Source: Phormidium tanganyikae FI6-MK23
GTDB lineage: Bacteria > Cyanobacteriota > Cyanobacteriia > Leptolyngbyales > Leptolyngbyaceae
Reading direction: 5' to 3'
Assembly: GCA_019359175.1 (NCBI GenBank)
Contig: JAHHHU010000002.1
Span: forward strand, 124,001-188,000
DNA length: 64,000 nt
In this document: in pieces, positions 1 to 64,000 of the stretch
How positions within the stretch are numbered: the first letter of the stretch is position 1
Layout of the letters: each line of letters opens with the position of its first letter
Position numbers and translations under genes: made by a program
Notes under the pieces: model-generated
Told to the model about the DNA's origin: nothing
The model's database searches: none
What the model saw: only the letters and a program-made list of their open reading frames with translations

Positions 1-779
1 CGGTGGTGATTACGCTTGCAGCGGCGATCGCGATGTCGATTCTGGTTCCGATCTATACGTTTTTCATTTTGCGATCGCGCTTAGATCCGTACAATTCAGC
101 CGCGATCGCGGCAACTTACGGATCGATTAGTGCGGTGACGTTCATTACTGCTAGCTCCTTTCTCGATCAGCTTCAGATTCCTTACGACGGTTATATGGTT
201 GCAGCATTAGCGCTAATGGAATCGCCTGCAATCATTATTGGATTGATTTTAGTGAATGTCTTTACCGATCGCTCTGGTGAATCTGAATCGATTCAATGGT
301 CGGAAGTGTTGCAGGAAGCGTTTTTTAATGGTTCGGTTTTTCTGCTGATCGGCAGTGTTGCGATCGGGTTTCTCACAGGCGAACACGGATGGCAGACGTT
401 GAAACCGTTTACGCAGGATATGTTTTATGGAGTGCTGACTTTCTTTCTGCTGGATATGGGATTGGTGGCGGCAAAGCGAATCAAGGAATTGCAAAAATCA
501 GGAGCATTTTTAGTGTCGTTTGGCATCTTGATTCCGGTGCTGAATGCGACGATCGGGATATTTTTGGCAAAAGCGATCGCGCTTTCTTCGGGTGATGCGC
601 TTCTGTTTGCGGTGCTGTGTGCGAGTGCATCTTATATTGCAGTTCCCGCAGCGATGCGCTTAACGGTTCCTGAAGCAAATCCCAGCTTTTATATTTCTGC
701 TGCACTTGCGGTCACGTTTCCGTTTAATATCCTGATCGGAATTCCATTGTACGAATACGAAATTACTCTTCTTTGGTAA
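1..779 (+). CDS. sbtA: SbtA, sodium-dependent bicarbonate transporter (5' truncated)
   Basis: C-terminal 258 residues of the SbtA family (DUF897), an inner-membrane Na+/HCO3- symporter of the cyanobacterial CO2-concentrating mechanism. The window opens inside the gene, so about the first third is missing. Visible are at least seven hydrophobic helices, the conserved segment AALALMESPAIIIGLIL near residues 67-83, and a polar cytoplasmic loop (TDRSGESESIQWSEV) before the second half. The gene ends 4 nt before sbtB, the usual transporter-regulator arrangement, which implies co-transcription. The family call rests on sequence pattern plus the sbtB neighbour. Confidence 0.93.
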   Translation, partial: VVITLAAAIAMSILVPIYTFFILRSRLDPYNSAAIAATYGSISAVTFITASSFLDQLQIPYDGYMVAALALMESPAIIIGLILVNVFTDRSGESESIQWSEVLQEAFFNGSVFLLIGSVAIGFLTGEHGWQTLKPFTQDMFYGVLTFFLLDMGLVAAKRIKELQKSGAFLVSFGILIPVLNATIGIFLAKAIALSSGDALLFAVLCASASYIAVPAAMRLTVPEANPSFYISAALAVTFPFNILIGIPLYEYEITLLW

Positions 780-783
780 AGTT

Positions 784-1092
784 ATGCACGCTGTTAAACG
801 CATTGAAATTATTTCAGATTCAATCGAGCTTCCAAAACTTTTGCGGAGCTTAAAGCAATCCCAGATTAATCGCTATACTGTGATTCGTAATGTTGAGACT
901 AGCGGTGTGGCTGGCACAGATGAAACTGATGTCACCATGATTGATATGGCGTACATCATCGCATTCTGTTCACCGGAGCAAGTGAAAGACGCGATCGAGA
1001 AAATTCGCCCGATTTTGAATCGCTTTGGTGGATCTTGCTATGTTTCGGACGCGATGGAAGTTCGATCGCTGAATTGCACTGCTTCGCTTTGA
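784..1092 (+). CDS. sbtB: SbtB, PII-like regulator of SbtA
   Basis: A 102-residue PII-like signalling protein that in this family binds adenyl nucleotides, including cAMP and AMP, and associates with SbtA to control bicarbonate uptake. The ferredoxin-like beta-alpha-beta pattern is visible (KRIEIISD, helix SIELPKLLRSLKQ, then YIIAFCSPEQVKDAIEKIRPILNRFGGSCYVSDAMEV). The start is the ATG 4 nt after the sbtA stop. The C-terminus ends in ...RSLNCTASL and lacks the CGPEGC-type redox loop known from Synechocystis SbtB, so thiol-dependent nucleotide handling may be absent here. Confidence 0.88.
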   Translation: MHAVKRIEIISDSIELPKLLRSLKQSQINRYTVIRNVETSGVAGTDETDVTMIDMAYIIAFCSPEQVKDAIEKIRPILNRFGGSCYVSDAMEVRSLNCTASL

Positions 1093-1135
1093 GTATAGTT
1101 TCTACCTCAAGAACGATTTACTACAGAAAAAACAT

Positions 1136-1441
1136 CTATGCCACGGCTGCGATCATGGGTGCGACAATTAGCGTAATTCCGTTTCGACCCACTACATAGA
1201 CTGTTTCTTGTGGATGACAAGCGATCGATTGCAGACTAATCGCATTCCACCACGTTCCTCGAAAGTAAATCCGCCATTTCTTTCCAGGAACAACCACTTC
1301 CTCAACTACTGCCTCACCTTCAAATCGCATTGGATCAAAAACATCATTTTCTATTCTGAAATTTTGCCAGCCCATTGACGATGAGCAATGTGAACTTAAT
1401 CGTTGTAAAAAGTGAAACATTTTCATTCCTCTCTGATTCAT
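1136..1441 (-). CDS. Small NfeD-like OB-fold protein
   Basis: A 101-residue protein whose C-terminal 60 residues match the soluble beta-barrel (OB-fold) of NfeD proteins: a Gly-Glu-Ala-Val start, VVVPGKKWRIYFRGTWWNAIS, then TVYVVGRNGITLIVAP. NfeD partners usually work with membrane stomatin-like proteins. No transmembrane segment or stomatin neighbour is present, so this is a stand-alone domain of unknown role. The start is uncertain: ATG codons lie at residues 1, 6 and 8, and an AGAGAGGA ribosome-binding site best fits residue 8 (position 1420). Confidence 0.65.
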   Translation of the reverse strand: MNQRGMKMFHFLQRLSSHCSSSMGWQNFRIENDVFDPMRFEGEAVVEEVVVPGKKWRIYFRGTWWNAISLQSIACHPQETVYVVGRNGITLIVAPMIAAVA

Positions 1442-1530
1442 CCTTCTACTTATTAGTGATTCTTTTCTGACTTTGTGACCTGCTTTTTTCTGTTAATCTT
1501 CTTAATCCAGAGATACAAATCTATAAAAAT

Positions 1531-1564
1531 CCCGTTAGCTAGTTCGTGCAGTTTAGCTAACGGG
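1531..1564 (-). terminator. Rho-independent terminator of the minus-strand repeat protein
   Basis: Perfect 11-bp inverted repeat (CCCGTTAGCTA / TAGCTAACGGG) with a 12-nt loop. On the minus strand it is followed by ATTTTTATAG, a U-rich tail. It lies about 65 nt downstream of the stop of the gene ending at 1629. Confidence 0.85.
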
Positions 1565-1628
1565 TAATACGGTGATTCAAATTGTTTAGGCTAAGAATTA
1601 AGTCAGCAGGAAAACTAGAGTGGTCTTC

Positions 1629-2003
1629 TTAGCAGTAACCGAACATTCTCAGATGCTCGATCGTTTGTGAAGATTGAATCGTTGAGTCATCGCAGATTTG
1701 CTGTGGAGTTTGCAATACTGCGGGCGATCGACTCGAAGATGGATCGAGATACTCTTGTAGTAGCGCATATTGATTCTGATAAGAAACACGATCGACAGAT
1801 TCCAACACCTCCAAATCATGACCCAGAATATGATCAATCTCAGCAATTAAAAAGCTCAATATCGGATCAGTCATGGCTTGCGTCAAGATCTCATCCAGAC
1901 GAGTCGCCTCAGATTCCGAGAGCGATGGGCGAGTACTTAGCTCACCATATTCCTGTGTGAGCTGTTCAGTGTCACTAGAAATCTCCAACGAAATATTGTC
2001 CAC
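1629..2003 (-). CDS. Uncharacterised protein with one copy of a locus-specific repeat
   Basis: A 124-residue acidic protein of no family I recognise. Residues about 19-62 (YGELSTRPSLSESE... to ...LIAEIDHIL) align with two segments of the protein encoded at 3391-4827: shared features are YxxLS, P followed by L/M-S/T-E, IL, and LxxE-I/V-D-R/H. The GTG start at 2003 is preferred because AGGAG sits 10 nt upstream; a longer TTG start at 2051 has no such site. It is soluble, with no signal peptide or membrane helix. It lies divergent to a sigma-like gene, with an independent terminator downstream. An accessory or antagonist role toward the neighbouring sigma factors is inference only. Confidence 0.6.
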   Translation of the reverse strand: MDNISLEISSDTEQLTQEYGELSTRPSLSESEATRLDEILTQAMTDPILSFLIAEIDHILGHDLEVLESVDRVSYQNQYALLQEYLDPSSSRSPAVLQTPQQICDDSTIQSSQTIEHLRMFGYC

Positions 2004-2606
2004 TTTGTCACTTCTCCTAAATTTAGGTGCAACTGATTTGGAATTGCACAATTTCAGTCGACAGCAAGAAAATCGTGTACTGTCCGAGCTGGCATATCAG
2101 TTTGAGCATTGAGAGCTAGTTAGAAATTGAGAAGCAGAACTTAGCCAGGAGCAGCACACCAAAATAAGTCACATATCAATACGATCGCATTACTGTTTCA
2201 GCTTGATTTCCGAACCTCGTGCCACGATTCATCACAGTAACTCTCCTTCTAACACTGCATTAGATAGTGATGCCTATGCCAGATTTGTGACTGTCACATT
2301 GCCCAATTAATAGAAAAAGCTCGATCGTGGGATCCTCAGCCTGTCAAAGTTTCACCATAGCGAAGATTAAACCCATGCGAACTGGCACTTAAGCTCTCAT
2401 AAGACGAAATCTATCTATCGTCACATCTGTGCTTAGATTCGCACAATCAATTAGAGGCAATGCTGAAATGTGCTTATTAAGATAACCCTACCAATTAACC
2501 ACGTGCCCAGCATTCCTGAGCTTCTCAGAATCAACCAACATCACCTTTCACTTCTGTGATTAGTGTGCATTTGCTCATTCCACCGACGATTCGCTGGAGA
2601 ACAGAT
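2004..2606. other. Gene-free divergent intergenic region
   Basis: About 600 bp between the repeat protein (minus) and the first sigma-like gene (plus). No convincing coding frame was seen on either strand. It should carry both promoters. The most distinctive element is the 13-bp palindrome TGTGACTGTCACA at 2286-2298, listed separately. Confidence 0.5.
2286..2298. promoter_or_regulatory. 13-bp palindrome, possible operator
   Basis: TGTGAC-T-GTCACA, perfect 6-bp arms around one base, in the middle of the divergent region. It resembles CRP half-sites (TGTGA/TCACA), but the spacing is 3 nt between half-sites rather than 6, so it is not a standard CRP box. A GTGACATTGC string occurs again in the upstream region of the second sigma gene (5689-5698), next to the palindrome CACAATTGTG. 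A regulatory role is inferred from position only. Confidence 0.35.
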
Positions 2607-3260
2607 ATGCCAGAACACTCAGATTACTCCCCTGAAAATCGCGACGATGACATTGTTCGCTTTGATGATCAATTCACCTCACCCTTTGAAGAAATGGATG
2701 AGTGGAGCAAATTCAATGTTCATTTCGTAAAACTGCTGAATCCTAAGTCTCCAAGCGGACTCGCTCTGTTTGCATTCTTACGGCGGATTTTGCGTCAGTT
2801 TCATCTAGAAACTGCTTACAGCGAAGCCTATTTGCTCAACGAAGCGTATCTACGCGCTCATCGATTGATTCAAAGCAACGGTGTTGCCATTCTGAACCCT
2901 GCTGCATGGCTTCGCAAAGTTGCGTTTAACATTGTTCAGGAGCTAAACCGCGCCCAGCTTGCGACTGATCCGTTTGATGAAACCGCAGACTCGATCGCGC
3001 CTTCGACAATCCCCAACACTACTCTAAAGCGAGAACTGGAGGTACTGAAAAAAGCCGTTCAGCGGCTTGATCCCGAAGAGCAAAAATTACTCAATCTCAA
3101 GATTGTGGAAGAACAATCTTGGCGTAGCATTCGGCTGTATTTGGTGGCAGATGGCTTTCATTTCACCGAACCCGCTTTGCGAAAGAAGAAAGAACGCGCC
3201 CTGAGAAAGCTGCGTGAAATCTATCATGCACTCAAACCTCTGTCTGATTTGGAATCATAA
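2607..3260 (+). CDS. Sigma-70 family (ECF-like) RNA polymerase sigma factor 1
   Basis: A 217-residue sigma-like protein. Residues about 60-130 (ETAYSEAYLLNEAYLRAHRLI ... NPAAWLRKVAFNIVQELNR) match sigma region 2, including the AWLR-x-FN-I signature. Residues 150-215 form a region-4 helix-turn-helix (LKKAVQRLDPEEQKLLNLKIVEEQSWRSIR ... LRKKKERALRKLREI). The ATG at 2607 is chosen because GGAGA lies 6 nt upstream; a GTG 51 nt earlier lacks a site. It resembles the second sigma gene at 4862-5485 over its length (shared AW-x-K/R-x-x-FNI and the region-4 pattern), so the two look like diverged paralogues. It is divergent to one repeat protein and convergent with the other. Confidence 0.75.
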   Translation: MPEHSDYSPENRDDDIVRFDDQFTSPFEEMDEWSKFNVHFVKLLNPKSPSGLALFAFLRRILRQFHLETAYSEAYLLNEAYLRAHRLIQSNGVAILNPAAWLRKVAFNIVQELNRAQLATDPFDETADSIAPSTIPNTTLKRELEVLKKAVQRLDPEEQKLLNLKIVEEQSWRSIRLYLVADGFHFTEPALRKKKERALRKLREIYHALKPLSDLES

Positions 3261-3273
3261 TTCTCTCTGTTCG

Positions 3274-3299
3274 ATCAGGCTAGGTCAATCTAGCCTGAT
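3274..3299 (+). terminator. Terminator of sigma gene 1
   Basis: Perfect 10-bp stem (ATCAGGCTAG / CTAGCCTGAT), 6-nt loop, then ACTTTTATT, 13 nt after the stop codon. Confidence 0.85.
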
Positions 3300-3321
3300 A
3301 CTTTTATTCAAGACTGACAGG

Positions 3322-3360
3322 AACACCCCCAAGCCTCTAGAACGAGCGCTTAGGGGTGTT
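3322..3360. terminator. Hairpin between convergent genes
   Basis: Inverted repeat AACACCCCCAAGC / GCTTAGGGGTGTT, 12 of 13 pairs, 13-nt loop. It lies 30 nt past the stop of the minus-strand gene at 3391 and probably terminates it, although no U-run follows in that direction. Confidence 0.5.
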
Positions 3361-3390
3361 ATTTGAATGGGGTTTCTCGATCGAAGTTCT

Positions 3391-4827
3391 TTAATTAAAC
3401 TCTCGTTTCCACATGGCTGTAAAGCTCAGAATCACCAGCACCAATAAGACAATAAACAACGCACGTTCCATTAAGAAAGCGACGGGCAGACTGCAACTCA
3501 GTAAGGGGCTGCCTCGTCTGGACTGTAGCGCACTGGGAAGATCGCGAGAATCGATCTGTTTTGCGTCGTTTGTCGATCGAGATTCCAACGCTAAATCTTG
3601 CACTTTAGTTAACTCGGTCTGTGCCTCTTTTCTCAACTTCCGAGACAGCATTAGATTGCGTTGGGCTTCTTGATGCCACCCTTGAGCTTCTTGATATCGG
3701 TGCTGGCGCTCTGCAGCGATTTGTTTCTCCTCAGCTTCAGCTTGCCGCTGCTCAATCTGACTCTGTGCTTGTTCAATCACCGACTGCTGACGTTCTTCAA
3801 ATTGTTGTCGATCGAGAATTGCAGTTCGAGCGCCTGAGCTTGCTAACAAGACAACTCCGCTACTTAAACCATCGTGGGCTAGAGATCGTTCGGTCACTGC
3901 CTTCAACAACAAGGCAACTAGAATTTTATCTGAATCACTCTGGGTCGGTGCAGTTGCCGTTTTGATTTGTTGTTGAGAACCCGGAGATCGCTGTATGGCG
4001 CTAAAGCATCCTTTTCCAGCGATCGTTATGCCTGTCATCAATGCAGTGATCGTCGTAAACGCAGCAATCAGAAAGCTTGCTTTGTACCGACGCGAGATAA
4101 ACTCAAAGCTAGCACGAGTCGCTTTATTCGCCAGTCTAAGCGGTGATTGACACTTTAATGGCAGAGCAACGATCGACTCAGGCGGCTTTAAGACGGCTGA
4201 ACCGAAAGATGAGAGAGACAAAGCGCTGTGATCTTCCTTTGATAGAACACCGTACTGATTTGCAGTAGCACATTGATCCGACAATAGATGCAATAGTTCC
4301 TCAGAACGGTCTGTCTCTGGGATCGTCGGCGAAAACTCTAGAATCCGCGAAGTTTCATTTGCATAAAGATGCTGTGCCTCTTCGCTCAACAAACCTGTAG
4401 ATTCTAGAAGTAATCGATCGACTTCATTCAGCAACAGTGCTAAGACCTCATTCGCTTCAGCAAGTTCTAGAATGATACTGATCTGATGCGCTGCATTCTC
4501 AGACAGAACAGGCTGACTCGAAAGCAGTGCATAACGCCGCAGCAGATCGATCAGCGGGATTTCATTACCATCCAGCGCAGTCACATAATCGGCTTTAGAA
4601 ACATTGATATCAGCCGCTTCAATGCACCAGCGATCGATCTCGTTCAAAATCAAATCGAAGCCTTGATACTGGGTTGCAAGCTCAAGAATGTCAGCAACTC
4701 GATCGCTGGATTGCTCAGTCATTTCAGGCAAGGCAGACAGCATCGCATATTCGATCGCAACATTTACGAGATCAGGGGGTAGCTTTAACTGCCGTAGAGA
4801 GTGCAAAATGTCTTCCGTTTTCAGCAT
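3391..4827 (-). CDS. Two-repeat membrane protein encoded with sigma factor 2; candidate sigma regulator
   Basis: A 478-residue protein I do not recognise. From the N-terminus: two repeats at residues 27-72 and 99-145 (YAMLSALPEMTE... and YALLSSQPVLSE..., each ending LNE-I/V-DR), homologous to the single repeat in the protein at 1629-2003; a Ser-rich linker; a membrane helix at about 249-270; a Gln/Glu/Arg-rich coiled coil at about 340-415 (RQAEAEEKQIAAERQ); and a second membrane helix at about 447-472 with a short basic tail. The ATG at 4827 is preferred over an upstream ATG at 4872 because GGGAA lies 8 nt before it. It follows the sigma gene by 34 nt, the classic place for an anti-sigma factor; with the N-terminus inside, the repeats would face the cytoplasm. 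The anti-sigma role is inference. Confidence 0.65.
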   Translation of the reverse strand: MLKTEDILHSLRQLKLPPDLVNVAIEYAMLSALPEMTEQSSDRVADILELATQYQGFDLILNEIDRWCIEAADINVSKADYVTALDGNEIPLIDLLRRYALLSSQPVLSENAAHQISIILELAEANEVLALLLNEVDRLLLESTGLLSEEAQHLYANETSRILEFSPTIPETDRSEELLHLLSDQCATANQYGVLSKEDHSALSLSSFGSAVLKPPESIVALPLKCQSPLRLANKATRASFEFISRRYKASFLIAAFTTITALMTGITIAGKGCFSAIQRSPGSQQQIKTATAPTQSDSDKILVALLLKAVTERSLAHDGLSSGVVLLASSGARTAILDRQQFEERQQSVIEQAQSQIEQRQAEAEEKQIAAERQHRYQEAQGWHQEAQRNLMLSRKLRKEAQTELTKVQDLALESRSTNDAKQIDSRDLPSALQSRRGSPLLSCSLPVAFLMERALFIVLLVLVILSFTAMWKREFN

Positions 4828-4861
4828 AGTTTCTGTTCCCAAGTAAATAATGACCGCGCGT

Positions 4862-5485
4862 TTATTCTTCAAAGTGACGAGCAGATTGGCGGAGTTGTTT
4901 GAGTAAACGACTCACTTGTTGACGGAGTGCTGCAACGGTTCCTCCTCGTTTCAGGGCGATTTCTTCGTAGGTCATTCCTTGCATTCTCAGATGCAAAATC
5001 TCTTGATCTGTGGTCTTCAACTGTCCTAATGCAGTGAGCAACCAAGCCAACCGCGCCTCTAAAATCTCATCTGCAATACAAGGCTCTGGAGCATTTGGAA
5101 TTTGTTGATACTCTAGTGGCTCAGTTTTCAGCTTTTTAGCTTTGCGATCGTACTCCCGAATGATGTTGAATGTAGTCGATTTGAACCAAGCGGGAATGTT
5201 GCGAATCGGTTCGCCTCTCTCGATCGTCATCATCGCTCGATCGTAAGCATCGAGAAAGATGTCACAAGGGTCGTACTGATGACGCAACCGAAAGCTTTGG
5301 AGCTTCCAAGCAATAAAGGGAAGAATCTGGTGGATGTCATCTTGTCCGCCGTTTAGCACCTCTGCGACGAGTCGATTAAGCTCTTGACGCTGATGCTCGA
5401 ATTGACTCGAACTCAGCAGCATAGAGTTGTCTGAGGGTTGGGGGTCGTGCATGGGGCTTGAAGGATTGAGAGGAGGGCTTGTCAT
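4862..5485 (-). CDS. Sigma-70 family (ECF-like) RNA polymerase sigma factor 2
   Basis: A 207-residue ECF-type sigma factor that would direct RNA polymerase to a special promoter set. Region 2 spans about residues 60-125 (DPCDIFLDAYDRAMMTIERGEPIRNIPAWFKSTTFNIIREYDRK, read in parts) and region 4 about 145-203 (LLTALGQLKTTDQEILHLRMQGMTYEEIALKRGGTVAALRQQVSRLLKQLR), a clear helix-turn-helix. The start is the ATG at 5485; an internal Met at residue 12 is possible. It is the first gene of a two-gene unit with the repeat/membrane protein. The upstream region (5486-5731) holds CTGTG-n5-CACAG and CACAATTGTG palindromes near 5667-5691. Confidence 0.85.
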   Translation of the reverse strand: MTSPPLNPSSPMHDPQPSDNSMLLSSSQFEHQRQELNRLVAEVLNGGQDDIHQILPFIAWKLQSFRLRHQYDPCDIFLDAYDRAMMTIERGEPIRNIPAWFKSTTFNIIREYDRKAKKLKTEPLEYQQIPNAPEPCIADEILEARLAWLLTALGQLKTTDQEILHLRMQGMTYEEIALKRGGTVAALRQQVSRLLKQLRQSARHFEE

Positions 5486-5731
5486 TGTTTGTACTCACTC
5501 GATTTGTAGATGAGGACATAGAGAAATCGATCGATAAAAACACAGGGGTTATGGGGACTTTGTAGAGTTAGGTCAAACGTTGGAAAACAAACTTAGTTCG
5601 TGAGCAACAATCAAGCCGTCAGATGTGCATTGATCAGACGGGGTGCGATCGCGGCTCTCGTTATTACTGTGCAAAACACAGCACAATTGTGACATTGCGC
5701 TGTAGTTGCGTCTCGATTTGATTCGCGTTTC

Positions 5732-8700
5732 TTACTTTGCTTTGGTTGGAGTTTGAGGCTCGATCGTGGAGTCGATCGAACGCTTCTTAAATCGATGCGT
5801 CACGCTTTCATAGGCGGAAGCGATCAGAATGTACAGCACAGGCACGATAAACAAGCTTAAGCAGGTGGAAACGATCATGCCACCACTCACCGCCGTTCCA
5901 AGCGATTCGCGGCTGACTGCGCCTGCACCACTTGCAAACACCATCGGCACAAGACCCAAAATAAATGCCATCGAGGTCATGAGAATCGGACGGAGACGAG
6001 CCTGTGAAGCCTCGATCGCGGCTCTGGTGATTGATCGTCCTTTCGCCCGCAGTTGATTTGCAAACTCAACAATCAAAATTGCATTCTTACTCGATAGTCC
6101 GATGAGCATTACTAATCCAATCTGACAATACACATCGTTTGCAAATCCCCGCGCATTCTGAGCAAGCAGCGCCCCTAAAATTGCTAACGGAACGGATAGA
6201 AGAATGATGATCGGATCAATGTAGTTTTCATACTGCGCCGAAAGAACGAGAAAAACAAACACCAATCCCAAACCAAAGATCAAAGGTGCAAGTCCACCAG
6301 AAGTCAGTTCTTCAAGCGAAATTCCTGACCATTCGTAACTCATATCTTTGGGTAAAACCGTTGCGGCTGCACGTTCCATTGCTTTGATCGCTTGCCCAGA
6401 ACTATATCCTGGAGCCGCGACCCCGTTAATCTCGATCGAGGGAAATAAGTTGTAGTGATTGATCACCTGTGCGCCCGTGGCAGGCGTGATTTTAACTAAA
6501 TTACTCAATGGAATCATTTGACCGCGATTCGATCGGACTTGTAAGGTTCCAATATTGTCTGGATTGTTGCGAAACTGACTATCCGCTTGCACGTATACAC
6601 GGTAACTGCGACTAAATAGGTTGAAATCATTAACATAGCGCCCGCCGAGGTAGGTCTGCAACGTGCCAAAGACCTCTGAGACTGGTACATTCAGCGCTTT
6701 TGCTTTATTGCGATCGACATCAATTTTCAACTGCGGCATCTTTGCTGAAAAGGTCGTAAACACGCCTCTTAGTTCAGGTTGTCTGTTTGCTTCTGCAACC
6801 AGCGCATCTTTAGTCGCCACCAGTTTATCAATTCCGTTGCTGCCGCGATCTTGTAGTTCAAAGGTAAATCCGCCAACACTGCCTAAGCCTTGAATCGTCG
6901 GCGGATTAATCGGAATGACTAAAGCTTCAGAAAGCCCAGCCATTAGCGGGACTCGAACTTTGTTGATCAATGCAGTCGCTTGCTGATCGGGCTTTGTCCG
7001 CTCTCCCCACGGAATCAATGGCACAAACATAATTCCATTGTTCGCACTGTTGCCGCTGACGGTACTAAATCCACCGAGCGCAAAGGTTCCAGCAACTTCT
7101 TCTTTGATGGTTTTAACCGTATTCTCAACCTTTTCAATCACATTGCGGGTATAGTTCACCGATGATCCATCTGGCCCTTGAATCACATTGATAAAGTAGC
7201 CCTGATCCTCCTCAGGTAAGAATGCGGAGGGTGTGTGAAGGTAAACCCAACCTGTTAAACAAAGCAATACGACGAATACACTCAACACTGCATATTTGAA
7301 GTGAACAAACAGCGTTAATATGTTTTGATAGCCCAATCGAAGCTCATCGAAGCCACGATTAAACAACCGGAAAAACCAGTTATGCTGCTCTTGCCCTTTA
7401 AGCAATAAAACTGATAGTGCCGGAGTTAGCGTCAACGCATTGAAAGTGGAGATGACGACTGAGAATGCGATCGTTAAAGCAAACTGTTTATACAACGCTC
7501 CAGTTGTTCCAGGGAAAAACGCGACGGGAACAAACACCGCCATCAACACTAGCGAAGTCGCCACAACCGCCCCCGTGACTTCTTTCATCGCCACTGAAGC
7601 AGCTTCGAGCGGGGGGAAATGTTCTTCTTTCATTAATCGATCGATGTTCTCAATCACAATGATCGCATCATCGACTACTAATCCTGTTGCAAGTGTGATT
7701 CCAAATAAACTTAGACTGTTGAACGTAAAGCCAAACATTTTCATGACAGCAAACGTTCCAATTAGTGAAATCGGAATCGTAATCACGGGAATTAGTGTTG
7801 CACGCCAATCCTGAATGAAAATGAAAATCGTTAGAACAACCAGCAGAATTGCTTCATAGAGGGTTTTAATTACTTCTTTGCGCGATTCTTCAACAAACAG
7901 CGTGGGATCATAAGGAATCGCATAAGTCATTCCAGGCGGAAAGTCTTTCGCAGCCGCTTTCATTTCTGCTTTTACTGCTTTCGCAACTTCGAGCGCGTTA
8001 CTTCCCGGCAGTTGAAACACCCCCATTCCGAAGCAAGGAAAACCGTTATAACGCGAAAAACTGGAATAGCTTTCTGCTCCCAGTTCTGCTCGTCCCACAT
8101 CTTTGAGCTTAACTAATGTTCCATTGCTCCCGGTCTTTAAGGTAATGTCCTCAAACTCATCTTTTGTTGTTAATCGACTCTGTGCGACTAAATCAATTTG
8201 GAACATCTGATCATCTTTCATCGGCGGCTGTCCGATCTGTCCCGCCCCCACTTGAATATTCTGTTCTAACAAAGCACTGACTACATCCTGAGCCGTTAAG
8301 CTCCGACTCGCAAGCCTCGTCGGATCAAGCCAAATTCGCATCGCATAGCGCCGTTCTCCGAATGCTTGGACATTCCCAACGCCTTCGATCCGCTTTAAGC
8401 GATCGAGAACATACAAATCAGCATAGTTACTCAGAAAAATATTGTCATACTGCCCTTTGTTGCCATAGATGCCCATGCCTAAAACGATCGAGCTAGATTG
8501 TTTGCTCACACGCACCCCAGTTTGGCGCACCACGTCGGGCAACTGTGGTTCAGCGAGCGAAACCCGATTTTGCACATCAACTGCCGCAAGGTCTTTACTG
8601 CGCCCAGGCTCAAACGTGACGGTGATTTGAGCGCCTCCGTCGTTGCTGCTAATCGAAGTCATGTAGCGCAACCCTTCAACCCCATTGATCTGCCGCTCTA

Positions 8701-8896
8701 ATACGCTGGTGACAGTCTTCTCGACCACATCTGCACTCGCGCCCTGATAGTTTGCGCTTACAGAAATTTGAACAGGACTGATATCAGGATATTGCTCGAT
8801 CGGTAAAAGCGGCAGACACACTAAACCCGCAATTAAGATCATCAACGAGCAAACGCTGGCGAGAACCGGGCGTTTGATAAAAAAGTCGGCAAACAT
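5732..8896 (-). CDS. RND efflux pump inner-membrane subunit (HAE1/AcrB family)
   Basis: A 1054-residue hydrophobic/amphiphilic efflux transporter that exports drugs or other lipophilic compounds using proton influx. The length is normal for AcrB/MexB. It begins MFADFFIKRPVLASV like the family; the proton-relay Asp pair is present in GLVVDDAIIVIENIDR, and the relay Lys in GLSSKNAILIVEF. Two large periplasmic loops separate the membrane blocks. It lies downstream of an aldo/keto reductase (34 nt) and the adaptor gene, all on one strand, so one transcript is likely. No TolC-type outer-membrane gene is adjacent. Substrate cannot be told from sequence. Confidence 0.95.
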   Translation of the reverse strand: MFADFFIKRPVLASVCSLMILIAGLVCLPLLPIEQYPDISPVQISVSANYQGASADVVEKTVTSVLERQINGVEGLRYMTSISSNDGGAQITVTFEPGRSKDLAAVDVQNRVSLAEPQLPDVVRQTGVRVSKQSSSIVLGMGIYGNKGQYDNIFLSNYADLYVLDRLKRIEGVGNVQAFGERRYAMRIWLDPTRLASRSLTAQDVVSALLEQNIQVGAGQIGQPPMKDDQMFQIDLVAQSRLTTKDEFEDITLKTGSNGTLVKLKDVGRAELGAESYSSFSRYNGFPCFGMGVFQLPGSNALEVAKAVKAEMKAAAKDFPPGMTYAIPYDPTLFVEESRKEVIKTLYEAILLVVLTIFIFIQDWRATLIPVITIPISLIGTFAVMKMFGFTFNSLSLFGITLATGLVVDDAIIVIENIDRLMKEEHFPPLEAASVAMKEVTGAVVATSLVLMAVFVPVAFFPGTTGALYKQFALTIAFSVVISTFNALTLTPALSVLLLKGQEQHNWFFRLFNRGFDELRLGYQNILTLFVHFKYAVLSVFVVLLCLTGWVYLHTPSAFLPEEDQGYFINVIQGPDGSSVNYTRNVIEKVENTVKTIKEEVAGTFALGGFSTVSGNSANNGIMFVPLIPWGERTKPDQQATALINKVRVPLMAGLSEALVIPINPPTIQGLGSVGGFTFELQDRGSNGIDKLVATKDALVAEANRQPELRGVFTTFSAKMPQLKIDVDRNKAKALNVPVSEVFGTLQTYLGGRYVNDFNLFSRSYRVYVQADSQFRNNPDNIGTLQVRSNRGQMIPLSNLVKITPATGAQVINHYNLFPSIEINGVAAPGYSSGQAIKAMERAAATVLPKDMSYEWSGISLEELTSGGLAPLIFGLGLVFVFLVLSAQYENYIDPIIILLSVPLAILGALLAQNARGFANDVYCQIGLVMLIGLSSKNAILIVEFANQLRAKGRSITRAAIEASQARLRPILMTSMAFILGLVPMVFASGAGAVSRESLGTAVSGGMIVSTCLSLFIVPVLYILIASAYESVTHRFKKRSIDSTIEPQTPTKAK

Positions 8897-8930
8897 AAGC
8901 AGAAGGTAGAGATTAACGAGTTCGATGCTT

Positions 8931-9965
8931 TCAGCGCGCTCTGCGATCGAGTTGTGAAATTACGCCGCCAAAGGCAAAGTTTTGCACCATGTCGGACTTG
9001 AGAAAATCATGCGGAAATCCAAGCTCGATCGCGCTGACTTCATCTAATTTCTTAAGCTGTTCTGGGGTTAGCTCAAATTCCAAAGAAGCAATGTTTTCTT
9101 GAAGTTGCTCTAGTTTACGTGAGCCAATAATCGGAATGATTCCACCAGATTGATGTCGAATCCAATTCAGCGCAACTTGAGCCGGAAGCCGTCCAATTTC
9201 ATTGGCAATGTCCACGACGGTTTGCGCGATCGCAAGTTGTTTCTCGGTCACAGGTCGCGACGTATTCGGATCGCTCAGTCGCCCCTCTACAGGTTCACCC
9301 TGATTATATTTTCCGGTGAGAATGCCCGCTCCAAGAGGACTCCAAGCCGTAACGCCAATCTCAAGCGCATGCGCCATCGGCAGCAGATCGCGTTCGGGAG
9401 TGCGTTCGATTAGCGAATACTCGATCTGCAATCCGATAAACGGAGTCCAGCCGCGCAACTGTGCGATCGTATTTGCTTGTGAAATAATCCAGGCAGGCGT
9501 ATCAGAAATTCCAATATAAAGAACCTTTCCTTGGCGCACCAAATCATCAAACGATCGCATCACTTCTTCGACTGGAGTCGTATAGTCCCAAGCGTGTAAC
9601 CACAAGAGGTCAATGTATTCGAGATCCAATCGTTTTAGGCTTGCTTCAACCGCTTGCACCATGTTCTTACGATGATTGCCAGCCGCATTCACACCACCGT
9701 TTCCCATATTGAGCGAATACTTTGTTGCCAGCACCCATTTTTCTCGATCGCTCTTGACAAACTCACCCACGAATTTCTCGCTAGTTCCATTCGTGTACAG
9801 ATTTGCAGTATCGATAAAATTTCCGCCTGCTGCCGCGAACGCATCAAACATCTTACGACTTTCTTCGTAAGCACCTCCCCACCCCCAATCATCCCCAAAC
9901 GTCATTGTTCCTAAGCAAAGTTCAGAAACTCGGAGTCCGCTGTGTCCTAGTAGCTTGTAGCGCAT
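8931..9965 (-). CDS. Aldo/keto reductase
   Basis: A 344-residue NADPH-dependent aldo/keto reductase with a TIM-barrel fold. The catalytic tetrad is visible: Asp52 and Tyr57 (FIDTANLY), Lys82 (LATKYS) and His124 (LLWLHAWD). The C-terminal NADPH-binding segment (IPIIGSRKLEQLQENIASLEF) is present. It is related to the YajO/IolS-type group. Its position between the adaptor and the pump of an RND system suggests it may act on the same class of compound, for example reactive aldehydes, but that is inference. The start is the ATG at 9965, with AGGAG about 8 nt upstream. Confidence 0.92.
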   Translation of the reverse strand: MRYKLLGHSGLRVSELCLGTMTFGDDWGWGGAYEESRKMFDAFAAAGGNFIDTANLYTNGTSEKFVGEFVKSDREKWVLATKYSLNMGNGGVNAAGNHRKNMVQAVEASLKRLDLEYIDLLWLHAWDYTTPVEEVMRSFDDLVRQGKVLYIGISDTPAWIISQANTIAQLRGWTPFIGLQIEYSLIERTPERDLLPMAHALEIGVTAWSPLGAGILTGKYNQGEPVEGRLSDPNTSRPVTEKQLAIAQTVVDIANEIGRLPAQVALNWIRHQSGGIIPIIGSRKLEQLQENIASLEFELTPEQLKKLDEVSAIELGFPHDFLKSDMVQNFAFGGVISQLDRRAR

Positions 9966-10210
9966 GAGATTCTCCTTTGGAAGTAGGGAGGTAGATTGTT
10001 ATTGATAACGATTGCCCACTCGATCGACAAACACATTTGCACTAAAAGACAATCGTCCAGGATTCTTACGAGGCTCCGCTGCATAATCCACAGGCAATCG
10101 ATCGACGTTGCAAAATTGCAGTAGGGACATCTAGCGGAGTCGTTGCTCGATCGGCAGCAATAGTCATAGAGTTTCATTCCTTGTAGTGGTTAGCGTTTGT
10201 GAATGTACTG

Positions 10211-11551
10211 CTACATTTTTTTCTCTGGCGTTGGCGCACCGAGTTCCACTTCGTTCATGATTGGCGCACCATCGGTAATTTTTCCAAGTCCAGTTACAAC
10301 AATTTTGTCGCTTGCTGTCAGTCCTTCAATCACCTGCTGATCATTGCCGCGAATCACGCCCAATTTCACTGGCTTTTGTTTCGCAACCAAACCCGCCTCG
10401 GATTGTTCTGCAACGTAGACAAAATCCTGTCCCGCAATGCGCGAAATGGCAGTCGTCGGAATCAGCAAACTTGGCGATCGCTCCCAAACAACCCGCGCCC
10501 GAATTTGCTGCTCTGCCCGCAGTCCGCCTGCTGCATTGTCTACGAGCGCTTTCACCTGAACGGTTTGTGTCTCAGAATTCACCTTGGGCGAAATCATAAA
10601 CACGCGGCTGCTTCCAACCTGCTGCCCTTGTGCATTAATCAGATCAACTCGTGTTCCTGCTTGCATTCGCTTCACTTTCTCAGTTGAAATCGCAATATTA
10701 ACTTCAAGTGAGTTATTTTGTGTGAGCGTTGCTAATGGTGAGGATGTGTTCACGAAATCCCCTTCTTTTACCGGAAGATCCCCAACTGTCCCAGTAAAGG
10801 GCGCAGTAATTCGGAAATACTGAAGTTCAACCTGTTGCCCTTCGGTTGTCGCTTGCGCTTGTTGATAGCCCCGCTGTGCGCGTGAGACATCCGCCTGTCG
10901 AGCCGTAATATCCGCGTTTTTAGAATCAATCTCAGCCTTTTGCGCCTGAATCCGCGCATCAACCGCCGTTAAATTCGCTCGCGCCGCTCTTAAACCATTT
11001 TCGTACTGCTCTAATAGCTGCTTACTAGCTGCCCCAGCGCGATAGAGTTTGGCAAAGCGATCGTATTGCTGCCGATTAAATTTCACGTCGGCATCTCGCG
11101 CGACTCGATCGGCTTCAAACGCCTTCAGCGTCGCCTTGGCGTTTTCCATCGTCGCGCGAGCCGAAGCAACCCCGGATCGAGCCGAAGCAACTCCCGCAAG
11201 TGCAGAATCCGCTGAGGCTTGCGATCCCTGAGTGTTCGCGGCTTGCTGACGCGGATCGATTTGTAGAATGAGAGTGCCTTCTTTGACTGCATCTCCGGCT
11301 CTAACAAAGATGCGAGAAATCTGTCCTTCAATGCGTGGTTTCAGCGTCACCGACTGGCGCGATTCTAGCGAGGCGTTAAATTCCTCGGTGTTATCGACTA
11401 TGCTGGATTTGACGTTCTCAATTTTGACGGGAACACCTTTTGCTTGACTCGCATTGGCTTTTGGTTCAGTAGGACGACACGCGCTCAACAGTGATACCGT
11501 GACCAGAAACGGAAATAATGTGTAAGTAAAATTGATCTGCTGGCGATGCAT
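10211..11551 (-). CDS. RND efflux periplasmic adaptor (membrane fusion protein)
   Basis: A 446-residue AcrA/MexA-type adaptor lipoprotein linking the RND pump to an outer-membrane channel. The signal peptide ends in the lipobox LLSAC (Cys25). A split lipoyl domain (SVTLKPRIEGQISRIFVRAGDAVKEGTLILQID) is followed by a long Ala/Gln-rich alpha-hairpin (about residues 100-230) and beta-barrel and membrane-proximal domains (TAPFTGTVGDLPVKEGDFV). It is the first gene of the efflux unit and faces an ArsR-type regulator across a 385-bp divergent region. Confidence 0.94.
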   Translation of the reverse strand: MHRQQINFTYTLFPFLVTVSLLSACRPTEPKANASQAKGVPVKIENVKSSIVDNTEEFNASLESRQSVTLKPRIEGQISRIFVRAGDAVKEGTLILQIDPRQQAANTQGSQASADSALAGVASARSGVASARATMENAKATLKAFEADRVARDADVKFNRQQYDRFAKLYRAGAASKQLLEQYENGLRAARANLTAVDARIQAQKAEIDSKNADITARQADVSRAQRGYQQAQATTEGQQVELQYFRITAPFTGTVGDLPVKEGDFVNTSSPLATLTQNNSLEVNIAISTEKVKRMQAGTRVDLINAQGQQVGSSRVFMISPKVNSETQTVQVKALVDNAAGGLRAEQQIRARVVWERSPSLLIPTTAISRIAGQDFVYVAEQSEAGLVAKQKPVKLGVIRGNDQQVIEGLTASDKIVVTGLGKITDGAPIMNEVELGAPTPEKKM

Positions 11552-11936
11552 AACCCTCCGATCAAAGTGAAAATAGAGCGTGATTAATACCCTAACAATG
11601 AATACGATCGAGCAATTCCCGAACTGTTGTTAAATAAATCCCAATTGATTTTAAGAGACTAATCTAAATGTTTCCTTTTAGCAATTGCATCAAGCGACTT
11701 GTATTATTGATTTACACATTGAGACAGAGCCTTAAAACCTGTTAACTCTAACATTACTCGTCGCTAAACCTTAGCGTTCATGCAATCATTGATAAGATCC
11801 TAACCGAGCATTTGTTTGAGTGCATCGTATTTCTGTGAAAAATGTATCGATTGGACAAAGCCGCTAGTTCCAAAGTTCCGAACAATCGAACTATATCGCG
11901 ACGAATTTAGTATTGCAAGCAAAATCAAGCTGTCGC
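11552..11936. promoter_or_regulatory. Divergent control region of the efflux operon and its regulator
   Basis: AT-rich 385 bp with no coding frame, carrying promoters for the adaptor gene (minus) and the ArsR gene (plus). A short inverted repeat, CGCTAA-ACC-TTAGCG at 11762-11776, is the clearest dyad and a possible operator. No strong -35/-10 pair was picked out. Confidence 0.45.
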
Positions 11937-12245
11937 ATGAAGCCCCTTTCTCATCCCGATCGAGATGAACTTTCTTTAGTAAGCGTATTGTACGCACTCG
12001 GTGATCCGATTCGTCTTAAGATTGTCCAACAACTGGCGCAGGAGGGTGAAAAAGCCTGCGGTGCGCTCAGTTGTGCCACGCCAAAATCAACGTTGTCGCA
12101 TCATTTTCGGCTTTTACGTGAAGCAGGCATCATTCACAGCCGCAAGTCAGGAACTCACTACATTAATACACTTCGTCGATCGGATCTCGACGATCGCTTT
12201 CCTCATTTACTGGATGTGATACTGGCTGCACTCGAATCGAATTGA
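11937..12245 (+). CDS. ArsR-type winged-helix transcriptional regulator
   Basis: A 102-residue metalloregulator-like repressor: LYALGDPIRLKIVQQLA is the typical ArsR first helix, followed by the recognition helix STLSHHFRLLREAGIIHSRKSGTHYINTL. A single CGALSC cysteine pair (residues about 40-45) precedes the recognition helix; the classic ELCVC metal motif is not exact, so the ligand is unknown. The ATG at 11937 is preferred over an in-frame TTG 24 nt earlier. Divergence from the RND genes suggests it represses them and itself. Confidence 0.88.
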   Translation: MKPLSHPDRDELSLVSVLYALGDPIRLKIVQQLAQEGEKACGALSCATPKSTLSHHFRLLREAGIIHSRKSGTHYINTLRRSDLDDRFPHLLDVILAALESN

Positions 12246-12394
12246 GCCGGATGTTCAGCTACAAATCATTTCTGCAATTTTCGGGGGTTCTCTAAACCGC
12301 TGTCGAATCTGCCTGCATTGAGGGAACAATAAGCACGCCCGCAAGATACTCAAGAGCTACGCACCATTCGGATTGACGAAACAGGAAGTCAGTA

Positions 12395-12772
12395 ATGTCC
12401 ATCGATAAACTTCAACCCGCGCCGACACAACAGGTCGGAGTCTATACGCCATACTATCCGCAAGCCAACAAAAAGCAGCTTCTGCCCTTTGCGATCAGCC
12501 TTTATCAAAAAGGAGCTTTAGAAGGGGAACGCAGAATTGAAGGCGGTTCAAGTATTCCGTTCATCGCAACTTGGAATGTTTCGACGCTTCCAGCCGATCT
12601 GTGCCGCTGTCGCATCCAGTTTGAGGGGAATGCAGAACTTAGCTATGAAATGATGATGGCGAATTTTGAATTTGTCGATTTCCTGATCGAAGTGATTCTC
12701 AACTTTAAGCGCAATCGCCTTTCTGACTTTTCTCAGACCTTCTATCGCAAACTGCTCCGCATCGACGACTAA
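12395..12772 (+). CDS. EbsA-like conserved cyanobacterial protein (type IV pilus biogenesis)
   Basis: A 125-residue soluble protein with the look of EbsA, a cyanobacterial factor needed for type IV pilus assembly and for suppressing biofilm formation in Synechococcus elongatus. Features that suggest it are QQVGVYTPYY near the start, ISLYQKGALEGERRIEGG, and a C-terminal FYRKLLRID. The assignment is from memory of the family's pattern, not an alignment. No signal peptide or membrane helix. AGGA lies 9 nt before the ATG. It has its own strong terminator, so it is probably monocistronic. Confidence 0.5.
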   Translation: MSIDKLQPAPTQQVGVYTPYYPQANKKQLLPFAISLYQKGALEGERRIEGGSSIPFIATWNVSTLPADLCRCRIQFEGNAELSYEMMMANFEFVDFLIEVILNFKRNRLSDFSQTFYRKLLRIDD

Positions 12773-12791
12773 ACGAAATTCAATCAGTTTG

Positions 12792-12823
12792 ATAAGGGCA
12801 CGATCGCGCGATCGTGCCCTTAT
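12792..12823 (+). terminator. Strong palindromic terminator with HIP1-like core
   Basis: Perfect 32-bp palindrome: left arm ATAAGGGCACGATCGC, right arm its exact reverse complement, followed by TTTCGTTG. It folds as a 14-bp stem with a 4-nt loop; the core contains overlapping CGATCG units. It ends the EbsA-like gene. Confidence 0.85.
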
Positions 12824-12827
12824 TTCG

Positions 12828-12856
12828 TTGCAGCTTAATTTTGCGTTTCCTATAAT
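12828..12856 (+). promoter_or_regulatory. Candidate sigma-70 promoter for the DRTGG protein
   Basis: TATAAT at 12851-12856 is an exact -10 box. TTGCAG at 12828-12833 is a weak -35 at exactly 17 nt spacing. It sits between the terminator and the downstream gene, giving a leader of about 100 nt. Confidence 0.5.
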
Positions 12857-12963
12857 AATGTTCCGTAACGCTAATCTGTATTACAGAGCGTATACACGAG
12901 TAAGGTAAAATTCTGAGAGTTTGAGACGGCTCTTTGATTCATCGATTAATCCGGAGTAGGAGC

Positions 12964-14052
12964 GTGCCAAAGTCTGCTAAGTATTTACTGATTGGTTCCC
13001 TAGAAGCTTATAGCGGCAAGTCTGCGGCGATTTTGGGGATTGCCCACCAACTCAAAGCGCGAGGCCTGGATCTTGCCTATGGGAAGGCGCTAGGAGGGGG
13101 ATGGGGACAAAGCCAGATGGCAGACAATGACGGGGATATTCAGTTCGTGTCAGAAGCGATCGAGCTAAACGACGATCGACTTCAAGCCCCTGTTTTGACC
13201 CTCGACTCTGACACGGTTGAAAAGCGGCTGAACGGTTCTGACACGAAAGATTACCGTCAACTGTTAACGCAACGATCACAAACTCAAGGCGGCGATCTGG
13301 TGATTCTCGAAGGCCCTGGAACGCTCAATGAAGGAAAATTATTCAATCTGTCGCTGTTGCAAGTTGCAGACACGATTCAGGCATCGGTGATGCTTGTGGC
13401 GCGATTTCATTCGGTGTTGCTGTTGGATTCGATTCTGAGCGCGAAAGAACAGTTGGGCGATCGCTTAATCGGCATTTTGATCAATGATGTTCCCGCCGAG
13501 CAAATCGATTCGATCAATACTTTGTTTCGTCCGTTTTTGGAGAAGCAAGGCATCTCCGTTTTTGGGGTGTTGCCAAGCAGTACATTGCTGAGAAGCGTCA
13601 GCGTTGCCGAATTAGTTCATCAACTCAAGGCTGAAGTTTTGTGTCGTGCCGATCGCCTAGATCACATGGTCGAAAGTTTGACGATCGGAGCGATGAACGT
13701 CAACTCAGCCCTAAAATACTTCCGTGCTCGACAAAACATGGCGGTGGTTACGGGTGGCGATCGGACTGACTTGCAAGTTGCAGCCCTCGAAACCTCGACG
13801 CAATGTTTGATTTTGACCGGGCACATTCCGCCGACAAAAGAAATCGTTTCACGTGCAGAAGATTTAGAAATTCCGATTCTCTCAGTCGATCTCGATACGC
13901 TGACAACCGTTGAGATCATTGAACGAGCATTCGGAGAAGTGCGACTGCAAGAACCGATCAAGTTTCAATGTATCTGCCAGATGATCGAGACTTATTTTGA
14001 TAGCGATCGACTCCTTTCGACTTTGGGCTTAATGCCTGCTGGAGCGCTTTAA
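12964..14052 (+). CDS. Phosphotransacetylase-family regulatory protein (AAA_26 + DRTGG)
   Basis: A 362-residue protein built like the N-terminal half of long phosphotransacetylases: a dethiobiotin-synthetase-like P-loop domain (LIGSLEAYSGKSAAILGIA at about residues 8-26; VILEGPG at about 115) and a C-terminal DRTGG domain (LTIGAMNVNSALKYFR ... AVVTGGDRTDLQVAAL). The catalytic phosphate acetyltransferase domain is absent, so it is probably a sensor or regulator rather than Pta itself. The GTG at 12964 is chosen because GGAGTAGGAG precedes it. Its 3' end overlaps the convergent DUF3593 gene by 4 nt. Confidence 0.82.
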   Translation: MPKSAKYLLIGSLEAYSGKSAAILGIAHQLKARGLDLAYGKALGGGWGQSQMADNDGDIQFVSEAIELNDDRLQAPVLTLDSDTVEKRLNGSDTKDYRQLLTQRSQTQGGDLVILEGPGTLNEGKLFNLSLLQVADTIQASVMLVARFHSVLLLDSILSAKEQLGDRLIGILINDVPAEQIDSINTLFRPFLEKQGISVFGVLPSSTLLRSVSVAELVHQLKAEVLCRADRLDHMVESLTIGAMNVNSALKYFRARQNMAVVTGGDRTDLQVAALETSTQCLILTGHIPPTKEIVSRAEDLEIPILSVDLDTLTTVEIIERAFGEVRLQEPIKFQCICQMIETYFDSDRLLSTLGLMPAGAL

Positions 14053-14342
14053 TCTGGGGATATTTTCTCGATCGCAGCTTGCCGAAATCCCAATACCACT
14101 AAAATATTCGACAAAGTAAGAAAAGATTCTGCACTTCCATGCAGCCAATCCACATCCGCCAATTGCTTCCCGTAATGCACTTGGGCATAGATTCCCGCAG
14201 GAATTGTAATCGCAACGAATACCAGTGTCATGTAAAAGCCGATGAGCGCAAGACGGGGTGTTTTTTGCGATCGCGTCAGAAACCACAAAAATCCCAAATA
14301 AGGAAACAGCGACAGTCCAAACAACGTTTCTTTAGAGATCAT
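14049..14342 (-). CDS. DUF3593 family membrane protein
   Basis: A 97-residue protein with three hydrophobic segments (LFGLSLFPYLGFLWFL, LIGFYMTLVFVAITIPAG, SNILVVLGF), resembling DUF3593, found in cyanobacteria and plastid-bearing eukaryotes. The motif HGSAESFLTLSN is prominent. Function unknown. It overlaps the upstream DUF2499 gene by 4 nt (ATGA), so the two are translated together and are probably subunits or partners. Confidence 0.72.
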   Translation of the reverse strand: MISKETLFGLSLFPYLGFLWFLTRSQKTPRLALIGFYMTLVFVAITIPAGIYAQVHYGKQLADVDWLHGSAESFLTLSNILVVLGFRQAAIEKISPD

Positions 14343-14644
14343 GATTCAGTTTTTTGAGTAGAGCGCCAAATCCACCAGCCCGCCGCACAGCAGGTACAAT
14401 TTCCCACAACAGTCATCGCAGCTTGAAGTGTGACCAACCAATCGAGTGCAGGCGGATTATCGAAGAAATGCCAGGTACAAGCACACATTGCACTGACCAG
14501 AGCCGGGAGCATTCCGAACGAAAGCGATCGCCAAACTCGATCGCCGCTAATCTCCGCATAGCGCCAAATCAGCCAAATCGCCGCAATCCATTCGATCACG
14601 CTGGAAACATGAATAATCCAAGTGGGAATTGAAAGAGCCGTCAT
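14339..14644 (-). CDS. DUF2499 family membrane protein
   Basis: A 101-residue protein with three predicted membrane helices, resembling DUF2499, another cyanobacterial/plastid family. Conserved-looking residues include SVIEWIAA, CTWHFFDN and a Cys-rich VGNCTCCAAGWW near the C-terminus. It is the first gene of a two-gene unit with DUF3593. A membrane role linked to photosynthesis is plausible from the family's phylogenetic spread, but no activity can be read from the sequence. Confidence 0.72.
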   Translation of the reverse strand: MTALSIPTWIIHVSSVIEWIAAIWLIWRYAEISGDRVWRSLSFGMLPALVSAMCACTWHFFDNPPALDWLVTLQAAMTVVGNCTCCAAGWWIWRSTQKTES

Positions 14645-14726
14645 AGAGCGAGAAATCTCTGTTGAATTCTCTAAGCATCACATATGCGCGTCGCTTTGTG
14701 CGATCGAGTGAATGGCTTGAGGTTCT

Positions 14727-15305
14727 CTAAGAATTTCCGAGTTTCAGCCAGCTAAGCAAATCGCCTACTGTTAACCGGAAGGCTGACATAAAAGCAGGAA
14801 CAGGAAGCAACTGTTCTGGTTCCTGAAGGAATTCCGGTTGTTGACCGGATGGATAAGCAAAAATTGATTTTATTTTTGGGTCAATTAGCCATCCCATTTG
14901 ACAGCCAAACTTGAGACAATGCAAGATATTTGCTGTTACCTTCGACTGGTTTTGATCTGGGGAAAGGATCTCAATTGTCCAATCAGGAGGGGCATTGAAC
15001 GCATTTGCGATATCTCCCTCTTCATCTAAAGGAATTCGACTCCAGGTAAAGACTGCAATATTAGGGACTGTCGATCGATTGCCAAAGGTGCATCGTAATT
15101 CTGAAAGTGCTAACGCAATCTGTTCTGATTCAGCAACGCGGTTGATCTCTGTGACGAGTTTTCCCTGTAGCTTACTATGCTTTCCTTGCGGCATGGGCTT
15201 TTGCACCAATTGACCTTCAATATATTCGGTCGCAGGCTTGGTTTCTGGAAGTTGTAAAAACTCTGCGATCGTTAGCGTTTTTTCAGGAATCTGCACCATT
15301 GTCAA
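14727..15305 (-). CDS. Uma2 family (DUF820) putative endonuclease, altered active site
   Basis: A 192-residue PD-(D/E)XK-fold protein of the Uma2 group, which is greatly expanded in cyanobacteria. TIAEFLQLPETKPATEYIEGQLVQKP is the typical N-terminus. The expected VPD motif reads STVPNIAVF (Asp to Asn), while the second acidic strand WTIEILSPD is kept. Loss of the first metal-binding Asp suggests a weakened or inactive nuclease. Function of this family in the cell is not established. Confidence 0.8.
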   Translation of the reverse strand: MTMVQIPEKTLTIAEFLQLPETKPATEYIEGQLVQKPMPQGKHSKLQGKLVTEINRVAESEQIALALSELRCTFGNRSTVPNIAVFTWSRIPLDEEGDIANAFNAPPDWTIEILSPDQNQSKVTANILHCLKFGCQMGWLIDPKIKSIFAYPSGQQPEFLQEPEQLLPVPAFMSAFRLTVGDLLSWLKLGNS

Positions 15306-15378
15306 TTCCTCAACTGGCTGCTGATTTGGAATGTTTCATTCTGATAGCTAAGTAGGTCAGTGAAATTAACCTAAAGAC

Positions 15379-15400
15379 GGGCTGAGCGGAGTCGAAGCCC
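15379..15400. repeat. Short palindromic dispersed repeat (GCTGAGCGGAGTCGAAGC type)
   Basis: GGGCT-GAGCGGAGTCGA-AGCCC, a 5-bp stem around a core of a type I recall as an intergenic repeat in cyanobacterial genomes. Only one copy was noticed in this window. Confidence 0.45.
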
Positions 15401-15508
15401 AAACCCACAATCACACGAGTGAATCCACCCACTTACTTATCCTTTTTATTCGATTTACTTGCTCGGAAATTCAGGAATGAAGCGCAATGACAACTTAGAT
15501 ATAACGTT

Positions 15509-15788
15509 TCAGAAATCAGTGATTGGTTTTATTGTAACATTTTGTGCGATCGCAGCTCTAACTTGCCTTTCATCGACTGAAATTAGGGGGACGTTTAGCT
15601 GCTCGGCAAGCGCGATGAAAACTGAGTCGTAAACTGCTAACTGATATTTAGAACCAATTTGTAAGGCTCGTTGTAGTATCGATGCCTGTCTGTAGTTGAG
15701 AAAAAAGAACCTGGACTTGTGGAGTGAAGCGATCGACGATAAAACGTTGAACCACGATACTGGCGTCCATGACATAGCGTGTTGTCAT
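15509..15788 (-). pseudogene. VapC-like PIN-domain toxin, internally deleted and out of frame
   Basis: The frame starting at ATG 15788 encodes MTTRYVMDASIVVQRFIVD, the normal PIN N-terminus with its first catalytic Asp, but runs into a stop after about 45 codons. The PIN C-terminal half (SKYQLAVYDSVFIALAEQLNVPLISVDERQVRAA) continues in a different frame to 15509. The total is about 90 codons against the usual 130 or so, so a middle segment holding the central acidic residue is missing as well as the frame. The ATG overlaps the antitoxin stop (ATGA), the standard toxin-antitoxin layout. The toxin is almost certainly dead. Confidence 0.78.
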
Positions 15789-15988
15789 CGATCGCGATCC
15801 TCGCGAAGTAGCTCAAGGGTAGACTTTGCCCCAAGCGGAGGAGTCCACATATGACGGTCAATCGATTCTAGAACTTCTTGCAGCGATCGTGGATCTTTCG
15901 GTGCTGGCTGCAATTTCTCGTCCACGACTTGCGTTACGAATGTTTTGAGATCGTTGATCGTCATGTCTGCAACTCGTTTTGTGTTCAC
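15785..15988 (-). CDS. Antitoxin of a VapBC-like pair
   Basis: A 67-residue protein: MTINDLKTFVTQVVDEKLQP resembles small cyanobacterial antitoxins that precede PIN toxins, and the C-terminus (WTPPLGAKSTLELLREDRDR) would be the toxin-binding tail. The gene appears intact, although its toxin is broken. An internal Met at residue 9 is an alternative start. It may persist as a neutral relic or cross-neutralise another toxin. Confidence 0.7.
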   Translation of the reverse strand: MNTKRVADMTINDLKTFVTQVVDEKLQPAPKDPRSLQEVLESIDRHMWTPPLGAKSTLELLREDRDR

Positions 15989-16054
15989 GATTAGAACTCC
16001 AAAAAGCGATGTATTACCTTAGTTTACACAACTGCTGCAAGGCTGCGGTGATGT

Positions 16055-16200
16055 CTACTCGATCGGAAACTTAGGTATGAGTTGATCAATTTCTTCCATT
16101 CGCTGCATCGTTTCTTTGAGCGCAACGACGATTTTTTGATAGTGCAGTACATCATCAAATGGTAAAGCGCGTTTAGCTTTTTTTGCGGTCTTTTAGCCAT
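16055..16200 (-). pseudogene. Small gene with a one-base slip in a run of seven A
   Basis: From ATG at 16200 the frame reads MAKRPQKK and then goes astray. One extra base in the A7 run would give AKRALPFDDVLHYQKIVVALKETMQRMEEIDQLIPKFPIE followed by a stop at 16055, a coherent protein of about 48 residues. It is either a frameshifted relic or a gene restored by transcriptional slippage on the A-run. The family is unknown; size and context fit an antitoxin-like gene. Confidence 0.45.
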
Positions 16201-16208
16201 TAGTTACT

Positions 16209-16432
16209 CTACTCAGTTTTCCATTCCCTTTCTGGAATATCCGCACTGATCATAATGTTGCGGAGTGTCTCATCGGCAAATCGCGTTTCTTGTGGTAGGG
16301 CACAATCACTTGAAGCTGACGATCGAGATTTCGCCACTTGCGATGACTGCCCTTTTGAGAAATAAGTTCAAAGCCATTGCTTTCCAGGATGCGCTCTACT
16401 TCGTCTGCATTCATGCGTCGAGTGCGGCTCAT
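16209..16432 (-). pseudogene. hicA: HicA-like mRNA interferase toxin, frameshifted
   Basis: The first 55 or so residues are a good HicA: MNADEVERILESNGFELISQKGSHRKW, with the catalytic-type His in GSHRKW, then VIVPYHKKRDLP. The frame then closes at 16250. The expected C-terminus (ETLRNIMISADIPEREWKTE, stop at 16209) lies in another frame and needs one inserted base after LPI. The start overlaps the hicB stop (ATGA). Loss of the last helix probably inactivates the toxin. Confidence 0.75.
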
Positions 16433-16632
16433 CCAACTAAAATCTCTCTCAAAATCGCGCCTGACTTTAATTCGATTGGGTCTGGTTCAAGATACAGTTC
16501 GATCGCTTCACGAATATTCTCTAACGCTTCTTCTTCGGTTTCTCCAGCCGAAACACAACCCGGCAATTCTGGACACCAAGCTGACCAATCCTTTGTTTCG
16601 GGATCAATTTCTAGGATAACTCGCCATTTCAT
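16429..16632 (-). CDS. hicB: HicB-like antitoxin
   Basis: A 67-residue HicB-type partial RNase H-fold antitoxin: WRVILEIDPETKDWSAWCPELPGCVSAGETEEEALENIREAIELYLE is the family signature (PELPGC, GET-EEAL-NI-EAI). It lacks a C-terminal DNA-binding domain, as in the short HicB class. It is intact and overlaps the damaged hicA by 4 nt. Confidence 0.88.
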   Translation of the reverse strand: MKWRVILEIDPETKDWSAWCPELPGCVSAGETEEEALENIREAIELYLEPDPIELKSGAILREILVG

Positions 16633-16812
16633 TTTGCTTTCTCCCTTACATATTTCACCATAATAGCCACTGCTACCCCTTGCTGAATATCACTAAAATG
16701 ACGGCATCGATCTCTTTGTCTGAATCATCCAGCAATTCTTTCAACATCTTGATTCCAGTGAGAGCCGTCATAGTAAAGTTAATCTCACTTGTTCAATTCT
16801 CCAGCATCGCTT

Positions 16813-17862
16813 ATGCGCGCAGTTTTGTGTGGCTACTACGGAATGGGAAACGGTGGTGATGAGGCGCTACTTGCTTCGTTGCTGCAATTGTTGCCGGATC
16901 ACGTCGAACCGATCGTACTTTCTGGTGATCCAGAGCAAACGCGCGATCGCTATAAAGTTGAGGCGTGCGATCGTAAATCCCTGCCTGCGGTGCTGAGTGC
17001 ATTACGAACATCAGATGCGTTTATCTGGGGTGGCGGTAGTTTGATGCAGGATTCGACCAGTGCAATGAATCCTGTGTATTATGGTGGGTTGATGCGATTG
17101 GCGCAAGTGATGGGACTGAAAACAATCGCTTGGGCACAAGGAATTGGCCCGCTTAAACGATCGTGGGTGAAAGGATTCACACGATCGACGTTTAAGCACT
17201 GTACACAGGTCAGTGTTCGCGATCGCGCTTCTGCTGCATTGCTGCATGATTGGCAAATTCCATTTACACTCGCCCCTGATCCGGTTTGGGCAATGGAATC
17301 GACTCCGTTAACTGGATTGTGGAATTTACCTGCGCCGAGAGTGGCGGTGAATCTGCGATCGCATCGTCATTTAACTCCGGAGCGTTTGGCAGTTTTCACT
17401 CGTGCTTTGGTGAACTTCCAGAAAGCGACTCAAACGTGTTTGTTATTGCTGCCGTTTCAGGCGAGTCAAGATTTTGCGATCGCGCAGTCGCTACACGAAC
17501 AGTTACCCGAAGTGAGTCACATTCTGCAAATCAAACAGCCACAGGAGTTGAAAGGCGTGTTTCGGGGTGTGGAAATGACGATCGCCATGAGACTCCACGG
17601 GCTGATCATGGCATCAGCGGAAGGATGCCGCTGTTTTGGGTTGAGCTACGATCCGAAAGTGACTCAACTCATGAGCGATCTAGAAATGCCGGGATGTGCG
17701 ATCGCGGATTTGCCCACCGATGCGAATGAGTTGAGTCGGATTTGGATCGATTTGTATGCAAACGGCGACGCGCTTTCAGATGACCAGATTCATTCATTGG
17801 TCGATCGCGCTTTGTTTCATCAAATGGTGTTAGAACAAGCGCTAGAAAGCACTCACGGTTAA
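16813..17862 (+). CDS. csaB: CsaB, polysaccharide pyruvyl transferase
   Basis: A 349-residue enzyme that transfers pyruvate from phosphoenolpyruvate to cell-wall polysaccharide, creating ketal groups that can anchor S-layer proteins. Typical features are [19 protein letters not shown] at the N-terminus, [19 protein letters not shown] and [10 protein letters not shown] with the conserved His. The ATG at 16813 begins this motif directly; an upstream in-frame TTG adds only eight residues. Its last 21 nt overlap the convergent pgi gene. Confidence 0.88.
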
Positions 17863-19428
17863 ACTTCCAGGGTTTGATAAATCTCCGTAGAGTTTCACAC
17901 CTCGATCGTTTGCTGCTAAGTGCCGCAGAATTTTATAGATCGATTCCACTTCATCGGGCGCGCCCACGTTGATCGCCAGTGTTTGCAGCGGAATCGGCGT
18001 TTTTTCTTGCTGCAAAGCTTCGACCACTTTGCGCTGAATATCGAGAATCGCAGCAGCAGCTTTTTTGCCCGCTTCTACTCCAGGTTGATGATACGCATTG
18101 ACATTGATTAAGAATCCATAAAAACCAACGGCTCGATCGTATAACGCAATCAAAGCGCCCACATGACGTGGCGTAACTTCGGGAATCGTGACGGTAATCG
18201 AATCGCGATCGTTCTCGTATAAGGCTTTTCGAGTGCCTTGAAGCAAGCCAGAGAGGTAATCGCCTGAAGTGACACCAGATTCAACTTCGATCGATGATTT
18301 TGCTCGATCGTGCAGCACTTCAAGGAAGGTTAGGAAGAAATTCGGCACACCTTCGCGCAACTGTTGTACATAAGCGTGCTGATCGGTGCTGCCTTTGTTG
18401 CCGTAAACCGCAATCCCTTGATGCACAACATTACCATCGAGATCCTTTTCTTTGCCGAGCGATTCCATCACCAACTGTTGCAGATACCGACTGAACAACA
18501 GCAAACTATCTTTATACGGCAAAACGACCATATCCTTTTTGCCTTTGCCGTCTCCAGAAAAGTACCAACTCAAAGCGAGTAGAGCCGCCGGATTCGATTT
18601 CAAATTCGGAGCGCGGGTCGCAATGTCCATTTCTCGCGCCCCGTCCAGCATTTCCTGAATTGCAATTCCTTGAAGCGCTGCCGGAACTAGCCCCACTGCC
18701 GAGAGTTCCGAAGTCCTACCGCCTACCCAATCGTGCATCGGGAAAGTCGCCAGCCAGCCTTCTGATTTTGCTAAACGATCGAGATTACTCTCTCTGCCTG
18801 TAATGGCGATCGCGTTTTTGCTAAAGTCCAATCCTTTCTGCTGATAAGCGTTCTGAACTTCGAGCATTCCGTTTCGCGGTTCTGGAGTGCTGCCCGATTT
18901 GGAAATCACAATTACCAACGTTGTACTTAATCGATCGCCCAATTTCGCCAAAGTGCGATCGATTCCCGCCGGATCAGTGTTGTCGATGAAATGAATCGTG
19001 AGCGGGGGAGCATCTGCACCCAATGCCTCAGCGACGAATTGAGGGCCTAACGCTGAACCCCCAATTCCGATCGACAGCACATCGGTGAATCTTTCAGCAT
19101 TTGGGGGACGAATTGCACCCGAATGCACATTGCGCGTGAAAGATTCGATCGCTTCAATCGTCTCGACAATATCTTTTTTCAGATCTTCGCTGGGTGCAAG
19201 ATCGGGATCTCTCAGCCAGTAATGTCCGACCATGCGCTGCTCATCGGGATTGGCGATCGCGCCTGCTTCGAGGTCTTTCATCTGGGCAAAGGCTTGCTCA
19301 AATTTGGGCAGCATCGATTCGACAAAGCGATCGTCAAATCGCATTCGACTGACATCAAGATAAAGCGATAACCCCTCGTGATAGTACAGCCAGTCTTGAT
19401 AACGTTGCCAAAGTGTTGAAGCCGTCAT
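17842..19428 (-). CDS. pgi: Glucose-6-phosphate isomerase
   Basis: A 528-residue phosphoglucose isomerase interconverting glucose-6-phosphate and fructose-6-phosphate in glycolysis, the pentose phosphate route and glycogen metabolism. The SIS-domain motifs are intact: [39 protein letters not shown], and [18 protein letters not shown] with the catalytic His region. The length is normal for cyanobacterial Pgi. It starts with ATG at 19428, with GAGGGG just upstream. Confidence 0.97.
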
Positions 19429-19840
19429 ACCGTTGCCCCTCTTGTGTAGCTCTGATTTAGTTTATAGGGGGTGGGGATGTCGGGAGTGAGGAGTAGGGAA
19501 GATTTAAGAAATTCGTTCTTGGAAGATGAATTTCAAAATTTTGAGGCAAGAATTCGTTACAATCGCACCCTCTATTACTAATACAACATTAAGTTTCTCA
19601 CGAAAACTTAATTCACTTTTGAACTTTAATGACTTGATTTCAGTCTAGTCGGCGCGTTATTTTATTTTTGAAATAATAGCGATCTGTCTCTTTCTAGAGA
19701 TAGATACTCTTCCCAAATAGAGACAACTCAAGATAGATCCTTCTGCCTGAAGATTCACCCTAAAATCTCCTTACTAATAAAAACTCGTCGTGGCATCACG
19801 AATGATGGTAGACGATAATAATTGAGGATTGGCAATAGGC
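19429..19840. promoter_or_regulatory. Divergent region between pgi and a NarL-type regulator
   Basis: 412 bp, AT-rich, with no gene seen. It contains a perfect 9-bp inverted repeat, ATTAAGTTT-n7-AAACTTAAT (19588-19612), and an imperfect dyad around TTATTT...AAATAA (about 19653-19678). Either could be an operator for the divergent pair. No full promoter was assigned. Confidence 0.45.
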
Positions 19841-20548
19841 ATGATTCGAGTCATTTTGATTGAAGACCACGACTTAACCCGCGTCGGGATTCGAGCCGCT
19901 CTACAGCAGAGAGAAGGGTTTGAAGTCATTGGCGACGCACGCGATGCGAAATCAGGTCTAAGACTACTCAGAACCTCTCAGCCCGATGTTGCGATCGTCG
20001 ATATTGGTCTGCCAGATTCTACCGGGATTGACCTGACACAGCAATTTAAGCAAGCCCAAGCGGCAGGCGAATCTCCGAATACTAAAATCCTGATCATGAC
20101 GATGCAGGACAGTGAAGATACCGTTCTAGCTGCGTTTGCTGCGGGAGCCGATTCTTACTGTATGAAAGATGCCAGTATTGATAAGCTCGCTCAAGCTATT
20201 GAAACAACTGCTAGCGGAAATGCGTGGATTGATCCCGCGATCGCGCGTGTCGTCCTACACCAAACGCAGAAGGCATACAGCTCAAGTCGGCAATCCCCCG
20301 AAGCTGCAACGATTTCAATTAATCGCTTGTCAGATGAGGACTTTATCCCGGCTTACCCACTAACTGAGCGAGAGCTAGAAGTATTGAAGCTGATTGTGGA
20401 TGGCTGTAGTAATGCTCAGATCGCCGAGAAGCTATATATTACGGTTGGAACGGTTAAAACTCACGTCCGCAACATTTTGAATAAGCTATGTGCTGACGAT
20501 CGAACGCAAGTTGCAGTTCGCGCGTTGAGAACGGGCTTAATTCAGTAA
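19841..20548 (+). CDS. NarL/FixJ-type response regulator
   Basis: A 235-residue two-component response regulator. The receiver domain spans residues 1-120, with acidic residues Glu8/Asp9, phospho-acceptor Asp54 (VAIVDIGLPD) and Lys109 (YCMKDAS). A LuxR-type helix-turn-helix occupies about 165-230 (LTEREVLKLIVDGCSNAQIAEKL pattern, then TVGTVKTHVRNILNKL). No histidine kinase lies next to it, so the partner is encoded elsewhere. The ATG at 19841 is preferred over a TTG 12 nt earlier. Confidence 0.93.
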   Translation: MIRVILIEDHDLTRVGIRAALQQREGFEVIGDARDAKSGLRLLRTSQPDVAIVDIGLPDSTGIDLTQQFKQAQAAGESPNTKILIMTMQDSEDTVLAAFAAGADSYCMKDASIDKLAQAIETTASGNAWIDPAIARVVLHQTQKAYSSSRQSPEAATISINRLSDEDFIPAYPLTERELEVLKLIVDGCSNAQIAEKLYITVGTVKTHVRNILNKLCADDRTQVAVRALRTGLIQ

Positions 20549-20594
20549 TCGAATCAGAGTGCATCACGAATGGATTTAGTGCTATCTAGCTAGC

Positions 20595-20625
20595 CTTGAA
20601 TTCATTCAAGTGGTGCAATTTTTTT
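20595..20625 (+). terminator. Hairpin with T-run after the response regulator
   Basis: CTTGAA-TTCA-TTCAAG hairpin (20595-20610), then TGGTGCAA and a seven-T run. It lies between two convergent response-regulator genes. The gap between stem and T-run makes it weaker than usual. Confidence 0.5.
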
Positions 20626-20633
20626 GACTAAAA

Positions 20634-21002
20634 CTAAGCCGTTAGTGCTTCAATTCGAGACAGCAATTGCGTAAAGTCGATCGGCTTTTGAATGTAGCCA
20701 TTTGCACCTGCATCTAAGCCAGGTTGCACTTGCAACTTATCGTGAGCCGAAATCAGCAAAATCGGCAAGGTGCGATTGCTCGATCGAATCTCCTGAGTCA
20801 CTTCCAGTCCGTTCATTCCTGGCATCATCACATCGAGCAGCACCAGATCAGGTAAGGATTGCTGAAGTCGGTTTAATGCCGTACTTCCGCTACTTGCAAC
20901 CTCAACCTCGAATCCTTCTGCTTCCAGGAAAATCTGCAACAACAGTAAGTTGTCTGCGGTATCATCAACTGCTAATATTCGTCGCCCCTTTCGCTCTAAC
21001 AC
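20634..21002 (-). CDS. Single-domain (CheY-like) response regulator
   Basis: A 122-residue stand-alone receiver domain: acidic pocket AVDDTADN, phospho-acceptor Asp57 (LVLLDVMMPGMNG), Thr/Ser position in ILLISAHD, and Lys106 (YIQKPIDF). There is no output domain, so it acts by protein contact or in a phosphorelay. The start is a GTG at 21002 with AAGGGA upstream. Confidence 0.92.
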   Translation of the reverse strand: MLERKGRRILAVDDTADNLLLLQIFLEAEGFEVEVASSGSTALNRLQQSLPDLVLLDVMMPGMNGLEVTQEIRSSNRTLPILLISAHDKLQVQPGLDAGANGYIQKPIDFTQLLSRIEALTA

Positions 21003-21217
21003 GACTTTATCCCTTTAGTAAGATTAATAATTAGCCCAGGCTTGTGCTCCTGGTTACTTTATATAGTTGCTTTTCTTCATCCAAAAGCAGTCACACCATA
21101 GAAAGATTTTGGCTTAATTCTTTATCCTGATTCCGGTCTATCTCTTGAGGGGCTTATCGATCGACCAGAGATTCCCTAGGCTAATGGTTGTCCTAATCGA
21201 ATGTAGGGAGAAAACTT

Positions 21218-21784
21218 ATGACAGCCACTATTGAACAGCCCAAAAATAAAAACGGCGCACTCTGGTCAGGTGTCTTATTGATTGCGTTAGGAATTGGTGC
21301 AGCGGTCGCGCCTGTGTTTTCGACTTTAGTGAGTGAAACTTGGATTGCATTGATTATTCTATCTGCGGGCTTCACGAAGCTTGTGTACGCTGTGCAAACT
21401 CGCGAACAGGGTGGATTTATCTGGAAGGTTTTGCTGAGTGCGCTCTACATTGCAACAGGGATTATGCTCTTGGTCGCTCCGCTAACTGGCGTTCTGACGC
21501 TGACCTTGCTGCTGGGTAGCTTTTTGTTGGCAGAAGGCGGGTTTGAGTTTGTATTAGCTTTCCGGTTGCGTGAACAGAAAAATAATTGGCTCTGGTTGTT
21601 GGGGAATGCGATCCTTACCGCAGGTTTGGGAGCATTCATCTGGTTCCAGTATCCGTTTGATGCTCCTTGGCTGCTTGGAACGTTGGTTGGAGCAAGTATC
21701 TTTGCTAGCGGTTTGTCGCGAGTCATGTTCTCCTTGAATTCGCAGGCTCAAGCTGTAGATGGAAGTTCGGCAACTTCTGCATAA
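21218..21784 (+). CDS. HdeD-like (DUF308) membrane protein
   Basis: A 188-residue protein with six predicted membrane helices arranged as three DUF308 hairpins, like HdeD of enteric bacteria, which is tied to acid resistance. Motifs include LWSGVLLIALGIGAAVAPVFSTLVS and LLLGSFLLAEGGFEFVLAFRLRE. In cyanobacteria the role is unproven. AGGGAG precedes the ATG, and a clear hairpin follows the gene, so it is probably monocistronic. Confidence 0.85.
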   Translation: MTATIEQPKNKNGALWSGVLLIALGIGAAVAPVFSTLVSETWIALIILSAGFTKLVYAVQTREQGGFIWKVLLSALYIATGIMLLVAPLTGVLTLTLLLGSFLLAEGGFEFVLAFRLREQKNNWLWLLGNAILTAGLGAFIWFQYPFDAPWLLGTLVGASIFASGLSRVMFSLNSQAQAVDGSSATSA

Positions 21785-21807
21785 TGCTTGAATAATTCGC
21801 TTTAAGT

Positions 21808-21843
21808 TTTGCAGCCATTGATTGTTAGGTCGGTGGCTGCAAA
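21808..21843 (+). terminator. Terminator of the HdeD-like gene
   Basis: Perfect 10-bp stem TTTGCAGCCA / TGGCTGCAAA with a 16-nt loop, 24 nt after the stop. The downstream sequence is only moderately T-rich (GACGTTGTTT). Confidence 0.65.
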
Positions 21844-21892
21844 GACGTTGTTTAGATTGCTCGTTCTTTGAGCGCATTTCTGTACATAACAT

Positions 21893-22132
21893 CTAAAGCA
21901 TTTTGAACAAGTTGGTTGGAGCTAGCCTTGCTTGAAATTCAGAAAATGTTGTAAGTGTCCCGATCGCTTTAATCCAAATCAAATAATTCTTTAAGCGATC
22001 GAGCAATTCCAAAACCTTTTCTAGCCCCTCAGCCGAAACTTTGAATTTCTCACTTTCCGTCAAAGTTTGACCATATTCCTCTGGCGCATCAAACTCTTCG
22101 ACATGGAAACTCAAAAGAATTAACTTATCCAT
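21893..22132 (-). pseudogene. N-terminal remnant of a polysaccharide deacetylase (NodB-like)
   Basis: A 79-residue frame whose first 45 residues (LILLSFHVEEFDAPEEYGQT ... EGLEKVLELLDRLKN) look like the start of the cyanobacterial polysaccharide deacetylase family, where SFDVEEFD carries the metal-binding Asp; here that Asp is His. After RLKN the similarity stops and the gene ends, leaving no room before the HdeD terminator for the remaining 200 or so residues. Its ATG overlaps the end of the GNAT gene by 8 nt. It is best read as a decayed fragment, though a short expressed protein cannot be excluded. Confidence 0.55.
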
Positions 22133-22646
22133 GCAAAGCCAGAAACTCATCCTTTGAGATAGCGTAATACACAACGTCGGTTTTGTAATAGTGCGCGTTC
22201 TTCTCGAAAGTCATCCCTACTTTTTGCATGACTCGCTGAGATGCAAGATTTGCAGGTTGTGCGATCGCGACAATTCGATCCAATCCCACTTGCTCGAATC
22301 CAAATCGCAGACAAGCAAGAGATCCTTCCGTCGCAATCCCCCGATTCCAATACGCCTTATCCAGTGCGTATCCTAGCTCGACCTCTGGCGTTCCATCAAG
22401 ATAAATTAATCCACATCGCCCTAGAAGACACTGACTCGCTTTCTCAATCACCGCCCACATTCCAAACCCCTGACGCTCTTGCCATTCAAGCATCGCGGGA
22501 AATCCTGCCTCTAATTCCGCCCGTGTCTTCGTTCCCGATGAAATGAATCGCATGACTTCCGCATCGCCAGAAATTTCTGCCATTCGATCTAAATCTTCTC
22601 GCTTGAACTGTCGCAACCATAGGCGCTCCGTCTCTAATTCCTGCAT
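22125..22646 (-). CDS. GNAT family N-acetyltransferase (RimJ/RimL-like)
   Basis: A 173-residue acetyl-CoA-dependent N-acetyltransferase. The N-terminus (LETERLWLRQFKREDLDRMAEI) and motif A (VELGYALDKAYWNRGIATEGSLACLRFGF, with the RGIATE CoA-binding turn) are typical of the RimJ/RimL branch, followed by NLASQRVMQKVGM. The substrate is unknown. The ATG at 22646 has GGAGAGGG upstream; longer in-frame starts lack a site. Confidence 0.88.
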   Translation of the reverse strand: MQELETERLWLRQFKREDLDRMAEISGDAEVMRFISSGTKTRAELEAGFPAMLEWQERQGFGMWAVIEKASQCLLGRCGLIYLDGTPEVELGYALDKAYWNRGIATEGSLACLRFGFEQVGLDRIVAIAQPANLASQRVMQKVGMTFEKNAHYYKTDVVYYAISKDEFLALHG

Positions 22647-22725
22647 TCGTTTGCCCTCTCCTCTAGCTCGTATCTCCCAATCCTGGCACAATGATTTGTA
22701 CTCACTTCAAATTAAATGAAGCATC

Positions 22726-23460
22726 ATGATTTCTACGCTACACACTGCTCTCGCTCAAAGTCGCGCCCTCAAAATCATCAGCGGCTTGAACAATTTTGAT
22801 GTCAACAACGTCGCTGCGGTGATCAAAGCTGCCGATCGCGGCGGTGCAACCTTCGTCGATATCGCGGCAGATGCCAACTTGATTCGCATGGCAAAACAAC
22901 TGACAAGCTTACCGATTTGCGTTTCTGCGATCGAACCGGAACAATTTGTCATGGCGATCGAGTCTGGTGCAGATTTGATCGAAATCGGCAACTTCGATAG
23001 CTTCTATGCCCAAGGTCGTCGGTTTGAATCTGAGGAAGTCCTGGCGCTAACTCACGCAACCCGCGCCCTTCTGCCTCACGTCACATTGTCGGTCACTGTT
23101 CCCCACATTTTGCCTTTGGATCAACAAGTCCAACTGGCAGAAGACCTGGTGAAAGCGGGTGCTGATTTGATTCAGACCGAAGGCGGAACTTCTTCGAGTC
23201 CGGCACATTCGGGCGCGTTGGGACTGATTGAAAAAGCGGCTCCAACATTGGCAGCAGCTTACGAGATTTCTAAAGCTATCGACATTCCGGTTCTCTGCGC
23301 ATCCGGTTTATCGAGCGTTACGGCTCCGTTAGCGATCGCCGCTGGTGCATCCGGTGTCGGTGTCGGCAGCGCCATTCACAAACTCGATAGCGAAGTTGCA
23401 ATGATCGCCGTTGTCCGATCGCTGGTTGAATCGCTCGATCGGGCTTCAGTCAAGGTCTAA
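22726..23460 (+). CDS. ycf23: Ycf23 family protein (DUF561)
   Basis: A 244-residue TIM-barrel-like protein of the Ycf23/DUF561 family, found in cyanobacteria and in red-lineage plastid genomes. Recognisable segments are ALKIISGLNNFDVNNVAAVIKAAD, SGADLIEIGNFDSFYAQGRRF, GADLIQTEGGTSSSP and VLCASGLSSVTAPLAIAAGASGVGVGSA. The barrel with GADLI and GVGVG phosphate-binding-type turns suggests an enzyme, but the reaction is unknown. It is a single gene with its own promoter region of about 80 bp. Confidence 0.88.
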   Translation: MISTLHTALAQSRALKIISGLNNFDVNNVAAVIKAADRGGATFVDIAADANLIRMAKQLTSLPICVSAIEPEQFVMAIESGADLIEIGNFDSFYAQGRRFESEEVLALTHATRALLPHVTLSVTVPHILPLDQQVQLAEDLVKAGADLIQTEGGTSSSPAHSGALGLIEKAAPTLAAAYEISKAIDIPVLCASGLSSVTAPLAIAAGASGVGVGSAIHKLDSEVAMIAVVRSLVESLDRASVKV

Positions 23461-23566
23461 TTCAACGCGAATTCGATGAACCTTTCGCTTCGTTGCGCTC
23501 TCACCCTCGATTAAAAGCTGCCGTGTACACACAAGTTGTTTATCGCTTCGTTTCGATCGACTTCTG

Positions 23567-23602
23567 CCCCCTAAATCCCCCAAATTTGGGGGATTTAGGG
23601 GG
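23567..23602. repeat. Perfect 36-bp palindrome (CCCCCTAAATCCCCC type)
   Basis: Left arm CCCCCTAAATCCCCCAAA and its exact reverse complement with no spacer, between ycf23 and por. Palindromes of this C-run/TAAA composition are, to my knowledge, dispersed intergenic elements in filamentous cyanobacteria. It may also act as a bidirectional terminator here. Confidence 0.75.
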
Positions 23603-23682
23603 CGAAGACCTCGGCATCAAACAGATCAAGAGACTTGTGTAGTAGCAATTAAAATCGGAGCTAATTCAACGCGAAAGTATCT

Positions 23683-23708
23683 GTAGAGACGCAATCGAGC
23701 GTCTCTAC
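23683..23708. repeat. GTAGAGACGC inverted repeat, copy 1
   Basis: Perfect 10-bp arms GTAGAGACGC / GCGTCTCTAC with a 6-nt loop, just after the por stop. Related copies lie at 42714-42742 and, as a single arm, at 61603-61612. It probably also terminates por. Confidence 0.7.
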
Positions 23709-23717
23709 GTCCAACAA

Positions 23718-24788
<1,071 letters not shown>

Positions 24789-24857
24789 TTAGCCGCACAA
24801 TAAAGACAGAACCAAAGCAAATCCTTCTATACTTTGCTTGCCCCCTTTTCCGCCGCT

Positions 24858-26732
24858 ATGGATGCCACGCTCGAACTGACTCTACAGATTGTTGTTACCG
24901 TGATGGCGGGGATTGGCGCACAGGTAGTCGCGGAATGGCTGAAAATTCCAGCGATCGTATTTCTGTTGCTGTTTGGGGTGTCCTTGGGATCGAGTGTGTT
25001 GAATTGGCTGCACCCGGATCAGTTGGGCACTGGGCTGGAGGTGCTGATTGGATTGTTGGTTGCGGTGATTCTGTTTGAAGGGGGGTTTAATCTGCAACTG
25101 CGGGAACTCGATCGAGTGTCGGGGAGTTTGCGGAATTTGGTGACGATCGGGGTTTTGATTACGATTTTGGGTGGGGGAATTGCGGCGCATGGATTGAGCG
25201 AGTTTCCTTGGTCGATCGCGTTTTTGTATGCGGCGTTGGTGGTGGTGACGGGGCCGGTTGTGATTAACTCGCTGCTGCGCCATGTGAAAGTCGATCGACA
25301 AGTGGCAACGATTTTAGAAGGGGAAGGCGTTCTGATTGATCCGGTGGGCGCGATTCTGGCGGTGGTGGTGCTGAACGTAGTGCTGAGTGGGCAATCGAAT
25401 CCGGTGGAGATTGCGATCGATTTGATTATGCGGCTGGGAATTGGGGCAGGAATTGGCGCGATCGGGGCAGGGCTGATGGGAGTTTTGCTCAGACGCGCCA
25501 CGTTTTTATCGGATGATTTGAAAACGCTGGTCGTGTTGGCGGGATTGTGGGGATTGTTTGGGTTGGCGCAGACGATTCGCAGTGAAGCGGGGTTGATGGC
25601 GACGGTGGTGGCAGGCATTGTGTTAAGGGCGTTTGCGCTGCCGGAAGAACGATTGTTGAAGCGATTTAAGGGACAGTTGACGACGCTAGCGGTTTCGGTG
25701 CTATTTATTTTATTGTCGGCGGATTTATCGATCGCTGGAATTTTTGCACTCGGTTGGGGTGGATTGTTTACTGTGTTCGCGCTGATGATGATTGTGCGTC
25801 CGTTAAACGTATTTATTTGTACTTGGAATAGCGATCTCAATTGGCGACAAAAAATCTTTCTTAGTTGGGTTGCACCTCGTGGAATTATTGCGGCTTCCGT
25901 AGCATCGATTTTCGCGATTCTGTTAACGCAGCGGGGCATTAACGGCGGTGATTCAATTAAAGCGCTTGTGTTTTTGACGATTATATTAACGGTTGTATTA
26001 CAGTCTGTAAGCGCACAAGCGATCGCGAATTTATTAAAAATCACCGCAGAAGATACAACAGGTGCAGTCATTGTCGGTTGTAGTCCGTTGAGTTTATTGA
26101 TCGCCAGGTTGTTTCGCGATCGTGGAGAAGCGGTTGCACTAATTGATACTGATCCGGATTCTTATCCAACCGATGAAAATCTCAAAGTCTTTATTAGCAG
26201 CGCTTTGGACACGGATGTATTAGAAGAAGCGGGGCTGGCTTCGGTAGGAACTTTTCTTGCGATGACGAACAACGGGGATGTGAATTTGGTACTGGCGCAG
26301 AGAGCGATCGAGGAATTTTCGCCGCCGCGTGTTCTTTCGGTTTTTCCGTCTGATTCTGTGGCTTCGGTGAAGATTCAGTCTGCATTCGCACCACAGTTCA
26401 ATTTGAAAACGTGGAATCAATTTTTGTCAGATAGCGCCGTTAAGCTGGGTGAAACTGAGTTTAATTTGGAGAATTTTGAAGCACAGCAAGCGCGTTTGAG
26501 AACGATGATTGAATCCGAAACGTTGTTGCCTGTGTTGTTAGAACGCGATCAGACTTTGCAGGTTTGTCTGGCGAATTTGAGTTGGCAAGTGGGCGATCGA
26601 TTAATTTACTTGCTGCATGATCCAAAACCAAAATTATTGAAAGTTCTGGGTGGATCAAATCAAACCCGATTGACGTTAGAGAAATTGCCTGAAATCGAAG
26701 AGATTCCAGAAATTAAGACTGAAGCGGTTTAA
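24858..26732 (+). CDS. Na+/H+ antiporter (CPA1/NhaP type) with C-terminal TrkA-N domain
   Basis: A 624-residue cation/proton antiporter. About twelve membrane helices fill residues 1-395 (QIVVTVMAGIGAQVVAEWL, ILFEGGFNLQLRELDR, VVTGPVVINSLLRHVKVD, VAPRGIIAASVASIFA). A cytoplasmic Rossmann-like regulatory domain follows (AVIVGCSPLSLLIARLFRDRGEAVALIDTDPD, about 405-520) and a TrkA-C-like tail. The canonical GxGxxG is altered to GCSPLS, so nucleotide binding may differ. It would serve pH and salt homeostasis. The ATG at 24858 is preferred to a TTG 24 nt earlier. It overlaps convergent prmA by 20 nt. Confidence 0.88.
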   Translation: MDATLELTLQIVVTVMAGIGAQVVAEWLKIPAIVFLLLFGVSLGSSVLNWLHPDQLGTGLEVLIGLLVAVILFEGGFNLQLRELDRVSGSLRNLVTIGVLITILGGGIAAHGLSEFPWSIAFLYAALVVVTGPVVINSLLRHVKVDRQVATILEGEGVLIDPVGAILAVVVLNVVLSGQSNPVEIAIDLIMRLGIGAGIGAIGAGLMGVLLRRATFLSDDLKTLVVLAGLWGLFGLAQTIRSEAGLMATVVAGIVLRAFALPEERLLKRFKGQLTTLAVSVLFILLSADLSIAGIFALGWGGLFTVFALMMIVRPLNVFICTWNSDLNWRQKIFLSWVAPRGIIAASVASIFAILLTQRGINGGDSIKALVFLTIILTVVLQSVSAQAIANLLKITAEDTTGAVIVGCSPLSLLIARLFRDRGEAVALIDTDPDSYPTDENLKVFISSALDTDVLEEAGLASVGTFLAMTNNGDVNLVLAQRAIEEFSPPRVLSVFPSDSVASVKIQSAFAPQFNLKTWNQFLSDSAVKLGETEFNLENFEAQQARLRTMIESETLLPVLLERDQTLQVCLANLSWQVGDRLIYLLHDPKPKLLKVLGGSNQTRLTLEKLPEIEEIPEIKTEAV

Positions 26733-27609
26733 GCTGATACACGATCGCGATCCATTCCTCAATTTGTTCTCGATCGATGAGTTCAAATCCCAATGGCGTT
26801 AGCGTTTCGTTTAATTCTGTTTCGTATTCGATCGTGAATCCCGCCAAGATTAACCGTCCCATGGGTCGGAGTGCTTTTTTCAGATCTTCGCTGAGATTGA
26901 TCAGAATTCGAGCAAACACATTTGCAACGATGAGATCGAAGTTTGCAGCGGGTTCGATCGACATTGTTTCCGCTACTTCGCCGCCCATCCAGTGCCCTAA
27001 ATCGCTGCCTTTTCCGAGACTTGCTCGATCGACTTTAACAACGTGGCTCACCGAATTTTCTGCGATCGCGCGTTGGGTCGCTTCGACTGCGACCGCATCG
27101 TTATCGATCGCGTAAACCTGTGCGCCTAACTTCGCGATCGCAATACTCAAAATTCCAGAACCACAACCGAGATCTAATGCTTCTAAGTTTGGCGTGACAT
27201 GACGTTCGATCAGGCACAAACTCAGAATCGTTGCCGGATGAAAACCACTACCGAATGCAAGACTTTCTTGGATGTTTAAAGTAATCTCGTTAGGCTGCGC
27301 TTGATAGTTTCCGTTTGCAATCACAAAATGATTACCGGCTCGATGAATCGCGGTTGAATGTTCTGATTTTTGTTCAACGATCGAGATTTCCAATTCGGTT
27401 GTCATTCCAGTTCGGTGCAGCGATGACAATGCGGTTTCGATTTGATTTACTTTAGCGCGATCGTCATTTGGTAAATAGAAGCGAACCTGAAACGCCCAGG
27501 GCGATCGAGCTTTTTCGATTTGAAGATCGCCTGTGAAATTGACTGTCGCTAAAAGGGAGCGAATCCAGTCGATCGCTTCTTCGGTGGCATCTAAACTGAG
27601 TTCGATCAT
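26713..27609 (-). CDS. prmA: Ribosomal protein L11 methyltransferase PrmA
   Basis: A 298-residue SAM-dependent methyltransferase that trimethylates ribosomal protein L11. Motif I is LEALDLGCGSGILSIAIAKLGA; SLAFGSGFHPATILSL and DLIVANVFARILINLS are PrmA hallmarks (the substrate-site variant of NPPY is VANVFA). The N-terminal L11-binding domain (residues 1-90) is present. It is the last gene of a coupled operon: its ATG overlaps the SGNH hydrolase stop by 4 nt, with AGAGGG upstream. Confidence 0.95.
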   Translation of the reverse strand: MIELSLDATEEAIDWIRSLLATVNFTGDLQIEKARSPWAFQVRFYLPNDDRAKVNQIETALSSLHRTGMTTELEISIVEQKSEHSTAIHRAGNHFVIANGNYQAQPNEITLNIQESLAFGSGFHPATILSLCLIERHVTPNLEALDLGCGSGILSIAIAKLGAQVYAIDNDAVAVEATQRAIAENSVSHVVKVDRASLGKGSDLGHWMGGEVAETMSIEPAANFDLIVANVFARILINLSEDLKKALRPMGRLILAGFTIEYETELNETLTPLGFELIDREQIEEWIAIVYQLKPLQS

Positions 27610-28286
27610 GTTGCCCTCTGAATGGCGGCTTCTGCAAGTGGAGCCATGATTTTGTAACCAGCCTCATTGGGATGCAAACCATCAGCAGAAAGATGAGACG
27701 GTAAGAAACCTCGATCGTCTACCATGTGGCTGTGATAATCCAAATAAACACAGTCATTTTCTGCACAATATTGCTGAATCCAATCATTCAGTGTTTGAAT
27801 TTTTTTGAGGGGACGAGTGATCGCCAGGAGTTCATTCACGGGAAGAAGTGAAGCAAGAATCATGCGAATCTCGTGATACTTTGCAAGTTCTACGATCGAG
27901 GTTAAATTACTTTGAATTTGCTCGATCGTGGTTCTGCCTGTGTTGCCTGCGATGTCGTTGGTTCCGGCTAAAAGAATCACGATTTTGGGATGAAGTGCGA
28001 TCGCATCGGGACGAAATCGAATCAACATTTGCGGTGTCGTTTGTCCAGCGATTCCGCGATTAACATAAGACTGATTCGGGAAATAGGTTGATAAATCCCA
28101 AAAATCGGTAATCGAATCACCAAAGAAAATAACGCGATCGAGATCTGCAATCAATTCAGCATTCGCTTGATCATAGTGTTGCAGTTGCGCCCAATCGGTC
28201 ATTCGTTCTTTAATCAAATCAAAATCGTACATCGCAAGCGATCGAAATTTATCGAATCGCTGCTTCATTTTTCTCACAACATTCAT
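27606..28286 (-). CDS. SGNH/GDSL-family hydrolase
   Basis: A 226-residue SGNH esterase or acetylhydrolase. Block I is VIFFGDSITDFW (Ser58), block II is in YVNRGIAGQT, block III is LLAGTNDIAGN and block V is SADGLHPNEAGY with the catalytic Asp and His. It resembles the GDSL lipase/acylhydrolase group acting on acetylated sugars or lipids. No signal peptide. Its ATG overlaps the GH76 stop (ATGA) and its own stop overlaps prmA, so the three genes are translated as a unit. Pairing with a mannan hydrolase suggests a carbohydrate esterase, which is inference. Confidence 0.9.
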   Translation of the reverse strand: MNVVRKMKQRFDKFRSLAMYDFDLIKERMTDWAQLQHYDQANAELIADLDRVIFFGDSITDFWDLSTYFPNQSYVNRGIAGQTTPQMLIRFRPDAIALHPKIVILLAGTNDIAGNTGRTTIEQIQSNLTSIVELAKYHEIRMILASLLPVNELLAITRPLKKIQTLNDWIQQYCAENDCVYLDYHSHMVDDRGFLPSHLSADGLHPNEAGYKIMAPLAEAAIQRAT

Positions 28287-29647
28287 TTCAAATTACGAGA
28301 TACATCGATCGATAAGGCATCCAACGCTAACGGATGCTGACTGCCTTTGGTTGAATTAAAAATTACTGAAATCGAATTATCACCTGCATTTAGCCAGACA
28401 TTTTCGATTTTGACCGACTGCCAGCGATCAAAGCCACCTGTTGCCGGAAAAGATTGTCGATCGACCAAACTCCGACCGTTCACATAAACATATCGCATTG
28501 CACTTTCAGGCGACCCATACCGAAACACCAAATCATACCGACCCGAACACCCGATCGACACATTAAACCGAGTCGAATCGTTTTCAGTTTGGCTCATCAC
28601 ATAAGTTGGATGAATGCGATTCGCGACAAAATCTTCGGCTTGATACGTATTGGTAGTCGAGAGCGCGATCGTGGCATTCAGGGCATCGATCGCGCTCGTT
28701 TGACGAGTGGCATCCGCTTTATCGATCGTGCCTGCCCAATTCAAGCCAAACTGATTTTTTTCATTGCGATTTGCCCAGATCGATTCTGCATTTTTTTGAA
28801 TAAATTCGCGGTACGTTGGCTTCGGACTGACTTGATATAAATCCGCCAAGTTCCGCATAAAAATCCCTTTGAATTGAGGCCCATCATTGCCGCAATCATT
28901 TTTATCTTCGCAGGGTTCGCGCAAGATTCCATTCTGGGCTAATTTCACGATCGAAGAATCTGCGATCGCTTCTGCTTGCTTCAGTAATTCCGGGTCTTTT
29001 GTGCCTCGATATAAATCAACCAATCCCCCAATCAAAACGCCTTGATTGTATGTCCAGATCGTCTTCCCATTGTTGCGACAATTACTATCTAAACCATCAT
29101 TCACTAGATTCTCAGCATTGATCATTCCGCTTTGCTGATACCATTTCCAAATTTTCTGCGACCATTCTAAATAGCGTTTATCATTCGGTTCACGCAGATT
29201 TAACTTTGCTGCAACCGAGAACAATAATCCATTTGTAATTGCGTTTTTGTAATTTAATTCGCGCTTGTGCCAATACAAACCGCCATTACAAACATTGTCC
29301 CAGCCCTTCGTCATGTCCCAGAAAATGAACTTCGCCTGGTCTAAATACTTTTGTTCGCCCGTGAGATCATACGCTCGAATCCAAGCGATCGCCCACCAGC
29401 CATCATCATCCCGAAACCAAGGATTGATAAAATTTGCGTACCTCGGCTTTTGATAAAACGTATTAAAAATATTGCCGCGATAAGTGATCGAATCCGTGAT
29501 GCGCGAATACTCGATCGTGGCTTCGAGCGCATTCGCCGCATTCCACCAGTTCGTCGTATCCCAAAGCCCCGTGCCCACGTTATAAAACATCTGCAACGAT
29601 GCCATTCCTGCCGCAATTCCTGGAACACAAGTCGCAGGTACAACCAT
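28283..29647 (-). CDS. Glycoside hydrolase family 76 with C-terminal carbohydrate-binding domain
   Basis: A 454-residue GH76-type alpha-1,6-mannanase. The (alpha/alpha)6-barrel covers residues 20-330, with the family's acidic cluster in NPWFRDDDGWWAIAWIRAYD (Asp80-82) and later NGLLFSVAAKL and WTYNQGVLIGGLVDLY. Residues about 335-450 form a beta-sandwich like CBM35/CBM6 (YQAEDF at the start, DNSISVIFNSTKGSQHPLALDALSI read in parts at the end). No clear signal peptide follows the chosen ATG and no good ribosome-binding site precedes it, so the true start or export route is uncertain. Substrate: alpha-mannan or a related exopolysaccharide. Confidence 0.87.
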   Translation of the reverse strand: MVVPATCVPGIAAGMASLQMFYNVGTGLWDTTNWWNAANALEATIEYSRITDSITYRGNIFNTFYQKPRYANFINPWFRDDDGWWAIAWIRAYDLTGEQKYLDQAKFIFWDMTKGWDNVCNGGLYWHKRELNYKNAITNGLLFSVAAKLNLREPNDKRYLEWSQKIWKWYQQSGMINAENLVNDGLDSNCRNNGKTIWTYNQGVLIGGLVDLYRGTKDPELLKQAEAIADSSIVKLAQNGILREPCEDKNDCGNDGPQFKGIFMRNLADLYQVSPKPTYREFIQKNAESIWANRNEKNQFGLNWAGTIDKADATRQTSAIDALNATIALSTTNTYQAEDFVANRIHPTYVMSQTENDSTRFNVSIGCSGRYDLVFRYGSPESAMRYVYVNGRSLVDRQSFPATGGFDRWQSVKIENVWLNAGDNSISVIFNSTKGSQHPLALDALSIDVSRNLK

Positions 29648-29678
29648 TTTTTACTTTTTGAACGCTCCAGAATTGACC

Positions 29679-30254
29679 CTACCAGACGATCGCTAAATTC
29701 AACACAAATCCCGGTAAAACATCTTCGCCAGAAAGCGATAACGGATTTTCCAGCACTTCAACAGGCTGATCCGATCGATAAATTTCAACTCGTCGCGTTT
29801 TACGATCGATTAACCATCCCAATCGCACTCCGTTTTCCATGTACTCTCGGAGTTTGGCTTGAGTTTCTTCTAACGTATCGGATGGGGACATCAGTTCGAG
29901 AACAAAATCGGGCGCGATCGGAGGAAACTTCTCTTGTTGTGCGGGAGTGAGTGCATCCCAGCGGGATTGTTCGATCCAAGCCACATCAGGCGATCGATTT
30001 GCATCATTTGGCAGTTTGAAGCAAGTCGAAGAATCAAAGCAAACGCCTAATTGCGCTTGGCGATTCCAGATTTCGACATCTGTGGCAATTTTAACATTAC
30101 GATTTCCGGTGGTTCCGCCTGTGGGTGACATAACTAGAATTTTTCCTGTGGCATCGCGTTCAAATTTGACATTGGGATTTGTCCGACAGAGTTGATAAAA
30201 CTGATCGTCGGTCAGATCGATAATCGGTTTGAGATCGAACATAGAAAGAACCAT
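29679..30254 (-). CDS. Uma2 family (DUF820) putative endonuclease
   Basis: A 191-residue PD-(D/E)XK-fold Uma2 protein with intact acidic residues: RSPDVAWIEQSRW and DFVLELMSPSDTLEE, then YMENGVRLGWLIDRKTRRVEIYR. Very similar in layout to the copy at 45458-46045 (both have LTD-x-QFYQLC, MSP-x-GG, IWNRQAQLG). GTG 30263, ATG 30254 and ATG 30242 are all possible starts; the middle one is used. Cellular role unknown. Confidence 0.82.
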   Translation of the reverse strand: MVLSMFDLKPIIDLTDDQFYQLCRTNPNVKFERDATGKILVMSPTGGTTGNRNVKIATDVEIWNRQAQLGVCFDSSTCFKLPNDANRSPDVAWIEQSRWDALTPAQQEKFPPIAPDFVLELMSPSDTLEETQAKLREYMENGVRLGWLIDRKTRRVEIYRSDQPVEVLENPLSLSGEDVLPGFVLNLAIVW

Positions 30255-30314
30255 CTCTGTCACTTGAGTTCTACATTCTCATCATACGCTGTGTCAGAAA
30301 TTTGCATAGTACGA

Positions 30315-30343
30315 TTGAACTTTGGAAAATCTTGCACTACAAT
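30315..30343 (+). promoter_or_regulatory. Sigma-70-type promoter of hup
   Basis: TTGAAC (-35, 30315-30320), 17-nt spacer, TACAAT (-10, 30338-30343). Transcription would start near 30350, giving a leader of about 20 nt before the HU start codon. Confidence 0.8.
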
Positions 30344-30370
30344 GCAGCGAATCATTGTGAGGACACACAG

Positions 30371-30652
30371 ATGAACAAAGGTGAATTAGTAGACGCGATC
30401 GCTTCCAAAGCAAGCGTCACCAAGAAAGAAGCAGATGCGATTTTGACCGCGATGGTTGATACGATTTTGGAAACCGTGGCAAGTGGGGATAAAGTCACGA
30501 TCGTCGGATTTGGCAGCTTTGAAGCGCGGGAACGTCAAGCCCGTGAAGGACGCAACCCCGCAACAGGGGCGGCGATTCAAATTCCAGCAACGCGAGTTCC
30601 CGTATTTGCAGCAGGTAAAGGCTTCAAAGACCGAGTTGCACCAGAAGACTAA
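30371..30652 (+). CDS. hup: HU family DNA-binding protein
   Basis: A 93-residue nucleoid-associated protein that bends and compacts DNA. MNKGELVDAIASKASVTKKEADAIL is the dimerisation helix pair, and GFGSFEARERQAREGRNPATG carries the beta-arm with the intercalating Pro (RNPATG). GAGGA lies about 9 nt before the ATG. Flanked by a good promoter and terminator, so it is an independent, probably highly expressed gene. Confidence 0.97.
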   Translation: MNKGELVDAIASKASVTKKEADAILTAMVDTILETVASGDKVTIVGFGSFEARERQAREGRNPATGAAIQIPATRVPVFAAGKGFKDRVAPED

Positions 30653-30659
30653 ACGCTTT

Positions 30660-30693
30660 AAGGCTAGGGGCACAGAAAGAAGCCTCTAGCCTT
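30660..30693 (+). terminator. Terminator of hup
   Basis: Stem AAGGCTAGGGGC / GCCTCTAGCCTT (12 pairs with one G-T wobble), about 10-nt loop, followed by TCTCG. It begins 8 nt after the stop codon. Confidence 0.85.
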
Positions 30694-30739
30694 TCTCGAT
30701 CAGTGTTACCGTGGTTGAGCGGGTTTCGTTCAGCCAACT

Positions 30740-32632
30740 ATGAGTGTTCTAACGCTACGATCGGTTAAAAAAGATTTCGGCATTAAGGAAATTGTTCGGG
30801 ATGCCAGTTTCACTCTAGAAGCAGGCGAAAAGGTCGGCTTGATTGGAACGAATGGATCAGGCAAATCGACGCTGCTGAAGATGATCGGCGGACTAGAATC
30901 GATCGACGATGGGCAATTGATCAGAACTTCGGGCAGTCGGATGATTTATCTGCCGCAGCAACCGGATCTTGACCTAGAGCGAACAGTTTTAGAGCAGGTT
31001 TTTGCAGATAGCGGCGAGCAGATGTCGCTGGTAAAAGAGTACGAGCAGCTATCAGAACAGTTGGCGCACTCAAACGGCAATGCGGATGCGGTGATGTCGC
31101 GATTGTCGCAGGTGACGCAGAAAATGGATTCGATCGATGCTTGGGAATTGGAAACGAAAGCTAAGATCGTTCTGTCAAAATTGGGGATCGAAGATCTCAA
31201 CGCCAAGATTGAGCAGCTTTCTGGGGGCTATCGCAAACGAGTCGCGCTTGCGACTGCACTATTGGCGGAACCGGATGTTCTGTTGATGGATGAGCCGACA
31301 AACCATTTGGATGCGTTGTCGATCGAATGGTTGCAAAGTTATCTCAATCGATTCCGGGGCGCGTTGTTGCTCGTGACGCACGATCGCTATTTTCTCGATC
31401 GAGTGACAAATCGAATTATCGAACTCGATCGCGGTGAACTTTACAGCTACAGCGGCAACTATTCTTACTATTTAGAAAAAAAAGCGGCTCAAGAAGCTTC
31501 CGAAGCGAGTTCAGAGCGCAAACATCAAGGGGTATTGCGACGAGAATTAGAATGGCTTAAACGGGGAGCAAAGGCGCGAAGCACAAAACAGAAAGCAAGA
31601 ATCGATCGCGTTCATGAAATGCAGGACACTGAGTTTAGACAAGCTCAGAGTAAAGTACAGATTTCAACGGCTGGACGACGAATTGGAAAAAAAGTCGTTG
31701 AACTTCATCAGGTTTCTAAAGGATTTGGCGATCGTACTTTAATTAAAGGTTTCACCTACAATTTCAACCCAGTAGATCGAGTTGGCATTATCGGCGGAAA
31801 CGGGGCAGGCAAGTCAACATTACTAAACTTAATTACCGGAAGACTGCAGCCGGATGCAGGCACGATCGAGACAGGAACAACGATTCATTTCGGCTACTTT
31901 GATCAGCATTCTGAGGATCTCCAGGTTAACGAGACTCAGCGCGTGATTGAATACCTTAAAGATGTGGCAGAACTTGTTAAAACTTCAGAAGGTGAAGTGA
32001 TTACCGCATCTCAAATGTTAGAGCGGTTTCTGTTTCCACCCAATCAGCAATATGCACCGATAAATAAGTTATCAGGTGGAGAAAGACGACGGTTATTTCT
32101 ATTGCGCGTGTTAATGAGTGCACCCAATGTTTTAATTCTTGACGAACCGACGAACGATCTCGATGTGCAAACGTTAGCAGTGCTTGAAGAATATTTAGAA
32201 GACTTTAACGGCTGCGTGATTGTGGTATCACACGATCGCTATTTTCTCGATCGTACCGTGGATCAGATCTTCGCACTTGAAGAAGGCGGAAACGTCCGCG
32301 AATATCCCGGCAATTACTCTGTATATCTAGAACACAAGAAAGATGAAGAAGTTGCTGTAGAAAAGCTACCAGAGGCGAAATCTGTTGCCCCAAAATCTGT
32401 TTCTAATAAGCCGCGTAAGTTGTCATTCAAAGAAAAGCGCGAACTTGAAACGTTAGAAACGCGAATTCCAGAACTCGAAGCGGAAAAAACAGCGATCGAA
32501 CAAAAGCTCTACAAGAATCCGCCCGCTGGTTTCTCTGAAGTTCAAAAGCTTTCTGAGCAACTGGCAAACCTAGAAGAACAAATCGAAACTTCCACAATTC
32601 GATGGATGGAACTCTCTGAAATTGAGGGATAG
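30740..32632 (+). CDS. ABC-F family ATPase (Uup/EttA-like)
   Basis: A 630-residue soluble protein with two ABC ATPase cassettes and no membrane helices, the ABC-F class that acts on ribosomes or DNA. Walker A motifs are GTNGSGKS and GGNGAGKS; signatures LSGGYRKR and LSGGERRR; Walker B LLMDEPTNHLD and LILDEPTNDLD. The inter-domain linker is rich in Lys/Arg (ELEWLKRGAKARSTKQKARID), and the C-terminal coiled coil (FKEKRELETLETRIPELEAEK) is as in Uup. Probable role: translation factor or Uup-type DNA-junction protein. The next gene begins 2 nt after its stop. Confidence 0.93.
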   Translation: MSVLTLRSVKKDFGIKEIVRDASFTLEAGEKVGLIGTNGSGKSTLLKMIGGLESIDDGQLIRTSGSRMIYLPQQPDLDLERTVLEQVFADSGEQMSLVKEYEQLSEQLAHSNGNADAVMSRLSQVTQKMDSIDAWELETKAKIVLSKLGIEDLNAKIEQLSGGYRKRVALATALLAEPDVLLMDEPTNHLDALSIEWLQSYLNRFRGALLLVTHDRYFLDRVTNRIIELDRGELYSYSGNYSYYLEKKAAQEASEASSERKHQGVLRRELEWLKRGAKARSTKQKARIDRVHEMQDTEFRQAQSKVQISTAGRRIGKKVVELHQVSKGFGDRTLIKGFTYNFNPVDRVGIIGGNGAGKSTLLNLITGRLQPDAGTIETGTTIHFGYFDQHSEDLQVNETQRVIEYLKDVAELVKTSEGEVITASQMLERFLFPPNQQYAPINKLSGGERRRLFLLRVLMSAPNVLILDEPTNDLDVQTLAVLEEYLEDFNGCVIVVSHDRYFLDRTVDQIFALEEGGNVREYPGNYSVYLEHKKDEEVAVEKLPEAKSVAPKSVSNKPRKLSFKEKRELETLETRIPELEAEKTAIEQKLYKNPPAGFSEVQKLSEQLANLEEQIETSTIRWMELSEIEG

Positions 32633-32634
32633 CA

Positions 32635-33300
32635 ATGGATTTTGAGCCTTGGAATGCGCTTTTACAGACCTATGTAAACGATCGAGGAAAAGTCGATTAC
32701 GCGCGTTGGAAACAGGAACAACCCAACGCAATTTCTGAATGGACCGGAAGTTTGAATTGGAACGATCCCGCGCCAGAGGAGCAACTCAGCTTGTGGATTA
32801 ATCTCTACAATGCGTTTGTGATCGAGAAGATTTTGCCGCGTTATCCGATTCGATCGATTCAGCCTAAAATTCTCGGCGTTCCGAATTGGATCGCGTTTTT
32901 TCAGTTCTTTTTCAACCGCGATCGTACAGCATTCAATCAAACATTTAGCTTGGGACAAATCGAGAACGAATTTCTAAGAAAACAATTCCAAGATCCGCGC
33001 ATTCATTTCGCGATTGTTTGCGCCTCGATCGGGTGTCCGCTCCTTAGAAACGAAGCATATTTTCCCGAGCGAGTCTATCAACAGCTCGAAGACGATAAGA
33101 CTCGATTCATTCAAGATCCCGACAAGGTGAAACACGATCGACACGTTTTGTACTGTAGCAAAATCTTCAAATGGTATCGCCAAGATTTTCTCGCTGTTGC
33201 ACCATCGATTCCTGAGTATATCAATTCAGAAATTGCTAAAGATATCAGAGTTTCGTATCTTGATTACGATTGGAGTTTGAATCAAGCTGCGACGAGTTGA
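32635..33300 (+). CDS. DUF547 domain protein
   Basis: A 221-residue protein of the DUF547 family. Diagnostic segments are EEQLSLWINLYNAFVIEKIL, GQIENEFLR, DPRIHFAIVCASIGCPLLRNEAY and IFKWYRQDF. The conserved Asn/His/Cys pattern recalls a papain-like fold, but activity is unproven. No signal peptide. It is translated directly after the ABC-F gene (2-nt gap), and its last 19 nt overlap the convergent response regulator. Confidence 0.9.
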   Translation: MDFEPWNALLQTYVNDRGKVDYARWKQEQPNAISEWTGSLNWNDPAPEEQLSLWINLYNAFVIEKILPRYPIRSIQPKILGVPNWIAFFQFFFNRDRTAFNQTFSLGQIENEFLRKQFQDPRIHFAIVCASIGCPLLRNEAYFPERVYQQLEDDKTRFIQDPDKVKHDRHVLYCSKIFKWYRQDFLAVAPSIPEYINSEIAKDIRVSYLDYDWSLNQAATS

Positions 33301-35015
33301 AGCCGTCGATCGGTAATCAGTAAAGACTGCATCTCATCGGCGGGAATCGGAGGACTGTAGAAGAATCCTTGAATTGCATCACATCCTCGATCGCGGAAGA
33401 AATCTAGCTGGCTTTGAGTTTCGATCCCTTCAGCAACGATATGTAATTTCAGACCTTTTGCCATGTTGATAATCGCGCTAGAAATCGTGATTGCACCTTC
33501 ACTGATATGAATCTGTTTCACAAAAGTTCTATCGATCTTCAGCGCATCGATCGGCAATTGATTTAGATAATTGAGCGAAGAATAGCCCGTACCAAAATCG
33601 TCGATCGAAATCTCAATTCCTAAATTCTTGAGTGCCTTTAAAGTCGCGATCGTCGCCTGAACATCCTGCATCAAACAGCTTTCAGTTAGTTCCAAAATCA
33701 GCAACTTCGGATCAAGTCCCGTCTCTGCCAAAATCTCCGCCACTCGCCTGGGTAAATTGCGCTGCTGGAACTGCCGCATTGATAGATTGACCGACACCCG
33801 CAGCGGCTCCAAGTACACACTCTGCCAGTGTTTCGCGTGTTGGCACGCCGTTTTCAGCACCCATTCTCCCAAGGGCACAATCAAACCCAACTCTTCCGCG
33901 ATCGGAATAAACGTGGTCGGAGAAACCATCCCCCGAATCGGATGATTCCAGCGCACCAAAGACTCCATCCCGACGATCTGACCCGATCGCAGATCCACCT
34001 GCGGTTGGTAGTACACCTGAAACTCAGCCCGGTCGATCGCTTTCGTCAGATCCATCTCAATCAAGCGACGCTCCATTTCCAGCGCATCAAGTTCCGCATC
34101 GTAGCGCCGATAGCCAGTCACTCCCGGATGTAGACACCAATGTTGAGCCGTTTCCGCCTGCGTGAGTAGCTCTTGCGGCGTTCCTTTGCGTTCGTTTGTC
34201 CAAGTGATCCCCACACTCGCATGGAATCGAATATCATGCCCATCGATCAAGCAGGGCATCGTCACTCGATCGAGCAAATTCTGTGCATAAGCTTCGATGT
34301 CAAAGTCCGGCACATCGCTCAGGACAATCCCAAACTGATCGCCATTTAGCCGCGCCAAAAATCCATTCGACTGCACGACTTTTGTTAAGCGATTCGCCAC
34401 CATTTGCAGCACAATATCGCCCGTCGTATGCCCAAAGCTCGAATTGATCGCATGAAACCGCTGGAGATTCAGGCACAACACAGCAATGCTCGATGGTGAA
34501 GCTTCGGATTGCGAAGTCAGAAGATTGTGAAGGTGCTGATATAGCAAACCGCGTGTCGGCAGGTTTGTTAGTGGGTCGAGCATTGCACCCCGACGAAAGG
34601 CAGCGGTCGCTTGTTGTTGCTGTTGGGCGTAGCGTTGAATAAATGCCGCTTGCTTTTTCAGGCGGGACGAAATCGCGCCGATTAGCTCATTGACCGAACA
34701 AGGCTTGACCAAATAATCGTCTGCACCCAAGTTCATACCGTGCCGCATATCGCTCTGTTCGCTTTTGGCGGTGAGAAACACGATCGGGATGGTCGAAGTT
34801 TGGGAAGTTGATCGTAATGATGCTAAAACGCCGTATCCGTCGAGTTCTGGCATACAAATATCGCAAAGCACCAAATCTGGAAGGTAGGCGCGTGCTTTTT
34901 GTATTCCGACCTGACCATTTTCTGCCTCGATCGCTCGAAATCCTTCAAGTTCCAGAATTTCTAGAAGATTATTCCGGATCAACTCATCGTCTTCAATTAC
35001 AAGGATGGTCTTCAT
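33282..35015 (-). CDS. Response regulator with degenerate GGDEF and intact EAL domain
   Basis: A 577-residue cyclic-di-GMP signalling protein. The receiver domain (residues 1-120) has phospho-acceptor Asp52 (LVLCDICMPELDG) and Lys at about 104 (YLVKPCS). The GGDEF domain (about 145-305) reads N-G-D-Q-F at 224-228, so cyclase activity is unlikely. The EAL domain (about 325-565) keeps E351-S-L-V-R-W, LELTES, DDFGTGYSSLNYL, KIDRTFV, AEGIET and QGFFYSPP, so phosphodiesterase activity is likely. It would lower c-di-GMP upon phosphorylation, affecting motility or biofilm. The partner kinase is not adjacent. Confidence 0.94.
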   Translation of the reverse strand: MKTILVIEDDELIRNNLLEILELEGFRAIEAENGQVGIQKARAYLPDLVLCDICMPELDGYGVLASLRSTSQTSTIPIVFLTAKSEQSDMRHGMNLGADDYLVKPCSVNELIGAISSRLKKQAAFIQRYAQQQQQATAAFRRGAMLDPLTNLPTRGLLYQHLHNLLTSQSEASPSSIAVLCLNLQRFHAINSSFGHTTGDIVLQMVANRLTKVVQSNGFLARLNGDQFGIVLSDVPDFDIEAYAQNLLDRVTMPCLIDGHDIRFHASVGITWTNERKGTPQELLTQAETAQHWCLHPGVTGYRRYDAELDALEMERRLIEMDLTKAIDRAEFQVYYQPQVDLRSGQIVGMESLVRWNHPIRGMVSPTTFIPIAEELGLIVPLGEWVLKTACQHAKHWQSVYLEPLRVSVNLSMRQFQQRNLPRRVAEILAETGLDPKLLILELTESCLMQDVQATIATLKALKNLGIEISIDDFGTGYSSLNYLNQLPIDALKIDRTFVKQIHISEGAITISSAIINMAKGLKLHIVAEGIETQSQLDFFRDRGCDAIQGFFYSPPIPADEMQSLLITDRRLQLVAA

Positions 35016-36121
35016 TGGGTTTTGAGCAGCCTAAGCGAATCATCAACTGAACAGGGAAAAACACTACTGTGAAAAAAATCTATTGTGTTATCCCCGGATG
35101 GTGGATAGTGAAAAAATCTTTTTCGCGGGAAAGCAGTTTGAGCAACGGAGTACTTAGATTATTCGGTTTCTCGCTCTAAGTACTGCACTTTCAGGACTGC
35201 CATCAGTCTGCCGTAGCTTGTTTAGCCTGAGAGGAAACTACAGCATTTCAACAGAATTGTCTTATCGAAAGGCTCATCACGCGATCGCTTACTTTCTGCA
35301 ATCTGAGATCGATCCATGACACGAAATTCTCGCACTGTTACGAATGGGTTTAACATCATAAATTCAAACCTCATGCACCCTTAAGAACTCAATCTGAATA
35401 CCGTTAAATCAGATAGTTCTGATTTATTCCTTACTTGTATACCGTCTTTGCAGAACGAACCGTAAAATTGGCTTCTTTCAGAGATATTTCTGAGACCAGC
35501 GGTATCACTGAATCCTACCAAATTCGTAAAAATGCTGATGCGAACGATTAAGCGATACTTGATCAGTTTGCCCCCCAACCGTATTGTTGACCACTAAAGA
35601 TCACAATTTAAGTACACCACTTAAGCAAAACAGCGTAAGAATTGCTCAACTCTGAATTTAACAAATTCTTTATAATCACATCTGAAGGCTGTTTCGATTT
35701 TCTCAGAGTTAAAACGATCGCGAAACTTAACGGTTCTTGCAATCGCATTATAGAGAATCATTTCCATTCATCGAAAATGGGCTGCCCTATAAATAGCTAT
35801 TTATGAATATTAATTGTGGCTCTATCCGAAATGACTAAAAATAGAATGCGGGATTCTACGGATAGTTTGCATTTCTGCTCTTTAAGTTGGGGAGAGGGCG
35901 AATTCACTCATGAAGCCATTTTCTAGTGCAGTTTCTAGGCAAGACAGGGCTTCTTGTAGGCAATTATTTATTGCTGAAGAAATCAATTTCTACGAAGTTT
36001 TACCGATAGAATCTGTAGAAGACTTTTCGACGGTAAGATGCTTTATTCTCTTGGAAAAGCTTGCAGTCGCACGAATCGCTGTACTCACTTTCTAGAGACT
36101 ACTCTACTTTTTGTCACGCCA
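35016..36121. promoter_or_regulatory. Long gene-poor structured region upstream of the NTPase/WD40 genes
   Basis: About 1.1 kb, AT-rich, with no convincing gene. It holds an inverted repeat AGTACTTAGA-n16-TCTAAGTACT (35149-35184), a perfect 16-bp palindrome ATAAATAGCTATTTAT (35789-35804), and a nested dyad at 35822-35865: outer arms CTATCCG/CGGATAG around inner arms TAGAAT-GCGGG-ATTCTA. A 61-codon frame from ATG 35910 to 36095 follows GGGGAGAGGG and could be a leader peptide; support is weak. The region is a likely control zone for the downstream pair. Confidence 0.5.
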
Positions 36122-37468
36122 ATGGTATCCATGTCATATTCCCTGCCTCCCCGCCAACCCGCAAAGCGAAAACGAGGAATTATTCTGAGTACTCGCGGCT
36201 GGCAACGTCTACAAGCTGCTGAAGCTCGATCGACGAATCAGCAAAATTTCGGCAAGCCTTACACGCTACAAGAATTAAGCGATCGAACTGCACTGAGTCC
36301 AAATACCTTGGCACGAGTCCGAAGCTGCAAAGTCGCCGTTGATCAACAGACTTTAGAAAACTATTTTCGGGCATTTGACCTGACACTTAGCCCGGATGAC
36401 TATACCGACTCAGATAGCACCACGTTAGGCAATCGACAAAACATTCTCCTCAGCGGACAGCTTCCAGTCGATTCGCCGTTCTATGTGTATCGTCCCCCGA
36501 TCGAGAACGTTTGTTATGAGTCGCTGCTGCAACCTGGGGCACTGGTGCGAGTGAAAGCCCCACGCCAAATGGGGAAAACATCCCTCGTCGCAAGAACGCT
36601 CACTCAGTTGAGAGAGCAGCAATATTTGACGATGATTACCAGTTTGCAGCTAGCGGATGCGTCTGTGTTTACAGATTTGCAGCGATTTTTACAGTGGTTT
36701 TGCGCGATCGTGTCTCAAAATCTCGGCTTACCGAACCAACTTGATCGACATTGGGATGACTTGTTCGGCAACAGCTACAACTGCACCAACTATTTTGAGA
36801 ATTACATCCTGGCTGAAATCGAGCATCCTTTAGTCTTAGCGCTCGATGAAGTTGATACCGTGTTTGAGCATCCAGAAATTGCGACCGATTTTTTTGGAAT
36901 GCTGCGAGCTTGGTACGAAAAATCACGCTACGGTGATGCCAAAAGCGAACTGTGGCAAAAGTTACGCTTAGTTCTCGCGCATTCTACTGAAGTGTACGTG
37001 CCGCTGAATTTGAATCAATCGCCGTTTAATGCCGGATTATCGATCGAGCTACCGACGCTGAATGCAGAACAAGTTTTAGACCTTGCTCAACGCTACGGAG
37101 TCGAAGATCTCGAAGCTTCTGCGGATGCCCTTTTGGAACTCACCGGAGGCAATCCGTACCTTGTGCAAGTGGGATTGAATCATCTGAGCGCTCAGATCGT
37201 CAGCATCGAAGAACTGTTGCAATCGGCGGCGACGAGTGACGGTGTATACGGGAATCATCTACGAAATCTGCTGTGGGATCTGCAAAAATATCCAGAGTTG
37301 ATGGCAGCATTGAAGCGCGTGGTCTTATCAGGCACTCCGGTAGAGCTTGAACCGATCCAGGCATTTAAGCTTCAGAGTAAAGGTCTGGTGCGAGTCAAAG
37401 ATCCGCTAATCTCACCAAGCTGTCAACTCTATCGCAAGTACTTTCAGCAAGCACTTTCTACGACGTGA
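36122..37468 (+). CDS. HTH plus AAA-like NTPase, coupled to the WD40 protein
   Basis: A 448-residue protein. Residues about 48-90 ([39 protein letters not shown]) form a helix-turn-helix-like domain seen at the front of cyanobacterial AAA-like ATPases. The NTPase follows: Walker [10 protein letters not shown] at 146-154, Walker [15 protein letters not shown], and C-terminal [16 protein letters not shown] and [19 protein letters not shown]. This is the STAND-like AAA_35 group. The start is taken at ATG 36122 (36131 is also possible); earlier starts give an unlikely N-terminus. Its stop overlaps the next start (GTGA). The DNA-binding or sensing role is inference. Confidence 0.75.
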
Positions 37469-40400
37469 CTTCTCAACTGCTCAATTTGCGCTATCAGGTA
37501 GGGGGCAGCTTGCCACCCGATGCCGCCTGCTATGTTCAGCGAGAAGCGGATGAAGAACTTTACAAAGCGCTGTTGGCAGGTGAGTTTTGCTATGTGTTCA
37601 ACTCGCGGCAGATGGGAAAGTCGAGCTTGCGTGTTCGATCGATGTTGCGACTGCGGCAATCGGGGATTCAGTGCTGCACGATTGATATGACTGGGATCGG
37701 GGTGCAACAGGTCAGCCCAGAGCAGTGGTACGCTTCGATCGCGGCTTCGATCGTCAGTTGTTTTGGCTTGAAGATTCAGTTCGGGCAGTGGTGGCGCGAT
37801 CGCGCTCATTTGACCTTTGTGAATCGGCTGGAGTTGCTTCTAGAAACGGTTTTACTTCCGCAAATTCAACAAAATATCGTCATCTTCATCGACGAAATTG
37901 ATAGTGTTTTGGCGCTGAAGTTTCCAGCGGATGATTTTTTTGCCCTGATTCGGGCGTGTTATGACCAGCGATCGGAAAAACCCGAATTTAAACGGCTGAG
38001 TTTTGCGCTGTTGGGCGTGACGACTCCGGCGGAATTGATCAGCGACAAGCAGAGGACTCCGTTTAATATCGGACGCGCGATCGAGCTTGCGGGATTTCGA
38101 TTTGCAGAATCGGCTCCGTTGCTAACGGGACTGAAGCGAGTCGTGAAGAATTCCGAATCGGTGCTGCAATACATTCTGAACTGGACAGGCGGACAGCCGT
38201 TTTTGACTCAGAAATTGTGTGATATTGTGGTGCGCGAAATTTCGGAACAAGCTCCGATCGCATCTGAAGACACGGAACCCGTAGCGATTTCAGTCCTCAC
38301 TTTAGAGTATTTGTTTCAACTGCGCGTGATCGAGAATTGGGAAGCGCAAGATCGACCCGAACATCTGAGAACCATTCGCGATCGCATTCTCGGTAATGAA
38401 TCACAGACCGGACGACTCTTAGAACTGTATCAGCAAATTTTGCGATCGCCGAAACTCGATCTCGATTGTGACTATCCACTATTTCAGCAACGACGACAGG
38501 GAATTGAGATCGATAGCAGCGTTGAACAAATTGCTTTACTGCTGTCGGGATTAGTTGAGAAATCGGATGGATATCTGCGGGTGAAAAACCCGGTGTACGA
38601 AGCGGTTTTTAATTCCAATTGGATCGATCGACAGCTTGCTAAGTTGCGTCCTTATTCGGAGGCTTTGACTCAGTGGAAGCGATCGGGCTATCAAGATGAA
38701 TCGCGACTGCTGCGGGGACAAGCGCTGAACGATGCGCGGAATTGGTCAATGGGCAAACGACTCAGCGACGAAGACTACCGCTTTCTCACCGCTAGCCAAA
38801 CCTTTCAAGAACAAAACATTCTGCGCGATCTCGAAGCCGATCGCGCTCAGGTGATCGCGGCTCGATTGGATTTAGAGCGTAGAAGCACGAAACTCCAGCG
38901 GCGACTTTTGGTATTGCTCAGTTTGGCGCTGATTGCCGCGATCGCGCTCGGCTCGACCGCATTTACTCAATATCGAGGAGCCACACGAAACAGCGTTAGC
39001 GCGATCGCTAGCAACTCCGAGCTGCTTTACACGCTCGGTCATGGTGTAGATGCGATGATGGGTGCGCTACGTGCCCGCGCCAAAGTGCAAACACTCCAGA
39101 TACAAGATTCGGCAACTTTGGCACAAGTCGATCGAGTGTTGGGGCAAGCCGTTTACACCGCTGCCGAGTCGAATCGGTTTTCTGGGCATACGGGCGGCGT
39201 TCGCTGCGTCGGTTTTAGTCCTGATGGCGACTTTATTGCGACTTGCTCGGAAGACCAAACGATCCGACTTTGGCGCGAAGATGGATCGCTTGTGGCAACG
39301 CTTAAAGGACACACAGGCGGAGTATTTGCGATCGCGTTTAGTCACGATGGCGAATTGATTGCGACAGGTGGAGCCGATAACTCTGTGAGAGTGTGGAGTC
39401 ATGACGGTTGGCTAATGACGCGGCTCACGGGACATGAAGGAATCGTTTATGCGGTGGCATTTAGTCCTGATGGGCAAACGATCGCGACTGCAAGCGCCGA
39501 TCGCACGATTAAACTCTGGTCGCGTGAAGGTCGATTGATTCGCACGCTCAACGGACATCAACAAGTCGTGAACACGGTCGCGTTTAGTCGCGATGGGCAA
39601 ACGATCGCGACCGGAAGCGCTGATCAGACGATCAAGCTCTGGGCACGCGATGGCAGTTTGATCAAAACCCTATCGGGACACCAAGATGCGGTGCAAACCG
39701 TTGCTTTTAGTCTGGATGGAACCGGACTGATTTCTTCGGGTCTAGACGATACGATCGTGCTGTGGAATCAAGAAGGCAACCTGATTCGCAAGATTGCAGC
39801 CCAGAGCGATGGCGTGACGAATCTTGCATGGAGTCCAAACGGTCAAACGTTCGCCAGTGTGGGATTTGATAAAACGCTGAAACTGTGGCGACGCGATGGA
39901 ACATTATTACGATCGCTGCAAGGGCACGACAATGTGATTTGGGGAGTGGGATTTAATCCAGATGGGCAATCGATCGTCACGGGAAGCGCAGACAAAACGG
40001 CAAGATTTTGGCGGTTAAATAATGGCTTGATGACTCGGTTGGAGGGACATACGAGCGATGTCAATCAAGTCGAATTTAGTCCAGATGGTCGATGGTTGGT
40101 ATCTGCGAGTAAAGATCGATCGATTAAACTCTGGTCCCAGGGCGGCGGTTTTATCCGCGACTTTAAAGGCGATCGAGGTTGGAAATTTGATGCGGCGTTT
40201 AGTCCGAACGGTCAAGAGATTACGGCGAATGGTTTAAGTGGGACAGTTCAGCGATGGAAACTCGATGGAACGCCGATTAAAACGCGCCTTGAATCGGGGG
40301 GCAGTACGATCGAGAGTTTGGCGTATCGTCCACAGGGAAACTCGATCGTGACGGGTGGACAAGATAAGCAGTTGCGGCTGTGGGATACCGGAGGAAATTT

Positions 40401-41007
40401 AGTGCGATCGTGGACAGCGCACGAAGCTCCAATTCAGAAAGTTGCTTTTAGTCGGAATGGCGAGTCGATCGCGTCTGCGAGTTCGGATGGAGTCGTCAAG
40501 CTTTGGCAAGCGGATAACGGGAAATTTTTAACTTCGTTCGTGGGGCATCGCGGAGAAGTCCGAGCGATCGCGTTTTCAGATTCGATGATTGCAACGGGAA
40601 GCCTCGATCGCTCGATTCGGCTGTGGGAACTTGATGGAACCTTGATCAGAACGTTAAACGGACATCAAGACCAGATCTACAGCATTGCGTTTAGCCCAAC
40701 GGGACAAATGCTCGCTTCAGCGAGTTTAGATAAAACGATCAAGCTTTGGACGCAGGACGGCAGGTTAATCACGACTCTGAGCGGTCATACGGATGGCGTT
40801 CGTAGCGTAGCGTTTAGTCCAGACGGAGCATTGTTAGCTTCAGCAAGCAGCGATCGCACTGTGATTTTATGGAACCTCGATCAAGTGCTGAAAACGAATC
40901 CCGCGGTCGCGGCTTGTCGCTGGTTGTCGAACTATCTATCGACTAATTCTACGATCGACGAATCCGATCGATCCTTGTGTCGGGAAGTCGATCGACGAAA
41001 TCCGTAA
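37465..41007 (+). CDS. AAA-like NTPase - membrane helix - 14 WD40 repeats
   Basis: A 1180-residue STAND-type protein. The AAA-like NTPase (residues about 5-400) has Walker [10 protein letters not shown] at 46-54, Walker [13 protein letters not shown] and [12 protein letters not shown]. It is followed by a winged-helix-like stretch, a Leu/Ala-rich membrane helix at about 480-500 and a helical linker. From about residue 572 come 14 WD40 repeats (GH-x-V-x-x-V-A-F-S-P-D-G ... D-x-T-I-x-L-W), enough for two seven-bladed propellers; repeats 6, 9 and 10 are the most diverged. It starts at GTG, overlapping the upstream stop by 4 nt. Such proteins usually sense a ligand on the propeller and oligomerise. 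An anchored intracellular sensor is likely, its ligand unknown. Confidence 0.85.
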
Positions 41008-41119
41008 TCACCCTGCGCTATTTGTAGATAAATCTGATTCAACGGGTGCGAAATCTGCAAGTTAAGGCATAACTATCACAGGCTTCTCCCCGTATTTAGA
41101 AGATGGTTAGGTGATTTTT

Positions 41120-42706
41120 ATGTCTAATGTGATGTGGTCTGCTCCGACTCGTCAAGCATTGCCGATTATTTTGGTGCGTGGATTTGCTTCAGGTGATAGT
41201 GCGGATGAGCGACGACTAACGTATCAGGGATTTAATGATGGCAGTGTGTACCCGCACAAACGCGGCGAAAACTACATCTACGAAGGAATAATTTTGCGGT
41301 TTATGAAATCGGATTGGCGCTACAACGATGCAACAAATGTCGTTGGCTACTATCCGAATCAAATGACAACGCCGCCTGTGATTCCTGATGAACTCAAGGA
41401 CTTTGATCAAAGCTTTTTCAGCGGTCGGGTGATTATTGATCCGGCGATGGCGCTGCATTTTTTGCGATCGGATGATCCTTGGAAGAGTCTTTGGGTGTTT
41501 CGCTACTACGATTTATGCGATCGAACCTTTCCGATTTATGGGGAAGCGCTGGTGCGTTTAATCGATTTTATTCGGCAACTGTGCGCGATTAAGTCTCAAG
41601 GGGCAAAGCCGAAGGTGAATATCATCGCGCATTCGATGGGCGGTTTGGTCGTGCGTGAAGCAATTCAACGCACCTACCCACAACGAAGCGCGGTTGCTGC
41701 GGATGAAGCAATCAATAAAATTGTCACGTTGGGAACGCCGCACAAAGGGATTACATTCCAAGTGCTGAGAGATCTGCGCTGGTTGCCAATCGAGTCTGCA
41801 AACGAACTAGAGCATTTCAATCCTGAAAATCAAGCTGATCCAAACAATGACACTTCAGCGGTAAACTTTGCGCGATATTTTCCGCTCGATCGCTTGCTTT
41901 GCGTCGTCGGCACAAATCATCAGGCGTATCGAAATCAAGCGGCGACCTTTCTCAATCGCATTTCACCTGTTGCGGGCGAGTTGGGCATGGGATACAACCG
42001 CAGTGACGGCTTAGTGAAACAAAGTTGCGCTCAGATTGATGGTGCGCCTCGCACGTTTGTTCATAAGTCTCACGGGGGGTTTGATTCGATCATCACGTCG
42101 CGCGAATCGTTTGAGGTAGCGACGCGGTTCTTCTATGGCGATGTCAAAACGCGACTGCGACAAGTGCGGGCACAGGTAAAACGCGGATTTGATTTCTTCG
42201 GTAAAAGTGAGTTTTTCTTCGGGGTTTCGGTGAAGCCGCGCGGAGTCGATTTTGAACTATTCCACCAAAGTAAAGAAGCTGAGAATTGTTATGGCCCGTT
42301 TCGCACTGGAGATTTTAGCGATACGGAGCTGGCGTTTCCGTGGGCGGATGATCAGAAGCTCATTTGGGAGGGTTATCTGAATACGGGCGCAAGTTTGTCT
42401 AAAACGGATCTGGTAATGCGTCTTGAGTTTTACGTTGGCGAACGGGACCTGTTTGGCGTTGGTTTTTCTGACAATATTGTGTTTGCGAAACAGTACTATA
42501 TTCGTGCGGTGCTGCAACCTTCGCTGCAATTGTATCTATACAACAGTGAAGAGTTTGCGAGTGATGATCCGATGCACAATGCAACTCCGATGCGACAGGT
42601 TCCGGGCGGTTGGGAATTTGATGCGATCGGGACAGGATTTTACGGCACGTACCGAATCGAATTAGAAAAGATTCCAGCGATCGGGGAAATACAGCCATTT
42701 TCGTAA
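41120..42706 (+). CDS. Alpha/beta hydrolase, PGAP1/lipase-like
   Basis: A 528-residue protein with a lipase-type alpha/beta-hydrolase domain in its first 330 residues: LPIILVRGF oxyanion strand, nucleophile elbow NIIAHSMGGLV (Ser172), IVTLGTPHKG, a probable Asp in YNRSDGLV, and His in FVHKSHGGF. The C-terminal 180 residues are predicted beta-rich and unassigned. No signal peptide. The ATG at 41120 has AGGTGA upstream. It lies about 110 bp after the WD40 gene on the same strand, so it may belong to the same unit, possibly as an effector; that link is inference. A terminator follows. Confidence 0.75.
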   Translation: MSNVMWSAPTRQALPIILVRGFASGDSADERRLTYQGFNDGSVYPHKRGENYIYEGIILRFMKSDWRYNDATNVVGYYPNQMTTPPVIPDELKDFDQSFFSGRVIIDPAMALHFLRSDDPWKSLWVFRYYDLCDRTFPIYGEALVRLIDFIRQLCAIKSQGAKPKVNIIAHSMGGLVVREAIQRTYPQRSAVAADEAINKIVTLGTPHKGITFQVLRDLRWLPIESANELEHFNPENQADPNNDTSAVNFARYFPLDRLLCVVGTNHQAYRNQAATFLNRISPVAGELGMGYNRSDGLVKQSCAQIDGAPRTFVHKSHGGFDSIITSRESFEVATRFFYGDVKTRLRQVRAQVKRGFDFFGKSEFFFGVSVKPRGVDFELFHQSKEAENCYGPFRTGDFSDTELAFPWADDQKLIWEGYLNTGASLSKTDLVMRLEFYVGERDLFGVGFSDNIVFAKQYYIRAVLQPSLQLYLYNSEEFASDDPMHNATPMRQVPGGWEFDAIGTGFYGTYRIELEKIPAIGEIQPFS

Positions 42707-42713
42707 CATTCTG

Positions 42714-42742
42714 GTAGAGACGTTTCGGTGAAACGTCTCTGC
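42714..42742. repeat. GTAGAGACG inverted repeat, copy 2
   Basis: Arms GTAGAGACGTTTC / GAAACGTCTCTGC, 12 of 13 pairs plus one G-T, 3-nt loop. It shares the GTAGAGACG outer arm with copy 1 at 23683-23708 but has a different centre. Confidence 0.7.
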
Positions 42743-42769
42743 GTCGTCAGGTCAACTAAATCAAACATT

Positions 42770-42795
42770 GAGATCGCGCCTTTACCCGCGATCTC
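42770..42795 (+). terminator. Terminator of the alpha/beta hydrolase gene
   Basis: Perfect 9-bp stem GAGATCGCG / CGCGATCTC with an 8-nt loop, then GTTTGG. It lies about 65 nt past the stop. Confidence 0.65.
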
Positions 42796-42850
42796 GTTTG
42801 GTCTTGGTGCATTAATCCATAATAGCGATCCTATTTTTGGTAAATTAAAC

Positions 42851-42856
42851 TATAAT
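42851..42856 (+). promoter_or_regulatory. Candidate -10 box of nadA
   Basis: Exact TATAAT, 31 nt before the nadA start codon. No convincing -35 box is found 16-18 nt upstream, so activation by another factor may be needed. Confidence 0.4.
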
Positions 42857-42887
42857 TACTGAAACTCTCTACCGGATCGATCGCGCT

Positions 42888-43847
42888 ATGTTTACGACTG
42901 TTGCTCCGATTAAACCTGCCTTACCGCGAGACTTGTTTGGTGCGATCGCGGATCTCAAACGCGAACTGAATGCGGTGATTCTGGCACACTATTATCAAGA
43001 TCCAGATATTCAAGATGTCGCGGATTATCTGGGAGATTCGCTCGGTCTGTCGCAACAAGCCGCCGAAACGGATGCGGATGTAATCGTTTTTGCAGGAGTT
43101 CACTTCATGGCAGAAACAGCAAAGATTCTCAATCCGAATAAATTAGTGTTGCTACCGGATCTAGATGCGGGTTGTTCGCTGGCGGATAGTTGCCCACCGG
43201 ATCAGTTCGCAGAATTTAAGGCAAAACATCCAGATCATTTGGTGATTTCTTACATAAATTGCACCGCAGAGATCAAAGCGTTGAGCGACATCATCTGCAC
43301 CAGTGCGAATGCAGTCAAAATTGTGAATCAGCTTCCTGCGGATCAGCCGATCATCTTTGCGCCCGATCGTAATTTGGGTCGGTATGTGATCGAGCAGACT
43401 GGGCGAGACATGGTGCTGTGGCAAGGAAGCTGCATCGTGCATGAAACATTTTCAGAAAAGAAGATGGTGCAGTTGAAGATTCAGCATCCTGAAGCAGAAG
43501 TGATTGCTCACCCAGAATGTGAAGAAGCCGTTCTGCGTCATGCCGACTACATTGGCTCAACGACGGCATTGCTCAAATATTGTCAGAACAGCGATCGACA
43601 ATCTTTTATCGTCGTGACTGAACCCGGCATCATTCACCAAATGCAGAAAGCTGCACTGGATAAACGATTCATTCCTGCGCCGCCGATGAACAACTGCGCG
43701 TGTAATGAATGCCCGCATATGCGACTGAACACGATCGAGAAACTGTACCTCGCGATGAAACACAAAACACCTGAGATCACTTTGCCCGAATCGACGCGGG
43801 TTGCAGCGTTGCGTCCGATTCAGAAAATGCTGGCGATGAGCGTATAA
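42888..43847 (+). CDS. nadA: Quinolinate synthase NadA
   Basis: A 319-residue [4Fe-4S] enzyme that condenses iminoaspartate with dihydroxyacetone phosphate to quinolinate in NAD biosynthesis. Conserved parts are [50 protein letters not shown] (Cys125), WQGSCIVHE (Cys182) and [10 protein letters not shown] (third cluster Cys among 270-275). The C-terminal stretch is normal. A large inverted repeat separates it from the next gene. Confidence 0.97.
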
Positions 43848-43855
43848 TAAGCAGC

Positions 43856-43910
43856 AATTTGTTGCACGATTTGTCGAGTAGAACAACGGTGACAAATCGT
43901 GCAACAAATT
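43856..43910. repeat. 20-bp perfect inverted repeat between nadA and the PBP4 gene
   Basis: Left arm AATTTGTTGCACGATTTGTC at 43856-43875, exact reverse complement at 43891-43910, 15-nt loop. It starts 9 nt after the nadA stop and ends about 42 nt before the next start. No U-run follows. It may be a terminator, an attenuator or an RNA-processing hairpin. Confidence 0.8.
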
Positions 43911-43952
43911 CCTCGGTGTTCCAGTCAATGCCGTTGGGAATGTTACCCGGAA

Positions 43953-45320
43953 ATGGCTCACATGATGAAGTTCGCTCCGCTAGTCTGTGCCACGATCGCA
44001 CTCTCGATCGCGCTTGAAAGTTCCGTCTCATCGATTCGCGCTCAAGCTCCCCTTTTTCCACCCCGGACTCAATCGACACCGCTCCCGCTGCCGCCTCGGA
44101 TTCCGACGCAGACTCCGCGCCCACTTCCGCCGCGCCCGACTCCCGCACCTGTGAATGGGGGAATTTGTCCGGCTCAACTCGGTGGCACATTGGATCGAAT
44201 TGTCGATCGATTGCCCGCAAGCTGGAGCGTTTTGATTCAAACTCAAGCGCCACGCGGCACACGACAGAATCTTTACGCCCGCAATCCCTTTACTCAACTC
44301 GTTCCCGCTTCTAATAACAAGCTATTTACCACCGCTGCTGCGCTGACAAAACTAGGGGAACAGTACCAACTTCGGACTCCTGTGCTTGGAAATAGTAACA
44401 GTCCTGATCTAGCAACGCTACGAGTGATTGGTCAAGGTGATCCGAGTTTTGGAACAGCGCAATTGAATTCACTCACACAACAATTGCGCCAGCGCGGAAT
44501 TCGACAGGTTCAGCAATTGATTGGAGATGACACTGTTTTTCGAGGAGCGGACTTCAACCCGTATTGGGATCAAAACGATCGAGGACAAGGATACGCACCG
44601 CCGATTAATAGCTTGATGTTGAATCAGAACAGTGTCTATTCTGGAGCCGTTTCCAATCCAGGAAATTACTTTGTCGGTGAGTTTCGCAATCGATTAGCGA
44701 GTGCTGGGATTCAAGTGAAGAGTTCGACATTGGTAAAACGGACACCTGCACCTCCGGGAGAAGTGGAACTGGCTTCGGTGATTTCGCCGCCGTTATCGAG
44801 CTTGATTTTTGAAACGAATCAAGAGAGCGATAACGCTTATGCAGAGGCGCTCTTAAAGACATTAGGGCGCTTGCAAGCTCCGAACAGCCCAGATTCGACC
44901 ACGAGCGGCGTAGCGGCAGTGCGATCGATTCTCACAGAGTTAGGAGTGAATCCAAATCGATATAGCATGGTGGATGGTTCGGGACTTGCCGATCGTAATC
45001 GTGCGAGTGCAGAAGCCTTTGTGCAAGTCCTACAAGCAATGGCAGAGCGACCAGATGCAAGTGTGTTTCGTCGATCGCTGGCAGTGGGTGGAGTCAGCGG
45101 TACTTTGACGAATCGATTTCGGAATACTCCGGCTCAAGGGATTGTTTCGGCGAAAACGGGTACGATTTCCGGTGTAGTCGGGCTTTCGGGATATGTAACC
45201 CCTCGAAATTATTCCCCGATCGTGTTTAGCATTATTGTCAATTCCGGCAATTCTGCTTCGACGGTTCGAGCTTCGGTGGATAGTTTGGTAATTGCATTGA
45301 CGCGATTACAGAGTTGTTAA
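43953..45320 (+). CDS. D-alanyl-D-alanine carboxypeptidase/endopeptidase (PBP4, S13)
   Basis: A 455-residue exported peptidoglycan-modifying serine peptidase of the S13 family. A signal peptide (residues 1-31, ending SIRAQA) is followed by a Pro-rich linker (about 33-66) and the catalytic domain. The three penicillin-binding motifs are SNNK (Ser120, Lys123), SDN in NQESDNAYAE, and KTG in SAKTGTISG. GDPSFG and DGSGLADRN are typical. ATG 43953 is used; ATG codons at residues 4 and 5 are alternatives. The Pro-rich spacer may let it span from the membrane. Confidence 0.92.
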   Translation: MAHMMKFAPLVCATIALSIALESSVSSIRAQAPLFPPRTQSTPLPLPPRIPTQTPRPLPPRPTPAPVNGGICPAQLGGTLDRIVDRLPASWSVLIQTQAPRGTRQNLYARNPFTQLVPASNNKLFTTAAALTKLGEQYQLRTPVLGNSNSPDLATLRVIGQGDPSFGTAQLNSLTQQLRQRGIRQVQQLIGDDTVFRGADFNPYWDQNDRGQGYAPPINSLMLNQNSVYSGAVSNPGNYFVGEFRNRLASAGIQVKSSTLVKRTPAPPGEVELASVISPPLSSLIFETNQESDNAYAEALLKTLGRLQAPNSPDSTTSGVAAVRSILTELGVNPNRYSMVDGSGLADRNRASAEAFVQVLQAMAERPDASVFRRSLAVGGVSGTLTNRFRNTPAQGIVSAKTGTISGVVGLSGYVTPRNYSPIVFSIIVNSGNSASTVRASVDSLVIALTRLQSC

Positions 45321-45329
45321 CCGATCGTG

Positions 45330-45352
45330 ACCAGTCAGAGGGCTTGACTGGT
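45330..45352 (+). terminator. Hairpin after the PBP4 gene
   Basis: Perfect 8-bp stem ACCAGTCA / TGACTGGT with a 7-nt loop, 10 nt past the stop. No T-run follows, so termination strength is doubtful. Confidence 0.5.
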
Positions 45353-45457
45353 GATCAGACCTAAACGGTTGCGGGTTGGGGCTTCTCTTTTTTCTGTTTC
45401 AAGCGCTGTCCCAATTCCTCGATCGCGCGTTTTGGCTTTGAGATGAAGGGGTCTAAG

Positions 45458-46045
45458 TTAATCGTCTGTGAATCGATCGACGTTTAATTCAAATCCTGAT
45501 AAAACCGCTTCTCCTGATAGCAACGTTGGTAAGTCTCTCACTTCTTTCTCTTGTCCTTGCCGATAGATTTCTACTTGTTGGTCTTGCGGATTGAGTAACC
45601 AGCCAAGACGAACTCCACTTTCTAAATATTCCTCCATCTTTTCTTGCAGCGTCGCCAGATCATCAGTCACAGAGCGCAGTTCGATCACAAGATCTGGAGC
45701 AATGGGCGGAAATTTCTTACGCTGTTCTGGGGTGAGGGCTTCCCATCGCGAATGTTCGACCCAAGCTGCATCAGGAGAGCGTTTGCCGCCTTTTGGAAGT
45801 TTGAAAATCGTTGAGGAGCTAAAGACTTCTCCAAGTTGAGCTTGGCGATTCCAAATTCCCAAATCGATGATGTAGTTCGCCTCTCGTTTGCCGCTCTCTC
45901 CGCCGACTGGTGACATAACAATTAAGACTCCTTTTGCATTCTGCTCAATGTTCCATTCGGGATTGTTGATGCAGAGTTGATAAAATTGCTCATCTGTTAG
46001 ATGAACGTGATTGAGATCTAGTTTTAGAGGAAGAGTCAGTTCCAT
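45458..46045 (-). CDS. Uma2 family (DUF820) putative endonuclease
   Basis: A 195-residue Uma2 protein with the acidic residues of the PD-(D/E)XK core in place: RSPDAAWVEHSRW and DLVIELRSVTDDL, then YLESGVRLGWLLNPQDQQVEIYR. A close paralogue of the gene at 29679-30254. It lies downstream of the nucleoside transporter operon on the same strand, about 95 bp away, but shows no functional link to it. Confidence 0.83.
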   Translation of the reverse strand: MELTLPLKLDLNHVHLTDEQFYQLCINNPEWNIEQNAKGVLIVMSPVGGESGKREANYIIDLGIWNRQAQLGEVFSSSTIFKLPKGGKRSPDAAWVEHSRWEALTPEQRKKFPPIAPDLVIELRSVTDDLATLQEKMEEYLESGVRLGWLLNPQDQQVEIYRQGQEKEVRDLPTLLSGEAVLSGFELNVDRFTDD

Positions 46046-46141
46046 TTTCTGTAGCTCCGATGCGGGACTGTAGATCTAAGTTGGCGATGCTTATGGCGCA
46101 GTTTGCGATCGCAGTTTTGAACCGAACGATTGCACTCCACT

Positions 46142-47173
46142 TTACCGCGCTACTGTTCCGCGCTTCCACTCGCTCAATCCTTTGCCCAAAATTACAAACA
46201 GCACTAGTGTTCCTTGAATCACACCTGCGAGCGATGACTCTAAACTGAGATCCAATGGAAGCTGCAAACTGCCAATATTCAGCGCACTAAAGAAGAACGC
46301 GATCGGTAACAATAACCAAGCATTCATTCCCGCTAGCAAAGTCACCAACAGAGCTAGAAATCCCAATCCGCTCGAAATGTTTGGAATCAATCGGTGAAAC
46401 ACTGCGACGACTTGTAGCGCTCCTGCCACTCCCGCAAACGCCCCACAGATTGCAAATGCGCTGAGAAGCTGGCGCACTGAGGGAATTCCCAACACATAAG
46501 ACGCGCGAAGATTTTGCCCCACCGCTCGAAGCTTTAAACCGAAGTGCGTTCTGCCCAAAATGACGATCGTTGCGACCAGTGAGAGCAGTGCGAGTAAAAC
46601 CGCGATCGGACTTGCATCCGTAGTTCCAAAAGTTGGCAACCAGAGCGACTCTGGAAACTGTTCGGTTCCGCTCATCGAAGCAACTCCGGGACGCTTCCAC
46701 GGGCCAAACACCAAATACAGTGCAATTCCATCCGCCAGAAAGTTCAAACCTAAGCCTGCAAAGATTTCATTGATGCGTCCATAGATATTCAGCACGCCTG
46801 CCAACAGTCCCCACAGCATTCCCCCAACTCCACCTGCCAAGATTGCGAGTAAAAGCGCGATCGCGGGCGGAAAATTATCCTGCGTCAGTCGCAGCATAAA
46901 CGTTGTTGCAATGCCACCAAAGGCAATTTGTCCTTCAATCCCTAAGTTATACAATCCAGCGGTGAACGTAAACAACAATCCACACGAGCAAATTAACAAT
47001 GGGGCTAAGGTTGCAACGACCCGCGCGAACTGTCCCGGTGTGCCAAATGCACCAGAGATAATTTCGGTCATGACTGCGATCGGGGATGCACCTGCGAGTA
47101 GAATGAGCAGCATCGTAAAGAGAACGGATAGGACGATCGCACCAATTTGATAAGTGAGCGTTCGGTTTAGCAT
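46142..47173 (-). CDS. BMP-type (nucleoside) ABC transporter permease
   Basis: A 343-residue permease of the branched-chain/BPD_transp_2 superfamily, of the kind found with BMP-family binding proteins (NupP/YufP-like). About nine membrane helices are visible; GLYNLGIEGQIAFGG and the cytoplasmic coupling segment GLKLRAVGQNLRASYVLGI are characteristic. These importers normally use two different permeases, but only this one is encoded here. It is 9 nt downstream of the ATPase gene. Confidence 0.87.
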   Translation of the reverse strand: MLNRTLTYQIGAIVLSVLFTMLLILLAGASPIAVMTEIISGAFGTPGQFARVVATLAPLLICSCGLLFTFTAGLYNLGIEGQIAFGGIATTFMLRLTQDNFPPAIALLLAILAGGVGGMLWGLLAGVLNIYGRINEIFAGLGLNFLADGIALYLVFGPWKRPGVASMSGTEQFPESLWLPTFGTTDASPIAVLLALLSLVATIVILGRTHFGLKLRAVGQNLRASYVLGIPSVRQLLSAFAICGAFAGVAGALQVVAVFHRLIPNISSGLGFLALLVTLLAGMNAWLLLPIAFFFSALNIGSLQLPLDLSLESSLAGVIQGTLVLFVILGKGLSEWKRGTVAR

Positions 47174-47182
47174 ATTTACTTC

Positions 47183-48694
47183 CTAAATACTTGCGGGTTC
47201 TGCTTCAACAAATCGCCCACCAATCATCTGCCCGAGCTTTTCAGCGGTGAGTTTTGAGGATTCTATCGGTGCAGAGACTTGATCACCACTAAACACTAAG
47301 ACTCGATCGCTATATTGCATGATTTCATCTAAATCCGAGGACATAAATAGAATGGTCGTCCCCGTCTGACATCGCGCGATCAACTGTTGCCATACCCACA
47401 ACGTCGATTCAATGTCTAGTCCGCGTGTCGGGTGTTCCATTAACAATAGATTCAGTGGAACAGGTAACAATGCAAGCTGTGTTCGTTGTTGGTTGCCACC
47501 GGATAGCCGCTCTACATGAGAACTCGGTTTGCCTCGAATGTTGAATGTTGAGATCGCTTCAGTCGCTTGTTGATGGCTTCCTTTCCAATCAATCATTAAC
47601 TTTCGCGCTGGACTCCTGAGAATAAAGTGTTCGTGAATCGAGAGTCCTCGGATTAAGCCATCTTTCAGTCGATCCGCAGGAGAATACCCGATTCCATGCT
47701 TGATGTACTCTGGGTAAGGCTTTTGGGTCATATCGGACTGATCGATCACTACTGTTCCGATCGCTGTTTTAATCAATCCCGCACAAAGCAATAGTAAAAG
47801 CTGCTGTCCGCTGCCTTCAAGTCCCGCAAGTCCAATCACTTCGCCTTTGTATGCGGTGAAATCACCCATGTTTAGGGTTAAGCGATCGTCTTTTACAACC
47901 ACTTGGTTTAACTCCAACATCGGTTCAGCTTGTCGCGTGACGGGTTTCATCGGGAGTGCAAGTTCTTTACCAAAGATCAGATCAATCAAAATCGAATCAG
48001 GACAAGGAATCTCAGCGTTTCCGACCACTTTTCCAGCCCGCATCACTGTCACTCGATCGCAGACTTCTTCGACATCTTCCAGCTTATGCGACACAAAGAT
48101 CACAGACCTTCCTTCTGAAGCAAGCTGTCTTGCCGCATTGAACAATGCTGTTTTTTGATCCGCAGAAATTCCCGTCGTTGGCTCATCTAGAATTAAGGTC
48201 TTCACCCCTAGAGAAAGTAGGCGAATGATTTCAAGCTGTTGACGCTCTCCCACGGTTAGATCAGAAACTCGATTGTTCGGATTGAGCGAAAAGTTAAACG
48301 CTTCAGTCAATCGATGAAACTCTCGACGAGCGCGATCGGGATTGACAAACTTCAATCCTGAAAAAAGCCCCTTCGATAGCACTTCACCCCGACCCACCAT
48401 AAAGTTATCTAAAACGGATAGCGGCGGGAAGTCGAGCGGATCTTGATGCAGCATTCCGACTCCCGATCGAATCGCATCCGCAGGCGTTTTCACATTTGCA
48501 GGTCGCCCATCAAACAGCACGCTTCCGGCATCTCGACTGATAAAGCCGCTGAGAACTTTGACGATCGTGCTTTTTCCTGCCCCGTTTTCACCCAGTAGCC
48601 CGTGAATGCTTCCCGCTTCGATCGTCATCGACACATGATCATTCGCGAGAACTTGCCCGAAGCGCTTTGTAATCTGTTGAAGTTCGATTCGCAT
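47183..48694 (-). CDS. BMP-type (nucleoside) ABC transporter, double ATPase subunit
   Basis: A 503-residue protein with two fused ABC cassettes, like YufO/NupO and RbsA. The first cassette has Walker A GLLGENGAGKST, signature LTVGERQQLEI and Walker B LILDEPTTGIS. The second has a reduced Walker A (GLAGLEGSGQQLL), signature LSGGNQQRTQLA and LLLMEHPTRGLD, a pattern normal for this class. The ATG at 48694 begins MRIELQQITKRFG; the longer frame reads through an intergenic terminator and is rejected. It energises uptake by the neighbouring permease and binding protein. Confidence 0.9.
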   Translation of the reverse strand: MRIELQQITKRFGQVLANDHVSMTIEAGSIHGLLGENGAGKSTIVKVLSGFISRDAGSVLFDGRPANVKTPADAIRSGVGMLHQDPLDFPPLSVLDNFMVGRGEVLSKGLFSGLKFVNPDRARREFHRLTEAFNFSLNPNNRVSDLTVGERQQLEIIRLLSLGVKTLILDEPTTGISADQKTALFNAARQLASEGRSVIFVSHKLEDVEEVCDRVTVMRAGKVVGNAEIPCPDSILIDLIFGKELALPMKPVTRQAEPMLELNQVVVKDDRLTLNMGDFTAYKGEVIGLAGLEGSGQQLLLLLCAGLIKTAIGTVVIDQSDMTQKPYPEYIKHGIGYSPADRLKDGLIRGLSIHEHFILRSPARKLMIDWKGSHQQATEAISTFNIRGKPSSHVERLSGGNQQRTQLALLPVPLNLLLMEHPTRGLDIESTLWVWQQLIARCQTGTTILFMSSDLDEIMQYSDRVLVFSGDQVSAPIESSKLTAEKLGQMIGGRFVEAEPASI

Positions 48695-48720
48695 AATCCA
48701 TTCACACAGCAATAAAAAAT

Positions 48721-48745
48721 GTGGTTCGCATTCACAACGAACCAC
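48721..48745 (-). terminator. Intra-operon attenuating terminator
   Basis: Perfect 8-bp stem GTGGTTCG / CGAACCAC, 9-nt loop, followed on the minus strand by ATTTTTTATT. It sits between the binding-protein gene and the ATPase gene, so most transcripts should end after the binding protein. Confidence 0.8.
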
Positions 48746-48753
48746 CTTCAATT

Positions 48754-49992
48754 CTATTTACTTGGGCCTTCCATTCCCGCTAGCAACTGCGGCATATACC
48801 AAATTTGCTGATCCGTTGCCGTTTCTCCTGCCTTGACAAAATCTGTTCCATCCTGGAATTTAATCGGGCCTTTGTACAGATTGATACTGCCATCGCCCAT
48901 TCCTTTGGCAAACTCATCGAGAAACTTCTTGTTCTCGCCCAATGCCTGCCCCGGATTGAAGCCGATCATTCCACTAGCGGGAGCAGAAAGACTCTTCCAG
49001 TCTGGCCCTGACCAGACAAACTCGCTCGGATAGTTTCCAGATTTTGCTTTCTGTACCGCATCCGTGTAGGGCAACGACCAACGATAGAACGGCACACCCA
49101 AACACACGCTCGGCGCGAGTGTACAGCCCGTTTCTAAGTCATAGTGAACAAACTTCACTTTCTTACCCGCATCCGCCGCTCTCTTGCCCTGAACGGCAAC
49201 TTCCGGTGTATCAATTCCGCTCATCACGACATCATAACCACCGTTGTAGTAGTCGTCTGCAACCTTAGTCGGGTCGAGCGTTTTGCCGGGAATGTTGAAC
49301 CAAAATCCGATCCAGGTCACTTTGAAATTTAGATCTGCTGCGGGCTTTTTGCGATAGTTCTCCCAGCAATATTTCGCACCTAGAAATGCAGCGGAAGTAT
49401 AGCGTCGAGTTTCATCATTGATCAGCGGGCCTAAATAGCCGATCTTTCCGCTGTCCGAACCCAATGCCGCCGCACAACCCGCAACCATTTTTCCGTATTC
49501 CATCCGCCCCATAATGTTGCTTAGGTTCGCTTGGTTTTTGAAGTTCTTGCCTTCTTTCCAAGCGTAGTCGCCCGATGCGTGAATCACCTTCACATCAGGA
49601 TGTTTCTTGGCGGCTTCCAGTGCATCATCTCTGAAATCATCCGAGTTAAAGATGATCAGCTTCGCACCTTTCGCAATCAGATCATCCGCAACCTGCGATC
49701 CTTTTACATTTGGGCGATCGGCAGGATTGACCTTATCCACAAATTCCAATTTAGAACCGGGTACGTTTTTAACTGCGCCTTCAATCCCTTCAAAGTGCGC
49801 TTGGTTCCAACCTGCATCGTTTTTCGGCCCAACTAAGACCATGCCTATGATGTAATCACCGCTACCTGCTGCGGTTGGAGAAGATGCAGTTTGATTTGGG
49901 GTGTTACCTGTACCACAAGCTCCCACGATCGAGCCTAACGCAATTGCAAATCCAGCTTGTCGGAGAATTCTAGAACGCCAATACTGTGTCAT
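48754..49992 (-). CDS. BMP family lipoprotein, substrate-binding protein of the ABC importer
   Basis: A 412-residue periplasmic lipoprotein of the BMP/Med/PnrA family, which typically binds purine nucleosides. The signal peptide carries the lipobox IVGAC (Cys26). YIIGMVLVGPKNDAGWNQAHFEG is the usual start of the first lobe; later NIMGRMEYGKMVAGCAAA and SGIDTPEVAVQGKRAADAGKKV fit the family. Two extra Cys (GCTLAPSVC) may form a disulphide. ATG 49992 is chosen because it begins the signal peptide. It is the first gene of the importer operon. Confidence 0.9.
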   Translation of the reverse strand: MTQYWRSRILRQAGFAIALGSIVGACGTGNTPNQTASSPTAAGSGDYIIGMVLVGPKNDAGWNQAHFEGIEGAVKNVPGSKLEFVDKVNPADRPNVKGSQVADDLIAKGAKLIIFNSDDFRDDALEAAKKHPDVKVIHASGDYAWKEGKNFKNQANLSNIMGRMEYGKMVAGCAAALGSDSGKIGYLGPLINDETRRYTSAAFLGAKYCWENYRKKPAADLNFKVTWIGFWFNIPGKTLDPTKVADDYYNGGYDVVMSGIDTPEVAVQGKRAADAGKKVKFVHYDLETGCTLAPSVCLGVPFYRWSLPYTDAVQKAKSGNYPSEFVWSGPDWKSLSAPASGMIGFNPGQALGENKKFLDEFAKGMGDGSINLYKGPIKFQDGTDFVKAGETATDQQIWYMPQLLAGMEGPSK

Positions 49993-50166
49993 ATTTTGTA
50001 GAAATTTGAACAAACAATGTGAGATGTGGGAGCGATGCAAACGATTGTTTTGCTCTCGGATTATCACGAATTCAGGCGCTCGCGAAATGTATTCCAAGCC
50101 ACATCAAATTATCAAGATTCGCTAAAAATCTAAGGAAATGCAGAAATTTTTAAGCTGTTTTTTCTT

Positions 50167-52806
50167 TTACGAAATCGCGCCCCGCACTAAGACGACGGTG
50201 CAATCACAGCGCCGCGCGATCGCTTCAGGAATATTCCCCTGAATGACTTGTTGCAAAAAGCCCTCACGAGTCGCACCCAACACGATCACATCACACTGAT
50301 CTTTCTGTGCCAAATCGATCACCGCATCTGAAACCGAATCCGCACAAACAGGCATCAATTCCACCGGACACGCTAATCGATCGTTTAAAAATTTCATCGA
50401 TTCATTCAGCGAATTGGGATCAGGGAGATCGCGATGTGGTTGGTGAATCTGACACAGACGAATTTCTGGAGAGTTCGATAACTGCGCGAGAGCAGGCATC
50501 AACCGAATCGCTTGACGAGAATTTGGCCCGCCTGCTGTCGGAATCAACCAGCGATCGAATGGAATTTCTGTTTCCATCTCCGCCCCAAATTTCACCAGCA
50601 CAACATCGCAGCCCGCCTGCCGAATCATCGTATCGACCACATTCCCAAAAATCCGTCCCGGCGTAGAAGTCTCGCCATTCCAGCCCATGATAATGACATC
50701 AATCCGTTGCTCTTTGATCGTCTCTAGAATCGCTTGAGCAATGTCATGGGTGACGCGGACTTGTGTATGAACTGAAATTTTCCACTCTTTACCCAAATGA
50801 ACCGCTTTCTTGAGAAGTTTTCGGCTCACCGCCGTTGAAACCGCAGTTTCGGCAGGCGTTCGATGTCGCGCGATCGGAATCACCTGCAAGCATTCCAATT
50901 CATATTCTCGATCGTGTGCGATCGCCGCTGCCATTTGTAACAATCGTCCTGCGGTTTGTGGATTCGCGATCGGCACTAAGACCCGACCTTTTCCCGTTTC
51001 CGGTGCGCGAGTTTGATACACCACGTAAGACGGTTCCGGCTGCGGGCCAACTTTCGCGGCGTTTGTCAGTCGATCGGATTCGGCTCGAATAATATCAGCG
51101 CGGGTAATAATTCCAGCTAATTTCCGGCGATCCACCACAGGCAATCGGCTAATCTTGTAGCGATTTAATAAATACAAAACCTGGCTGAGTGGATCATCTG
51201 GATGCACCGTCACAGGTCGCGGTGTCATGATTTCGCTTAACGGTTGAGCATGATCTAGCTGACGTTCCGTAATATTCGATAAATCTGTCTCCGTCACAAT
51301 TCCGACTAGCACTCCATTATCGATCACCGGAAATCCGCGATGATGCGATCGAGAAAATGCCTGAATTGCTTCATCTAAACTAACTTGACTCGACAACGTT
51401 TCAACTCGCGGCTGCATCAAATGTTTCGCAGTCAAGCCAGAAAGTCGCGTTTCTATCTCCGGATTTGCCTGTAAATGAATCCCTCGATATTCCAGTAAAT
51501 GCTTATAAATCGATCCGCTAAACATACTCTCTGCAACCAGATAAGCCGTCACTGAACCAATCATTAATGGCAACACAAGATTGAAATCTGCGGTCATCTC
51601 GAACACAATGACGATCGCAGTAATCGGACCACGAGTCACCGCACTAAAAAACGCCCCCATTCCTGTAAGCGCCGCTGTAGTCGTCAAGGCTTCACTCATA
51701 TCTAAACCGAGTGGAACCCCCGCAGTCTGCAAACTCTGAGCCGCGAAGCTAACCAAATACCCCAACGCCGACCCCAAAATCAGCGAAGGTGCAAACAATC
51801 CACCCGGCGCACCCGACCCAAACGCGACCAGCGTCAAAACAAACTTCGTAATAAAAATGACCGCAGTAATTCGCCAGCCAAATTCACTCGTAATCCAAAC
51901 TTCTTGTAAGCTCGCACTCCCTCGCAGCGCATCTGGAAGAATCGCGATCGCTAATCCAGACATCCCTCCTGCAAACGCAATCCGCAGCGGCAAACTCCAC
52001 TTCAATACTTTGCCGTTAATCTTCAAGCTCAACAGAATTCCCCGGACAAACAGCGATCCCAACAGCCCCGCCAGCACTCCTACCACTAAAAAGATCGGAA
52101 TTGCCTGAAGATTAAAACTCGTCATAATCTCCAACGAGTTCGGGCTACCGTTAAATCCCTGTCCTCCCAACAATCGCGAAACGACTGCACCGACAAACGA
52201 TGCCAAGATCGCTGTTCCCAATGTCAGCCCAGAAACATCTTGTAAAAGTTCTTCCACCACAAATAAAACACCCGCGATCGGCGCATTAAATCCCGCCGCC
52301 AATCCCGCCGCCGCTCCCGCTGCAATCAACTGCCGACGATGCACCGGAGAAGTCGGAACCCAATCACTCAACTGGGCAGCGATCGCGGCTCCAATCTGTA
52401 CTGTCGGCCCTTGCCGCCCCAAATTCAATCCCGATCCCAACGCCAGTAAGGTCGTCGCTAATTTCGCGATCGCAACTCTCAGATTGAGCGCACTCGTCAC
52501 CCCACCCAACGCCGCTTTCACCTGCGGAATTCCGCTTCCTGCCGCTTCGGGTGCAAGCCACTCAATCAACAAACCGATTAATAATCCCGCCAGGATTCCG
52601 ATCGTAGGTAACGCAATCCAAGCGGGATAAATTATTGCTGTTTGAAGTCGCCAGTGACTCAGCCAGCCCACACTCTGCTTCAGTGCGACCGCTGCTAGTC
52701 CCGACACAAATCCAATTAAACACGCCTCAAGAACAGCCAACTGTTTCGATGAAACCGCGCTCAGTCCAAATCTCGATCGCTTCGCGTCACGGAAGATTCG
52801 CCACAT
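50167..52806 (-). CDS. ClC chloride channel/transporter with CBS pair and two UspA domains
   Basis: An 879-residue fusion. The ClC membrane domain fills residues about 20-445, with selectivity motifs AAGSGIPQV (90-94), GRQGP (130-134) and GGLFAPSLILG. A CBS pair follows (about 460-580, LMQPRVETLSSQVSLDEAIQAF ... LSEIMTPRPVTVHPDDPLSQ, read in parts), then two UspA-like nucleotide-binding domains (about 610-740 and 745-879). The gating Glu of GKEGP transporters is Gln132 here, while the inner proton-path Glu (VVEEL, 185-186) is kept; this suggests altered gating or channel-like behaviour. The CBS and Usp parts imply control by adenine nucleotides. Confidence 0.92.
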   Translation of the reverse strand: MWRIFRDAKRSRFGLSAVSSKQLAVLEACLIGFVSGLAAVALKQSVGWLSHWRLQTAIIYPAWIALPTIGILAGLLIGLLIEWLAPEAAGSGIPQVKAALGGVTSALNLRVAIAKLATTLLALGSGLNLGRQGPTVQIGAAIAAQLSDWVPTSPVHRRQLIAAGAAAGLAAGFNAPIAGVLFVVEELLQDVSGLTLGTAILASFVGAVVSRLLGGQGFNGSPNSLEIMTSFNLQAIPIFLVVGVLAGLLGSLFVRGILLSLKINGKVLKWSLPLRIAFAGGMSGLAIAILPDALRGSASLQEVWITSEFGWRITAVIFITKFVLTLVAFGSGAPGGLFAPSLILGSALGYLVSFAAQSLQTAGVPLGLDMSEALTTTAALTGMGAFFSAVTRGPITAIVIVFEMTADFNLVLPLMIGSVTAYLVAESMFSGSIYKHLLEYRGIHLQANPEIETRLSGLTAKHLMQPRVETLSSQVSLDEAIQAFSRSHHRGFPVIDNGVLVGIVTETDLSNITERQLDHAQPLSEIMTPRPVTVHPDDPLSQVLYLLNRYKISRLPVVDRRKLAGIITRADIIRAESDRLTNAAKVGPQPEPSYVVYQTRAPETGKGRVLVPIANPQTAGRLLQMAAAIAHDREYELECLQVIPIARHRTPAETAVSTAVSRKLLKKAVHLGKEWKISVHTQVRVTHDIAQAILETIKEQRIDVIIMGWNGETSTPGRIFGNVVDTMIRQAGCDVVLVKFGAEMETEIPFDRWLIPTAGGPNSRQAIRLMPALAQLSNSPEIRLCQIHQPHRDLPDPNSLNESMKFLNDRLACPVELMPVCADSVSDAVIDLAQKDQCDVIVLGATREGFLQQVIQGNIPEAIARRCDCTVVLVRGAIS

Positions 52807-52871
52807 ACGAAGGCTCTGAGTAACGAAGATGCAAAATCATCCTAGCCGAGAGTGGAGCAATCAAAATGTTT

Positions 52872-53546
52872 CTATGCAGGAGATTGTGCTTCTGAATCGG
52901 CTGCGATCGCAGGTTGTTCGGTCGCGGGTTGCTGAACAGGTTTGATCGCAGGTGTAGATTGTCTTTCTGCCTGCATCTCTTTTTCTTGAAACAACAATCC
53001 ACCCAAATGCACGATCGACAATCCCAACGCCGCTAACGAAACCACATAGCTATGCAGCGTATACAAATGCGCCACCGTCAACGTTCCAACCGCTCCGCCC
53101 GTAATAATGTCACGCAATGTCGCACCGATAAACGGAATTGCTTCGATCGTTCCAAGCTCGATTTTCAGTCTCCAGAATCCAAGCTGATTCCAGCTAAGAA
53201 TCATCGCCGTCCAGCTTAAGCCGATCGCGCTCAAGGTGAACAAAATCCCACTAATCCAAGCCGTCAACCAACTCCGACGGAACCGCTCCCCCAAAAACAT
53301 CACCACAATTTGCACCAGCCCCAACACAATCACAAAATTGCCTGACAGATTGTGCAATGTGTGAACCAACCATCCAAAAGGTACTGCCGTATCAATCTGT
53401 TGAAGCGAGTCATACGCACCGCCAGCGGTCGGGACGTAGTAAAACGCGATCAAAATTCCAGAAGTAGCAGCCAGCAATGTAAGCGTAAGGATGGAAACGG
53501 CAAGAACGGTCGATAGTCGTCGCAGGATAAAGGCGGGATTAAGCAT
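52872..53546 (-). CDS. Cytochrome b6-like membrane protein with altered haem ligation
   Basis: A 224-residue protein homologous to the N-terminal four-helix part of cytochrome b/b6. Helix B has LHNLSGNFVIVLGLVQ, with His65 at the first haem-ligand site, but Gln79 where the second His (+14) is expected. Helix D keeps both His, 15 apart (His165 in LYTLHSYVV and His180 in LSIVHLG). The b_p-type pair (65/165) is therefore complete while the b_n-type pair lacks one ligand. The C-terminal 35 residues are a Pro/Gln/Ala tail. It is not the photosynthetic petB, which is far more conserved and lacks such a tail. It lies 65 nt upstream of the ClC gene. Confidence 0.82.
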   Translation of the reverse strand: MLNPAFILRRLSTVLAVSILTLTLLAATSGILIAFYYVPTAGGAYDSLQQIDTAVPFGWLVHTLHNLSGNFVIVLGLVQIVVMFLGERFRRSWLTAWISGILFTLSAIGLSWTAMILSWNQLGFWRLKIELGTIEAIPFIGATLRDIITGGAVGTLTVAHLYTLHSYVVSLAALGLSIVHLGGLLFQEKEMQAERQSTPAIKPVQQPATEQPAIAADSEAQSPA

Positions 53547-53755
53547 GACTCGACTCAGTAATGAATACTTTGTGAATTTCCGTTAAGTGAATTCTAACGA
53601 AATTCTTCACTTTTAGAAATAATTCTTAATTTCTTTGATTAAGAACTGCGATCTGTTCTCAGAATATGATCTCTCGATCGACTCCAACTCTGTCTAAGCG
53701 CGGAATCTCAAACGAACACGATAAAATGATTGCCTGAAGCTTTGAGAACAAAACC

Positions 53756-54478
53756 TTGCCTACTCTTGGTGTCAACATCGACCACATCGCAACCATCCGC
53801 CAAGCTCGCCGCACCGTTGAGCCTGATCCTGTTGCCGCTGCCGTCCTCGCCGAACTCGCGGGAGCCGATGGCATCACCGTCCACCTCCGCGAAGATCGTC
53901 GCCACATTCAAGACCACGATGTTCAACTGCTGCGGCAAACTGTTCGCACCCATTTGAATCTAGAGATGGCTGCAACCGATGAAATGGTGTCGATCGCGCT
54001 TGATCTCAAGCCCGATTACGTCACGCTCGTCCCCGAAAAACGCGAGGAAGTCACCACCGAAGGCGGACTCGACATCGCTGGACAACTCGATCGCATGACC
54101 GAAGTGGTCAGCACGTTACAAAACTCCGGAATTCCCGTCAGTTTATTCATCGATGCCGACCAAGAACAAATCGAAGCCTCGGCAACAGCAGGCGCAAGAT
54201 TCATCGAACTGCACACCGGACAATACGCCGGATCGTATTCCGAAGAAGGACAAGCCAAAGAACTAGAAATTCTCGCGCAAGGATGCGAACTGGCGATCGC
54301 TGCCGGACTCCGCATCAACGCCGGACACGGTTTAACTTATTGGAATGTTCAATCGATCGCGCGGCTCCCCGGCATGGAAGAATTGAATATTGGGCACACG
54401 ATCATTAGTCGCGCCGTCCTCGTTGGATTAGAACGAGCGGTAAGAGAAATGAAACAAGCCATTCGCGGAGAACTTTAA
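53756..54478 (+). CDS. pdxJ: Pyridoxine 5'-phosphate synthase PdxJ
   Basis: A 240-residue TIM-barrel enzyme that joins 1-deoxyxylulose-5-phosphate and 3-amino-2-oxopropyl phosphate to make pyridoxine 5'-phosphate (vitamin B6). Motifs: [17 protein letters not shown] at the N-terminus, [44 protein letters not shown], and [13 protein letters not shown], ending [11 protein letters not shown]. The start is TTG; no ATG gives the conserved N-terminus. Confidence 0.96.
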
Positions 54479-54521
54479 CTCCGGCTTTTCTACATTCAGA
54501 CCGATTAAATAGGAAGATTCC

Positions 54522-54848
54522 ATGACAACTTATTACTATGTTTTGGCAAGCCAGAAATTTTTGCTGGAAGAAGAACCGATGGATGAAGTTCTGAAAGAAC
54601 GCTATCGCGACTACAAAGAAAAAAACAGAGAAATTGATTTTTGGGTGATTAAAGAACCCGCTTTCTTAGAAGCGCCCGAAATGGCAGAAATCAAAGCAAA
54701 ATGTCCGCGTCCTTGTGTCTCGATCGTCTCGACCAACAAACAATTTATTACCTGGCTCAAGCTGCGACTAGAATATGTCATCACCGGAGAGTACCAGCAA
54801 TCGGAAACGATTCCGAACCCGCTCGGTTCTCTAGAACCTGTTTCCTAA
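54522..54848 (+). CDS. ycf54: Ycf54, chlorophyll biosynthesis cyclase factor
   Basis: A 108-residue protein of the Ycf54 family, needed for the aerobic Mg-protoporphyrin IX monomethyl ester cyclase (AcsF/CycI) that forms ring E of chlorophyll. The sequence is diagnostic: TTYYYVLASQKFLLEEEP, IDFWVIKEPAFLEAPEMAEIKAK, and ISTNKQFITWLKLRLEYV-like (here IVSTNKQFITWLKLRLEYV). It lies 43 nt after pdxJ on the same strand. The cyclase subunit gene is not in the window. Confidence 0.95.
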   Translation: MTTYYYVLASQKFLLEEEPMDEVLKERYRDYKEKNREIDFWVIKEPAFLEAPEMAEIKAKCPRPCVSIVSTNKQFITWLKLRLEYVITGEYQQSETIPNPLGSLEPVS

Positions 54849-54863
54849 GTCCCCTAAATTTCT

Positions 54864-55610
54864 ATGCCCCAGACGACGCTTCAATCGGTTTTCACAGGAC
54901 TCGCCGGAGTTGCCCTCGCGATCGGCGGAATTTCTTCTGCTCAGGCGCAACTCCCCACCTGCCAAGCGCCTCGATCGAATGAATTTCTTTTGCTGATTGT
55001 GACGCGCACGCCAGACAGCCAAGCGCGTGTTCGCAGCGTCGTCTCTCGCGATGCCAATCTCTCGGTCTGCAATTATTTCGGTGAAACAGTAACGCGCGTC
55101 GGGGGCTACCGAGATGCAGACACCGCAAACTCTTGGGCAAATTATCTCAATGACACCGTTCGATTGAGAGCGTTTGTCGCCACTCCACCCGGAGGCGCTC
55201 AAGTTGCAAATCAAGGCGATTTGCCGCCCGCCCGTGTTGCTGTATTGCAACCGATCGAACAACCGATTCAAACTCAACCGCTCCAGACCCAACCCGATCT
55301 AGCATATGCGCGGAATGCTGGAGGCTATAACCCACAGCTTTTAGGAGACGGATTTGCGGTAATCGTCAATCACTACAACCGTCCTGAAGTTGCCGCCCAA
55401 ATGCAACGAGTTCTAAATCGAAACATTGGACTCGCTTCATTTGAGCAGCGTCCTTATCTCTTAGCAGTGCAAACCAGCGATCGAGCAATTGCCGATTCGA
55501 TTTTGCAGATTTTGAGCGATCGAGGATTTGCCGCGATGCTTGTCAGAAGTAATCGAGTGACACTACTCACTCCAGTTGTCCAAACCGAACCCTCGATTGG
55601 CAGTCAATGA
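54864..55610 (+). CDS. Exported protein with two SPOR-like repeats
   Basis: A 248-residue secreted protein. The signal peptide ends at SSAQA (about residue 28). Two related segments follow: residues 41-108 (EFLLLIVTRTPDSQARVRSVV ... TRVGGYRDADTANSWANYL) and 165-235 (FAVIVNHYNRPEVAAQMQRVL ... YLLAVQTSDRAIADSILQILSDRG), each with the beta-alpha-beta pattern of SPOR domains, joined by a Gln/Pro-rich linker. SPOR domains bind glycan strands stripped of stem peptides at division sites; that role is inferred. It follows ycf54 by 15 nt and overlaps convergent DUF212 by 7 nt. Confidence 0.65.
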   Translation: MPQTTLQSVFTGLAGVALAIGGISSAQAQLPTCQAPRSNEFLLLIVTRTPDSQARVRSVVSRDANLSVCNYFGETVTRVGGYRDADTANSWANYLNDTVRLRAFVATPPGGAQVANQGDLPPARVAVLQPIEQPIQTQPLQTQPDLAYARNAGGYNPQLLGDGFAVIVNHYNRPEVAAQMQRVLNRNIGLASFEQRPYLLAVQTSDRAIADSILQILSDRGFAAMLVRSNRVTLLTPVVQTEPSIGSQ

Positions 55611-56104
55611 ACACCCGCAATCTGCACGAACAGCGATCGCCAACTGCCCCCGAGCCACCAGTCTCCCGCCACACAAACCACAATTCCTAGAAGCGACCCG
55701 GCAATCACCTGCACTGGGGTATGTCCCAATAATTCTTTCAGTCGCGCTTCATTGAAGTGATGTTCGCCTGTGAAAAACTCGTCAATGATTTGGTTCAAAA
55801 TCTTGGCTTGTTTTCCGGCAGCTTGTCGCACGCCTTGGGAATCGTACATCACGATAAACGCCAAGATCGTTGCGATCGCAAATTGCGTACTGTCCCAACC
55901 GTCGGTTAATCCAACTCCGGTTGCCAGCGCTGTCACAAGCGCCGAATGCGAACTTGGCATCCCGCCCGTCTCAACCAGCACGCGAAAATTTACTTTGCGA
56001 TGCACGATCAATTCGATTACTAATTTTGTTGCTTGAGCAATCAGACAGGCAATGAGGGCTAAGAGCAGCACTCTATTATCAAAAATGTCACCAAAGTCCT
56101 GCAT
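55604..56104 (-). CDS. Divergent PAP2 family protein (DUF212)
   Basis: A 166-residue membrane protein of the DUF212, acid phosphatase/vanadium haloperoxidase-related family. Diagnostic stretches are KVNFRVLVETGGMPSSHSALVTALATGVGL, containing the phosphatase-like GGMPSSHSA motif, FIVMYDSQGVRQAAGKQA, and ELLGHTPVQVIAGSLLGI, with its own conserved His. Four or five membrane helices. It probably acts on polyprenyl or phosphatidyl phosphates; being third behind folD and crtE fits an isoprenoid-phosphate role, which is inference. Confidence 0.88.
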   Translation of the reverse strand: MQDFGDIFDNRVLLLALIACLIAQATKLVIELIVHRKVNFRVLVETGGMPSSHSALVTALATGVGLTDGWDSTQFAIATILAFIVMYDSQGVRQAAGKQAKILNQIIDEFFTGEHHFNEARLKELLGHTPVQVIAGSLLGIVVCVAGDWWLGGSWRSLFVQIAGVH

Positions 56105-56138
56105 TCGTTTTGGGGGTAGAGAGTTAGAGGGGGAGCTT

Positions 56139-57062
56139 CTAGTTTTTACGAGCGGTAATGTAATCTGCGATCGCCATTAGCGGTAACGCAGTCTCACCAA
56201 ATCCAACGACTTCGGCTTTCGCTTGTTCGACCAGTTGTTCCGCTTGGCGACGCGATTCTTCCATACCCAACAAACGCGGATAAGTCGCTTTCTCGACATT
56301 CACATCTTTACCGATACTCTTGCCGAGTTCTTCTTGCGTAGAGGTGATATCGAGCAAATCATCGACGATTTGGAACGCTAACCCGATCGCTTGAGCATAC
56401 CGCGTCAATCGCTGAATATCTGAATCTGAACCGCCCGCAAGAATGCCGCCGCTGACGACCGAGGCTTCAAGCAGTGCCGCTGTCTTGTGGGTGTGAATAA
56501 AATTCAGCGTATCGAGGCTGACATCTTTCACGCCTTCACAAGCGAGATCGACCACTTGACCGCCCACGAGTCCAGCCGCTCCAACTGCCCGACCAAGACG
56601 CGATACGACTTTGATTAAGCGATCGCTGGGTACATTTTTCGTTTCTTCAACAATATGCTCAAACGCATATGCTAGCAAGCCATCTCCGGCAAGAATCGCC
56701 ACCGCTTCCCCAAAGACTTTGTGATTCGTCAATTTCCCGCGTCGATAATCGTCGTCATCCATCGCAGGTAAATCATCGTGAACCAGTGACATGGTGTGGA
56801 TCATTTCGAGCGCACAGGCAGTCGGCATTGCCATCTCAGACGTGCCACCGAACAGATCACAGGTTGCGAGGCACAGTACCGGACGCAATCTTTTTCCGCC
56901 TGCGAGCAAAGAATAGCGCATCGCTTCGTAAATCTTATCGGGATAGACCACGGGAAATGCTCGATCGAGGGCGGTTTCGACCTGTTGCTGTCTTGCCGCT
57001 AAATAACCTTTCAAATCAAATTGGGAGGCTTGATTTGATTGCGTTTCTCCTGTCACGACCAT
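56139..57062 (-). CDS. crtE: Geranylgeranyl diphosphate synthase CrtE
   Basis: A 307-residue trans-isoprenyl diphosphate synthase making GGPP for carotenoids, the phytyl tail of chlorophyll, quinones and tocopherols. The first Asp-rich motif is [17 protein letters not shown] (Asp96/97 and the following cluster), and the second is [20 protein letters not shown] near residue 55 binds the diphosphate. It lies 46 nt after folD and 34 nt before DUF212 on one strand, so a shared transcript is likely. Confidence 0.94.
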
Positions 57063-57108
57063 TCCGATATCCTCCTGCGATTCTAATGCGCGTTTCTGTA
57101 GATTTGTC

Positions 57109-57984
57109 TTAACTTCCGAAGCGTTGCTGATAGCTCCATACTGTATTGTGCAACAGCATGGTCACAGTCATCGCACCAACTCCACCAGGAACGGGGGTAA
57201 GATATCCCGCCACGGATTTTACCGCATTAAAATCGACATCTCCGACGAGGCGACTTTTTCCGGTTTCATCGGTGATTCGGTTAATTCCGACATCGACCAC
57301 GATCGCACCCGGTTTGACCATTTCAGCCGTGATTAAATTCGAGCGACCGACTGCCGCGACGAGAATGTCAGCGCTTCGAGTCAGTTCTGCCAGATTGGGA
57401 GTGCGAGAATGCGTGATCGTAACAGTCGCATCCGCATCAAGCAGCATTAATGAGATCGGCTTTCCAACTAAAATACTGCGTCCCACAACGACCGCTGTTT
57501 TGCCACGCGGATCGATCTGATATTCTTCCAGCAGCCGCATCACTCCGTAAGGCGTACAGCTTCTCAATCCTGGCTCTGTTCTGACCAATCGCCCCAAATT
57601 CATCGGGTGTAAGCCGTCCGCATCCTTATCGGGATCAATTTGATTCAGCAGCGCAACGCTATCGAGATGATCAGGAAGTGGCAACTGGACGAGAATGCCA
57701 TCCACGCGATCGTCTTGGTTTAACTGAGCGATTACGGTAGCGAGTTCTTCTTGAGTGGTGTTAGTCGGAAAATGTTTACCAAAAGAAGCGATCCCAACCG
57801 CAGCGCAGGCTTTTTCTTTGTTGCGAACATAGGCGGCGCTGGCGGGATTGTCCCCGACCATCAGAACGGCTAGACCGGGAGGACGACCATTTTTTGGAGT
57901 AAGGGCTTGAACTTGTTCGGTGAGCGTGGCTTGCATCTTTTGAGCAAGGGCTTTTCCGTCGAGGAGTTGAGCGATCGAAGACAT
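57109..57984 (-). CDS. folD: Bifunctional methylenetetrahydrofolate dehydrogenase/cyclohydrolase FolD
   Basis: A 291-residue enzyme that interconverts 5,10-methylene- and 10-formyl-tetrahydrofolate. Tyr52 and catalytic Lys56 are in [24 protein letters not shown] and the NADP-binding [16 protein letters not shown] and [16 protein letters not shown] are intact. ATG 57984 gives the standard N-terminus ([17 protein letters not shown]); the frame extends 33 nt further upstream without support. It is the first gene of the folD-crtE-DUF212 unit. Confidence 0.96.
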
Positions 57985-58284
57985 AGGAACCCGTTCGATG
58001 CAAAATTTAGTGACCAAAACATCTAAAGATCGTTCAGAATGTGAACCAAGACTTCTCAGGTTGATTAATCAAAATTCTGGTTTGTTTTCCCGGTTTTGGG
58101 TCACGATCTTTTGCATCTTTAGAATATTGACTTTAATAGTTTCGCAGATTCGTGCCGTCTTGTGCGTGAAATGCGATGATTTCAGCGTGCTTCGCGTTTG
58201 ATGGATTTTGACGATGTGCTGTGAAGGGTTGCTCTCTGGCTGGAATGACAGCAGTTGGTTTCAGAGAAAAGGGCAGGTTGACTT
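57985..58284. other. Intergenic region, no feature recognised
   Basis: 300 bp between folD (minus) and a lipoprotein gene (plus). It must carry two divergent promoters, but no clear -35/-10 pair, dyad or gene was seen. Confidence 0.5.
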
Positions 58285-58656
58285 ATGAGTTTCTCAAGAG
58301 TTGGATTGGTGGCGGTGTGTTTGAGTGCAATTGGCTGTAGTGCTTCCCCGAATTTGCCTACGGCATCAAATAATGTGCTGACAATGTTAGAGCCAGGGGA
58401 ACGAGTGAAGATCCGTGAAGTGGGAGCGAAGCGCGATCGTACCGTTCAAGTCGAAGGCAAGATCAAAGCTCAAGCGCCATTAATGGGCGGACAACGAGCG
58501 TATGAAGTGCAAGACGAGACGGGAAGCGTTTGGATTGTCACGGGTCGATCGGTTCCTGCGATCGGTAGCTCTGTGAATGTTCAGGGTAAAGTTCGCTTAC
58601 AAAAAATTGATCTGGCTGGACAGGATCAAAGTACGGTCTATATCGAGCAGCAATGA
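58285..58656 (+). CDS. Small OB-fold-like lipoprotein
   Basis: A 123-residue exported lipoprotein: the signal peptide ends in the lipobox SAIGC (Cys18). The mature part is all-beta and resembles the short OB-fold proteins of cyanobacteria (TVQVEGKIKAQAPLMGGQRAYEVQDETGSVWIVTGRSVPAIGSSVNVQGKV, read in parts: VxGxI, YxVxDxTGxxWVxT, GxxVxVxGKV). A role in binding nucleic acid is not implied by the location. It was probably once translationally coupled to the following NUDIX gene. Confidence 0.75.
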   Translation: MSFSRVGLVAVCLSAIGCSASPNLPTASNNVLTMLEPGERVKIREVGAKRDRTVQVEGKIKAQAPLMGGQRAYEVQDETGSVWIVTGRSVPAIGSSVNVQGKVRLQKIDLAGQDQSTVYIEQQ

Positions 58657-58675
58657 AGATCGAGCAGCAATGAAG
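58642..58675 (+). repeat. Perfect 17-bp tandem duplication at a gene junction
   Basis: The unit ATCGAGCAGCAATGAAG occurs twice back to back. Each copy contains an ATGA. The first carries the lipoprotein stop codon, the second the NUDIX start codon. The duplication converts a 4-nt stop/start overlap into a 13-nt gap. Confidence 0.9.
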
Positions 58676-59110
58676 CCAGAAGTCGCGATATCAATTCTTC
58701 ATCAAGGGGAACAATTCCTTTTGCAACTGCGTGACAACATTCCGAATATTGCCTATCCGGGACATTGGGGCTTGTTTGGCGGACACATCGAGCAAGATGA
58801 ATCGCCAGAGATTGCCGTTGTGCGCGAGTTGCAAGAGGAAATTTGCTATTCGCCCAGCGAGATTGTGAAGTTTGGCATTTACGAAGACGATCGCGCAATT
58901 CGTCACGTATTCGCGGCTCCGTTGACTGTGGGGATCGCTGATCTCACCTTGTTGGAAGGCTGGGATCTGGGATTATTCACGCGATCGCAGATCGAACAGG
59001 GAGAGCGATTTAGCGATCGAGCTAATCAAATTCGACCGCTCGGCGCAATTCATCAGCGAATTTTGCTAGACTTCATCAAGCAAAACGGTGAGATCGCTTC
59101 ACTTAGCTGA
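58670..59110 (+). CDS. NUDIX hydrolase
   Basis: A 146-residue nucleoside-diphosphate-linked pyrophosphatase. The Nudix box is GGHIEQDESPEIAVVRELQEEI, split here as GGHIEQDES-x-x-x-AVVRELQEEI, matching Gx5Ex7REUxEE. Preceding HWGLFGG and following FGIYEDDRAIRHVFAAPL are usual. The substrate is unknown. The start at 58670 lies in the second copy of a 17-bp tandem repeat. It is 5 nt upstream of recG, so probably co-transcribed with it. Confidence 0.93.
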   Translation: MKPEVAISILHQGEQFLLQLRDNIPNIAYPGHWGLFGGHIEQDESPEIAVVRELQEEICYSPSEIVKFGIYEDDRAIRHVFAAPLTVGIADLTLLEGWDLGLFTRSQIEQGERFSDRANQIRPLGAIHQRILLDFIKQNGEIASLS

Positions 59111-59115
59111 GTTTT

Positions 59116-61569
59116 ATGGATTTGGTGCGGTTACAAAAGGCGTTATCGGTAGAAGCCGATCGCGGATTCAATGATCTGGAGGGAAATCAGTTCCGCTTCA
59201 GCGAGTTTTTGCGTCTGAGTTTGACCGAATCGACCGAAGCGCTACCGAAGTCTGAAAAAGAACGATGTCAAACGATCGCGAATCAATTCGCCAAATATTC
59301 CGACCTCGAATTCGCGCAACGGCAGCACCTTGTTGCTGAAACCCGCCGCTTTCTCTACCAAGTCAAAAAATCCGAAGAAAACCCCGCCGAGAAACCGCCG
59401 CGCAAAGTTGTCCCAGTTGCCGCACGTCCCGCAACTGCTCCCACGCCTGAAACTCCCGCGCGTGATGTTCCCCTAACGCAAGCCGTGACTTACCTTCCCG
59501 GCATCGGTTCCAAAAGCGCGGAAAAACTTGCAAAACTTGGACTTTATTACGTTCGCGATGTTCTGTACTACTATCCGCGCGACCACATCGACTACGCCAA
59601 ACAGGTGAATATTCGCGATCTCGAAGTCGGTCAAACGGTCACGATCGTTGCCACGATCAAAAACTGCAATTGCTTTACCAGTCCGCGTAACAGCAAATTG
59701 ACGATTCTGGAATTGACGATTCAAGATTCCAGCGGACAGATGAAAATTAGCCGTTTCTACATGGGCAGTCGATTCGCAGGTCGCGGTTGGCAAGAACAGC
59801 AGAAGCGAATTTATCCGAAAGGCGCATCGATCGCAGCTTCCGGTTTAGTTAAGCAAACCAAATTCGGGGTCAGCCTTGAAGATCCAGATCTTGAAGTTCT
59901 CGATCAAGAAGGCGAATCGCTGAATTCTCCGACCGTCGGGCGGATCGTCCCGGTTTATCCCTTGACCGAAGGCGTTGGAGCCGACTTAGTTCGTCGAGCG
60001 GTTTCGGCTTCGCTGCCTGCGATCGCGAATCTTCACGAACCGATCCCCAAAGGACTTCTAACCGAATACGGCTTGACGGGAATTCAGGACGCGATCGCAA
60101 ACATTCACTTCCCTAACGATCCCGATGCCTTAGAAGCCGCTCGTCGTCGCTTAGTCTTCGATGAATTCTTCTACCTCCAGCTCGGTTTACTCCAACGTCG
60201 ATACGAACAGCGACAAACCCAAGCGAGTGCCGTTCTCGCACCCACAGGCAAACTAATCGACGATTTCTACAAACTTCTCCCCTTCAAGCTCACCAACGCT
60301 CAGCAGCGCGTCACAAATGACATCCTGAACGATCTCCAACGACCGATCCCGATGAATCGCCTCATTCAAGGCGACGTGGGATCAGGAAAAACCGTCGTTG
60401 CTGTCATCTCGATTCTGGCGGCGATTCAATCGGGTTATCAAGCAGCTTTCATGGCTCCGACCGAAGTTCTCGCAGAGCAGCACTATCGCAAATTAGTCGA
60501 GTGGTTTAATCAGCTTCATTTGCCCGTGGAACTGCTCACCGGATCAACCAAAGCCGCCAAACGTCGAGAGATTCACAACGGTTTACAAACAGGAGAATTA
60601 CCACTACTCGTCGGAACCCATGCCTTGATTCAGGACACGGTGAGCTTCGATCGCTTAGGCTTAGTCGTGATCGACGAGCAACACCGCTTCGGAGTCGAAC
60701 AACGCGCCCGCCTCCAGCAAAAAGGCGAACATCCGCACGTTTTGACCATGACTGCTACACCGATCCCGCGCACTCTGGCGTTAACGTTACACGGCGATCT
60801 AGATGTCAGTCAAATCGATGAACTGCCCCCCGGACGTAAACCGATTCAAACAACCGCGCTAACGGGACGCGATCGACAACAAGCCTACGACCTGATGAAG
60901 CGCGAAATTGCCCAAGGACGGCAGATTTACATCGTCTTACCACTCGTCGAAGAATCGGAAAAACTGGATCTCAAATCTGCGATCGACGAACACCAACACC
61001 TCAAAGACGACATCTTCCCAGATTTCAACGTTGGCTTACTTCACGGTCGAATGACTTCCGCCGAAAAAGACGAAGCCATCACCGAATTTCGCAACAACAA
61101 AACCCAAATTCTCGTCTCTACCACCGTTGTCGAAGTCGGTGTTGATGTACCCAACGCGACTGTAATGATGATTGAACACGCAGAACGGTTTGGGCTGTCA
61201 CAGCTCCACCAGCTTCGAGGTCGAGTTGGGCGCGGCGGATCGCAGTCATTCTGCTTACTGATGAGCAGTTCCAAGAGCGAAACCTCCCAACAGCGATTAA
61301 AAGTTCTAGAACAATCGCAAGACGGATTCTTTATTTCCGAAATGGATATGCGGTTCCGAGGCCCTGGAGCCGTATTAGGAACTCGGCAATCAGGCTTACC
61401 GGATTTTGCTCTTGCAAGTTTAGTCGAAGATCAAGAAGTGCTAGAACTTGCGCGAGATGCGGCGGAAAGAACGATTCAGAAAGATCCAACGATCGAGAAG
61501 TGGAACGCGATGAAAGCAGAGTTAGATTACCGCTATCAGAGATTGATGGGCGGCGCAATCTTAACCTGA
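59116..61569 (+). CDS. recG: ATP-dependent DNA helicase RecG
   Basis: An 817-residue branch-migration helicase that regresses stalled replication forks and processes Holliday junctions. The first 120 residues are a cyanobacterial-type N-terminal extension with a Pro-rich end. The wedge domain follows (VTYLPGIGSKSAEKLAKLGLYYVRDVLYYYPRDHIDY, read in parts), then helicase motifs: Walker A GDVGSGKT, motif II VIDEQHRFG (DEQH), motif III MTATPIPRTLAL, and motif VI LHQLRGRVGRG. Length and motifs are normal. Confidence 0.97.
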   Translation: MDLVRLQKALSVEADRGFNDLEGNQFRFSEFLRLSLTESTEALPKSEKERCQTIANQFAKYSDLEFAQRQHLVAETRRFLYQVKKSEENPAEKPPRKVVPVAARPATAPTPETPARDVPLTQAVTYLPGIGSKSAEKLAKLGLYYVRDVLYYYPRDHIDYAKQVNIRDLEVGQTVTIVATIKNCNCFTSPRNSKLTILELTIQDSSGQMKISRFYMGSRFAGRGWQEQQKRIYPKGASIAASGLVKQTKFGVSLEDPDLEVLDQEGESLNSPTVGRIVPVYPLTEGVGADLVRRAVSASLPAIANLHEPIPKGLLTEYGLTGIQDAIANIHFPNDPDALEAARRRLVFDEFFYLQLGLLQRRYEQRQTQASAVLAPTGKLIDDFYKLLPFKLTNAQQRVTNDILNDLQRPIPMNRLIQGDVGSGKTVVAVISILAAIQSGYQAAFMAPTEVLAEQHYRKLVEWFNQLHLPVELLTGSTKAAKRREIHNGLQTGELPLLVGTHALIQDTVSFDRLGLVVIDEQHRFGVEQRARLQQKGEHPHVLTMTATPIPRTLALTLHGDLDVSQIDELPPGRKPIQTTALTGRDRQQAYDLMKREIAQGRQIYIVLPLVEESEKLDLKSAIDEHQHLKDDIFPDFNVGLLHGRMTSAEKDEAITEFRNNKTQILVSTTVVEVGVDVPNATVMMIEHAERFGLSQLHQLRGRVGRGGSQSFCLLMSSSKSETSQQRLKVLEQSQDGFFISEMDMRFRGPGAVLGTRQSGLPDFALASLVEDQEVLELARDAAERTIQKDPTIEKWNAMKAELDYRYQRLMGGAILT

Positions 61570-61602
61570 GTATTTTTAGGGATCAGACGGCAAATATGCT
61601 CT

Positions 61603-61612
61603 GTAGAGACGC
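61603..61612 (+). repeat. Single arm of the GTAGAGACGC repeat
   Basis: GTAGAGACGC without the matching second arm, in the gap after recG. The first ten bases are identical to the left arm of copy 1 at 23683. Possibly a decayed copy. Confidence 0.45.
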
Positions 61613-61788
61613 TGAATTCGTTTTTGGCAGGGAATTCACTGAAACTTCAAACAGGTCAAGAAGTCATCAAGGAAACCGTATATTTCGGTACTGTTAAATT
61701 CTTATTAGCCAAGCCTTAAAGTTCGTGTGGGACGAATAAACGAAGGGATTCTCTTATTCCTCGTCGTTTTTGTTACAACACTTCTCAC

Positions 61789-64000
61789 ATGGCGTTCCAA
61801 CTACAAATCCTGCACGCTTCCGATTTTGAAGCTGGCATTCCTGCACTTACAGATTCTGTCAACTTCTCAACCGTAATTAATGCGCTGAAAGACGACTACG
61901 CAAATACGCTGATTTTGTCTTCTGGCGATAACTATATTCCCGGACCTTTTTTCTCGGCTTCGAGCGATCCAGCGATGCGATCAATTCTTGGTCAAGAAGG
62001 AGTCGGACGAGCGGACATCGCAATTTTGAATGAAATTGAATTTCAGGCATCGGCATTTGGAAATCATGAATTTGACCTGGGAACGAATACGATCGCGTCT
62101 TTGCTGAATGTCGATCGAACCTATTCAGGAGCCAAATTTCCCTACCTCAGCACCAATTTAAACTTTGCGAATGATGCCGCATTACGAGGTTTAGTGGTTC
62201 CCGATGGACAAGCCCCCAAACCAAACAGCATTGCAAAAAGTACTGTGATTACGGTTGATGGTGAACGGATTGGAATCATTGGGGCGACGACTCCGACGCT
62301 TGCCGCAATTTCCTCTCCAGGGGCGGGAGTTGTCATCACGCCACAACCGTTTGGAGGAACGCCAACCCCAGAGCAATTAGATGCGCTAGCGCAAATCATT
62401 CAAACTGAGGTGAACAATCTAGCTGCCACCGGGATTAACAAAATCGTGGTGATGGCTCATATGCAGCAATTGTTCATCGAGCGTGAGTTAGCGAAACGGT
62501 TGTCGAATGTGGATGTGATCATCGCAGGTGGATCACATTCGTTGTTAGCGGATAGTAGCGATCGCTTACGTCCGGGTGATACCGCAGCGGGTATCTATCC
62601 GTTAGTTGAACAATCCCCGACCGGAAGCGTTTTAGTCCTGAATACGGCTGCAAACTATCGCTATGTGGGGCGGTTAGTGGCTGAATTCGATGATCAAGGC
62701 AGAATTGATCTTTCTAAGCTTGATCCGCTGATCAATGGCGCGTTTGCGACGGATGCTGAGAGTGTTTCTCTTCTCACTGCGACAAATCCGGGAACTCCTG
62801 ATCCAGAAGTTGCCGCGATCGTGGAAGCATTGCGCGATCGAGTGATTGTTCCGAAAGATGGTGTGATTTTTGGTCGCTCTAATGCGTTTCTTAATGGAAC
62901 CCGTGAAGATGTGCGAACTCAGGAAACGAACTTAGGGAATTTGACCGCTGATGCTAATTTGTTTGTAGCGCGGCGAACTGATCCGGGCGTTGTGATTTCG
63001 CTGAAAAATGGAGGCGGAATTCGAGACAATATCGGAGTTGTGAGCGGTGTAGGAGGCGCAACGGGATCTGTCGATCGCTTACCAACGGTTGCAAACGAGT
63101 TAGCGAACAAAGAAGCGGGAGACGTTTCTCAACTTGATATCGAGAATTCACTCCGGTTTAACAATTCCCTCACGCTGGTAACAGTGACAGCGGCTCAACT
63201 GAAAGATTTGATCGAGCATGGTGTTTCTGGCGTTCGTCCGGGAGCAACACCGGGAGCATTTCCGCAAATTGGAGGATTTCAGTTCAGCTTTGATCCGACT
63301 CGGACGGCACGAACAGCGACAACAGCAGGTGATCGAGTTCAATCTCTGGCGATTACTGATGCAAATGGCAATGCGATCGATGAAGTGGTGCGAGGTGGAC
63401 GAGTCATCGGGGATTCGACTCGAACCTTCCGCATGGTGACACTGAGCTTTTTAGCAGGCGCACCTGGAGCAGCGACGGGTGGAGATGGCTATCCATTCCC
63501 ACAAATTATTGCTGCAAATTCAACTTTAGCAAATCGGGTTGAACTATTAGATCCGAATGCGGCACCAACCGGAAATGCAACCTTTGCGGCGAATGGCACT
63601 GAGCAAGATGCGTTTGCGGAATATTTGAAAGCGATCGGAGGTTTTGATGCCGCAGATGTTGCACCCACCGAAGATAAGCGAATTCGCAATCTGTCCATTG
63701 CACCAGAACCAACGGTTACAGGTGCAAGTGTTCTGAAAAAGCTTGGAACATTCGCAGGAAATGGTTCGGAAATTTCAGCTTATGATCCTGCTACTAAACA
63801 ATTAGTTGTGATTGGTGGCGGTACTTCGGTTCAAGTCCTGGATCTGAGTAATCCGTCAGATCCGAAATTGGCAAAAACGCTGGATTTATCAACCTATGGC
63901 AGTGCAACTAATAGTGTTGCGATTAGGAATGGAATTGTCGCGATCGCAGTAGACGGCATCAAGAGAACTGAGCCGGGTCAAGTCGTCATTTTCAATGCAG
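61789..64000 (+). CDS. Secreted 5'-nucleotidase/metallophosphatase-like protein (3' truncated)
   Basis: Open from ATG 61789 to the window edge (at least 737 residues). The N-terminal metallophosphatase domain has LQILHASDFEAG, LILSSGDNYIPGP, SAFGNHEFDLGT (near residue 92), VVMAHMQQ and IAGGSHSLLAD; the 5'-nucleotidase C-terminal domain follows (ETNLGNLTADANLFVARR, SLKNGGGIRD, LVTVTAAQLKDLIEHGVSG). After that begins a repeat-type segment (VQVLDLSNPSDPKLAKTLDLSTYG) as in choice-of-anchor I proteins. The metal ligand usually found as D-x-H reads D-F-E here. No signal peptide at the N-terminus, as in the cyanobacterial proteins secreted by C-terminal type I signals. Probable role: phosphate scavenging. 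Confidence 0.85.
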   Translation, partial: MAFQLQILHASDFEAGIPALTDSVNFSTVINALKDDYANTLILSSGDNYIPGPFFSASSDPAMRSILGQEGVGRADIAILNEIEFQASAFGNHEFDLGTNTIASLLNVDRTYSGAKFPYLSTNLNFANDAALRGLVVPDGQAPKPNSIAKSTVITVDGERIGIIGATTPTLAAISSPGAGVVITPQPFGGTPTPEQLDALAQIIQTEVNNLAATGINKIVVMAHMQQLFIERELAKRLSNVDVIIAGGSHSLLADSSDRLRPGDTAAGIYPLVEQSPTGSVLVLNTAANYRYVGRLVAEFDDQGRIDLSKLDPLINGAFATDAESVSLLTATNPGTPDPEVAAIVEALRDRVIVPKDGVIFGRSNAFLNGTREDVRTQETNLGNLTADANLFVARRTDPGVVISLKNGGGIRDNIGVVSGVGGATGSVDRLPTVANELANKEAGDVSQLDIENSLRFNNSLTLVTVTAAQLKDLIEHGVSGVRPGATPGAFPQIGGFQFSFDPTRTARTATTAGDRVQSLAITDANGNAIDEVVRGGRVIGDSTRTFRMVTLSFLAGAPGAATGGDGYPFPQIIAANSTLANRVELLDPNAAPTGNATFAANGTEQDAFAEYLKAIGGFDAADVAPTEDKRIRNLSIAPEPTVTGASVLKKLGTFAGNGSEISAYDPATKQLVVIGGGTSVQVLDLSNPSDPKLAKTLDLSTYGSATNSVAIRNGIVAIAVDGIKRTEPGQVVIFNA

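Follow-up and report, generated by a model that had tools for sequence, protein, structure and literature searches.

In Phormidium tanganyikae FI6-MK23, we have identified a cytochrome b6-like protein in which Gln (Gln79) takes the place of the His residue that serves as one of the two n-side haem ligands in PetB, and His is absent from this position throughout the family of this protein. Judging from the sequences compared here, the change in the haem site is a real family trait on a known fold, unexplained but selectively kept. The explanation that we tentatively prefer, taken as a whole, is that His180 still binds the n-side haem and Gln79 acts as a weak or distal residue there, that the protein serves membrane redox or ligand sensing, and that it belongs to a dedicated family of cytochrome b6 paralogues in cyanobacteria standing outside the b6f complex. 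A cytochrome b in which a ligand has been replaced naturally and conserved for long would reveal the purpose of the ligand and would provide a wild-type counterpart to the ligand mutants made in laboratories; if the protein is indeed a sensor, a membrane signalling protein would have evolved from a subunit of the Q-cycle.

The cytochrome b6-like protein and its fold

The gene was found in a stretch of 64,000 nucleotides, which is called the window below. The features referred to in this study are as follows.

52872..53546, minus strand: cytochrome b6-like gene, 224 amino acids with an ATG start, four-helix N-terminal fold of cytochrome b (open reading frame; PF00033, 80.3 bits; AlphaFold model)
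53352..53354, minus strand: codon of His65, p-side haem ligand in helix B (His in 112/112 members)
53310..53312, minus strand: codon of Gln79 (CAA), at an n-side ligand position occupied by His in PetB (Gln 101, Glu 8, Asp 2, Asn 1, His 0 of 112)
53157..53171, minus strand: codons 126-130 in the cd1 helix, with the family-invariant Arg126 and Glu130 (112/112 each; Ala and Val in 10/10 PetB)
53067..53069, minus strand: codon of His160 (His in 105/112, Arg in 7; Arg in PetB)
53052..53054, minus strand: codon of His165, p-side haem ligand in helix D (His in 109/112, Asn in 3)
53007..53009, minus strand: codon of His180, the remaining n-side ligand in helix D (His in 111/112, Asn in 1)
52875..52982, minus strand: Pro/Gln/Ala-rich C-terminal tail, residues ~189-224, unconserved (alignment; block pLDDT of 54-59 from residue 201)
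50167..52806, minus strand: neighbouring gene for a putative ClC-type chloride channel carrying CBS domains (open reading frame; name from reading the sequence)

The protein of the window exceeded the curated cut-off of the Pfam family Cytochrome_B (PF00033; 27.2 bits) with its score of 80.3 bits, and its top five relatives by sequence among solved structures were all cytochrome b6, with cytochromes b of bc complexes ranking next. An AlphaFold model built from 30 members of the family (mean pLDDT of 83.8) matched ten b6 chains with Z scores of 16.2-19.3 over 186-189 residues, and b6 chains also occupied the first ten ranks when this model was searched with Foldseek. With the cytochromes b of bc1 and other bacterial complexes, the protein shares the PF00033 fold and the p-side ligands (the best bc1 chain gave a Z score of 17.2), whereas all four His residues are kept in 17 of the 18 outgroup rows.

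When the protein was aligned with PetB, to which it is ~28-33% identical, His65 and His165 fell on the columns of the p-side ligands and His180 on a column of the n-side ligands, as the original prediction from this DNA had proposed. The column of Gln79 is His in 10/10 PetB and also in 16/16 PetB of a second sample, confirming the proposal that Gln replaces the n-side partner of His180. The Pro/Gln/Ala tail described at the same time is present in the window protein but is not conserved in the family. A scan of positions 52700-53900 for promoters and terminators found none.

Distribution of the family

In a class-wide even sample, the b6-like gene was detected in 76 of 388 genomes (E values up to 1e-35), which represent 44 of 159 genera. 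All 42 genomes of the same taxonomic family gave some match, and 21 of them possess the b6-like gene at E < 1e-60. When these 42 genomes were searched to an E value of 0.001, the matches were separated into two score classes, namely at least 232 bits and at most 100 bits, with none between; a few partial records aside, the low-score class is PetB except for a single fragment (30.8 bits) that derives from a broken copy. A search of a phylum sample with PF00033 also gave a further copy in 13 of the 49 matching genomes of the class, each at 81-94 bits versus ~269-286 bits for PetB. Named genomes were furthermore scanned with six peptide patterns, and 59 of the resulting 61 loci are titled as cyanobacteria; one locus titled as Gracilibacteria and one titled as Chloroflexaceae are probably binning errors. 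Named strains with b6-like members include Chlorogloeopsis fritschii PCC 6912 and Calothrix sp. PCC 7103. Two genomes of the class sample (G155 and G193) were equipped with two copies of the gene.

For the comparison of residues, we used a set of 112 members, i.e., distinct proteins of at least 185 amino acids that scored at least 120 bits against the window protein, obtained from 164 loci. Four truncated rows (L023, L089, L091, and L163, of which L023 and L163 are one gene) and a low-scoring fragment (L093) were left out of this set.

No close relative of the gene was found in 72,556 plasmid records, where all of the 34 matching records were below 60% identity and the annotated ones are named cytochrome b, or in 50,697 phage records, where the single match is a cytochrome b fragment. 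With no such relatives in plasmids and phages and with an unremarkable G+C content near the gene (0.48-0.52), a mobile origin was rejected. The phage record concerned has a Helicobacter host, and the fragment stands at its end (PQ159902.1:36281-36733), where it is probably host DNA.

Conservation of the haem sites

Position 79 is occupied by Gln in 101 of the 112 members, by Glu in eight, by Asp in two, and by Asn in one, but never by His. One of the six patterns in the scan of named genomes (LVQIVVMF) includes Gln79 itself, while the genome searches use no peptide pattern; among the members from the genome searches only (75 counted, with one further distinct member uncounted), the residue is Gln in 68, Glu in five, Asp in two, and His in none, and His180 and His165 are found in 75/75 and 73/75, respectively. 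The original prediction had recommended examining whether Gln is conserved in homologues and had taken His in most of them as the sign of an isolated mutation or decay; what we found is no His in either the 112 members or the 75 from pattern-free searches. On a family tree calculated with the ligand columns removed, position 79 changed seven times, always within Gln/Glu/Asp/Asn, while positions 165 and 180 changed twice and once, respectively. His is a single base change away from the Gln codons yet is absent from the family; indeed, the codons for Gln79 are CAA in 75 and CAG in 26 members and are intermixed, suggesting that the residue is held while its codon drifts.

The other ligands are His65 (112/112), His165 (109, with Asn in three), and His180 (111, with Asn in one). 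Asn at the position of the p-side ligand His165 was observed in L056, L109, and L115, one of which also has Asp79.

The packing of each haem in cytochromes b involves two Gly residues, one in helix A and one in helix C. The p-side pair in the b6-like family is composed of Gly30 (112/112) and Ala/Ser114 (Ala in 107, Ser in five), and the n-side pair is composed of Ala/Ser16 (Ala in 67, Ser in 45) and Gly100 (105/112). One Gly is replaced with a small residue at each site, including the p-side one, where both His ligands are present; the n-side pocket would therefore be little more spoiled than the p-side pocket. Given the conservation of His180 (111/112), Gly100 (105/112), and Ala/Ser16 (112/112), we lean toward a retained n-side cofactor over a single haem. 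The protein had been predicted to be either a one-haem or a Gln/His-ligated relative of cytochrome b6; the altered ligand stands as a trait of the whole family, but the conserved pocket leans against the one-haem version. As a separate case, a cytochrome b-like protein in a genome of the phylum outside the class (L210_OG16; G448:C2:117548-118087) has lost both n-side ligands, with Arg and Tyr in their places, and keeps the p-side pair, and its helix-C Gly is Ala, in contrast to the pocket of the b6-like family.

A protein binding the p-side haem only, in which Gln79 and His180 would serve packing or contribute a hydrogen bond, or else bind a quinone or a metal, is the foremost of the alternatives, and we consider it somewhat doubtful. 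One n-side His is missing, and the n-side Gly position in helix A is Ala/Ser, both of which would be consistent with this alternative; furthermore, a bc1 complex mutated at a b_H ligand (H212N) in Rhodobacter capsulatus is called a haem b_H knock-out in the passages on this mutant (PMC4807273). Nonetheless, the p-side Gly position in helix C is also Ala/Ser (112/112) even though both His ligands are kept there, so that small-residue changes do not argue for haem loss, and His180 is conserved like the p-side ligands (111 vs 109 and 112 of 112).

The laboratory mutants do not point in one direction. According to the passages on H198N, in which a b_L ligand of R. capsulatus bc1 is mutated, the haem is high-spin with a high potential and transfers no electrons at a useful rate (PMC8138165), and the Lys revertant of H212N is described as having a functional low-spin haem (PMC4807273). 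With a high-spin haem on the one side and a knock-out and its Lys revertant on the other, both outcomes appear possible for Gln. As described in PMC8138165, H198N resembles the b6-like family in that one haem-ligand His is replaced with an amide side chain within a cytochrome b bundle but differs in being a laboratory change to Asn on the p-side, while the change in the family is natural, on the n-side, and mostly to Gln.

That His180 is held without its partner would favour a rebuilt, perhaps high-spin, n-side haem rather than an empty site. In the explanation that we prefer, the p-side haem would be an ordinary bis-His haem, and His180 would still bind the n-side haem, at the sixth position of which Gln79 would be placed weakly or at a distance. 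The resulting n-side haem, near the cytoplasmic face, would be high-spin or easily opened and have a raised potential. Such a haem would conduct electrons poorly across the membrane but might store an electron or offer a binding site for a small ligand or quinone. The likeliest role would hence be to sense redox state or a ligand at the membrane, or else to act as a small auxiliary redox switch linked to quinone.

Genomic neighbourhood

The ClC-like gene lies 65 bp downstream of the b6-like gene on the same strand, but a gene of this type adjoins the b6-like gene in just 4 of 109 loci and is probably not part of a conserved system with it. The other neighbour in the window is pdxJ, which is divergent (name from reading the sequence). 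The predicted absence of an adjacent Rieske or c-type partner holds by motif, as no CxxCH, Rieske-like, or PadR motif was found in open reading frames of at least 60 amino acids in the 64-kb window. It also extends to other genomes, in which a search for redox partners had been suggested: clustering of the neighbours in 109 loci revealed neither a conserved Rieske or c-type partner nor a conserved redox operon, and an operon with redox partners was rejected as an explanation.

Neighbours were named by Pfam on cluster representatives, and all of the counts are lower bounds, about half of the 109 loci having only ~4 kb of flank. Two neighbours are commonest, with 38 loci each, namely an antiporter-like gene in convergent orientation and a gene on the opposite strand, the representative of which has no Pfam match, and a gene for an alpha/beta hydrolase is located upstream on the same strand in 31 (immediately adjacent in 29). 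Mainly in filamentous forms, the neighbours include a c-type cytochrome gene (20 loci, in 19 of which it is upstream), plastocyanin (17 loci), and psbV (13 loci). An open reading frame with CxxCH is present within six genes in 23/109 loci, mostly in the psbV/c-type cytochrome cluster of these filamentous forms. Other CxxCH open reading frames are found nearby in L038, L133, and L134, and isolated open reading frames with a Rieske-like motif are six genes upstream in L056 and four genes downstream in L075.

Alternatively, Gln79 might itself ligate the haem at the sixth position (a His/Gln pair, or His/Glu in some members), making the protein a low-spin, two-haem conduit that carries electrons through the membrane to a partner, which we regard as improbable. 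A His/Lys haem is described as functional in the bc1 bundle (PMC4807273), and psbV, plastocyanin, and the c-type cytochrome, which are 2.5-5 kb upstream in some filamentous cyanobacteria (part of L046-L084), would be candidate carriers. All substitutes at position 79 (Gln, Glu, Asp, and Asn) furthermore bear side chains with an O or N donor. Gln is, however, a weak haem ligand; also, those carriers are placed past an opposite-strand gene and are not near in most of the 109 loci, where no redox partner is conserved.

Relation to PetB and the b6f complex

The genome of P. tanganyikae also has a normal petB (272.3 bits) on contig C4, while the window is on contig C75. The sole match to petD (PF00032) in this genome is ~0.3 kb from the normal petB and not at the b6-like gene. 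The PEWY motif belongs to subunit IV, and with a single match to subunit IV in the genome, the b6-like protein has no PEWY partner.

In terms of its resemblance to PetB, the b6-like protein has the same fold, the p-side pair of His, the n-side His in helix D, and the 15-residue spacing between the two His residues of helix D. It differs in having Gln, Glu, Asp, or Asn across the family for the n-side His of helix B, in lacking the Cys for haem c_n, in having Arg126 and Glu130 on cd1 and His160 for Arg, and, at the window, in having no PetD partner of its own. The Cys for haem c_n (Cys35 of cytochrome b6) is found in 9 of 10 PetB rows, with a gap in the remaining one; the corresponding residue is Val in the window protein and Ile in 65, Leu in 29, Val in 16, Phe in one, and Thr in one of the 112 members, with Cys in none. 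The columns of Arg126 and Glu130 presumably face the quinol pocket by bc1 numbering (strobilurin-resistance region), and the two residues would be expected to block or rebuild this pocket. With no Cys for haem c_n, invariant Arg126/Glu130, and no second match to subunit IV, a role in the Q-cycle appears unlikely as far as can be seen from the sequences.

It is also conceivable that the protein is an alternative PetB subunit exchanged into the b6f complex, or an assembly or regulatory protein of this complex, considering that its fold is the same as that of PetB and its length is similar; we nonetheless regard this alternative as very improbable, given that the sole PetD match of the genome is beside PetB, that the haem c_n column is Ile, Leu, or Val in 110/112 members and never Cys, and that Arg126 and Glu130 are invariant in place of Ala and Val in PetB.

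Selection and phylogeny

The median NG86 dN/dS value was 0.10 (117 usable of 118 pairs at 80-97% identity), which shows at the level of coding sequences that the b6-like family is under purifying selection. In a tree of 30 family members, 16 PetB, and 18 other cytochromes b, the family forms a single clade (support of 100/100) on a long stem of 2.45 changes per column. The grouping of PetB and the b6-like family against the outgroups (92/84) is not firm, with an unsettled bootstrap and several long outgroup branches; the family either arose by duplication of PetB or is older. Five of the six plasmid-borne outgroup rows adjoin a Rieske gene, and the sixth has no annotation.

A copy in the genome G012 (G012:C1:3725245-3725724; L023/L163) is interrupted by an in-frame TAG, its N-terminal part being a separate piece, and is likely to be a pseudogene in this one genome. 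This copy and the other truncated or fragmentary rows (five rows left out in all) suggest that some lineages may tolerate loss of the gene. While this in-frame stop and the short fragments in a few records would suit an isolated mutation or a decaying copy of petB, such an origin is hardly credible and was rejected in view of the presence in 76/388 genomes, the lack of His at position 79 in all 112 members, the dN/dS of ~0.10, and the 100/100 clade on its long stem.

Comparison with known sensors

Among the best literature matches, mostly outside subscription journals and judged by title and the opening of the abstract, no cyanobacterial cytochrome b6 paralogue with a ligand variation was found. 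In a 2026 review on cyanobacterial redox signalling, the passages on plastoquinone sensing present the histidine kinase Hik2 and KaiA as sensors of the plastoquinone pool and do not mention a cytochrome b6 paralogue (PMC13421787). A sensor role for the b6-like family is considered to be plausible.

Fused proteins and their link to PadR

The upstream neighbours include a gene for PadR in 13 of the 109 loci, immediately adjacent in 12 of them, and its representative matches PF03551 with 62.3 bits. In this PadR-linked sub-lineage, which includes Acaryochloris, Hyella, and Mastigocoleus, the b6-like protein is extended at its N-terminus by ~60-105 amino acids; such fused rows account for 14 of the 112 members and correspond to one change on the family tree. 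The extension is predicted to form three helices (block pLDDT of 77-87 over residues 1-80), the third of which could by its length reach into the membrane, although the model of the fused protein is poor over the cytochrome part (mean pLDDT of 56.4). The b6-like gene of the window itself has neither the three-helix module nor PadR.

When a profile of the module was searched in the 388 genomes, it retrieved 12 fused proteins and five weak matches (31-35 bits), the latter in five genomes from one other genus. Ten of the 12 fused loci have a PadR motif upstream on the same strand, as do all five loci where the profile matches another protein. Three of these five (L224, L226, and L228 out of L224-L228) were read, and the module there ends proteins of 152-277 amino acids with no cytochrome b. 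From this, the module would appear to be a companion of PadR genes more than of cytochrome b. No signalling family and no HAAS match was found for the module in Pfam and NCBIfam up to an E value of 10, no GxP motif was noticed by eye in 11 module sequences, and the comparison with solved structures gave weak matches only (best E value of 0.062), mainly to designed helical proteins.

A helical domain that is paired with PadR and fused to multi-transmembrane sensor domains has been proposed as an alternative to two-component systems, according to the account of the HAAS-PadR dyad in PMC11237479. The fused sub-lineage resembles this dyad, as outlined there, in having a three-helix module N-terminal to a multi-transmembrane domain, usually with PadR upstream, but differs in that its module has no match to HAAS or another signalling family and no GxP and is absent at the window gene (PMC11237479). 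If the association of the module with PadR is read in the same way, sensing would fall to the membrane part that resembles b6. The fused sub-lineage, which the original prediction lacked, changes the functional reading of the b6-like family; by this analogy, it suggests membrane redox or ligand sensing in the sub-lineage with PadR, which is a minority of the loci, and the same role may be extended to the window copy only by inference.

In the explanation with a retained n-side haem, the N-terminal n-side helix would relay the state of this haem to partners, and the partner in the fused sub-lineage would be the three-helix module beside the PadR transcription factor. A bolder form of this idea is that the family represents a class of b6-derived transmembrane haem sensors, in which the n-side His/Gln haem reads the redox state of plastoquinone or a gas at the cytoplasmic face and uses the N-terminal helix for signalling, with a PadR repressor as the direct recipient in some lineages; this form we consider unlikely. 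As an example of the module apart from cytochrome b, the sequence in L224 is DEWQHWISDMMESR, and a further small open reading frame is placed between the module protein and PadR in this locus.
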